IMG/VR virus record: IMGVR_UViG_3300035698_005470
Coordinates: 1-29,048 of that record
Direction: 5' to 3' (one strand)
Origin: a virus
Length of the DNA: 29,048 bases
This document shows, in pieces, positions 1 to 29,048 of the stretch. The translations under genes and the position numbers were made by a program. The notes under the pieces are model-generated. The model made no database searches. It was not told the origin of the DNA and saw only the letters and a list, made by a program, of their open reading frames with translations. Within the stretch, counting starts at the first letter, position 1. Each line of letters begins with the position of its first letter.

Positions 1-1
1 A

Positions 2-127
2 AATCATACAGTTCAACCACACCATTATAGTAAACTTGATTCTGAAAAATCCCATATGTTCGATTTGTTGACTAATGATGGAATGATAGTAATAGGGAAA
101 ATACCTACTAGATACGAGGAGAAATAA
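2..127 (+). CDS. C-terminal end of an unknown phage protein (partial)
   Basis: An open frame enters from the left edge and stops at TAA 125-127, giving 41 visible residues that end KIPTRYEEK. The SD GAGGAG of the next gene lies inside its last codons, and only one base separates this stop from the next ATG, as expected in a tightly packed phage operon. The visible part is polar and histidine-containing, with no motif I recognise. It is called a gene because the frame is open to the edge and the spacing to the neighbour fits; its function is unknown. Confidence 0.6.
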   Translation, partial: NHTVQPHHYSKLDSEKSHMFDLLTNDGMIVIGKIPTRYEEK

Positions 128-128
128 G

Positions 129-1214
129 ATGCCAAGGAAATTCACATTTGAAAAAGCAGTAAGAACAGAAGTGCCTATCTTGATAGGGCTTGCGGGACCG
201 TCCGGAGGTGGGAAAACATTGTCTGCCTTGAGACTTGCAAAAGGAATACAGAAAGTTTTTCCAGGTGAGATTATCGGTATTGATACCGAGTCAAACAGAA
301 TGAAACATTATGCAGATAGGTTTGATTTTAGACATACACCTTTCGGTCAACCTTTCGGCTCTCTTGATTATCTTGAAGTATTAGAACAGGCCGCAAAATT
401 AAAACCATCGGTTGTAATAGTGGATTCCATGAGCCACGAACATGAGGGGCTTGGCGGTCTGTTAGATCTACACGAAACTGAACTTGACAGAATGGCTGGT
501 GATGATTATGGGAAACGGTCAAGGATGGGAATGCTGGCTTGGCAGAAACCTAAGTCAAACCGCCGTAAACTTATCAACGGCCTTCTACAAATGAACAGTA
601 ATTTTATATTCTGTTTCAGGTCTAAAGAGTCAAGCCGACCCGGTAAAGATAAAAACGGCAAAAGTATAATAGAGAATTTCGGATTTGTTCCAATTGCAGG
701 TTCTGAATTTGTTTTTGAAATGACTATAAATATGTTATTACTTCCACATGCAAACGGTCACCCAACTTGGAAGTCAGACAATAAAGGCGAGACTTTAATG
801 ATGAAATTGCCTGAACAGTTTAAAAGTATATTTAATAAAGATGTACAATTGAATGAGGATATCGGAGAGAAGTTGGCACTGTGGGCAAAGGGTGATATTA
901 AGCCTAAGACTGTAAAACCTGAACCCGTAAAAACTGCAAGCCCTAAATCCAGACCCCAGGAACTAACAACCCTTGAAGATTATCTAACAGCCGGAAATAT
1001 ACCGGATAAAATAGTAGATATCAGAGGCCAGAAAGTAAACCTACTTACCAAAGCAAAAGGAGCGATTAAACATTTAAAATCCTTAGACTCTGATTTTACA
1101 AATAAAACAGCAGGCTATACTGATATTCTGACAGTGATCAAATTGATAGAAGAATCTCAGGAAGTTACAGGAGTTGTTACTGAAGATCAGGACAATGAGT
1201 TAGATATATTTTAA
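129..1214 (+). CDS. Sak4/RecA-like AAA ATPase (probable single-strand annealing or recombination protein)
   Basis: A 361-residue P-loop ATPase. Walker A is GPSGGGKT (residues 23-30) and a Walker B strand VVIVDS is at 95-100. The order and spacing resemble phage Sak4-type RecA-core ATPases, which help anneal or exchange single strands during phage recombination and replication. Residues 1 to about 240 form the ATPase core. A linker rich in lysine and proline (about 255-275) leads to an extra C-terminal region of about 85 residues ending DNELDIF, an acidic and hydrophobic tip like that of SSB. The start ATG has SD GAGGAG just upstream. The gene is followed 13 nt later by an unknown gene with its own AAGGAGG. 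The ATPase call is firm; the exact recombination role is inferred from family resemblance. Confidence 0.75.
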   Translation: MPRKFTFEKAVRTEVPILIGLAGPSGGGKTLSALRLAKGIQKVFPGEIIGIDTESNRMKHYADRFDFRHTPFGQPFGSLDYLEVLEQAAKLKPSVVIVDSMSHEHEGLGGLLDLHETELDRMAGDDYGKRSRMGMLAWQKPKSNRRKLINGLLQMNSNFIFCFRSKESSRPGKDKNGKSIIENFGFVPIAGSEFVFEMTINMLLLPHANGHPTWKSDNKGETLMMKLPEQFKSIFNKDVQLNEDIGEKLALWAKGDIKPKTVKPEPVKTASPKSRPQELTTLEDYLTAGNIPDKIVDIRGQKVNLLTKAKGAIKHLKSLDSDFTNKTAGYTDILTVIKLIEESQEVTGVVTEDQDNELDIF

Positions 1215-1227
1215 GGAGGAGTTATAA

Positions 1228-1623
1228 ATGAACGAATGGAACGAATTAAGAATAGATAATTTACCACCGGATATATTGACGGGGGATTATGAGTTTTCTT
1301 GTGGTAAACCAGGCATTTTAACATATAATAATTTAATAGAAAGCAGGATAACGGCTTTAGAATTTACAGCATTGAATGCAGAAGGAAAAACAACTCCGAA
1401 TGGAGATAGATACCATCCTTATTATTACCGAAAACCAGAACCGAAACAGCCGACACACACCGAGATTATGTCTAAGTGGTGGAATATGTCTGGATTATGG
1501 GTAAGAGTTGACGCTTATGAGCCGAGAGAACCAATGCCATATAGTGTGAATAGATTGTCAGGCTCTGTTAATAAAACATATTTTCTTGAAATAGAATCAG
1601 CAGATATACCACCGGAGGAATAA
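1228..1623 (+). CDS. Small phage protein, long paralogue of the gene at 28282
   Basis: A 131-residue soluble protein. Its N-terminus (NEWNELRIDNLPPDILTGDY) is almost identical to that of the 89-residue product at 28282-28551. The middle motif YYYRKPEPKQPTHTEIM also matches the YYYRKPEFKQLSHEEIM of that paralogue, which stops soon afterwards. The long form adds a C-terminal part containing KWWNMSGLWVRVDAY. Tryptophan-rich small proteins with a hxEIM motif recur in phage accessory regions, but I know no function. SD AAGGAGG precedes the ATG. The next gene starts right after this stop, so the two are probably translated together. Confidence 0.7.
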   Translation: MNEWNELRIDNLPPDILTGDYEFSCGKPGILTYNNLIESRITALEFTALNAEGKTTPNGDRYHPYYYRKPEPKQPTHTEIMSKWWNMSGLWVRVDAYEPREPMPYSVNRLSGSVNKTYFLEIESADIPPEE

Positions 1624-1959
1624 ATGAAAAAACTAATAATAATTATCACAGCAATACTTATTATGAGCTGTACAGTTGATACATCTAAGGAAGTTGAATA
1701 TAGAATTACTGGGACGGCTTCGACTGTAAACATAACTATCAATAATAGTGATGATGGGACGTCTCAATATAGTGATATGTCATTAACATGGAGCTATTTA
1801 TTCACTCAGGAGTCTGGATTTTTCCTATATGTATCGGCTCAAAATCAGGGTAGTTCTGGAAGTGTAACAACATCTATTTATATTGATGGTGATTTATATA
1901 AAACATCTACAAGTTCAGGGGCTTATGTTATTGCCTCAGCTTCTGGATCTATTGAATAA
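1624..1959 (+). CDS. Phage-encoded lipoprotein
   Basis: A 111-residue protein with a lipoprotein signal: lysines at 2-3, a hydrophobic core (LIIIITAILIM) and a lipobox IMSC, with the modified cysteine at residue 16. The mature part is about 95 residues, rich in Ser and Thr, with alternating beta-type hydrophobicity (for example EYRITGTASTVNITINN). It would be lipidated and anchored to a membrane. Phage lipoproteins are known to act in superinfection exclusion or as lysogenic surface modifiers, and late lipoproteins such as Rz1 act in lysis. No Rz-like proline-rich sequence is present and no spanin partner lies next to it. SD GGAGG lies just upstream of ATG 1624. It is the last plus-strand gene before the convergent tail genes. 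The lipoprotein call is strong; the role is unknown. Confidence 0.75.
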   Translation: MKKLIIIITAILIMSCTVDTSKEVEYRITGTASTVNITINNSDDGTSQYSDMSLTWSYLFTQESGFFLYVSAQNQGSSGSVTTSIYIDGDLYKTSTSSGAYVIASASGSIE

Positions 1960-1965
1960 TTATAC

Positions 1966-1986
1966 TAAGGGGCATCACGCCCCTTA
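1966..1986. terminator. Hairpin terminator between convergent operons
   Basis: A perfect 8-bp stem, TAAGGGGC (1966-1973) and GCCCCTTA (1979-1986), with a 5-nt loop. It lies exactly between the lipoprotein stop at 1959 and the stop of the last tail gene at 1989. The flanks are AT-rich on both sides but neither has a long pure U tract, so it may be a bidirectional terminator of moderate strength. Confidence 0.65.
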
Positions 1987-1988
1987 TA

Positions 1989-2426
1989 TTAAAATTTCCG
2001 ATAATAAACTGTAACCGGAGAACCTGCTGCATTATTTACCCTTACATTAGTTCCATCTGTGAAAAATAATCCACCTGTACTTACAGCATAAACTAGCCTC
2101 CAAGCTGCTGACATATTTGCAGTCACTGTTATATTTGCACTACCTGTAATTAAATAAACCCCACGGGCAGGAACCCAGGCAGACCCTGCCCCTACAGACT
2201 GGCTTGAATCGGTCGGGGCTACTGTTGGATTTATTGTACCTGACATATTTAGAGTTGTGACATTTGCTGTTGTAACATTCTCAGTTACAAAAGTAGGACT
2301 ATCACCACTTTCATATTTACCATCATCAAGGCTATTTAAATTAACCCCGATTTCGTTAATATCTGTAAACACTACCCCGTCATCTGATTCCCAATTTATT
2401 TTGGGTGCTGTTGTTAGACTGCTCAT
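1989..2426 (-). CDS. Tail-tip or tail-fibre associated structural protein
   Basis: A 145-residue, Thr/Ser/Val/Asn-rich, beta-type protein with few charges and almost no Lys. It contains repeated strands such as FVTENVTTANVTTLNMSG and ends in an aromatic, basic VTVYYRKF. Such composition and last-gene position are typical of distal tail or fibre proteins in phage structural operons. Its ATG shares a base with the stop of the upstream gene (TAATG), so it is probably translationally coupled. It is the last gene of the minus-strand morphogenesis operon before the terminator hairpin. The structural assignment rests on context and composition; no exact family can be named. Confidence 0.55.
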   Translation of the reverse strand: MSSLTTAPKINWESDDGVVFTDINEIGVNLNSLDDGKYESGDSPTFVTENVTTANVTTLNMSGTINPTVAPTDSSQSVGAGSAWVPARGVYLITGSANITVTANMSAAWRLVYAVSTGGLFFTDGTNVRVNNAAGSPVTVYYRKF

Positions 2427-2941
2427 TAGACAGCTACTTTTTTAATAGCTGCTATTGTAGTACAGGAATCAACTTTTAAAGTGATATCCCTGAGCCTTTT
2501 TTTCTCTGCCTTAATAGTTGTAACACTGTTATTATTCTCAAGAGCTTTTAAAAATGCTACGTCCTGAGCTTCAAGAAGAGGTTTTCTATCACCTCTCAAT
2601 TTTTCCTTCCAGATTTCTTTTGATTTTGGGATATCTTCTTTAAGATCGAAAGTCCACGCATTTCTTAGTTGTCTGTCAGATGGTAATTCTGACTCGTCTA
2701 CTATTTTATACTCTGCACCTTTTGGTATGTCTTTCATTGCTCTGTCAAGTCCTGATCTTGTTTCAGTATGAAATTCATAAACTGCCTTTGTGATAACTTT
2801 TGCAGGGACTAATTTTCCATCCACGACTTTTGCAGGTTCGACAATTGCGGGAATATTTCTATCAACAATTTTTTCTTGATAATCCCCTGTTGGTGTTATA
2901 ACTGATATTCCTGTTTCTGTTTTGTATATTATTTTTTTCAT
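2426..2941 (-). CDS. Small tail protein, tail-fibre-assembly-like
   Basis: A 171-residue protein that starts MKKIIYKTETG. The start at 2941 is preferred because AAGGAG lies at the right distance; a longer frame reaches 2992 but would overlap the upstream gene. The centre contains YKIVDESELPSDRQLRNAW, followed by a charged helical region (KSKEIWKEKLRGDRKPLLEAQDVAFLKALE). This pattern is known from short proteins at the tail-fibre end of many phages and prophages, where they are thought to assist fibre assembly or to be minor tail components. It is flanked by two beta-rich tail proteins. The phage tail-region call is good; the chaperone versus structural role is undecided. Confidence 0.65.
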   Translation of the reverse strand: MKKIIYKTETGISVITPTGDYQEKIVDRNIPAIVEPAKVVDGKLVPAKVITKAVYEFHTETRSGLDRAMKDIPKGAEYKIVDESELPSDRQLRNAWTFDLKEDIPKSKEIWKEKLRGDRKPLLEAQDVAFLKALENNNSVTTIKAEKKRLRDITLKVDSCTTIAAIKKVAV

Positions 2942-2951
2942 GTTTATCTCC

Positions 2952-3377
2952 TTATGATCCGAATATTTGAACACAGATAGTATCTCTATCAACGCTTGTT
3001 CCCTCAGTATTGTCTAGTCTAATCTCACAACTAGTTGTTAATAATGTTACTAAATTCATGTTTGTCTCGGCAGAACTAGCACCAGAATTACCACCATTCC
3101 CTGACACTGAATAATTAGCATTACTCATTGCATTTGTTAGGTTTAAAGTATAATCACCCGTCCCATTATCGGTAATACTAGAAACATTAAAATCATCCGT
3201 TATAGCAACCGTCCCAGTTCCGTTAAAATTAACCCACGCTTTACAAATCTGCGTATCATCCATAAACACGTCATGTGTAATACTTTTATTTACACCTGAC
3301 TGAACTATTGTTGCCTGATCGGTTCCGCTCCATGTTGTTGCTACTGTCTGTGCTGATATTTTTTGACCTGTTGCCAT
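2952..3377 (-). CDS. Tail fibre-like protein with the KAWVNFNGTGTVAI motif
   Basis: A 141-residue beta-rich protein containing KAWVNFNGTGTVAI, then DDFNVSSITDNGTGDYTLNL and a TNAMSNANYSVSG segment. This block is a well-known C-terminal or tip domain of phage tail fibres, here as a free-standing small gene. It probably forms a trimeric tip that contacts the host surface. SD GGAGG precedes the ATG. It lies directly downstream of the large tail hub gene, where receptor-contact proteins are expected. Residues before the motif (about 1-45) contain a Thr/Gln/Ser-rich N-terminus likely to attach to the hub. Confidence 0.75.
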   Translation of the reverse strand: MATGQKISAQTVATTWSGTDQATIVQSGVNKSITHDVFMDDTQICKAWVNFNGTGTVAITDDFNVSSITDNGTGDYTLNLTNAMSNANYSVSGNGGNSGASSAETNMNLVTLLTTSCEIRLDNTEGTSVDRDTICVQIFGS

Positions 3378-3387
3378 ATAACCTCCG

Positions 3388-5517
3388 TTATTCTAATACT
3401 ATAAATAAATCATCTTCAGTGATTAAATTATCACCAGTTTCCGTCAACATTACTGTTGTTAAAGTTACCCTTCCTTTCTGTACCATATTTAATCCACCAT
3501 CATAATTTATCTGTTGACTGACTAAATTATATTCTTTAGTTGAATATAAATCAGTTATGGAAATACGATCATCATTTTCAAGTGCCGGATTTCCACCAGG
3601 TGAAAAAGTGACTATTAAATCCCGTTGTGGATCTTTGAAAGATTTCAGTAATGTATTTGCAATTTTGCCGGCTAAATTATTATCCTGCAGAAAATCATTT
3701 GACTTGTAGTTTAAAAAGAAAGTCCCATTATCATCAATCGAATCTTGATCTAATGCCGTAATTGTCTTCTGACCTGCTACCGCATAAGTAGACCCAACAA
3801 CTTTAATCCTAAAATCCTGACTTGAAGTATTTGTATTCGTAACCTCAACAGTTCCACCCCATGCAAATAGGCTAGAGTCAGTAACTGTTACCCCTGATAC
3901 TGCAGGGTCGACTGTTGCCACCCCATCGGATATCGGTTTTGTTTTATAAGTAATTTCGTATTCAGTGACAGCACTTGCAGCGATGGTTTCAAGATCCGCA
4001 GCCGTGGTCTGATAAACAGTTACACTTGTAGTTGCTACAATTGGTTGAGTGGTGACAGATATTTTATTAACGATATTTTCATATATTGGTTGATTAGATT
4101 TATCTGTATAGTCTGACCTGTCATATGTTAATTCAGTTTCTAAATTATTCACTTCAAAATAGTCAACTGATTGAACTTGTATAAGTCCGGCACGGTCAAC
4201 AAATACAGCAGCACTACAACTCTCTGCTAAAATCTGTAATGCTTTTCGATGACTAATATTATTAAACCATCCGAAAGGTACGACATAAATTGAACCATCA
4301 AGAACGGTATCAATATTATATTCAGTATTTGCGAGTCCTGCATCCTGAAGAACAATTACAAACCATTCAGAAAAAGTATTTGCTGTTATTACTGTTGAAG
4401 TTGTAATCATAGACTGATCTAAAATATCCAGCCTATCTCTTGCCCGTACACTTGCTGTTATATCTGAGTCCGGAACATTCCAGCCTCCCGTCCACCCTGT
4501 GAAAATTGGTACAAATTCAAACATGCCGGAAGATGTTAAAACACCTATTTCAATATCTACTTTATTATTAGTTTTCACTATTCCGAAAAGTGGGCTTGCT
4601 GTATTTCCTGCGTCAAATCGTCTATCAAAATTCATGATAGATAAATCTGCTTCATTACTTGCAATATTCCCAGTCGGTACAGAATTATTATTTGAAATTT
4701 CCCGCTGTTCTGTAACTGTGAAATTATCAATATTATTTGATGTATAAGTCTCAAAAACTGATGTAACAAGCTCTATAATTTTAGGGACTCGATAAGGATC
4801 TGACCATGCTGTGATTTGCAAAACGATACTTGTAATATTTGTCAAAGGTGTAATGTCTTGTGAGTAAGTAGTTAAAGTATTTGTTGTTATAGTTTCGGTT
4901 CCTTCAAGACTTGCACCTGCATAAAATTCAACTGTAAAATCAACAGGATATTCTGAACGCTGATCGTCGCCTGTAATCTGGAAAGATGTAACCGGACGAG
5001 CCGAAAAAGAAACAACTACGCCCTGATTCCCTGGTATAACAGAATTTAGATCCCCAGCAGCATCGCCCCACCAGCCAACCTCGTTAAAACTTGCCTCTAC
5101 ATCATCGGGCATAAAATGCCATGTCCCGTCCAGCCTATTTACTGCTTGATTAAAATCAGTTTCAGTCTGTATAAAATCCGCTGCATCCTCTGTAATAATA
5201 TCCTGACCGTCTTGAGTTATCATATTATTAAGAACGTTTTCAGTCTCTAATGAAAACCATTTGTAAGTTGTCTCTGATCTACCGTTTACAACTTGACTAT
5301 TTTGAGTTGCTAAATTATCACCCTCTGATTTTAAGGCTTGATCATCTTCAGTTATAAAAATAAGGCTTGCATCTTCTAGTAAAAAATCAGTTCCAATTGA
5401 ATCAGCTTCTATAGTCGTATCAAGAAAAGCGTCTGTATAATTTATTTTTATACGGGCGGTTATTTTCCTTGCGTTGTCTGCTATTGCTGTGTCAAAAGGG
5501 GCTGTGGTTGTTAGCAT
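3388..5517 (-). CDS. Large tail hub/tip protein
   Basis: A 709-residue protein, the largest in the tail module. The start at 5517 (MLTTTAPFDT) is preferred because it begins one base after the previous stop (TAAaATG) with GGAGCAGG upstream; a frame from 5550 would overlap that gene. Residues about 25-120 contain acidic strands such as FITEDD and IITEDA. Residues about 130-265 look like a galactose-binding-like beta sandwich. Residues 270-480 contain an ERREIS-like hub segment with ARDRLDILDQS and the region ISHRKALQILAESCSAAVF, which resembles tail hub or baseplate proteins that close the tail tube. The C-terminus repeats the acidic pattern (LTETGDNLITEDD). Position after the tape measure and the small distal tail protein supports a central fibre or hub role. 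Confidence 0.65.
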   Translation of the reverse strand: MLTTTAPFDTAIADNARKITARIKINYTDAFLDTTIEADSIGTDFLLEDASLIFITEDDQALKSEGDNLATQNSQVVNGRSETTYKWFSLETENVLNNMITQDGQDIITEDAADFIQTETDFNQAVNRLDGTWHFMPDDVEASFNEVGWWGDAAGDLNSVIPGNQGVVVSFSARPVTSFQITGDDQRSEYPVDFTVEFYAGASLEGTETITTNTLTTYSQDITPLTNITSIVLQITAWSDPYRVPKIIELVTSVFETYTSNNIDNFTVTEQREISNNNSVPTGNIASNEADLSIMNFDRRFDAGNTASPLFGIVKTNNKVDIEIGVLTSSGMFEFVPIFTGWTGGWNVPDSDITASVRARDRLDILDQSMITTSTVITANTFSEWFVIVLQDAGLANTEYNIDTVLDGSIYVVPFGWFNNISHRKALQILAESCSAAVFVDRAGLIQVQSVDYFEVNNLETELTYDRSDYTDKSNQPIYENIVNKISVTTQPIVATTSVTVYQTTAADLETIAASAVTEYEITYKTKPISDGVATVDPAVSGVTVTDSSLFAWGGTVEVTNTNTSSQDFRIKVVGSTYAVAGQKTITALDQDSIDDNGTFFLNYKSNDFLQDNNLAGKIANTLLKSFKDPQRDLIVTFSPGGNPALENDDRISITDLYSTKEYNLVSQQINYDGGLNMVQKGRVTLTTVMLTETGDNLITEDDLFIVLE

Positions 5518-5518
5518 T

Positions 5519-5899
5519 TTATACCTGCTCCAAATTGATAGTAACACCATTATGATAATAAATATCTTTTACGAGTACAGACCCAAATGATGGAGCCGAC
5601 ATTTTAACAGTTCTTGTTACCGTTGCCCCTGATTGAATTGTATATTTAAAACTCAGGAATGAACCGTTCGTTATTTGCAGTTTAAAAATATCTGTGATAA
5701 CTGTTTTATTAGCCTCACTTACTACACCATAAACAATTGTAAACCCTTCTTTAGAATTGGTAAAATCAGTATGAAGAGTCCCGTCGGCACTGCGTCCCTC
5801 TGTACTTATAAGAGCATTATCAAAAGAGGTGAAACTCCGGCTGTCAGTTGGCAGGGTAACTTCAGATCCTGCAAGACCTAATTGAATTATCTGACTCAT
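5519..5899 (-). CDS. Small minor/distal tail protein
   Basis: A 126-residue beta-rich protein with no signal peptide. It sits between the tape measure and the hub, the slot taken by lambda gpM or by distal tail proteins. Its ATG overlaps the tape measure stop by four bases (ATGA), which indicates coupled translation. Visible features are LPTDSRSFTSFDNALISTEGRSADGTLHTDF in the N-terminal half and VTINLEQV at the end. The dimension fits gpM-like proteins (about 110 residues in lambda) better than full distal tail proteins. The role at the tail tip is inferred from position. Confidence 0.55.
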   Translation of the reverse strand: MSQIIQLGLAGSEVTLPTDSRSFTSFDNALISTEGRSADGTLHTDFTNSKEGFTIVYGVVSEANKTVITDIFKLQITNGSFLSFKYTIQSGATVTRTVKMSAPSFGSVLVKDIYYHNGVTINLEQV

Positions 5900-7740
5900 A
5901 CGGTTATCCCCCTTCTCTGTTCTTCATCTCTCATAAATGGAAATAATCTTCTTGCGGTTTCTCTCATTTTATTATCATCATTTAATGAAAACATAGAATT
6001 GAAATTCTGTGTGTTATTAGTTGTACTTGAATTTATCCGGCTTGCTATTTTATCGGCAAATGGATCTGTGGCAGCACTTGTCAACGGCATTGCCATTTCA
6101 TGAACTCCTGCTTCTGCCATTATTGCAGGTACGCCACCAGTTGCGGGTGCTAATACTCCACCCTCTGCGAGATTTTGAATCAGTCCAGACCCTGCAAATA
6201 ACCCAGCGGCTGCGGCTGTATAACCTCCAGCGGATGCAAATAAACCAGGGGCTAAAGGAGCTGTAACTATCCCTGCAAGAGCTGCCACACCGTCGGCAAC
6301 TGCAATTGCTGCCTTGCCTAATGCCTGTTGAGCGAGTCCTTCAAGAAATGCTGACATAGCATCTTTTCCGGCCTGTTTTAAAATACCCCAAACTGTGACG
6401 CCTTCATCTCCCATTTGTTTAAAAGCTGTTGCAAAAGCTCCTAAGCCGTCTACTGCGAGCGTTTCATAATCTATTCCTAGTTGTTCGACTGCTTTAGATT
6501 CTCTTCCTAGACCTATCATCCCTTCTTCATGTCTTAATGCTTCTACATCTGATACGTGTATTATCGCCTCTGCTAATTCTGTTTCAACTTCTACACGATC
6601 CTCAATTGAACCGTTTAATTCTTCAGTAGCCTGAAACTCTGCAAGTTTTAAATCTAATAACTCTTGTTCTGAATTAAACTGCCTCTGAACTGTATCAGTA
6701 GTTATTTTTCTTAAATCTAATTCGTCCTCTAAACCTATAAGAAGATTTTTGGCAGTCTCAATACCATTTTTTAATCCTCTCTCTCTTTGCCCTAATACAC
6801 CATTACTATTTGCAAGTGCATCAGCGTATCTACTTTCTGCAAGCTCCAAGTTTTCTGTTGACTGTGATATTTTATCCTGAACTTTTTGCTGTTCAAATTG
6901 TGCAAGTGTTAATTCTTCAATAATTGTGGCTTCACCTCTAACAGCTTTACTTCTTAAAAAGTGAGCTTTTATCGAACTGTTAACAGCTGAAATTTCTCTA
7001 TTTAATTCTTTAACAAAAGGCTGTATGCCATTTGCAATAACTTGCCCTAATAATTCTTCAGTATCACCAAATGAATTATTTAACTGTGTAATACTTCCTG
7101 TTGCCGTATCAGCTGCTGCTCTTGCAACGCCCCCGAACTGACTTTCTAACTCTTCTAAAATTATATTTTGAGCGCCTGCAAGATCATTCATTCCTACCAT
7201 AGTTTTGATGGTTTCTTCTTGCGAGTCAGAAAACTGAATACCAACACGCCTCATCGCTGTTAGCCCCTGAATTGGATCGTTTAGAGCCTTACCTAATTGG
7301 ACAGTACTTTCTTTTAAGCCCTGCCCCATAGCTTCTGAAACGTCAAGAATACTTTCTAAAGCACGGGGGAAAATATCTCCACCAATATCTTTAAAAGTTA
7401 ATAGCAGGCTTTCAGCTCCAATTATTGCCTCGTCACCAAATTTAGTTACACCCTGTAAAGCTGTAGCCATTTTTAATAACTCGGTAGAAGTCAATCCGGC
7501 CGCTGACCCGGTAGATTTTATAGTTGCATTTAGTTTAGCCTCGGCCTGTTCCTGAATTGCAAAAGCCTTTACAGCTTTAGCACCTAGGGCAACTATAGCG
7601 GCGGCAATTGCTGCATAAGCAAGCACTGAAGCTTTTGAGAATTTCTTTGTTTTCTTTTCAGAGCCTTTGATAGACTTATCTAATGAAGAATTATCGCCCT
7701 CGATCTTTACAAGTAACTTGCCTAAAAAACTTCCTGCCAT
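5896..7740 (-). CDS. Tape measure protein
   Basis: A 614-residue protein that fixes tail length and probably helps DNA entry. The N-terminus has a lysine-rich stretch followed by a hydrophobic segment (YAAIAAAIVALGAKAV, about 43-58). A long Ala/Glu/Leu/Gln-rich helical and coiled-coil body follows (about 60-410). Near the C-terminus are hydrophobic segments (GVAALAGIVTAPLAPGLFA and AAAAGLFAGSG) and a motif EGGVLAPATGGVPAIMAEAG, which is characteristic of the C-termini of lambda-type tape measure proteins. At about 0.15 nm per residue this would give a tail near 90 nm, a short-to-medium siphovirus tail. The ATG overlaps the stop of the GT frameshift product (TAATG at 7738-7742). Confidence 0.88.
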   Translation of the reverse strand: MAGSFLGKLLVKIEGDNSSLDKSIKGSEKKTKKFSKASVLAYAAIAAAIVALGAKAVKAFAIQEQAEAKLNATIKSTGSAAGLTSTELLKMATALQGVTKFGDEAIIGAESLLLTFKDIGGDIFPRALESILDVSEAMGQGLKESTVQLGKALNDPIQGLTAMRRVGIQFSDSQEETIKTMVGMNDLAGAQNIILEELESQFGGVARAAADTATGSITQLNNSFGDTEELLGQVIANGIQPFVKELNREISAVNSSIKAHFLRSKAVRGEATIIEELTLAQFEQQKVQDKISQSTENLELAESRYADALANSNGVLGQRERGLKNGIETAKNLLIGLEDELDLRKITTDTVQRQFNSEQELLDLKLAEFQATEELNGSIEDRVEVETELAEAIIHVSDVEALRHEEGMIGLGRESKAVEQLGIDYETLAVDGLGAFATAFKQMGDEGVTVWGILKQAGKDAMSAFLEGLAQQALGKAAIAVADGVAALAGIVTAPLAPGLFASAGGYTAAAAGLFAGSGLIQNLAEGGVLAPATGGVPAIMAEAGVHEMAMPLTSAATDPFADKIASRINSSTTNNTQNFNSMFSLNDDNKMRETARRLFPFMRDEEQRRGITV

Positions 7741-8326
7741 TATACAAGCCCTCCATAAAGTCGTTTTAAATCTGCTCTTTTCTTATCTGCTTTTTCAATA
7801 GTCATTTTTTCATCAAACTTCCAGCCTCTTAAAATCCGGTCATATTTAAAACCTTTCTCCCAGTACATAAGAAGCTCCTGCACACTCAATCTTTCGTTGA
7901 TGTAATCAATTGTCCATCCGTAGATAATAGCTGTTTCTGCAATGTAATCGTTAATTCCTCTGGGCTCATTTTCGTTAGGAGCTTCTCCAGCATTTCGTCT
8001 ATTGCCTGTTGTGCTTTTATCTCTTTTTTTTTATCCCCTAAAATTGGTTCAAGTGCTACTTCGAGAAATTCCGATAATTCAAAATAGTTTAAATGTCGCA
8101 TGATATATTTTTCTGTTATCATCCGGCGTTTAAGCCAGTTGAAAGATGGTGTAAAATCTACCCGGATTAAAATAATTACGGCCTTTGTAATTCCCAGGAT
8201 ATTTTTATACTGCCCAACATTACCCTGTTTAATTATCTCATTATATAAATCCATTGCACGGGTTACACGCCCGACACAAATCCATGAATAGTCAATTTCT
8301 TTTTTACCTATCTTTAAAATCTTCAA
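7740..8326 (-). CDS. Tail assembly chaperone GT, -1 frameshift product
   Basis: Reading frame G slips -1 at A_AAA_AAA (8030-8024) and continues through a second open frame to TAA 7742-7740. The fused protein would be 195 residues: 101 from G plus 94 from the T extension. The T part contains AETAIIYGWTIDYINERLSV followed by QELLMYWEKGFKYDRILRGW, a well-conserved-looking domain that has no start codon or SD of its own at its beginning. This is the lambda G/GT arrangement, in which GT binds the tape measure and recruits major tail protein. The T stop overlaps the tape measure ATG. Without the frameshift, 7741-7885 would be an unexplained gap carrying a clearly coding-like peptide. Confidence 0.85.
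7886..8326 (-). CDS. Tail assembly chaperone G (unshifted)
   Basis: A 146-residue protein located between the major tail protein and the tape measure, the standard position of gpG-like chaperones. It starts with TTG at 8326, with SD AAGGAG 7 nt upstream; the preceding codons include a stop, so no ATG start is available. The N-terminal domain is mixed alpha (WICVGRVTRAMDLYNEIIKQ) and the end is acidic and helical (DEMLEKLLTKMSPEELTITL). The frame carries nine consecutive A residues in the message at codons 99-101, the slip site for the GT form. G is normally made in large excess over GT. Confidence 0.8.
   Translation of the reverse strand: MKILKIGKKEIDYSWICVGRVTRAMDLYNEIIKQGNVGQYKNILGITKAVIILIRVDFTPSFNWLKRRMITEKYIMRHLNYFELSEFLEVALEPILGDKKKEIKAQQAIDEMLEKLLTKMSPEELTITLQKQLLSTDGQLITSTKD
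8024..8030 (-). promoter_or_regulatory. Slippery heptamer A_AAA_AAA for -1 programmed frameshift
   Basis: The minus-strand message reads GAT AAA AAA AAA GAG in the G frame, giving a perfect X_XXY_YYZ heptamer followed by G. The -1 frame has a stop (TAA) just upstream of the site and is open downstream for 94 codons, so shifting must occur here or later. I do not see an obvious strong stem-loop within the next 30 nt. Confidence 0.8.
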
Positions 8327-8337
8327 TCCTTAACTCC

Positions 8338-8532
8338 TTACTCACAAGACTCTAATTCTTTAAAAGCCGATAACATTCTAACTGTGTCACCTGAAGCAAT
8401 AGAATTTTCGCCTTCATTTATAGCTTGTTGTACAAAATGACCTCCAAATGCTCCCATAGGAATTAGATCATATTCTTTTTTTACTTCTCTACATCTATTA
8501 CACTGTCCCTGTATTCCTTCTATTAAATTCAC
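8338..8532 (-). CDS. Small protein with a CxxC pair, between major tail protein and chaperone
   Basis: A 64-residue protein with one CNRC pair (residues 11-14), a central GAFGGHF segment and a C-terminal acidic part. A single CxxC could bind metal or form a disulfide, but two ligands alone do not define a zinc finger. It starts at ATG 8532 with SD AAGGAG at 8544-8539, and its stop TAA is part of the SD of the G gene. The SD may be masked by an RNA pseudoknot with the hairpin loop just upstream (8551-8581). Many siphoviruses have a small uncharacterised gene at this position. Function unknown. Confidence 0.65.
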   Translation of the reverse strand: MNLIEGIQGQCNRCREVKKEYDLIPMGAFGGHFVQQAINEGENSIASGDTVRMLSAFKELESCE

Positions 8533-8538
8533 TCCAAA

Positions 8539-8581
8539 CTCCTTATAATAGGGTGAATGGCAAGGAGAAAACCATCCACCC
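8539..8581 (-). promoter_or_regulatory. Hairpin whose loop is complementary to the next SD (possible pseudoknot)
   Basis: On the minus-strand message, right after the major tail gene, GGGTGGATGG (8581-8572) pairs with CCATTCACCC (8560-8551) in a 10-bp stem with one G-U pair. The 11-nt loop (8571-8561) contains CTCCTT, the exact complement of the SD AAGGAG at 8544-8539. No U tract follows, so it is not a typical terminator. It could lower translation of the 64-residue gene or stabilise the upstream message. Confidence 0.45.
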
Positions 8582-8589
8582 AGAAAAAA

Positions 8590-9489
8590 TTAAATTGTTA
8601 CTCCTGACTGTAAAACGATATCAAACTTTTTAAGCATCAACTGATTACCGAGTGTTGACCTATCTGTGTCAATCTCTGCAAGCAAACTCAAAGTGTAAGG
8701 AACTTCAGGACTCGTATCATCTTTACTCTTAAAAGTTAAAGCGTCTCCACCGTTAACTGTACAAGAGAAAAAGTCAAAAGTTGTCCGTCTGTAAATTGCA
8801 TCTGCGGCTGTTATTCCGGCATTTGCGGCAGCGTCTGTTGCGTCTGCAATATCGGCAACATAATTTATAAATCTCCACCAAATCGGAGTCATAGAACTAA
8901 GCCCACCGGTTGATAGGGTTGTGCTTGCTGATGGTGTATAGTCTGTATCGATTGTAACTGTCTGTGCCTCTGTCGTTACAGTTGCACTGTCAAGAACAAC
9001 TATTGCCCAATTACCATCCGGCAATTTTAGAGTTGTATAATCTGTCAATAAAACTATAGCTCCATTTGTTCCAAGTTCTACACTGTTGATTGTTGGAATT
9101 AGTCCAGACTGATTTTGACCACTCATTGTAATCGGAATATTATAAGCCCAATCACCAGAAGCAATAACTTGGTCGTTATCCTCCACAAGAGTACTTGCAA
9201 CCGATGATAGTATATCAATTCCACCTCTGATTGCGTCCAATTTTGTCAAATCATATTCCCATAAATTACCCGTGACTGTCACTGTCTGATTTGCGATTCC
9301 TCTTAAAATATCAGGTGCAATTCCGTTATCAGGTGCTGAGTCAAGAGCTGTCATATCTTCTGTATATGCGAACCCGTCACCAAGTCCGACATTTGTAAAT
9401 GAACCGCCTGAATCCGTTGAATAAAATGCAGCTACCGAACCAATTTTTATTGATTTAGGGCTTTGTGTTGTTGCTTGTACTGTACCCAT
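8590..9489 (-). CDS. Major tail (tube) protein
   Basis: A 299-residue beta-rich protein, upstream of the chaperones and downstream of the tail terminator, the canonical slot for the tail tube protein. The N-terminus IKIGSVAAFYSTDSGGSFTNVG and motifs such as VTVTGNLWEYDLTKLDAIRG look like tube-forming beta-sandwich proteins. The size is above the lambda gpV value (246), which leaves room for an added surface domain (about 170-230, rich in Thr, Ala and Asp). The C-terminus is LMLKKFDIVLQSGVTI. SD GGAGG precedes the ATG. It is followed by the hairpin at 8551-8581, which may help keep this highly expressed message stable. Confidence 0.75.
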   Translation of the reverse strand: MGTVQATTQSPKSIKIGSVAAFYSTDSGGSFTNVGLGDGFAYTEDMTALDSAPDNGIAPDILRGIANQTVTVTGNLWEYDLTKLDAIRGGIDILSSVASTLVEDNDQVIASGDWAYNIPITMSGQNQSGLIPTINSVELGTNGAIVLLTDYTTLKLPDGNWAIVVLDSATVTTEAQTVTIDTDYTPSASTTLSTGGLSSMTPIWWRFINYVADIADATDAAANAGITAADAIYRRTTFDFFSCTVNGGDALTFKSKDDTSPEVPYTLSLLAEIDTDRSTLGNQLMLKKFDIVLQSGVTI

Positions 9490-9495
9490 AATTAC

Positions 9496-9900
9496 CTACC
9501 TCCGTATATATGTTATCTTTATATTTACGGCAGTATTAAAGTACTTGCCGTCTGTAACCGTTCCTATTATATCGCTTGAACTTCTAAATGCATAAGCTGA
9601 AGCAAAACACTCACTATCATAAAATAGTTCATCAACTGCTTCGCCTAACTTGACGCTTGCTGTCATACTATCCGCCCAACAATCTACTATTAAAAATCTT
9701 GTTTCTATTCCGTTTAATTTATCAACTGTTCCTTGTCTTACTGAAATTGCAGGATAAACATTTTGTGCTTCTGGAAGATCGCCAAATACAATAGCTTCCT
9801 GACTTGAAGTTGTCCCGTCCTGGTTTATCATTGAAGTAGTTAAAGAGGTTATTGAGGTTTCAGCTTTTAAGATTTCAATTACTGCTTCATAGTCTGTCAT
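9496..9900 (-). CDS. Tail terminator protein (gpU/DUF3168-like)
   Basis: A 134-residue protein just before the major tail gene. The start EAVIEILKAETSITSL, the central GDLPEAQNVYPAISV followed by a strand with LNGIETRFLIVDCWA and a helix KLGEAVDELFY match the layout of tail terminator (DUF3168-type) proteins that cap the finished tail tube and join it to the head. Its ATG overlaps the upstream gene stop by four bases (ATGA). Family assignment is by pattern and position, not by search. Confidence 0.68.
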   Translation of the reverse strand: MTDYEAVIEILKAETSITSLTTSMINQDGTTSSQEAIVFGDLPEAQNVYPAISVRQGTVDKLNGIETRFLIVDCWADSMTASVKLGEAVDELFYDSECFASAYAFRSSSDIIGTVTDGKYFNTAVNIKITYIRR

Positions 9901-10340
9901 CTTGAAAATCCTTTTTTCTTATCTACCCATTTCAAGGCTATTCCCTCTTTTCTGAATATCTCAATTATACGCTTTATATTAAGTGTCAAAGCAGGTAGTA
10001 AAAATGGTTGTGCTTTTGTTCCCGGGTGATTTACTGTTTTACCGAAAAAGTTAGTACCATCTGAAAGCCCTTTTCCAGTCGCTGTAATTGTATGCGGCCT
10101 AGTCCCAAACTCTACATATGGAGCGTAATCAAGATTAGATCCTACTACTGCATTATCAGGTAATACCGTATCGGTTATAGAAGCCCTTAATTGACCTCCG
10201 AGTCCGACTGTTTTATTAACAGGGGCAAGAGCTACAGCTTGAGCCTTTACAATTAAAGCAGATTTTTTTAGGGCTCGCCAATTAGAGTTATCAAAATCAC
10301 TCATAACCTTAGCACCATTCCATTCTAGTTTACTACTCAT
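9897..10340 (-). CDS. HK97 gp10-like head-tail joining protein
   Basis: A 147-residue protein with the hallmarks of the HK97 gp10 family: an N-terminal helix ending ALKKSALIVKAQAVALAPV, then GGQLRASI, then NLDYAPYVEFGTRPHTI, and a C-terminal PGTKAQPFLLPAL motif. These proteins take part in joining the head connector to the tail. It overlaps both neighbours by four bases (ATGA), indicating coupled translation in the order closure protein, gp10-like, tail terminator. The motif YVEFGT followed by QPFLxPA is a strong family signature. Confidence 0.82.
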   Translation of the reverse strand: MSSKLEWNGAKVMSDFDNSNWRALKKSALIVKAQAVALAPVNKTVGLGGQLRASITDTVLPDNAVVGSNLDYAPYVEFGTRPHTITATGKGLSDGTNFFGKTVNHPGTKAQPFLLPALTLNIKRIIEIFRKEGIALKWVDKKKGFSR

Positions 10341-10687
10341 TTCCGTATCCTCACAGTGAAAACCTCAACATCTCCCAAATCAAGTATATTCTCAGTAGGA
10401 AAAATATCATAAACTTTCCCGTTAATAGTTGCTGTATCTGCAGGCAATATTGCAGCCGTAATTTTTGCAGGGTCTATTAAAATTTTATGAGTTGATGGAT
10501 TACCAATTCTGTCATAAGCGAAAATTTCACCTGCTGATAATTGCCAAAATGCACCAAGACCGGAAAACTTTTCTATATCGGTTGCATAAGTTGGTTGACC
10601 GTCTGCACCTGTACCGGTTAAATTTCCCTTGCCGGTAATGACAATGGTCTTATTCATCTCTGCTGAAAAATTATCCATCCAAGCCAT
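10337..10687 (-). CDS. Head closure / head-tail adaptor protein
   Basis: A 116-residue beta-rich protein with N-terminal FSAEMNKTIVITGKGNLTGTG, then AFWQLSAGEIFAYDRIGNPS, and ending DVEVFTVRIRK. The small beta-barrel-type layout, the size and the location between the gp6-like connector and the gp10-like protein fit head closure proteins (SPP1 gp16 type) that keep packaged DNA inside and bind the tail. Its ATG shares a base with the stop of the upstream gene (TAATG). The assignment depends mainly on synteny. Confidence 0.6.
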   Translation of the reverse strand: MAWMDNFSAEMNKTIVITGKGNLTGTGADGQPTYATDIEKFSGLGAFWQLSAGEIFAYDRIGNPSTHKILIDPAKITAAILPADTATINGKVYDIFPTENILDLGDVEVFTVRIRK

Positions 10688-11322
10688 TAGTGACCGCCCA
10701 TATAAACAGGAAATGCCTTAACAAACCATGAAGGCATTCCAGATCTACCATCTATTTGTGACTGACTAACAGACCATGATACCCGAGATGGTCCGATACT
10801 TTTTGACAGTAATCCAGCCGCTGGAATAGAAGTTGACTCTTGGTCAATTAACCACTGGATCCCCTTTGCAATTGTTGTTTGCATACCGATATTGAAGCCT
10901 AAATATAAAATAATAGAGGCTCCTGTTGCTGTTGCATTTGCCGATAATTCAATAGTTGGTACTCGGTAAATTGTACCTGATAATGTCACATCAGACAGAC
11001 CATAATAAACTTGATCAATATAAGTGTCGTCAGGAATTCCGGTTCCTGTAATTAAAGTTCCAATTTCTAAATATTCGTCAAGATCATCTAGTATTAAATC
11101 GTTCTGAATACCACCTGTAACATTTTTTAAACCTGAAACAATCACGACTTTAGAATCTACTGTTGTGTCCCCTACGATCTGCATATTGTATCTGTTATGA
11201 GTTATCATTTTTACTTTAGAATCTATTATAGTAATATATCTTGATATCTCGGTATCCCAGGTCGTTGCTGTGATGCCGAGAAGTTCTTTAGTTTTTGCAA
11301 GTGTTATTACTTTAGTAGCCAT
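10687..11322 (-). CDS. Head-tail connector (gp6/gp15-like adaptor)
   Basis: A 211-residue protein. The N-terminal helices (AKTKELLGITATTWDTEISR, then ITIIDSKVKMITHNRYN) are typical of connector proteins of the HK97 gp6 / SPP1 gp15 family that sit below the portal. About residues 55-145 form a Thr/Gly/Ile-rich beta insertion not present in the compact family members (about 100-110 residues). The C-terminal part returns to helices (TTIAKGIQWLIDQES) and a tail containing SVSQSQIDGRSGMPSWF. The length is therefore roughly double the simplest family members because of the central insertion, which might be exposed on the virion neck. Confidence 0.65.
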   Translation of the reverse strand: MATKVITLAKTKELLGITATTWDTEISRYITIIDSKVKMITHNRYNMQIVGDTTVDSKVVIVSGLKNVTGGIQNDLILDDLDEYLEIGTLITGTGIPDDTYIDQVYYGLSDVTLSGTIYRVPTIELSANATATGASIILYLGFNIGMQTTIAKGIQWLIDQESTSIPAAGLLSKSIGPSRVSWSVSQSQIDGRSGMPSWFVKAFPVYMGGH

Positions 11323-11324
11323 AA

Positions 11325-11531
11325 TTAGTCAACTTTCTTTTTAGGAGCTGGTTTTCTTTTAACTACGGGCTTTATATATTCCGCATAAGCTCCCACAGGA
11401 TCGGTAGGATAACCTCTCAACCGTTCGATTTCTGCCTTATCTTCAGTCGCATATTTTCCATCCACAAATCTGATCATGTTTTTTCTGTTGCCCGTCCATA
11501 CTAGACCATTTCCTAAAAATGTTATTTTCAT
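11325..11531 (-). CDS. Small basic-tailed protein of the head-tail region
   Basis: A 68-residue protein beginning MKITFLGNGLVWTGNRKNM and ending in a basic tail (VVKRKPAPKKKVD). The N-terminal half has short beta strands (IRFVDGKYAT) and the middle a charged helix (DKAEIERLRG). Very small proteins with this shape are common between capsid and connector genes of siphoviruses, without a settled function. SD AAGGAG is well placed before the ATG. It lies two bases upstream of the gp6-like gene's start region. It may bind DNA or another head protein through its basic tail; that is inference only. Confidence 0.6.
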   Translation of the reverse strand: MKITFLGNGLVWTGNRKNMIRFVDGKYATEDKAEIERLRGYPTDPVGAYAEYIKPVVKRKPAPKKKVD

Positions 11532-11543
11532 AATGTTCTCCTT

Positions 11544-12107
11544 TTATTCTTCTTCAATTCCTCTATTCTCTTCGTACCAAAATAACTCTAAAATACAAGT
11601 AGTTGCACCGTCTGGAACTAAAGTAAGTACATAATTAGTATTCTGTTTTAATACAAGTTCTTGACTAGCTGCACTACCACCTCCGGCCTGGGAGAAAGCA
11701 TTTCCTGAACTCCCTATACCTCCAGCTTGAATAATAGTACCGGCAGGTGTTGCTGTTGCCCCTTTTACAAAAGTTTGCATGTTTGTTGCATTAGTTGCTA
11801 ACCTATTTCTATTTACAGGTACTACAGCTGTACCGCCTGTAAAACTATCACCTTCATATAAATTAAAACTTACATAATCAGCACTTGTTTGTACTCCGAT
11901 AGGTCGCCAGTGAATAAATTTACCACTTGCTACAGTTGGAGTCGTAAATGCTATATCATAAGCTGCTGAAATTGAACCTGTATTTATAATTGAAGTAAAT
12001 GCAATTCCATCATGTATATAGGCATGATCTGAATCAATTATACCCATATATCCTGTTAACCCTTCTTGCTCTGCAATTGCTATATCTGATAATTTAGCTA
12101 AACCCAT
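11544..12107 (-). CDS. Virion structural protein, probable capsid-associated beta protein
   Basis: A 187-residue protein rich in Thr, Ala, Ser and Gly. The N-terminus LSDIAIAEQEGLTGYMGIID is followed by a beta domain (IAFTSIINTGSISAAYDIAF, IHWRPIGVQ, VSFNLYEGDSFTGGTAV) and a C-terminal strand pair ending ILELFWYEENRGIEEE. It resembles structural proteins found near the capsid genes of many phages, without a fixed name. It lies just downstream of the terminator hairpin 12126-12148, so it may be made by read-through or from a promoter I cannot see. SD AAAGGGG precedes the ATG. Possible head decoration protein. Confidence 0.5.
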   Translation of the reverse strand: MGLAKLSDIAIAEQEGLTGYMGIIDSDHAYIHDGIAFTSIINTGSISAAYDIAFTTPTVASGKFIHWRPIGVQTSADYVSFNLYEGDSFTGGTAVVPVNRNRLATNATNMQTFVKGATATPAGTIIQAGGIGSSGNAFSQAGGGSAASQELVLKQNTNYVLTLVPDGATTCILELFWYEENRGIEEE

Positions 12108-12125
12108 AAATAACCCCTTTAATAA

Positions 12126-12148
12126 AAGCCGGGCATTACACCCGGCTT
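12126..12148 (-). terminator. Rho-independent terminator after the capsid gene block
   Basis: A perfect 8-bp GC-rich stem, AAGCCGGG (12126-12133) with CCCGGCTT (12141-12148), and a 7-nt loop. On the minus strand it is followed by TTTTATTAAA, a reasonable U-rich tract. It lies between genes 12155-12862 and 11544-12107 and would end much of the transcription started at the internal promoter 15025-15054, allowing more capsid than neck and tail message. Confidence 0.8.
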
Positions 12149-12154
12149 ATAATT

Positions 12155-12862
12155 TTAATTTGCCTGAATAAATCTCATCCATGAAGTCTCTAAAGTAGTT
12201 GCAGCTGCTGCACCATTTCTGACTGAAATTGAAGGAGTCGCAACGGTTACCGGAATTGATGTATTAGTACGACCAACTAAGGCCGAGTCAAAATATACAT
12301 TGATAAATTCACCATCAAAATATACTTCATAAGTATGTAGTTCAGTATCCATTGTACCGACTGCAATACTCGTTACCTCTGCCCCTGCTGCGTAAACATG
12401 AAAGTTTATTGCTGTCACGGCGTCCAACTTCGAAAAGAAGAATCCACCTGCTGAGACTGCTATTGCATGGGCTGAACTTGCGGCTGTTAAAGTTGTATCA
12501 ACTCCACACACTCCGAAAAGAAAATCACTTTGCGTAATTTTGTCAAGACTCATTTTAGCACCGAAATAAAACGGTTTAGAATTAACGGCGGCAAAAGGAG
12601 AGCCCTTTACTTGTGAGCTATAACCATTAAAATCAGTTGCACCGGTTGTCATAGTCAAAAGACTTCCAGCGGTTACACTGTTAACAGTCGTATTTGATCC
12701 GGTCTCTGTTGCCGTCCAAGATACCATTTCGCCTGTAGTGTCGTCGGTCGGTATGCCATTTGTGGGAATGTATTTTACTACATTATTTCCCCACGCATCA
12801 TGCCATCTGTGAGCGTACTTATCATCTACTAAGATAAGATTATCATTAACATTACTAAACAT
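12155..12862 (-). CDS. Lectin/LamG-like decoration protein
   Basis: A 235-residue protein that looks like a concanavalin-like (LamG) beta-sandwich. The centre has PFYFGAKMSLDKITQSDFLFGVC and later LHTYEVYFDGEFINVYFDSALVG, the paired strands typical of such folds. The N-terminus DDKYAHRWHDAWGNNVVKY probably anchors it to the capsid. LamG-like modules bind glycans; on a capsid, they may bind to host-surface or mucus sugars. It lies two genes after the major capsid gene, before the terminator. SD GGGAGG precedes the ATG. The lectin-like fold is inferred from pattern; sugar binding is not shown. Confidence 0.6.
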   Translation of the reverse strand: MFSNVNDNLILVDDKYAHRWHDAWGNNVVKYIPTNGIPTDDTTGEMVSWTATETGSNTTVNSVTAGSLLTMTTGATDFNGYSSQVKGSPFAAVNSKPFYFGAKMSLDKITQSDFLFGVCGVDTTLTAASSAHAIAVSAGGFFFSKLDAVTAINFHVYAAGAEVTSIAVGTMDTELHTYEVYFDGEFINVYFDSALVGRTNTSIPVTVATPSISVRNGAAAATTLETSWMRFIQAN

Positions 12863-12873
12863 AATAACCCTCC

Positions 12874-13296
12874 CTAGGTTGTAAATGTTTCGACTGAGGT
12901 TCCACCGGTTACGGTATAACCCAAGATAGTCGTATTTGCTACGGTCAAAGTATCTGTTTCAGTATTTGCCCACGTTGCCTCGGTCCCTGATACTACAACA
13001 GTTATTTCACCTGCCACAAGTGTCATTGTGCTAGTGGGAACTATAGAAGCGGTTCCACCTCCATCATCAGCAATTGACAAGATAGAAGTAAAAGCACCAT
13101 CAAGCCATCTATGGACATCACCATTAGCATTTTGAACCTGAATTTTTACATTTCTAGTCCATGCTGCTGTAGTTGGTACGGGTGTAACCGTTTCAGGATC
13201 TATAACTATTACCATATCCCCAGCCATTGCCTGAGACATTAATTCAAGATCTGTTCTTAAACCAGGGGCTATCCCCTGGGTATTTTTTAAAGCCAT
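12874..13296 (-). CDS. Capsid decoration/cement protein (probable)
   Basis: A 140-residue, Thr/Val/Ala-rich beta protein directly downstream of the major capsid gene. The N-terminus GIAPGLRTDLELMSQAMAGD is followed by an Ig-like strand series (AWTRNVKIQVQNANGDVHRWL, then ISIADDGG-type turns, then ITVVVSGTEATWANTETDTL). The low charge, Ig-like strands and position suggest a head decoration protein that binds on top of the assembled shell. SD GGGGG precedes the ATG. It is co-transcribed with scaffold and capsid genes. A hub or fibre role is less likely because of position. Confidence 0.55.
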   Translation of the reverse strand: MALKNTQGIAPGLRTDLELMSQAMAGDMVIVIDPETVTPVPTTAAWTRNVKIQVQNANGDVHRWLDGAFTSILSIADDGGGTASIVPTSTMTLVAGEITVVVSGTEATWANTETDTLTVANTTILGYTVTGGTSVETFTT

Positions 13297-13307
13297 ATTG
13301 TCACCCC

Positions 13308-14279
13308 CTAACTTGTGCTAGTTCCGGTTACTGTTCCATGAAAATAAGAAGAACCGTAATCGATACCCATCTGACCAAATAACTGCCAATCTTCTCCGGC
13401 TCCTGTTTTTGCAAGAGGTTCAAGGATTAGTCTGTTATCATTAGTTGGTTTGTTCATAACGGGCTGGAATACAAGACCAACTTCATCAAGGTTCACAACT
13501 GCGATTGTTCCGGCTGGTACTCTTGGGACATACGCAATTTCAAATTCACCAAACTGGGTAATTACTCTGTTGATTGCACTTCCACCAGTAAAACGGTCGG
13601 TAGGTACAAAAGAATAAATGTCGTCGAGTATCTGCATATTCCAAGCGTTAGCCATTATCACAAATCTACCATCACGATCAAAAGATCCATTGTCGGCCAT
13701 CTCTTTAAAAAGAGAATCCATTATAACTTTGGTAACATCAACACTACCGGCTGCTACTGTATTAGTAGTCGAACCTGTAATAAGTCCACGCATTGCAAAT
13801 GCTACACTTTCGGACGTTGACAGTGCATAAGTACCATTTAAAGCTGAGTATTCAAGATCCATTTTAATCTGATTCATATTAGCCTGAATCTGAAATGCGA
13901 GTTCATCAGCTACGGGATTGGCTCCAGCCTCATCATAACCAAAACCTGAAGTACTAACTTCAACTCTTTTTAGTCGGTCGGCTGCTGATAATTTAGCATA
14001 GGAAATACTGATTTTTTCCTGGAAAATCTGAGCTACATTTTTTTCATTACTTCTCACGAAGCTCTGAGCAGTCGGAGCAGTCAGGGAGTCAGTTTCCGTA
14101 ATTGCTGGCTGTGCTGCCGTAGCTTGATCATAGTTTGAACTCATAGCAAATTCTGGGGTTGATACGTCTCTGACCTGACTAATCAAATCGAGAAATGGTG
14201 TCTTAACTTTTGAAGGTGTAAATAATTGCCCTGCATAATTAGGCAAGTTCCAAAGTGTTCCTGCTGTAGTGTTTGCCAT
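13308..14279 (-). CDS. Major capsid protein (SU10-like, HK97 fold)
   Basis: A 323-residue protein. The N-terminus NLPNYAGQLFTPSKVKTPFL and the segments FQEKISISYAKLSAADRL, MNQIKMDLEYSALNG, RFVIMANAWNMQILDDIY and VPRVPAGTIAVVNLDEVGLVF match the SU10/DUF5309-type major capsid proteins with an HK97 fold. The order N-arm, P-domain, A-domain can be followed. It assembles the icosahedral shell, with the upstream scaffold protein as its partner. The SD AGGAGG lies at a good distance. A 9-bp hairpin spanning the scaffold stop (14297-14324) lies just upstream of this SD. The absence of an attached protease gene fits a separate scaffold mode of assembly. Confidence 0.82.
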   Translation of the reverse strand: MANTTAGTLWNLPNYAGQLFTPSKVKTPFLDLISQVRDVSTPEFAMSSNYDQATAAQPAITETDSLTAPTAQSFVRSNEKNVAQIFQEKISISYAKLSAADRLKRVEVSTSGFGYDEAGANPVADELAFQIQANMNQIKMDLEYSALNGTYALSTSESVAFAMRGLITGSTTNTVAAGSVDVTKVIMDSLFKEMADNGSFDRDGRFVIMANAWNMQILDDIYSFVPTDRFTGGSAINRVITQFGEFEIAYVPRVPAGTIAVVNLDEVGLVFQPVMNKPTNDNRLILEPLAKTGAGEDWQLFGQMGIDYGSSYFHGTVTGTSTS

Positions 14280-14296
14280 CGTGTGGCCTCCTGGTT

Positions 14297-14324
14297 ACAG
14301 CAGGATTTATTTTAGTCCTGCTGT
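14297..14324 (-). promoter_or_regulatory. Hairpin spanning scaffold stop, upstream of capsid SD
   Basis: A perfect 9-bp stem, ACAGCAGGA (14297-14305) and TCCTGCTGT (14316-14324), with a 10-nt loop. The scaffold stop codon (14314-14312) lies in the loop. The capsid SD AGGAGG follows a few bases downstream on the minus strand. No U tract follows, so termination is unlikely; RNA processing, message protection or a translation effect is more plausible. Confidence 0.5.
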
Positions 14325-14977
14325 GGTTTTGTATTTTTTTGCATCTGTAAATTTAAAGCAAGCGAGGCATTACCCTCTGATCTTGCGGTTCTGATTTGTT
14401 CATCGATATCTTTTGGAAGTATAACTTCACCTTTTACAGGTGGTGTATTTTTACCGTAAACTTCTTTTTGCAAACGGTCTTTTTCAGCGTCAAGATATGC
14501 TTTGTTCTGTAATTGATCTGACTCCAACATTTCAAGGGCTTTATCACCATAAGCAAGATACCGGCTAGCGTCTCCCTTATAGTCGAGTTCTTTTGCTTTG
14601 GAAAGAATGGCTTTTAGTTGTTTCTCATTTGATAGTTCAGATTTTAAGGACTGCATTTCTTCCCGCATTTCCCTATTCGCTTTTTGTTCTGCTGTCTCTT
14701 CAGGATTAGCCTCTTTAATAGCTTTTTCCCTTTCGGCTTTTAGTAAGTCTGGAAGTTTTTCAATAGCGTATTTCTCATCATGAGAAGCTACTGCCTTACT
14801 AATTGCACTATCAAGACCGGATTTAAAAAGGTTGTTGCGATCGATAAAATTAAGTGCATCCTCTTTTGTTTTGATATTTGCTAAAGGGTCGAGATCTGAA
14901 ACAAGGGTGTTAAATTCCTCTATCTTTGCAGTATCTTTAAGAGTTGCATTGGCTTTGAGCCATTCTGTTGGTGTCAT
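14312..14977 (-). CDS. Capsid scaffold protein
   Basis: A 221-residue, highly charged helical protein with a coiled coil about residues 85-150 (EQKANREMREEMQSLKSEL). It has few aromatic residues, and its C-terminus is rich in basic and Gln residues (NLQMQKNTKPQQD). It lies immediately upstream of the major capsid gene. This combination is the signature of siphovirus scaffold proteins (DUF4355-like), which guide capsid assembly and are later lost or cleaved. The N-terminal PTEWLKANATLKDTAKIEEF resembles the start of such proteins. SD AGGGAG lies inside the second copy of the 10-nt repeat ACTTATAGGG. Its promoter lies at 15025-15054. Confidence 0.78.
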   Translation of the reverse strand: MTPTEWLKANATLKDTAKIEEFNTLVSDLDPLANIKTKEDALNFIDRNNLFKSGLDSAISKAVASHDEKYAIEKLPDLLKAEREKAIKEANPEETAEQKANREMREEMQSLKSELSNEKQLKAILSKAKELDYKGDASRYLAYGDKALEMLESDQLQNKAYLDAEKDRLQKEVYGKNTPPVKGEVILPKDIDEQIRTARSEGNASLALNLQMQKNTKPQQD

Positions 14978-14987
14978 GTCGTTTTCT

Positions 14988-15015
14988 CCCTATAAGTTTT
15001 TTATACCCTATAAGT
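14988..15015 (-). repeat. 10-bp direct repeat in the scaffold leader
   Basis: CCCTATAAGT occurs at 14988-14997 and again at 15006-15015 (18 bp start to start); as message it reads ACTTATAGGG twice. The downstream copy supplies part of the scaffold SD (AGGGAG). The upstream copy lies close to the predicted transcript start from the promoter at 15025-15054. It could be a protein-binding site or simply a small duplication. Confidence 0.5.
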
Positions 15016-15024
15016 ATATGTTTA

Positions 15025-15054
15025 AGTATAAGCCCGTGTGTAGTAATTTGTCAA
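15025..15054 (-). promoter_or_regulatory. Internal sigma-70-like promoter for the capsid block
   Basis: On the minus strand, TTGACA (15054-15049) is followed by 18 nt and TATACT (15030-15025). The TGA in TTGACA is the stop codon of the upstream gene 15051-15407. Transcription would start near 15018 and give a leader of about 40 nt before the scaffold ATG. The perfect -35 and near-perfect -10 make it one of the best promoters in the window, and the terminator at 12126-12148 matches it downstream. Confidence 0.65.
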
Positions 15055-15407
15055 GCTGGTATTATATCAATCCAATCCTTGATATTTAACTTCACTTGTG
15101 TTGGTACTACTAATCCATTCCCATATGTCGCTGAATTATAAGTCACGTATGATGTAAATAATAGATTTTTACCATTTTCCTTTGTAATATCATCATCTGT
15201 CAAAACCACAATATTACTAGTTGATGGGGTGGCTATACTAACATCCCGCCGTGAATTTATGACAACACCAGCCTGAGTGCTTAATGTCCAGGTTACTGTT
15301 GTCGGAGTGAATGCCCCGTCATCATCCGTATAAGCCAACGTCAAATAATATGACCCCTCATTATCTACGCAAGGGGTCAATTCGCTTATTGCTGTTGTAC
15401 AAGCCAT
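15051..15407 (-). CDS. Ig-like small structural protein (probable)
   Basis: A 118-residue beta-type protein with the strand pattern SYYLTLAYTDDDGAFTPTTV followed by TWTLSTQAGVVI, as in an Ig-like or fibronectin-like domain, and a C-terminal VKLNIKDWIDIIPA. It is the last gene of the five-gene beta-rich block between the MuF-like and scaffold genes. SD AGGAGG is well placed before the ATG. Its stop codon TGA forms part of the -35 box TTGACA of the capsid promoter. A virion surface role is likely by composition and context, but which part of the particle it joins is unknown. Confidence 0.55.
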   Translation of the reverse strand: MACTTAISELTPCVDNEGSYYLTLAYTDDDGAFTPTTVTWTLSTQAGVVINSRRDVSIATPSTSNIVVLTDDDITKENGKNLLFTSYVTYNSATYGNGLVVPTQVKLNIKDWIDIIPA

Positions 15408-15415
15408 GATACCTC

Positions 15416-15904
15416 CTATGCGTCAGCGGCTGCAAAAGTATAAGTAAGATTTAATGTATCACCACTGACAACGGCTCTATTTCCACCTGTCAAAGCTCCG
15501 GCACTCATTAAAACGCCTGTTGTAGTAGTTGCTACTGAACAAAGAAAAGCCCCACCGATTGTTGCGGTTCCTGTTATTGGAAATACTGCCACGCTTGCAG
15601 AATTAGTCATTGACTGAGCACTTCTTACTTCAGTCCACACCATACGGTCTCCAGTATATCCCGTTTCCTCTGTCCATCCTGCATGACTCGCTAAAGTGTC
15701 GGCTGCGTTTACAGTTGGTGTTGCATCTGTTAAACCAAGATACCAGGGAGCAACTTCTGTAAGTGATGAAAAAGTAACATCAAGAACATGTTGCAAACCT
15801 ACATTTACAACCGTATTTTCCCAGTTATCCGTCCATTTTATTTTCCCATCTGAGCCGATACATTCGATCGAAAAAATACCGCCTAATTTTATACCATCTT
15901 TCAT
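15416..15904 (-). CDS. Phage structural protein with a PWYLGL/HAGWTE motif
   Basis: A 162-residue protein. After the N-terminal KLGGIFSIECIGSDGKIKW it has WENTVVNVGLQHVLDVTF, then PWYLGLTDATPTV, then ASHAGWTEETGYTGDRMVWT, and a Thr/Ala-rich beta end. The same series of motifs (NxGLQxxLD, WYLGL, SHAGWTE) occurs in small structural proteins of many phages, often near capsid or tail genes. It is flanked by a repeat protein and an Ig-like protein. SD GGAG lies at a proper distance. Likely a capsid- or fibre-associated protein; exact place unknown. Confidence 0.65.
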   Translation of the reverse strand: MKDGIKLGGIFSIECIGSDGKIKWTDNWENTVVNVGLQHVLDVTFSSLTEVAPWYLGLTDATPTVNAADTLASHAGWTEETGYTGDRMVWTEVRSAQSMTNSASVAVFPITGTATIGGAFLCSVATTTTGVLMSAGALTGGNRAVVSGDTLNLTYTFAAADA

Positions 15905-15913
15905 ATAATACTC

Positions 15914-16594
15914 CTACCCGGTTATTTCGACATTTGGAGCCGTCCCGGTTATTGATATAGTCGTCTTAGTTCCAACAATAGAAATTGTTGACCCTGATCC
16001 TGTTATTGTAACACTAATTTTCCCATTTGCCAAACTCCCTGAAGTTACTATGTCATTTAAGCCCATTGATTCAGAAATTGATATGGCATAATTCCCTATA
16101 GCTGTCTGTATTTCAGATAATTCAATACCTTCTACAATGTCCAAAACTAATGAAAATTGACCAGCTTGGGTATCTGCAAGACCTACCGACTCTGTAATTG
16201 ATACGTCAAAAGTATTAGAGCCTAAACTATAAATCTCTGATATTCCGATACTCTCGGCAATTGCTATATTTATGTCAAATATCGCAGCTTGCACCTCTGA
16301 TAGTGTTAAGCCCTCTGATATTGCACCTGTGATTATTATATTTCCGGCCTGAGTTTCAGATAATCCTAGCCCCTCAATAACTCCACCTGTAATAAGTAGA
16401 TCTACATTCTGCGTTTCAGATAATCCGATAGACTCGGCTGTAGACGCTGATAGTGTTAAAGTTATAGCTTGTGTTTCTGCTAAAGTAAGGCTTTCTGCTA
16501 TTGCTTCATTGTATGTTGTGCCACCTGAAGGAGTAGCCTGACTCGCTCCTATATCCCATCCATCTGATTGTGACGCTCCTATATTCCAAGACAT
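15914..16594 (-). CDS. Tandem-repeat beta protein (eight 20-residue repeats)
   Basis: A 226-residue protein built mostly of eight repeats, each about 20 residues (one of 21), of the form [A/S/T/V/I]E[S/G]xxL[S/A]ETQ plus a beta-strand-rich half. Examples are AESLTLAETQ, AESIGLSETQ, IEGLGLSETQ and TESVGLADTQ. The repeats cover about residues 33-193. The N-terminus has a short duplication, WNIGASQ and WDIGASQ; the C-terminus has Thr/Ile/Ser strands (SVTITGSGSTISIVG). The regular period suggests a beta-solenoid or a fibre-like stack. It contains almost no Cys, His or Arg. It lies between a beta-helix-like gene and a structural gene, so it is probably a virion fibre or head appendage. SD AGGGA precedes the ATG. 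Confidence 0.65.
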   Translation of the reverse strand: MSWNIGASQSDGWDIGASQATPSGGTTYNEAIAESLTLAETQAITLTLSASTAESIGLSETQNVDLLITGGVIEGLGLSETQAGNIIITGAISEGLTLSEVQAAIFDINIAIAESIGISEIYSLGSNTFDVSITESVGLADTQAGQFSLVLDIVEGIELSEIQTAIGNYAISISESMGLNDIVTSGSLANGKISVTITGSGSTISIVGTKTTISITGTAPNVEITG

Positions 16595-16595
16595 T

Positions 16596-17618
16596 TTATA
16601 TCCCTAGTCCTGCGTCAACTCCTGGGGCTGCTGCAATTAGTGTTATATCTCCCCCGGGTGCGTCTACATAATCGGTAGCTGCTCCACCTGTGTCTGTTGT
16701 TATTTCGTTTGCATTTACACTATCTGATCTTATCCCCACTCTAGGGGTCGTCAAATCACGTGTTCTACTATTGAACTCCATAATAAATAAATCTGCTGTC
16801 GCTGAATATCTATTATCTATCCATGTTGTTGAATCTGTAATATGATTATTTATAAAAAATATATACCCTATTCCTGGCGCACCTGTTGGCGTTTCATACG
16901 CTGTTGCAACATTATAAAAAGTGTTTCCTATTACCATAGTCCCACCTGACATAATATCAAACTCTACAGCATTACCGCCATTCCCTATAAATGCATTAGC
17001 TGTTAGTATTGCACCTAATCTGAGATTTGCAAGTGCTGCAGTAGTCGAGGTTCCCTTAATCCTGCAAAAAGCTACATTAGGCGCACCGTCCATTTCGAGG
17101 ACAGCACCATGATTTGCCCCTGTACATTCAAAATCAGAATTAACACAATTATTATTATCATCTATTACAACCGCTTGAGCAGCAGCATTATTAGCAGCAT
17201 TTACAATTCTACAACTCACAATAAACATAAGATCTGTTGATGAGCCACTTATCAAAGGAGCAGATAAAGACCCATGAATATAAAGATTTTGAAACATAGT
17301 CCATGTATTAGGGGTTAAACTTCCGGTTAAAGTTATATCTGGTAAATTTGTTACATCTAACTCTGTATCTGAGTTTCTCCCAACTCCATCAAGATCTCCA
17401 ATAGTTGAATTATACCCCCTTAAAATAATCTGACTTTCCCATGCTGACCCTGCATTTGAAACACTGTCAACACCTAAAGAATAAGCTGCATCGCTTTGAA
17501 TATTAACACGATCACCTGCTGCTGCATTTGTTAAAGCCTCCGCAAGTGTCCAAGGTGATCCACTTGACCCATCCCCACCACTAGCTCCTTGTGTTACATA
17601 TCTTTCTGTATAAGCCAT
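16596..17618 (-). CDS. Right-handed beta-helix protein (pectate-lyase-like, probable virion appendage)
   Basis: A 340-residue protein beginning with TERYVTQGASGGDGSSGSPW, TLAEAL and GDRVNIQSDAAYSLG, the usual opening of pectate-lyase-like parallel beta-helix proteins. Later coils have Asn and Asp turns and stacked strands (FIVSCRIVNAANN, NSDFECTGANHGAVLEM, FIGNGGNAVEFDI, MVIGNTFYNVATAY). Proteins of this fold act as tail spikes that cut host polysaccharides or as passive fibres. No clear catalytic set can be assigned. Its place in the head module, far from the tail tip genes, is unusual for a tail spike and suggests a head-attached fibre or a late-acquired gene. SD GGAG precedes the ATG. Confidence 0.68.
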   Translation of the reverse strand: MAYTERYVTQGASGGDGSSGSPWTLAEALTNAAAGDRVNIQSDAAYSLGVDSVSNAGSAWESQIILRGYNSTIGDLDGVGRNSDTELDVTNLPDITLTGSLTPNTWTMFQNLYIHGSLSAPLISGSSTDLMFIVSCRIVNAANNAAAQAVVIDDNNNCVNSDFECTGANHGAVLEMDGAPNVAFCRIKGTSTTAALANLRLGAILTANAFIGNGGNAVEFDIMSGGTMVIGNTFYNVATAYETPTGAPGIGYIFFINNHITDSTTWIDNRYSATADLFIMEFNSRTRDLTTPRVGIRSDSVNANEITTDTGGAATDYVDAPGGDITLIAAAPGVDAGLGI

Positions 17619-17927
17619 TTATACACTCCTAAAAGCTCGCACACATGGTTTTTGAATTATAGATAAAACACCAACCTCTTCAATCGCTGCCATATATTCA
17701 GACGCCTGTATAATGAAATTAGTTATATCCGCCCCTGTTAATTCTGTATCTGTGTCCCGCCCATCAACAAGTATTTCATTTGCATCATTTGGAACCATAG
17801 CTGCAATAGTATCTGTCCAATAAGGGGTCAGTGCTTTAAACTCCCAATACATATTTCTCATCTTTTCACAATAAGGTCTTACTATTTCATTTGTAAATCT
17901 AATTGCTTCTTCATCTGTTATTGCCAT
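17619..17927 (-). CDS. Small helical phage protein of the head block
   Basis: A 102-residue protein beginning MAITDEEAIRFTNEIVRPYCEKMRN and with a central AMVPNDANEILVDGRDTDTELTGADI. The combination of a helical N-terminus (xxxxRPxCE) and the turn with PND, followed by DGR and TGxDI, is seen in small conserved phage proteins near capsid or fibre genes, with no known function. SD GGAGGGG lies just before the ATG. It is preceded by a 21-residue membrane peptide frame (17939-18004). The gene is followed immediately by the beta-helix gene, so they may work together, for example as attachment adaptor and fibre (inference). Confidence 0.6.
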   Translation of the reverse strand: MAITDEEAIRFTNEIVRPYCEKMRNMYWEFKALTPYWTDTIAAMVPNDANEILVDGRDTDTELTGADITNFIIQASEYMAAIEEVGVLSIIQKPCVRAFRSV

Positions 17928-17938
17928 ATCCCCTCCGT

Positions 17939-18004
17939 TTATTTACCTATTATTATAAAACTCATTACTATTATAAAACTAATTAGCCAATAAATAAAGA
18001 TCAT
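17939..18004 (-). CDS. 21-residue hydrophobic membrane micropeptide (candidate)
   Basis: A frame too short for normal gene finding: ATG 18004, then IFIYWLISFIIVMSFIIIGK, then TAA. Nearly all residues are hydrophobic and aromatic with a lysine at the end, so one transmembrane helix is likely. Its ATG overlaps the stop of the MuF-like gene (ATGA at 18004-18001), and a GGAGG lies 11 nt upstream inside that gene. The next gene follows after 11 nt with its own SD. It fills an otherwise empty 73-nt gap. It could be a small holin-like or membrane-disturbing peptide, or chance. Expression is unproven. Confidence 0.35.
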   Translation of the reverse strand: MIFIYWLISFIIVMSFIIIGK

Positions 18005-19086
18005 TTTAGTACCCACCTCCCAGTTTTATTCTGAGTAAAACCTTTTGAGTCCATCCATTCGGGGTAATTCTTAAAACTCATCACTTCATTCTTACCTGTT
18101 AGCGGATTTCTGCCCCTTCTTAATTCCGGTTCTTGCCCGTCTATAATTTCAATCACTGTCTCACGATCATTTATATCGAAGCCTGCTACTCCTGAATTAC
18201 CCGGGAAACTTACCAGCACACCGCCAGGATAGACAAAAAAACCGTCCTCATTTTCTTTTCTTGTGTCAACGGTCTGGCTTTGTGGCCGTGTTTTATCATC
18301 TAATACAGATAGAATTTCCCTATGCATTTCAAGACCCTGAGCGACTGCCTGATTATGATTAGCGTATGCACCAGCGTTCATATTTCGCATTGACTCAGTT
18401 CTAACAACGGTTAGAGCCTGGGAAGCCGTAGAATCTAATACTTTTTTAACATCCCTTGCAGTTTGTGCAAATCCTTTGCCTTGAATCAATCCCTGAGTTA
18501 CAGAAGATTGTATTTTCTGTAAATCCTTAGCACGGTTCTTTTTTAATATACTAGATAGACTTCCATATTTCGGTTGATATGCTCCTAGAGTCCCGTATTT
18601 TTCAGCGATTTTATCCGCTACCTGTTTACCAAGTTTATTCCATACAGTCGGCGTTCCTAGGACTGAGACTTCAACAACTGCCGGGTTTAGGACTGTGAAA
18701 CTTAGGCTAACAGGGGAAGCATTTGCGAACATGACGCTGAATTGCTGCCGATAGAAATTATTTGTTATAGCCATCTTGGAACTTTCAATTGTCATATTTC
18801 CGGCGGCAATACTTGCCTTAATAAACTCTGATTGTATCTTTTTTTGCAGTGCTTGCAATCGGTCAAACTTCAGGCTTTCGGTATATAAAAAAGTTGGGTT
18901 AGTCTCAAGTATTTTTCCGATCTGAATCGGTGTATATTTCGAGGTTATTTTATTATAAAGTATTTGCGTATCTGATCGGATATTATCTAAGGCAGTTTTA
19001 TATTGATTAGCTAACAGACTATTAAAGCGTTTTATTTCTTTTTGAGTATCTTTAAATCCTGTTTCGCCTAATTGTGCTAGGGTCAT
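18001..19086 (-). CDS. Minor head protein, Mu F / SPP1 gp7-like
   Basis: A 361-residue protein immediately after the portal. The N-terminal half is helical. The C-terminal half has the MuF signature: LTVVRTESMRNMNAGAYAN, then LDDKTRPQSQ, followed by a hydrophobic strand and DINDRETVIEII. MuF-like proteins are minor head components that bind the portal and influence DNA entry or ejection; a few copies are packaged in the procapsid. The portal stop and this ATG are directly adjacent. The extra C-terminus after about residue 300 (ELRRGRNPLTGKNEVM, SFKNYPEWMDSKGF) is a basic tail. No toxin domain is visible. Confidence 0.82.
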   Translation of the reverse strand: MTLAQLGETGFKDTQKEIKRFNSLLANQYKTALDNIRSDTQILYNKITSKYTPIQIGKILETNPTFLYTESLKFDRLQALQKKIQSEFIKASIAAGNMTIESSKMAITNNFYRQQFSVMFANASPVSLSFTVLNPAVVEVSVLGTPTVWNKLGKQVADKIAEKYGTLGAYQPKYGSLSSILKKNRAKDLQKIQSSVTQGLIQGKGFAQTARDVKKVLDSTASQALTVVRTESMRNMNAGAYANHNQAVAQGLEMHREILSVLDDKTRPQSQTVDTRKENEDGFFVYPGGVLVSFPGNSGVAGFDINDRETVIEIIDGQEPELRRGRNPLTGKNEVMSFKNYPEWMDSKGFTQNKTGRWVLK

Positions 19087-20412
19087 CTATTCCTCAACAC
19101 TCAAATCATCCAAATCAACTTCCACAACTTCCCCTTCAATTCTAACTAATTCAGCCTCCACATCATCAACAATATCTTTCGGAAACATCCGTAAAATAGT
19201 CTCATGGCTCAATACTCCAATTGCCTTCAATGCCATCTCAAAAAGAGCGACTTTATCAACGGGTAAATTTCTCTTATGATTTATAATATATTTATAATCA
19301 TCTACAGCGAACCTTTCACGCATAACATCATTTATCAAAGCATTCCTTGTTTTTAGCCCCTTGTCAAAATACGTGTCGATCTTAGATGCTAATAATTCAA
19401 GGCCAATTACTTTAAACATCATTGCCCTCCCTGACTGAGCATTAGCAAATTCTTTATCAGTAAAATCCGGTATTTTAATTGAGCTAAAAAACAACTCTTT
19501 CGTATACTGAGATAATCCGGAATAAAATTCATTGATTCCGTTTAGATCTTTCTGCAAATATTGCGGCCATTTTTCGAAATCATCAAGATTATCTATGCTG
19601 CCTATTTCAATAAGTTTATCCGCAAACTCTTTACTAGCTTTGCCCGGCAATAATGCAATCATAGCATTGAAACGATCCACCTCATTAAATGATTTATTCA
19701 GTAATTTGTCATTACCTGTGATAAGTGGTTTTTCTGCTTGAAATACAGAATACATATCTGAGTTAATCGGATATATTGCAAGAGGAACTTTAGAATATGG
19801 GTAAGTGGTGTCAAATTCTTCATCACGTGACCAGGCACTTCCGCCACTCTTTTTCCCCCATCGTTCAGAGAACAAAGGGTAATAAACATCAAGATAATTA
19901 TTTTTCCCTGATTCCCAAAATCTTAATGCAGCTTCAAGCCCTGGTTTTAGATCATTAGACCATAATAACACTATTTCTTCATTAGCAACTTTCTTATATT
20001 CCGGTGTCATGATCCCGGGTATGCTTAATTCGTCACTTATCCAGAATAGTTCATATGCAACGCCCTGAGTAATACCTGATTCATATAGTTCTGAGGTATC
20101 GAGATCATTATCGTTGTATTCTGCTATCTGTTTTCTGACTGTAATATATGGATCATCTTTAGCCTGTTCATCTGTAGTTATATTTTCCCAGTGTTCTTGA
20201 ATATCTCCAGACCTTGCAGCATACCCACAAAGTGTTTCAACTGCCATTTTAGCGAATGGGATAGTAATCCTGTTATCAGGTTTCTTTACAGCACTGGCAT
20301 TTAATGTCCTGGGATTACGACCCTTCACATATTCTTTATTTTCTAAGATAAAGGGAATTTCATTTTGTCGACTATTATCTATTTCGATTATTTGTTTGCT
20401 ATCTAATGGCAT
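19087..20412 (-). CDS. Portal protein (SPP1 gp6-like)
   Basis: A 441-residue protein between the large terminase and the MuF-like gene, the canonical portal position. It contains the typical portal segment NRITIPFAKMAVETLCGYAA, then GITQGVAYELFW, then later LPGKASKEFADKLIEIGS and the helix-rich C-terminus with FAVDDYKYIINHKRNLPV. It forms the dodecameric channel through which DNA is packaged and which binds the terminase and connectors. The length is typical for SPP1/HK97-type portals (about 400-500). An acidic C-terminal tail (EGEVVEVDLDDLSVEE) is also usual. SD CGGAGGCC precedes the ATG. Confidence 0.85.
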   Translation of the reverse strand: MPLDSKQIIEIDNSRQNEIPFILENKEYVKGRNPRTLNASAVKKPDNRITIPFAKMAVETLCGYAARSGDIQEHWENITTDEQAKDDPYITVRKQIAEYNDNDLDTSELYESGITQGVAYELFWISDELSIPGIMTPEYKKVANEEIVLLWSNDLKPGLEAALRFWESGKNNYLDVYYPLFSERWGKKSGGSAWSRDEEFDTTYPYSKVPLAIYPINSDMYSVFQAEKPLITGNDKLLNKSFNEVDRFNAMIALLPGKASKEFADKLIEIGSIDNLDDFEKWPQYLQKDLNGINEFYSGLSQYTKELFFSSIKIPDFTDKEFANAQSGRAMMFKVIGLELLASKIDTYFDKGLKTRNALINDVMRERFAVDDYKYIINHKRNLPVDKVALFEMALKAIGVLSHETILRMFPKDIVDDVEAELVRIEGEVVEVDLDDLSVEE

Positions 20413-20424
20413 ATGGCCTCCGTG

Positions 20425-21708
20425 TTATAAACTAACTTCTACGCTACCGACTGACATCTTGCCAGAGCCTACGCCCGACAAATAAGAAATACCCCATACT
20501 AAGGCATCCATATTATCCGGGGATTCCCCTGCTTCTTGTGTCCATGTACACATTTGATCTTCAAGGTCTAGTAATTCCCCAACGTGATGAACATAGCCAC
20601 GCCTGTATAAATCAGATATAGGCTCAGCTCTTACAGCTTTTCCTCTTGTAGCTCTGACTGAATCGTATGAAATATTATGTCCGTAATTTCTAATATTAAG
20701 CCCCACAAGATCGCCACCTTGATTAACCTCTCCTATAACTTTATCAGCTTGATACTCATTATACAAGTCGGCAACTAACTGACCCCAGCCCGAAACGTCC
20801 CCGTGATAAGTATAATCACCCAGGACACAATAATGTATTTCATCTTTATATTCATATTTAGCACATACGATTATACCGGTACTATCTGAAGTTGCATTAC
20901 CTGTAACAGCTGGATCCACTGCAACAACAACCCTAAGTAAATCAATAGGTGATTTTTTAAGTCTTGTTTCAGATATCCATATTCTTTTCCATAGTGCATT
21001 TATAGAATCATCACCATAAAGACCTTCTAAAAATCGGCGGCGTTTTGACTCGCTCATAGATTCTAGTGTCTCAATATATCCCTCTGATAAATTATTCACA
21101 TTATCAAGTGGATTCATTTTTATTTTAGCATATCTTTCTGGTTTTGCAAGAGGCTGTTTAGTCTCATAATTTAAGCCCTTCTCAAATATCACATATCCCC
21201 AGTGTGTCATTGATGGTGGATTATAATCAATTAGAAATAATGGTTTGATTCCTTTTTGTGGATTAAGCCTGGTCTTGATTAGCTCATAAGTTGAAAAAGG
21301 TAATTGACTGGCCTCGTTTAAATAAATAGTCTCCCATTCTGAACCGAGAATTTTCTCGATTCTGTCTTTGTCATCAGTACCGGCAATCCATACCTGGGAG
21401 CCATTAGGAAACTGTATAAACCAATCAGATTTATTTTCCTTATATCTAATACCCTGCAATGTTTTACTTTCAACATCAGGAAATGTCTGGTACCAGAGTG
21501 TCTGTTTTGCATGGTTAAAATGTCGCCTCACAACTAAGTGTCTTGACCCTGCATGTTTTAAAGCTCTGACAAATATTGCATAAATAGCAATGAAAGTTTT
21601 ACCAGATCTTGAGCCACCTTCCAGAAGTACTTCAATATGGTTTTTCATCAATTCGATAGCTTCATATTGTTTAGGTGTTTTTACTAATCTTGTGGCGGTC
21701 GCTGTCAA
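20425..21708 (-). CDS. terL: Terminase large subunit
   Basis: A 427-residue packaging motor. Walker A is GGSRSGKT (31-38), and Walker B with the catalytic Glu is TIYLNEA (127-133). The nuclease domain has VVAVDPAVTG (Asp 265), GEVNQGGD (Glu 327) and a third acidic site NMDALVWG (Asp 401). It pumps DNA into the procapsid and cuts the concatemer. The start is a TTG at 21708 that overlaps the small terminase stop (TTGA); the first in-frame ATG (residue 21) would leave only about ten residues before Walker A, and a weak SD AGGA lies 9 nt before the TTG. Packaging mode (cos or pac) cannot be decided from the window. Confidence 0.93.
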   Translation of the reverse strand: MTATATRLVKTPKQYEAIELMKNHIEVLLEGGSRSGKTFIAIYAIFVRALKHAGSRHLVVRRHFNHAKQTLWYQTFPDVESKTLQGIRYKENKSDWFIQFPNGSQVWIAGTDDKDRIEKILGSEWETIYLNEASQLPFSTYELIKTRLNPQKGIKPLFLIDYNPPSMTHWGYVIFEKGLNYETKQPLAKPERYAKIKMNPLDNVNNLSEGYIETLESMSESKRRRFLEGLYGDDSINALWKRIWISETRLKKSPIDLLRVVVAVDPAVTGNATSDSTGIIVCAKYEYKDEIHYCVLGDYTYHGDVSGWGQLVADLYNEYQADKVIGEVNQGGDLVGLNIRNYGHNISYDSVRATRGKAVRAEPISDLYRRGYVHHVGELLDLEDQMCTWTQEAGESPDNMDALVWGISYLSGVGSGKMSVGSVEVSL

Positions 21709-22076
21709 AGGTCTGAGTCCTGGTTATCAAAGGATAAATTAACATTGCCAGATAATTCTATTTTTTCAGTAAACATTGCTTTATATTTTCCAAGCAAATC
21801 AGAAGCTTTTAATCTGTCAGTCCTTGAACAATCTTCATCGTCTCTAGTCTCTTCCCAAAAACGTATATTTTCAATAATAATTTTATTATCATTTCCAGTG
21901 ATTTTATCTGCAAGTTTTTGTATATATTCCTTAATATTAGGTTTTATTAGGTTTTCACTTGCAATAACTGCTGCTGTATCTTTACTATATCCGGATCTTA
22001 TTGCAGATTGAGTTCCATTAAAATCTTTTAGATATTCTATACAAAATTGTTTTTGTTTTGCAGTTAAATTTCCCAT
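21705..22076 (-). CDS. terS: Terminase small subunit
   Basis: A 123-residue protein with the Terminase_2-type opening LTAKQKQFCIEYLKDFNGTQ, followed by SAIRSGYSKDTAAVIASENL. This is the N-terminal HTH-like DNA-recognition domain found in Terminase_2/XtmA-type small subunits. The C-terminal part (ETRDDEDCSRTDRLKASDLL) is charged and would help in ring formation. It recognises phage DNA and starts packaging with TerL. No SD is present before ATG 22076, but a promoter ends only 6 nt before it, so the message may be leaderless. An in-frame stop (22091-22089) excludes a longer protein. Confidence 0.88.
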   Translation of the reverse strand: MGNLTAKQKQFCIEYLKDFNGTQSAIRSGYSKDTAAVIASENLIKPNIKEYIQKLADKITGNDNKIIIENIRFWEETRDDEDCSRTDRLKASDLLGKYKAMFTEKIELSGNVNLSFDNQDSDL

Positions 22077-22082
22077 ACTTAA

Positions 22083-22111
22083 ATAATATCACTAAAAAGC
22101 TGTTTTGTAAA
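22083..22111 (-). promoter_or_regulatory. Promoter for the terminase/head operon, possibly leaderless
   Basis: On the minus strand, TTTACA (22111-22106), 17 nt, TATTAT (22088-22083), then TTAAGT and ATG 22076. The expected transcript start (about 7 nt after the -10) coincides with the A of the start codon. No SD precedes the ATG. This would make the first gene of the morphogenesis operon leaderless or almost so. Confidence 0.55.
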
Positions 22112-22348
22112 ATGGGTGTTTATATGCAGTTATGACACTTATTCATAAAAAGGGGTTTTTGGCTTTCTATCCTATGAAGGAAATAAAAAAGTTATTGCTC
22201 TTCGCTTTTCATTTACTCTATATGGGGACTTTTCAGAAACAGCCTATTTGTGATTATGTGTCATAGAATATTATAATTTATACTATAATATCTCTAAAAT
22301 ATCTATTTTCTATATGTTATTTTTTTAAGTTAAAAAACTAATTATACA
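22112..22348. other. Divergent control region between packaging and replication operons
   Basis: About 240 nt of very AT-rich DNA with no convincing gene. It contains a dyad ATATTATA (22268-22275) and TATAATAT (22284-22291) with 8 bp between the arms, weak -10 like boxes on both strands, and an AAAAAGGGGTTTTT stretch near 22147-22160. Together with the flanking divergent promoters it looks like the lytic switch region, and may hold operators for the RHH protein encoded next door. An origin of replication cannot be excluded, but no iterated repeat set is seen. Confidence 0.5.
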
Positions 22349-22377
22349 TTGACTTAATATACTATTTCCTTTATTAT
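22349..22377 (+). promoter_or_regulatory. Promoter for the early/replication operon
   Basis: TTGACT (22349-22354), a 17-nt spacer and TATTAT (22372-22377). Transcription would start near 22384 and give a very short leader carrying AAGAGGTG before ATG 22398. It is one of the strongest plus-strand promoter matches in the window and would drive the RHH and primase genes. Confidence 0.7.
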
Positions 22378-22397
22378 AAATATAAGAGGTGAAAATT

Positions 22398-22553
22398 ATG
22401 GCACATGAAGCACAATTATTAGTTTATATTGATTCAAATCTTAAAAAGGAGGTACAGAAAAACGCAATTGATAACGACATTTCTCTAAAATTATTAGTTT
22501 CAAATGCACTTAAAAGTTATTTAACTGAAGAGAAAAGAGACGAAGATTTTTAG
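22398..22553 (+). CDS. Ribbon-helix-helix DNA-binding protein (51 aa)
   Basis: A 51-residue protein from ATG 22398 to TAG 22551-22553. Its layout is a short beta strand (EAQLLVYID), a first helix (NLKKEVQKNAIDN), a turn with DISL and a second helix (KLLVSNALKSYLTEE), which is the Arc/MetJ/ParG-type ribbon-helix-helix fold. Such dimers bind operator half-sites through the beta ribbon. It is the first plus-strand gene, only 20 bp after the promoter, and 12 nt before the primase gene, so an autoregulator or early/late switch is likely. SD AAGAGGTG precedes the ATG. No larger repressor gene is seen in the window. Confidence 0.78.
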   Translation: MAHEAQLLVYIDSNLKKEVQKNAIDNDISLKLLVSNALKSYLTEEKRDEDF

Positions 22554-22565
22554 AGGATATTAAAA

Positions 22566-25058
22566 ATGTTACAAATATATCATGATAACGGATTTAAACT
22601 AATCCACTGCAACCCCGACAAAACACCAAAAAAAAAATGGCGTGAGCCTGAAAATCATCTATCTTTAGAAGTTGCAAGGGAATTGCAATCTACAGGTGAA
22701 ATGATTGGAGCGTGGATACCTGAGGATATTATAGTAATTGACCTTGATAATCACGAAGGTAAACCGGATGGACGGGCAACTTTCAAGGCTATAAAAGAGG
22801 AATATAATATTGATTATAATATTACTTCAGAAACTTTTTGTGTAAAAACAGCGGGTAACGGATTTCATATTTTCTTTTATGCTGGTAAAGATCACGGTTT
22901 AACACAAGGTGAAAAGGCTCCTGGAATTGATCTTAAAACTAATGCCGGATATGTGATAGCGGCAGGCAGTCCTGGTTATAGAATTTATGATTCTATTGAA
23001 GAATTGGATATAGAAACTATTCCAGATTCCATAAAAATATGGCTTGAAACTGTTAGAAAAAAGAAGCCTAAAAAATCAGAAGAAGAAAAGCCTAAAGGTC
23101 ATAATATCCCAGTTGAATTATTAGCCAAAATATTAAAAAAGTTAGATATAAAAGATTTTAATTCTAATGATAAATGGTTTGATTTTATTGTATCAGCTAT
23201 TGCAGCAACAGGAGCAACTCAGGATGTTTATGATTTACTTGTTGATTGGTCTGGTGAAGATCAGGAATACGAGGACGTAAGGGCAAGGGTAGAATCTTTT
23301 GACGGGATGGGAGGAATTACCACAGGAACCTTTGTTCATATTTTAAAAGAACAAGGGATTACTCAGTATTTTATTAAAAAGGTTTTGTCTTATAATACAT
23401 CAATAGAATTATATGAAGCTATGAGAGAGGACGGGCATAATTTACCATTTCCAGAGCCCAATTACGATTTGATAAGTGATAGTAGAGAAGCAAGAGAATT
23501 ATTTTTAACTGGGGGGAATTCAGTTGCTGCGACATTGTTAGGGTTTGCTATTCAGGAACATATAATATGGTGTGAAGCTGATAAAGAGTTTTTTCTTTTT
23601 GATGGTAATAAATGGTGTGAATATTACGATATGTTTTCAATTGCATATACTGTTTTAATTAGATTGACTAAGTTTATGTATGCTAAAAAACAGGGTAATG
23701 AAGTAGATAATGAAAACTTCATAAAACTGGTAAAAATCATAAATAAAACCCATTGGAAAAGAGAAACAGTAAATGAGCTGAGATGTAGGGACGGGATTTA
23801 TAACAAAAAAGCGACATGGGATAGTTTTAGAATTAAAGAGACTATCACAACATCAGACGGTGTAATAGATTTTACAGAAGGTAAAATTATATTAAGGAAA
23901 GGGAAAAGAGAAGAGTTTAGAAAATCATATATTAAGTACACATCAAATCAAATAATTACTGCCGATATTCCTATAAAATATAATGAATTTCTTGCAGGAC
24001 TTTTTCCAGATAAAGACACTTTATTCACAGCCAGGCAAGCGTCAAGTATGTTTATTACTGGCAACGCAAAAAAGGTTTTTCAGATATATCATGGTGGAGG
24101 TGATAACGGTAAATCTACCTGGATAGAAATAGAAGCTGAATTATTAGGGGAAGAGAAAGCCTTTCCTTATCCGACTGATTTACTTTTAAACAGTAAATAT
24201 GGGAGCGATAATCTGCCACCGGAAGCCGCTAATTTTGCAGGTAAATATTTTCTATATGGGTCAGAAGTTTTAAAAGGGAAGGAATTATCTTTAGGTAAAA
24301 TTAAGAATTTTACAGGCCAGGATACTTTTACAGCAAGGCCATTATATAAAGACCCCCGGATAATTTATCCGACTTGGCAGATGATATTATCAGTTAATGA
24401 TCTACCGTTTTTTGATGGAACAGACAGAGCGTTTATAAATAGGCTTATTGTATTACCTTTTGAAATGACATTTGTTGATTCAGAACAAGAGATGATTGAC
24501 AAGATTAAAAAGGGAGGAGATCCAGATAAAATAGCATTAAAAATAGATGGTGAACTATTAAAAAGTCAAATCAGAAAAGAATTTTCTGCTGTTATAAAAC
24601 AGAAAATTGACGATTATTTAGATATGAAAAATAACTATAACGGAATAATCAAGCAGTCAGAAGTTTGTCGCAAGCATAAAGAATCTTATATTTCAGATAA
24701 TAATAATATTGAAAACTTTATACTTGAAATGTGTAAAGTATCACCTGCAGATAACTATTTTATATCATCTGAGAATATTACAAATTCTTATCATGATTAT
24801 ATGGGAAGCAAAAAAGCTTCTGTTAGTTATGTAATAAGACAGCTTATTAAGTCCCGGGCTGAAATACAAAAAGACATAAGAGTAATTGAAGAGACTTTTC
24901 ATAATCCAGATACTAGAAATTATGAAACTAAAAAAGCACAAAAAAGGGGGCTAAGAAATATCAGGCTAAAAACAATAGCTGAGATTGAAACCGAGAATAA
25001 GAACAAATTAGAAGAAGATAATTTGAATATAGAACATGAAGATTCAATTCCATTTTAG
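22566..25058 (+). CDS. Primase-polymerase / SF3-type helicase fusion
   Basis: An 830-residue replication protein. The N-terminal AEP prim-pol domain (about 1-160) has motif I VIDLD (D59, D61), motif II GNGFHIFF (H101) and motif III GIDLK (D122). A D5_N-like middle region is at about 330-460. The helicase part has Walker A GGGDNGKST (510-518), the sensor asparagine in MILSVNDLP (N611) and arginine candidates R621 and R626 in GTDRAFINR. It would synthesise primers and unwind DNA at the phage origin, like the P4-alpha and D5 families. The C-terminus EHEDSIPF looks like an SSB tip. It is directly downstream of the RHH gene in one operon. An origin-binding site is not seen. Confidence 0.9.
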   Translation: MLQIYHDNGFKLIHCNPDKTPKKKWREPENHLSLEVARELQSTGEMIGAWIPEDIIVIDLDNHEGKPDGRATFKAIKEEYNIDYNITSETFCVKTAGNGFHIFFYAGKDHGLTQGEKAPGIDLKTNAGYVIAAGSPGYRIYDSIEELDIETIPDSIKIWLETVRKKKPKKSEEEKPKGHNIPVELLAKILKKLDIKDFNSNDKWFDFIVSAIAATGATQDVYDLLVDWSGEDQEYEDVRARVESFDGMGGITTGTFVHILKEQGITQYFIKKVLSYNTSIELYEAMREDGHNLPFPEPNYDLISDSREARELFLTGGNSVAATLLGFAIQEHIIWCEADKEFFLFDGNKWCEYYDMFSIAYTVLIRLTKFMYAKKQGNEVDNENFIKLVKIINKTHWKRETVNELRCRDGIYNKKATWDSFRIKETITTSDGVIDFTEGKIILRKGKREEFRKSYIKYTSNQIITADIPIKYNEFLAGLFPDKDTLFTARQASSMFITGNAKKVFQIYHGGGDNGKSTWIEIEAELLGEEKAFPYPTDLLLNSKYGSDNLPPEAANFAGKYFLYGSEVLKGKELSLGKIKNFTGQDTFTARPLYKDPRIIYPTWQMILSVNDLPFFDGTDRAFINRLIVLPFEMTFVDSEQEMIDKIKKGGDPDKIALKIDGELLKSQIRKEFSAVIKQKIDDYLDMKNNYNGIIKQSEVCRKHKESYISDNNNIENFILEMCKVSPADNYFISSENITNSYHDYMGSKKASVSYVIRQLIKSRAEIQKDIRVIEETFHNPDTRNYETKKAQKRGLRNIRLKTIAEIETENKNKLEEDNLNIEHEDSIPF

Positions 25059-25067
25059 GAGGTAATT

Positions 25068-25253
25068 ATGTGTAATTGCAACAGCCATAAAGTACATGTA
25101 TTTTCTGACAAGAAGATAAAAAGATATATGGAGGTCTGTGGAGAATGTGGGACTCATATAAAATGGGTAGGTAATTCAGAGTGGGAGGAGATAAAAGACA
25201 CGGCTATTATTATGTCAGAAGATGATAGAAAAATATTACAAAAAGCATTTTAG
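25068..25253 (+). CDS. Small zinc-ribbon-like protein
   Basis: A 61-residue protein with CNC near the N-terminus (C2, C4), H7 and H10, and a CGECGTH pair of ligands (C24, C27, H30). The spacing of two Cys-rich knuckles separated by about 20 residues would suit a small zinc ribbon. The rest is a polar C-terminus (DDRKILQKAF). SD GGAGG lies before the ATG, and the gene lies 9 nt after the primase. It could be a primase accessory or DNA/RNA-binding factor, but nothing shows this directly. Confidence 0.6.
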   Translation: MCNCNSHKVHVFSDKKIKRYMEVCGECGTHIKWVGNSEWEEIKDTAIIMSEDDRKILQKAF

Positions 25254-25266
25254 GAGGTAAAACAAA

Positions 25267-25752
25267 ATGAAAATTTCCCTAATCCAGATGGCAAAAATCC
25301 TAAACACCTCAGTTAATTTAGTCATAAAAATAAAATATTCGCTAGGTTATAAAAAAGGTTCATCTCTTGATTATTCCATGATACCAAATTTTAGAGCTGA
25401 AAGAATAAAACTTAGAGAGCAAAGGAAAAACATAAATAACTCATATCCAGAGTATTATAAAAAAGCTGTTAAGATAATATCCGAAAAGGGATATATTACT
25501 ACAAAAGAATTGAATGATACTTTTAAATTAGATCATGTCTTAGGTGCATTGTCATATTTTGAAACTATGAATAATCCATTATTTGACGATATAATACAGG
25601 CAACTCCAGCACATAAAAAGAAGTCGCATACTAATATTTTTAGGCCATTTAATAAGCGTCTTGAAAAATGGAAAGAAGAATCAAAAAAAAGCATAATTAA
25701 AACCAGGTTCGTAGAACGTGGAGAGATGAAGAATTTAAGGATGGCATTATGA
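25267..25752 (+). CDS. Unknown basic protein of the replication operon, possible HTH
   Basis: A 161-residue, lysine-rich protein. The N-terminus ISLIQMAKILNTSVNLVIKI could form a helix-turn-helix, and a second possible one lies about 75-100 (ISEKGYITTKELNDTFKLDH). Its C-terminus is very basic (KKSHTNIFRPFNKRLEKWKE). This suggests a DNA-binding protein, perhaps a replication initiator or transcription regulator. SD GGAGG lies upstream, and the next ATG overlaps this stop (ATGA), so it is coupled to the SSB-like gene. No family is recognised. Confidence 0.6.
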   Translation: MKISLIQMAKILNTSVNLVIKIKYSLGYKKGSSLDYSMIPNFRAERIKLREQRKNINNSYPEYYKKAVKIISEKGYITTKELNDTFKLDHVLGALSYFETMNNPLFDDIIQATPAHKKKSHTNIFRPFNKRLEKWKEESKKSIIKTRFVERGEMKNLRMAL

Positions 25753-26018
25753 GTGAAAAGATTTATGTAGGAAATGGGAAACCGATTGGACAGTATGGTG
25801 ATATTAAAATCACTGTAGATTTGGGTGGGCTTAAGGAATATTTTGAGAAGTACGGATTTACTACAGATCAGGGCAAGAAAAAACTAAGCTTTATAGTATC
25901 TGAAAGGAGAGAAGCAGATCAGTATGGAAATACTCACTCGGTTCTGGTTAATACCTGGAAACCAGATAGCTCTGTAGTAACGTCACCTCCGGCAGATGAT
26001 TCTGACATCCCCTTCTGA
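25749..26018 (+). CDS. SSB-like small protein with an SSB C-terminal tip
   Basis: An 89-residue protein with a beta-rich body (IYVGNGKPIGQYGDIKITVD, then LSFIVSERREADQYG and HSVLVNTWKPD) and a flexible end PADDSDIPF. This ending is very close to the conserved acidic tip of bacterial SSB (DDDIPF), which recruits replication and repair proteins. The body is shorter than the usual OB fold of SSB (about 110 residues) but has a similar beta alternation. It is the last gene before a terminator, in the replication operon. Its ATG overlaps the upstream stop (ATGA). It probably binds ssDNA or imitates the SSB tip; the OB fold is not proven. Confidence 0.6.
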   Translation: MSEKIYVGNGKPIGQYGDIKITVDLGGLKEYFEKYGFTTDQGKKKLSFIVSERREADQYGNTHSVLVNTWKPDSSVVTSPPADDSDIPF

Positions 26019-26021
26019 CCA

Positions 26022-26047
26022 AAGCCCCCTAACCGGGGTTTTTTATT
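26022..26047 (+). terminator. Terminator of the primase operon
   Basis: AAGCCCC (26022-26028) pairs with GGGGTTT (about 26035-26041) across a 6-nt loop, and the right arm runs directly into TTTTTTATTTG. GC-rich stem plus U tract is a good intrinsic terminator, only a few bases after the SSB-like gene stop. Confidence 0.8.
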
Positions 26048-26099
26048 TGTTTTTTATTTAAAAAAAGTGCAAATTCGTGAACTTTTACCTTTTATTTGC

Positions 26100-26128
26100 T
26101 TGACAGACTAGTAATCTTACTATATTAT
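26100..26128 (+). promoter_or_regulatory. Strong sigma-70-like promoter for the second plus-strand unit
   Basis: A perfect TTGACA (26100-26105), exactly 17 nt, and TATTAT (26123-26128). The predicted start is about 26135, giving a short leader with AAGGAG (26147-26152) before ATG 26160. It lies directly after the terminator at 26022-26047, so the genes downstream are an independent transcription unit. Confidence 0.75.
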
Positions 26129-26132
26129 AGTA
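26118..26132. promoter_or_regulatory. 15-bp perfect palindrome over the -10 box (operator candidate)
   Basis: TACTATA, a central T, and TATAGTA form a perfect inverted repeat with 7-bp arms that covers the -10 box of the promoter at 26100-26128. A repressor binding here would block RNA polymerase. The RHH protein at 22398 is one candidate binder, but a host or unseen phage repressor is equally possible. Confidence 0.5.
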
Positions 26133-26159
26133 GTTAGATAAGCAATAAGGAGCTTGAAG

Positions 26160-26504
26160 ATGACAAACGAAATTAAATATACAGAAAACAGCAACAGCAA
26201 TTTATCATGTGGAGCTGCTTGTTTGGATACTTTAGGAATAAACAAAGATGTTGCAAATATATCCTACTGGGATTTTGAAATGGTTAATATGATTGAAGCT
26301 GCTGGATACACTACAGAGCAAACAAGGAAACCTTGGGACACGGCATTTAACAAGATTACCCTGGGAAGATTTATATCAGAGAATACAGGAACATATCTTA
26401 TACAAACACAAGGGCATTTCATCCTTTTGCAGGACGGAATCTTAACTGATACATACGGTGACGGAATGAGAAAACAAGTCAAAGAAACATGGAGGATTAA
26501 ATAA
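26160..26504 (+). CDS. C39-peptidase-like (papain-like) small protein
   Basis: A 114-residue protein. ATG 26160 is chosen because AAGGAG ends 7 nt before it; a TTG at 26154 is only one base from that SD. Possible catalytic residues are in LSCGAACLDTLG (Cys in the CGAAC motif, near residue 17), GHFILLQDG (His near 80) and LTDTYGDG (Asp). The order Cys, GHF/Y, then Asp with a beta strand is the C39/papain-like layout. C39 peptidases cut double-glycine leaders; small phage versions might process or disarm a host protein. Many phage genomes have similar short His-strand-Asp proteins of unknown role. It is the first gene after a strong promoter with a palindrome, so early and controlled expression is likely. 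Confidence 0.6.
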   Translation: MTNEIKYTENSNSNLSCGAACLDTLGINKDVANISYWDFEMVNMIEAAGYTTEQTRKPWDTAFNKITLGRFISENTGTYLIQTQGHFILLQDGILTDTYGDGMRKQVKETWRIK

Positions 26505-26505
26505 C

Positions 26506-26715
26506 ATGACAACAACAAAAACAGTAAAAAAAGATTATATTAGAGATCTAATAACAATAATTGAAAAAAATGGATTAACAACAGATAAGACTATAATAGA
26601 TTTTATAAATGATAAGATTGATTTTATAAATGGTGAATCTGGTTTAATTACTACTGGTGAATTAATATCTGTTTTTAAATTAGGGCAAATTGATTCACTA
26701 AAAACAATATCTTAA
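26506..26715 (+). CDS. Small hypothetical protein
   Basis: A 69-residue, Lys/Thr/Ile-rich helical protein with DYIRDLITIIEKNGLTTDKT and a second helix IDFINDKIDFINGES. The near repeat IIDFINDK and IDFINGE suggests an internal duplication of about 11 residues. SD GGAGG lies 11 nt before the ATG, one base after the previous stop. No family is recognised. It lies between the C39-like gene and an unknown gene in the same unit. Confidence 0.55.
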   Translation: MTTTKTVKKDYIRDLITIIEKNGLTTDKTIIDFINDKIDFINGESGLITTGELISVFKLGQIDSLKTIS

Positions 26716-26728
26716 AGGAGTTTTAAAA

Positions 26729-27109
26729 ATGATAGGTTATATAATAAGTAAAGATAGTAAATACGCAGAATATTTTGATAGAAATACTAAAAGATACTCA
26801 TGGACAGAATCAATCAATAATGCAAAGATTTTTAAAAATATTGATAAGCTTACTCTTAGTAAAACTATTCATGTTAAAGAAGTAAATACTTCTGACAGTT
26901 TCATTTTATACGAGGATTCCGAAAATATATTATATTTTGGGAAGTCTGAAAAATTAATAACAAATTGCATATCAAAAAAAGGAGCATGGCACAATATAAT
27001 CAACCATAATAGAAATGAAATATTAAAATTAAAGGAAAGTATAAAAAACCTTGAAAAATTAGAAAATACTATCATGAGTTTAGATATTGATAGTCTGGAA
27101 GTATATTAA
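26729..27109 (+). CDS. Unknown 126-residue protein with a C-terminal coiled coil
   Basis: The N-terminus (MIGYIISKDSKYAEYFDRN, then KRYSWTESINNAKIFKNID) contains an aromatic and charged pattern. The C-terminus (EILKLKESIKNLEKLENTIM) is a clear heptad coiled coil, so an oligomer is likely. SD AAAGGAG lies before the ATG. It is followed by a TTCG-loop hairpin (27117-27130). Phage accessory gene; no function can be assigned. Confidence 0.6.
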   Translation: MIGYIISKDSKYAEYFDRNTKRYSWTESINNAKIFKNIDKLTLSKTIHVKEVNTSDSFILYEDSENILYFGKSEKLITNCISKKGAWHNIINHNRNEILKLKESIKNLEKLENTIMSLDIDSLEVY

Positions 27110-27116
27110 ATCAAAA

Positions 27117-27130
27117 GCCCTTTCGAGGGC
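27117..27130 (+). promoter_or_regulatory. Hairpin GCCCT-TTCG-AGGGC just before an SD
   Basis: A perfect 5-bp stem with a TTCG (UUCG) tetraloop, immediately followed by AATAAGGAG, the SD of the 49-residue gene at 27148. UUCG loops are very stable. No U tract follows, so transcription should continue; message stability or SD exposure is a likelier role. Confidence 0.55.
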
Positions 27131-27147
27131 AATAAGGAGCAACAAAA

Positions 27148-27297
27148 ATGAGAGATAAACTAAGCATCCAATGCAGCACAGACAGCAAAGAGAAAAATCA
27201 TATCCTTGCTGAGTACAAGAAACATAGCATTAATGTATCCGCCCGAGTTCTTGAAATGATCCGGTTTGATGTTAAGAAGTTGGAAGGGATGAAATAA
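27148..27297 (+). CDS. Second small RHH-like protein (49 aa)
   Basis: A 49-residue protein from ATG 27148 to TAA 27295-27297. A strand KLSIQCSTD, a first helix KEKNHILAEYKKH, a turn INVSAR and a second helix VLEMIRFDVKKLEG resemble a ribbon-helix-helix layout. AAGGAG lies 8 nt before the ATG. It could be a second regulator of the phage or a host-directed repressor. The assignment is from pattern only. A short frame (27298-27339) starts one base after its stop. Confidence 0.5.
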   Translation: MRDKLSIQCSTDSKEKNHILAEYKKHSINVSARVLEMIRFDVKKLEGMK

Positions 27298-27339
27298 TGG
27301 ATAAGAAGCCAGCACTAGAGGCAGATTATGAAAAATAGA
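27298..27339 (+). CDS. 13-residue peptide frame (weak candidate)
   Basis: ATG 27298 directly follows the stop of the 49-residue gene and encodes MDKKPALEADYEK before TAG. GAAGGGA lies about 9 nt upstream. The 13-nt AGAGGCAGATTAT in it occurs again at 27529-27541 inside another tiny frame (27503-27556), also giving an EADY peptide. It may be a remnant or coupling frame. Confidence 0.2.
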
Positions 27340-27516
27340 TTATTGGAAGAATTTAAAAATCATAGTAATATATGTGATCAAATGTTTGAGGAAAGGTTTA
27401 CTTCATCAAAACATAAGGATAAATGGAATAATGATTTATATCAAAACTATATTATTTCAAAAGAAAGGGTAACTTTATTGATAGAAATGGTAGAAACAGA
27501 TTATGAAATGTTTTAG
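27328..27516 (+). CDS. Small hypothetical protein (62 aa)
   Basis: A 62-residue charged, helical protein (MKNRLLEEFKNHSNICDQMF, then YIISKERVTLLIEMVETDYE). SD GAGG lies 6 nt before ATG 27328, inside the preceding tiny frame. Many small helical phage proteins have this form; no family is recognised. Its end overlaps a 17-residue frame at 27503-27556. Confidence 0.5.
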   Translation: MKNRLLEEFKNHSNICDQMFEERFTSSKHKDKWNNDLYQNYIISKERVTLLIEMVETDYEMF

Positions 27517-27552
27517 AAAAACAAAAGAAGAGGCAGATTATCGGAGTAAGGA

Positions 27553-27708
27553 ATGAACAGAATTAAAAAATATATCTTAGGGACTTTAACAGTTAGTGAC
27601 CTTGTAAAATATTTTCATTCTATTGGCGTAGGATTTAATTTTACATTTGAGAAAAAACAACAGCCTAGATATTATGCAAAAAACAGTAGGTTATATAAGA
27701 TTAAGTAA
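27553..27708 (+). CDS. Small basic hypothetical protein (51 aa)
   Basis: A 51-residue protein from ATG 27553 to TAA 27706-27708, with SD GGAG close upstream (TCGGAGTAAGGA). It is lysine-rich with aromatic residues (NRIKKYILGTLTVSDLVKYF, then GVGFNFTFEKKQQPRYY). Net positive charge could mean nucleic-acid binding. It is followed 13 nt later by the zinc/coiled-coil gene, whose longer frame would overlap it; the short start of that gene is therefore preferred. Confidence 0.5.
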   Translation: MNRIKKYILGTLTVSDLVKYFHSIGVGFNFTFEKKQQPRYYAKNSRLYKIK

Positions 27709-27721
27709 AGGATGGCAAAAA

Positions 27722-28282
27722 ATGATTATAATTAAAACGTCAGACAGTAAAGAAAATATGTGTGATAGATGTTTAAATAAGTTTATGACTTGTGAAGCTA
27801 AACATCTACAATTTGGCAATGGGATAGGGAATGATAATGTGATTGAATGCGAAGAATATAATGGAAAATTAACAGATACTATTCAAATAAATGGAAAATT
27901 AGTTTTAATGGGCGATGGTGAGTGGGCTAGATACTCAGATAATCTTGCAAAAATAAAACAGCTAACAGAGACAATATCAAACTTCACAGATCCAAACACT
28001 GAGCAATACCAGACAGGTTATAGATCAGGAGTATTATCACAGAAAACTACATGTGATCATTATAAATCAGATAAAGCAAATATATCAGAGTCTAAAGATA
28101 GAATTGATGAATTGATATGGGCGAACAAAACGCTGATCAAGAGAGATGATAAAAATATAGCAGAAATCAAAAAACTTAGAGAGGATAATGAAAACTATCG
28201 TAAAAGATTTATGGAACAACATGCCGAAGTTGTAAGGTTAGGTTCTGAACTGGAAGAACTTAAACTAAAGGTTGTTGAGTAA
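27722..28282 (+). CDS. Cys-cluster plus coiled-coil phage protein
   Basis: A 186-residue protein with start ATG 27722 (MIIIKTSDSK) chosen because AAAGGATGG precedes it and the longer frame runs into the previous gene. Residues C14, C17, C24 and C43 form a C-x2-C-x6-C-x18-C set, a likely small zinc-binding module. The C-terminal third (EIKKLREDNENYRKRFMEQH, then GSELEELKLKV) is a strong coiled coil. Many phages have Cys-cluster plus coil proteins of unknown role. Its stop shares bases with the ATG of the next gene (TAATG). Confidence 0.6.
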   Translation: MIIIKTSDSKENMCDRCLNKFMTCEAKHLQFGNGIGNDNVIECEEYNGKLTDTIQINGKLVLMGDGEWARYSDNLAKIKQLTETISNFTDPNTEQYQTGYRSGVLSQKTTCDHYKSDKANISESKDRIDELIWANKTLIKRDDKNIAEIKKLREDNENYRKRFMEQHAEVVRLGSELEELKLKVVE

Positions 28283-28551
28283 TGAACGACTGGAAAGAAT
28301 TAAAAATAGATAATTTGCCACCTGATATATTGACAGGTGATTATATGTTTGGTGTTAAAAATGATTATATTGATGAAAATTATTTATTAGGTGAGATAGT
28401 ACCGTCTATTTATCAGGACAGCATGATTATTTTAATGAGAGTTTTTAAAAAAATAGATAAATACTATTATCGTAAACCAGAATTTAAACAGCTGAGTCAT
28501 GAGGAGATTATGATAATAATGTCAAATAGGTCAAGAAAGATTGGTTCATAA
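28282..28551 (+). CDS. Short paralogue of the gene at 1228
   Basis: An 89-residue protein whose first 20 residues (MNDWKELKIDNLPPDILTGD) differ from the 131-residue product at 1228-1623 by only three residues. Both share YYYRKPE and HxEIM motifs, but this copy ends after SNRSRKIGS and lacks the KWW segment. DNA identity at the start is high (about 85 percent by eye over 60 nt), so the duplication is recent or conserved by selection. Its ATG overlaps the upstream stop. A hairpin with a GAGA loop follows. Confidence 0.65.
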   Translation: MNDWKELKIDNLPPDILTGDYMFGVKNDYIDENYLLGEIVPSIYQDSMIILMRVFKKIDKYYYRKPEFKQLSHEEIMIIMSNRSRKIGS

Positions 28552-28557
28552 ATAAAC

Positions 28558-28577
28558 AAGCCCCTGAGAAGGGGCTT
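28558..28577 (+). terminator. Hairpin AAGCCCCT-GAGA-AGGGGCTT
   Basis: A perfect 8-bp GC-rich stem with a GAGA (GNRA) loop follows the 28551 stop. Only TTTAAT follows, a poor U tract, and AATAAGGAG, the SD of the next gene, comes at once. It may be a leaky terminator or an RNA-stability hairpin; the same pattern is seen at 27117. Confidence 0.55.
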
Positions 28578-28593
28578 TAATAAGGAGTAAATA

Positions 28594-28791
28594 ATGATTG
28601 ATGAAATATTAACATCTTTTAATAAATGGTTAAATGGTTCAAAAACATGGGAACATTTTGTATCAGAAGGGTTTGAAGCAGGCTACAAATCAGCAATAAC
28701 CGAAGAGCGAGAAGCCTGTGCCTTAATATGTAAAGAATATTATAATGGATGGGAATGTGAAGAAGCAATAAGAGCAAGAGGTTTAAAATGA
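28594..28791 (+). CDS. Small phage protein with EREACA...IRARG
   Basis: A 65-residue protein. The C-terminal half EEREACALICKEYYNGWECE plus EAIRARG is a motif common to many small phage proteins and to the end of longer phage proteins, with no proven role. The N-terminal half has SFNKWLNGSKTWEHFVSEGF. SD AAGGAG is well placed before ATG 28594. The next gene overlaps by four bases (ATGA), so they are coupled. Confidence 0.65.
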   Translation: MIDEILTSFNKWLNGSKTWEHFVSEGFEAGYKSAITEEREACALICKEYYNGWECEEAIRARGLK

Positions 28792-29039
28792 GTAATGGAA
28801 AATACACAATAGCAGAACTAAAACACGAAATAGTAGGTTACGAGGCTATGCTAAGGATTCATAAAATTAGTAGCGAACGAAAAGATGCTGAACATAAAGA
28901 AGAAATTAAGAAACTTAGAGATGCTTTGGTGAACACTAATAAGATAATAAAGGATTCGTCAGAAGTTGGCTATCCCGTAAATGTTGTTTTGAGAGGGCAA
29001 TATGAAATCAATCAAAAAATCTTAAAGGAAGGTAAATAA
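28788..29039 (+). CDS. Small coiled-coil hypothetical protein
   Basis: An 83-residue helical protein, with IAELKHEIVGYEAMLRIHKI and HKEEIKKLRDALVNTNKII as coiled-coil segments. The overlap with the upstream gene (ATGA) and with the next start (TAATG at 29037-29041) suggests coupled translation. No family is recognised. It is typical of the small early accessory genes of phages. Confidence 0.55.
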   Translation: MSNGKYTIAELKHEIVGYEAMLRIHKISSERKDAEHKEEIKKLRDALVNTNKIIKDSSEVGYPVNVVLRGQYEINQKILKEGK

Positions 29040-29048
29040 TGAGTTGGA
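29039..29048 (+). CDS. Start of the next plus-strand gene (truncated by the window edge)
   Basis: ATG 29039 begins inside the previous stop (TAATG), with AAGGAAGG 7-8 nt upstream. Only three codons (Met-Ser-Trp) are visible. The good SD and overlapping start suggest the plus-strand operon continues past the window. Confidence 0.45.

Follow-up and report, generated by a model that had tools for sequence, protein, structure and literature searches.

Two proteins from the replication region of one phage, a primase-helicase and an 89-aa protein encoded just downstream, both end in the C-terminal peptide of bacterial SSB. The window, the whole stretch of DNA analysed here, is a 29,048-base virus record, a viral fragment, in which PF00436, the canonical SSB family, is absent. 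By analogy with gp4 and gp2.5 of phage T7, we think it probable that the 89-aa protein, as a miniature SSB, and the primase-helicase carry interchangeable docking tips for shared clients of host or phage origin. In bacteria, the SSB tip (SSB-Ct; DDDIPF in E. coli) is read by SSB-interacting proteins, and SSB tips serve as the docking hub of genome maintenance. A first-pass annotation had described SSB-like ends on these two proteins and on a Sak4-like ATPase; all three C-termini are present exactly as it spelled them, and its coordinates are off by no more than a codon. The features under discussion are as follows.

129..1214, plus strand: Sak4-like AAA_24 ATPase, 361 aa, a candidate tip reader and not a carrier (PF13479 at 4e-5, below cutoff)
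1191..1211, plus strand: C-terminus of the Sak4-like ATPase, DNELDIF (last seven codons; protein ends ...EDQDNELDIF), not SSB-type by conservation
22566..25058, plus strand: primase-helicase, Prim-Pol / PriCT-2 / SF3 (D5-like, DUF5906), 830 aa, by Pfam and PHROG matches
25032..25055, plus strand: SSB-type C-terminal tip of the primase-helicase, EHEDSIPF (last eight codons; protein ends ...NIEHEDSIPF)
25068..25253, plus strand: small ORF of 61 aa with CxC / CxxC residues, between the primase and the SSB-like gene, with no relative in the fetched loci
25267..25752, plus strand: ORF of 161 aa, syntenic with positions 4623-4988 of locus L001 (28% identity)
25749..26018, plus strand: mini-SSB-like protein of 89 aa, a putative SSB (relatives; all-beta AF2 model of a family member)
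25995..26015, plus strand: SSB-type C-terminal tip of the 89-aa protein, DDSDIPF (last seven codons; protein ends ...ADDSDIPF)

We counted as an SSB-type tip any C-terminus that closes with a hydrophobic residue, Pro and Phe and is acidic just before these. Both the 89-aa protein and the primase-helicase end in this way, and the LDIF end of the Sak4-like ATPase, which has no Pro, does not. The suggestion that three proteins of this phage end like SSB therefore stands for two of them. Random draws from phage C-terminal composition put the frequency of acidic '...PF' ends at 1.7e-4 per tail; in a background of 160 phage loci, with 2,321 distinct ORFs, 50 ORFs have such an end. The majority of those 50 are SSB-like proteins adjoining SF3 primases (with DUF669 confirmed in both of the two that were Pfam-scanned) or canonical SSBs; the remainder are one SF3 primase-helicase and two unknowns. 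The tips of the primase-helicase and the 89-aa protein are well above chance, and the DNELDIF end of the ATPase is weak on its own. Because background tips lie mostly on SSB-like proteins, an acidic PF end is a good signature of such proteins and an unusual feature for a primase-helicase.

The 89-aa protein matches no Pfam family and belongs to a widespread set of small phage proteins. A scan for stretches of its sequence returned 21 viral relatives, and a profile search found a family member encoded on 414 viral contigs; the single match in genome_contigs was a Flavobacteriales MAG contig. In named phages of Tenacibaculum, Polaribacter, Flavobacterium and Bacteroides, the relatives are hypothetical proteins. 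Every one of 65 distinct members ends in PF (57 LPF, 5 IPF, 1 MPF, 1 PPF and 1 DPF), and the search patterns all lay outside the tip. The core of the family is conserved. Its DxYGxTH motif is invariant, in part because members were selected with this motif as the profile-search pattern. The linker before the tip varies in sequence and in length, the shortest having only a few residues and the longest about 60, and the tip is kept while this linker diverges. An AF2 model of one member, built from 48 sequences, is all-beta at modest confidence (mean pLDDT 70; an earlier model from 15 sequences reached 50); it matched no fold in the PDB, and its matches in BFVD were uncharacterised phage proteins alone. 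We conclude that this previously uncharacterised family probably consists of all-beta proteins. Some members match SSB profiles weakly (phrog_18154 at 0.003 and phrog_378 at 0.03), with no such match for the window protein itself. Profile comparisons with PDB chains, the HK620 SSB and a canonical phage SSB, hhalign alignments among them, gave only insignificant links to known SSBs, which were set aside.

The genomic setting of the small family points to the function of an SSB. Its genes sit in recombination/replication modules, and their neighbours elsewhere include ERF annealing proteins (phrog_155; annotated in elemoE and BF1-TP2), genes judged by eye to be nuclease- or exonuclease-like, and primase/helicase genes. 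The window and L001 have in common the gene order primase, small ORF (the 161-aa ORF in the window), mini-SSB-like protein. Phages with the same tip-bearing helicase carry nearby either a small-family member, a DUF3127 protein (L207 and FL-1) or a PF00436 SSB (FCOV-F54). Since the DUF3127 and PF00436 proteins that hold this slot all end in tips, the sharing of the slot argues that the small family does the job of an SSB. From gene neighbourhood and slot sharing we infer that the 89-aa protein binds ssDNA; its likeliest reading is a miniature phage SSB, and that of its tip an ordinary SSB tip and not a mimic. 'Mimicry', the term first applied to this end, is thus the wrong word: the simplest view is that the phage has an SSB-like protein of its own, and PF is kept in all distinct relatives of that protein.

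The primase-helicase is matched by PF09250 (4e-11), PF08707 (1e-4) and PF19263 (1e-8), and by PHROG 1156 (DNA primase, 1e-55). Patterns drawn from its own sequence found no close relative in viral contigs, and a profile search gave distant ones only. The sole near relative found is the L001 primase, which is about 20% identical over 390 aligned residues, and it is from this one relative that conservation of the window primase tip is judged. The window and L001 proteins end in EEDNLNIEHEDSIPF and DEENLNKDHEDEIPF, respectively; the L001 primase closes with NKDHEDEIPF, and an ENLNxxHEDxIPF-like end is common to both. A tip (GADNVPF) was present in L294 alone among the 79 distant SF3 relatives. 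As the other 78 have none, the tip appears to be derived in the lineage of the window primase. On this sequence evidence, the primase-helicase tip is a real, lineage-specific and derived SSB-type end with a putative role in docking.

Similar ends recur on other phage helicases. In 121 small-family loci, the 1,810 other ORFs formed 524 clusters, and acidic PF tips occurred in three clusters only, all of replicative helicases: the window SF3 primase, the L001 SF3 primase and the DnaB-like helicases. The stand-alone DnaB-like helicases with tips match phrog_5482, and those bearing tips include helicases of cultured Riemerella and Flavobacterium phages. Of 15 distinct members in the marine clade of this family, 13 have the tip and the other two end in ELPI; in the Riemerella clade five of five have it; the Flavobacterium phages FCOV-F54 and FL-1 have helicases ending in NDVPF and DDDVPF. 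Other clades of the same stand-alone helicase have weaker ends (EFNE[AV]PF, DFDF) or none. The last residues agree across DnaB-like helicases of 21-29% identity, with tails between core and tip that are unalignable. A TOPRIM-DnaB protein of Tenacibaculum phage JQ also ends in a tip, SEDDVPF; its relatives, in a 23-member cluster, have no tip, and neither do the p803 primases. Given these tipless groups and the tipless SF3 relatives, the helicase tip is, as far as sequences indicate, recurrent but dispensable. Testing helicase tips against tip-bearing small ORFs nearby at the clade level (60% identity clusters) gave no significant association (p = 0.08), and we therefore do not claim co-evolution.

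The third protein, the Sak4-like ATPase, does not belong to this pattern. Its match to PF13479 is just below the cutoff, a relative (L022) scores above it, and HK620 Sak4 also matches this family; hhalign aligned the window ATPase with HK620 Sak4 at a probability of 86 over the P-loop region only. An SSB-type end is found in 0 of 79 relatives of the ATPase, which together with the missing Pro rules its end out as part of the tip pattern, and the LDIF end is probably coincidental. Conservation of the tips among homologues accordingly divides the three proteins: it holds throughout the small family, extends for the primase to L001 and to recurrence on unrelated helicases, and is absent for the ATPase. 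In phage HK620, Sak4 binds to ssDNA coated with SSB only if the SSB has its tip, NDYPPF (PMC5928155). On this precedent, the only functional one, Sak4 is a receptor, and the window ATPase is therefore more likely a candidate reader of the 89-aa protein's tip than a tip carrier. Adjacency of ssb and sak4 is usual, in up to 80% of cases, and not obligatory (PMC5928155). In the window the two genes are not adjacent: the gene for the mini-SSB-like protein is about 3 kb short of the right end, the Sak4-like gene sits at the left end, and on a circular map, too, other genes separate them.

Drawing on the recorded sequences, their conservation and the recurrence of the tip on helicases, we infer docking and the sharing of clients as follows. 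The 89-aa protein would hold ssDNA with a small beta domain, followed by a disordered linker and then a docking tip of the standard SSB kind, and in this lineage the primase-helicase would have gained such a tip too, at the end of an acidic, disordered tail of its own. The two proteins would then offer one and the same plug (acidic residues, a hydrophobic residue, Pro and a terminal Phe), which would fit the same pocket or pockets of the clients that they share, such that a client held at the fork by the helicase could pass to the SSB-coated strand or be exchanged with it. Likely clients would be readers of SSB tips, either host proteins of the primase, polymerase, restart or RecO class or, as in HK620, the phage's Sak4-like ATPase. 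Among the window ORFs scanned against family libraries, we recognised no separate DNA polymerase gene, and host replication proteins that read SSB tips are therefore plausible clients. E. coli DnaG and the chi subunit of Pol III both bind the SSB C-terminus (PMC6783573). A partner within the phage would fit as well as PriA, RecO or RecQ, the host factors originally named. The initial interpretation is partly supported, two of the three tips being conserved among homologues and one not.

Other explanations of the two tips have to be weighed against this one. It is unlikely that only the 89-aa protein bears a real SSB tip, and that the acidic, disordered tail of the primase-helicase ends as it does by chance or neutrally, the window and L001 sharing this end by descent alone. 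Acidic tails are common on phage proteins, only one near relative carries the tip and nearly all of the distant SF3 relatives lack it, as this explanation would have it; however, the random expectation per tail is very small, the window and L001 primases have diverged to about 20% identity yet retain ENLNxxHEDxIPF-like ends, and within small-family loci the only other proteins to show this end are DnaB-like helicases. We regard it as unlikely that the helicase tip is autoregulatory, folding onto the helicase's own DNA channel or onto the DNA-binding face of the phage SSB and so gating loading with no third partner. Acidic SSB tails do bind weakly to their own DNA-binding site, and the tail of the HK620 SSB is seemingly exposed only on ssDNA (PMC5928155). 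Such gating nevertheless leaves unexplained why Pro-Phe, rather than plain acidity, is kept across such divergent helicases, and why the helicase end matches the SSB end.

The tip could also act as a decoy, with the helicase titrating host SSB partners off host DNA in a takeover rather than a recruitment. The tip peptide is the same as the ligand used for host docking, and the first-pass annotation had allowed that the phage competes for host factors, but a replicative helicase is low in copy number and tied to the fork, which makes it a poor sponge, and the phage already encodes a tip-bearing SSB-like protein; we consider a decoy quite improbable. Independent mimicry of the host SSB tip by three phage proteins, the ATPase included, is very improbable: all three C-terminal ends do exist, but the ATPase end has no Pro and is absent from all 79 relatives, and the HK620 precedent makes Sak4 a reader of tips. 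Docking of shared clients on both the mini-SSB and the primase-helicase remains the reading that we prefer.

A broader proposal is that the SSB tip has been gained repeatedly by phage replicative helicases, with at least two unrelated folds (SF3 and DnaB-like) among them, so that a phage's helicase and its SSB vie for the same host clients or pass them on to each other, and that this constitutes a general, undescribed capture of host replication and repair machinery by polymerase-less phages. We advance this tentatively, as a possibility that we judge a little short of even. The full-text literature searched, which mostly excludes subscription papers, holds no report of SSB-type tips on phage helicases; with coverage so partial, this is weak evidence of novelty. 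If helicases have indeed repeatedly gained the tip, it would provide polymerase-less phages with an undescribed general route to host machinery. The same peptide, fixed on phage helicases beside tipped SSB-like proteins of several unrelated families, offers a short peptide handle on partner recruitment. The analysis also points to the probable function of a widespread family that had been uncharacterised, and the 'ends in PF' signature can be used for annotating small phage SSBs.

The window tips resemble the bacterial SSB-Ct in placing acidic residues and then a hydrophobic-Pro-Phe sequence at the extreme C-terminus, after a variable disordered linker. They differ in that the tip is also on a primase-helicase and in that the 89-aa protein is not detectably related to PF00436. 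The phrog_5482 (stand-alone DnaB-like) helicases of Bacteroidota phages likewise have SSB-type tips in phages that also encode tip-bearing SSB-like proteins, but their fold is RecA/DnaB-like rather than SF3 and their sequence is unrelated to that of the window primase-helicase. Some small-family members match phrog_24909, whose function is uncharacterised; the window protein does not, and the phrog_24909-like members appear to be circularly permuted, with the N-terminal strand behind the core. HK620 offers a distant phage SSB with an SSB-like tip and a Sak4-type ATPase in the same phage, and its DUF669 protein has been shown biochemically to be an SSB (PMC5928155). The 89-aa protein has about half the size of that protein and no detectable relationship to DUF669, and the likeness of the window ATPase to HK620 Sak4 is only distant. 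The pairing itself is closest to that of T7, in which the phage SSB (gp2.5, ending EEADEDGDF) and the primase-helicase (gp4, ending WSNDTDF) both have an acidic tail with a terminal Phe, and in which the gp4 tail docks on the polymerase (PMC12593628). A comparable pairing of SSB-like protein and helicase, both with acidic, Phe-terminated ends, occurs in L001, L108, many DnaB-like loci and, with its putative SSB, the window. The window helicase differs in being of the SF3 type and in having no separate DNA polymerase gene recognised beside it among the ORFs scanned, and whereas the T7 tails end in GDF or TDF without Pro and serve the phage polymerase, the window tips are of the host SSB type.

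The 89-aa, mini-SSB-like small protein of the window (25749-26018, + strand; C-terminal tip DDSDIPF) opens with the strand KIYVGNGK. In relatives from five of the fetched viral loci (L-numbers), the corresponding KVYIGNGK sits behind the core, and the PF tip stays C-terminal despite the moved strand:

L020 2760-3038, small-protein relative, permuted in appearance
L021 309-602, likewise
L108 6001-6315, likewise
L109 4794-5108, likewise
L110 5992-6285, likewise

By their sequence order, these relatives look circularly permuted. SSB-type tips also end three otherwise unexplained proteins:

L103 1578-2123, tip DDDIPF
L093 9569-10060, tip DDEVPF
L251 334-717, tip TDNVPF

The TOPRIM-DnaB helicases of L162, L164, L171, L174, L177 and their relatives (about 575 aa) lack a C-terminal tip and carry an internal [NT]xTPF[DEV] motif (FNNQTPFDEVDNIRCENELE) ~12 residues before the C-terminus, as if it were a former tip that had been extended, or an ancestral motif. 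A helicase match at 30781-31827 has the same coordinates and equal identity in OQ791282.1 (Shigella phage Henu10) and ON933637.1 (Riemerella phage PT15), and the Shigella host label of Henu10 therefore looks doubtful.

At opposite ends of the window record lies a pair of ORFs whose N-termini are almost identical, MN[ED]W[NK]EL[RK]IDNLPPDILTGDY:

1228-1623, first ORF of the pair
28282-28551, second ORF of the pair

Early genes occupy the same strand at both ends, which suggests a circular map. Shortly behind the Sak4-like gene, a small early-strand ORF (1624-1959) has a lipoprotein-like start (MKKLIIIITAILIMSCTVD).

In the L222-L299 phages, reached through SF3 relatives of the window primase, an SSB-like ORF lies directly upstream of the SF3 primase; its product, which is DUF669 in both of the two cases checked, bears the SSB-type tip, and the primase bears none.
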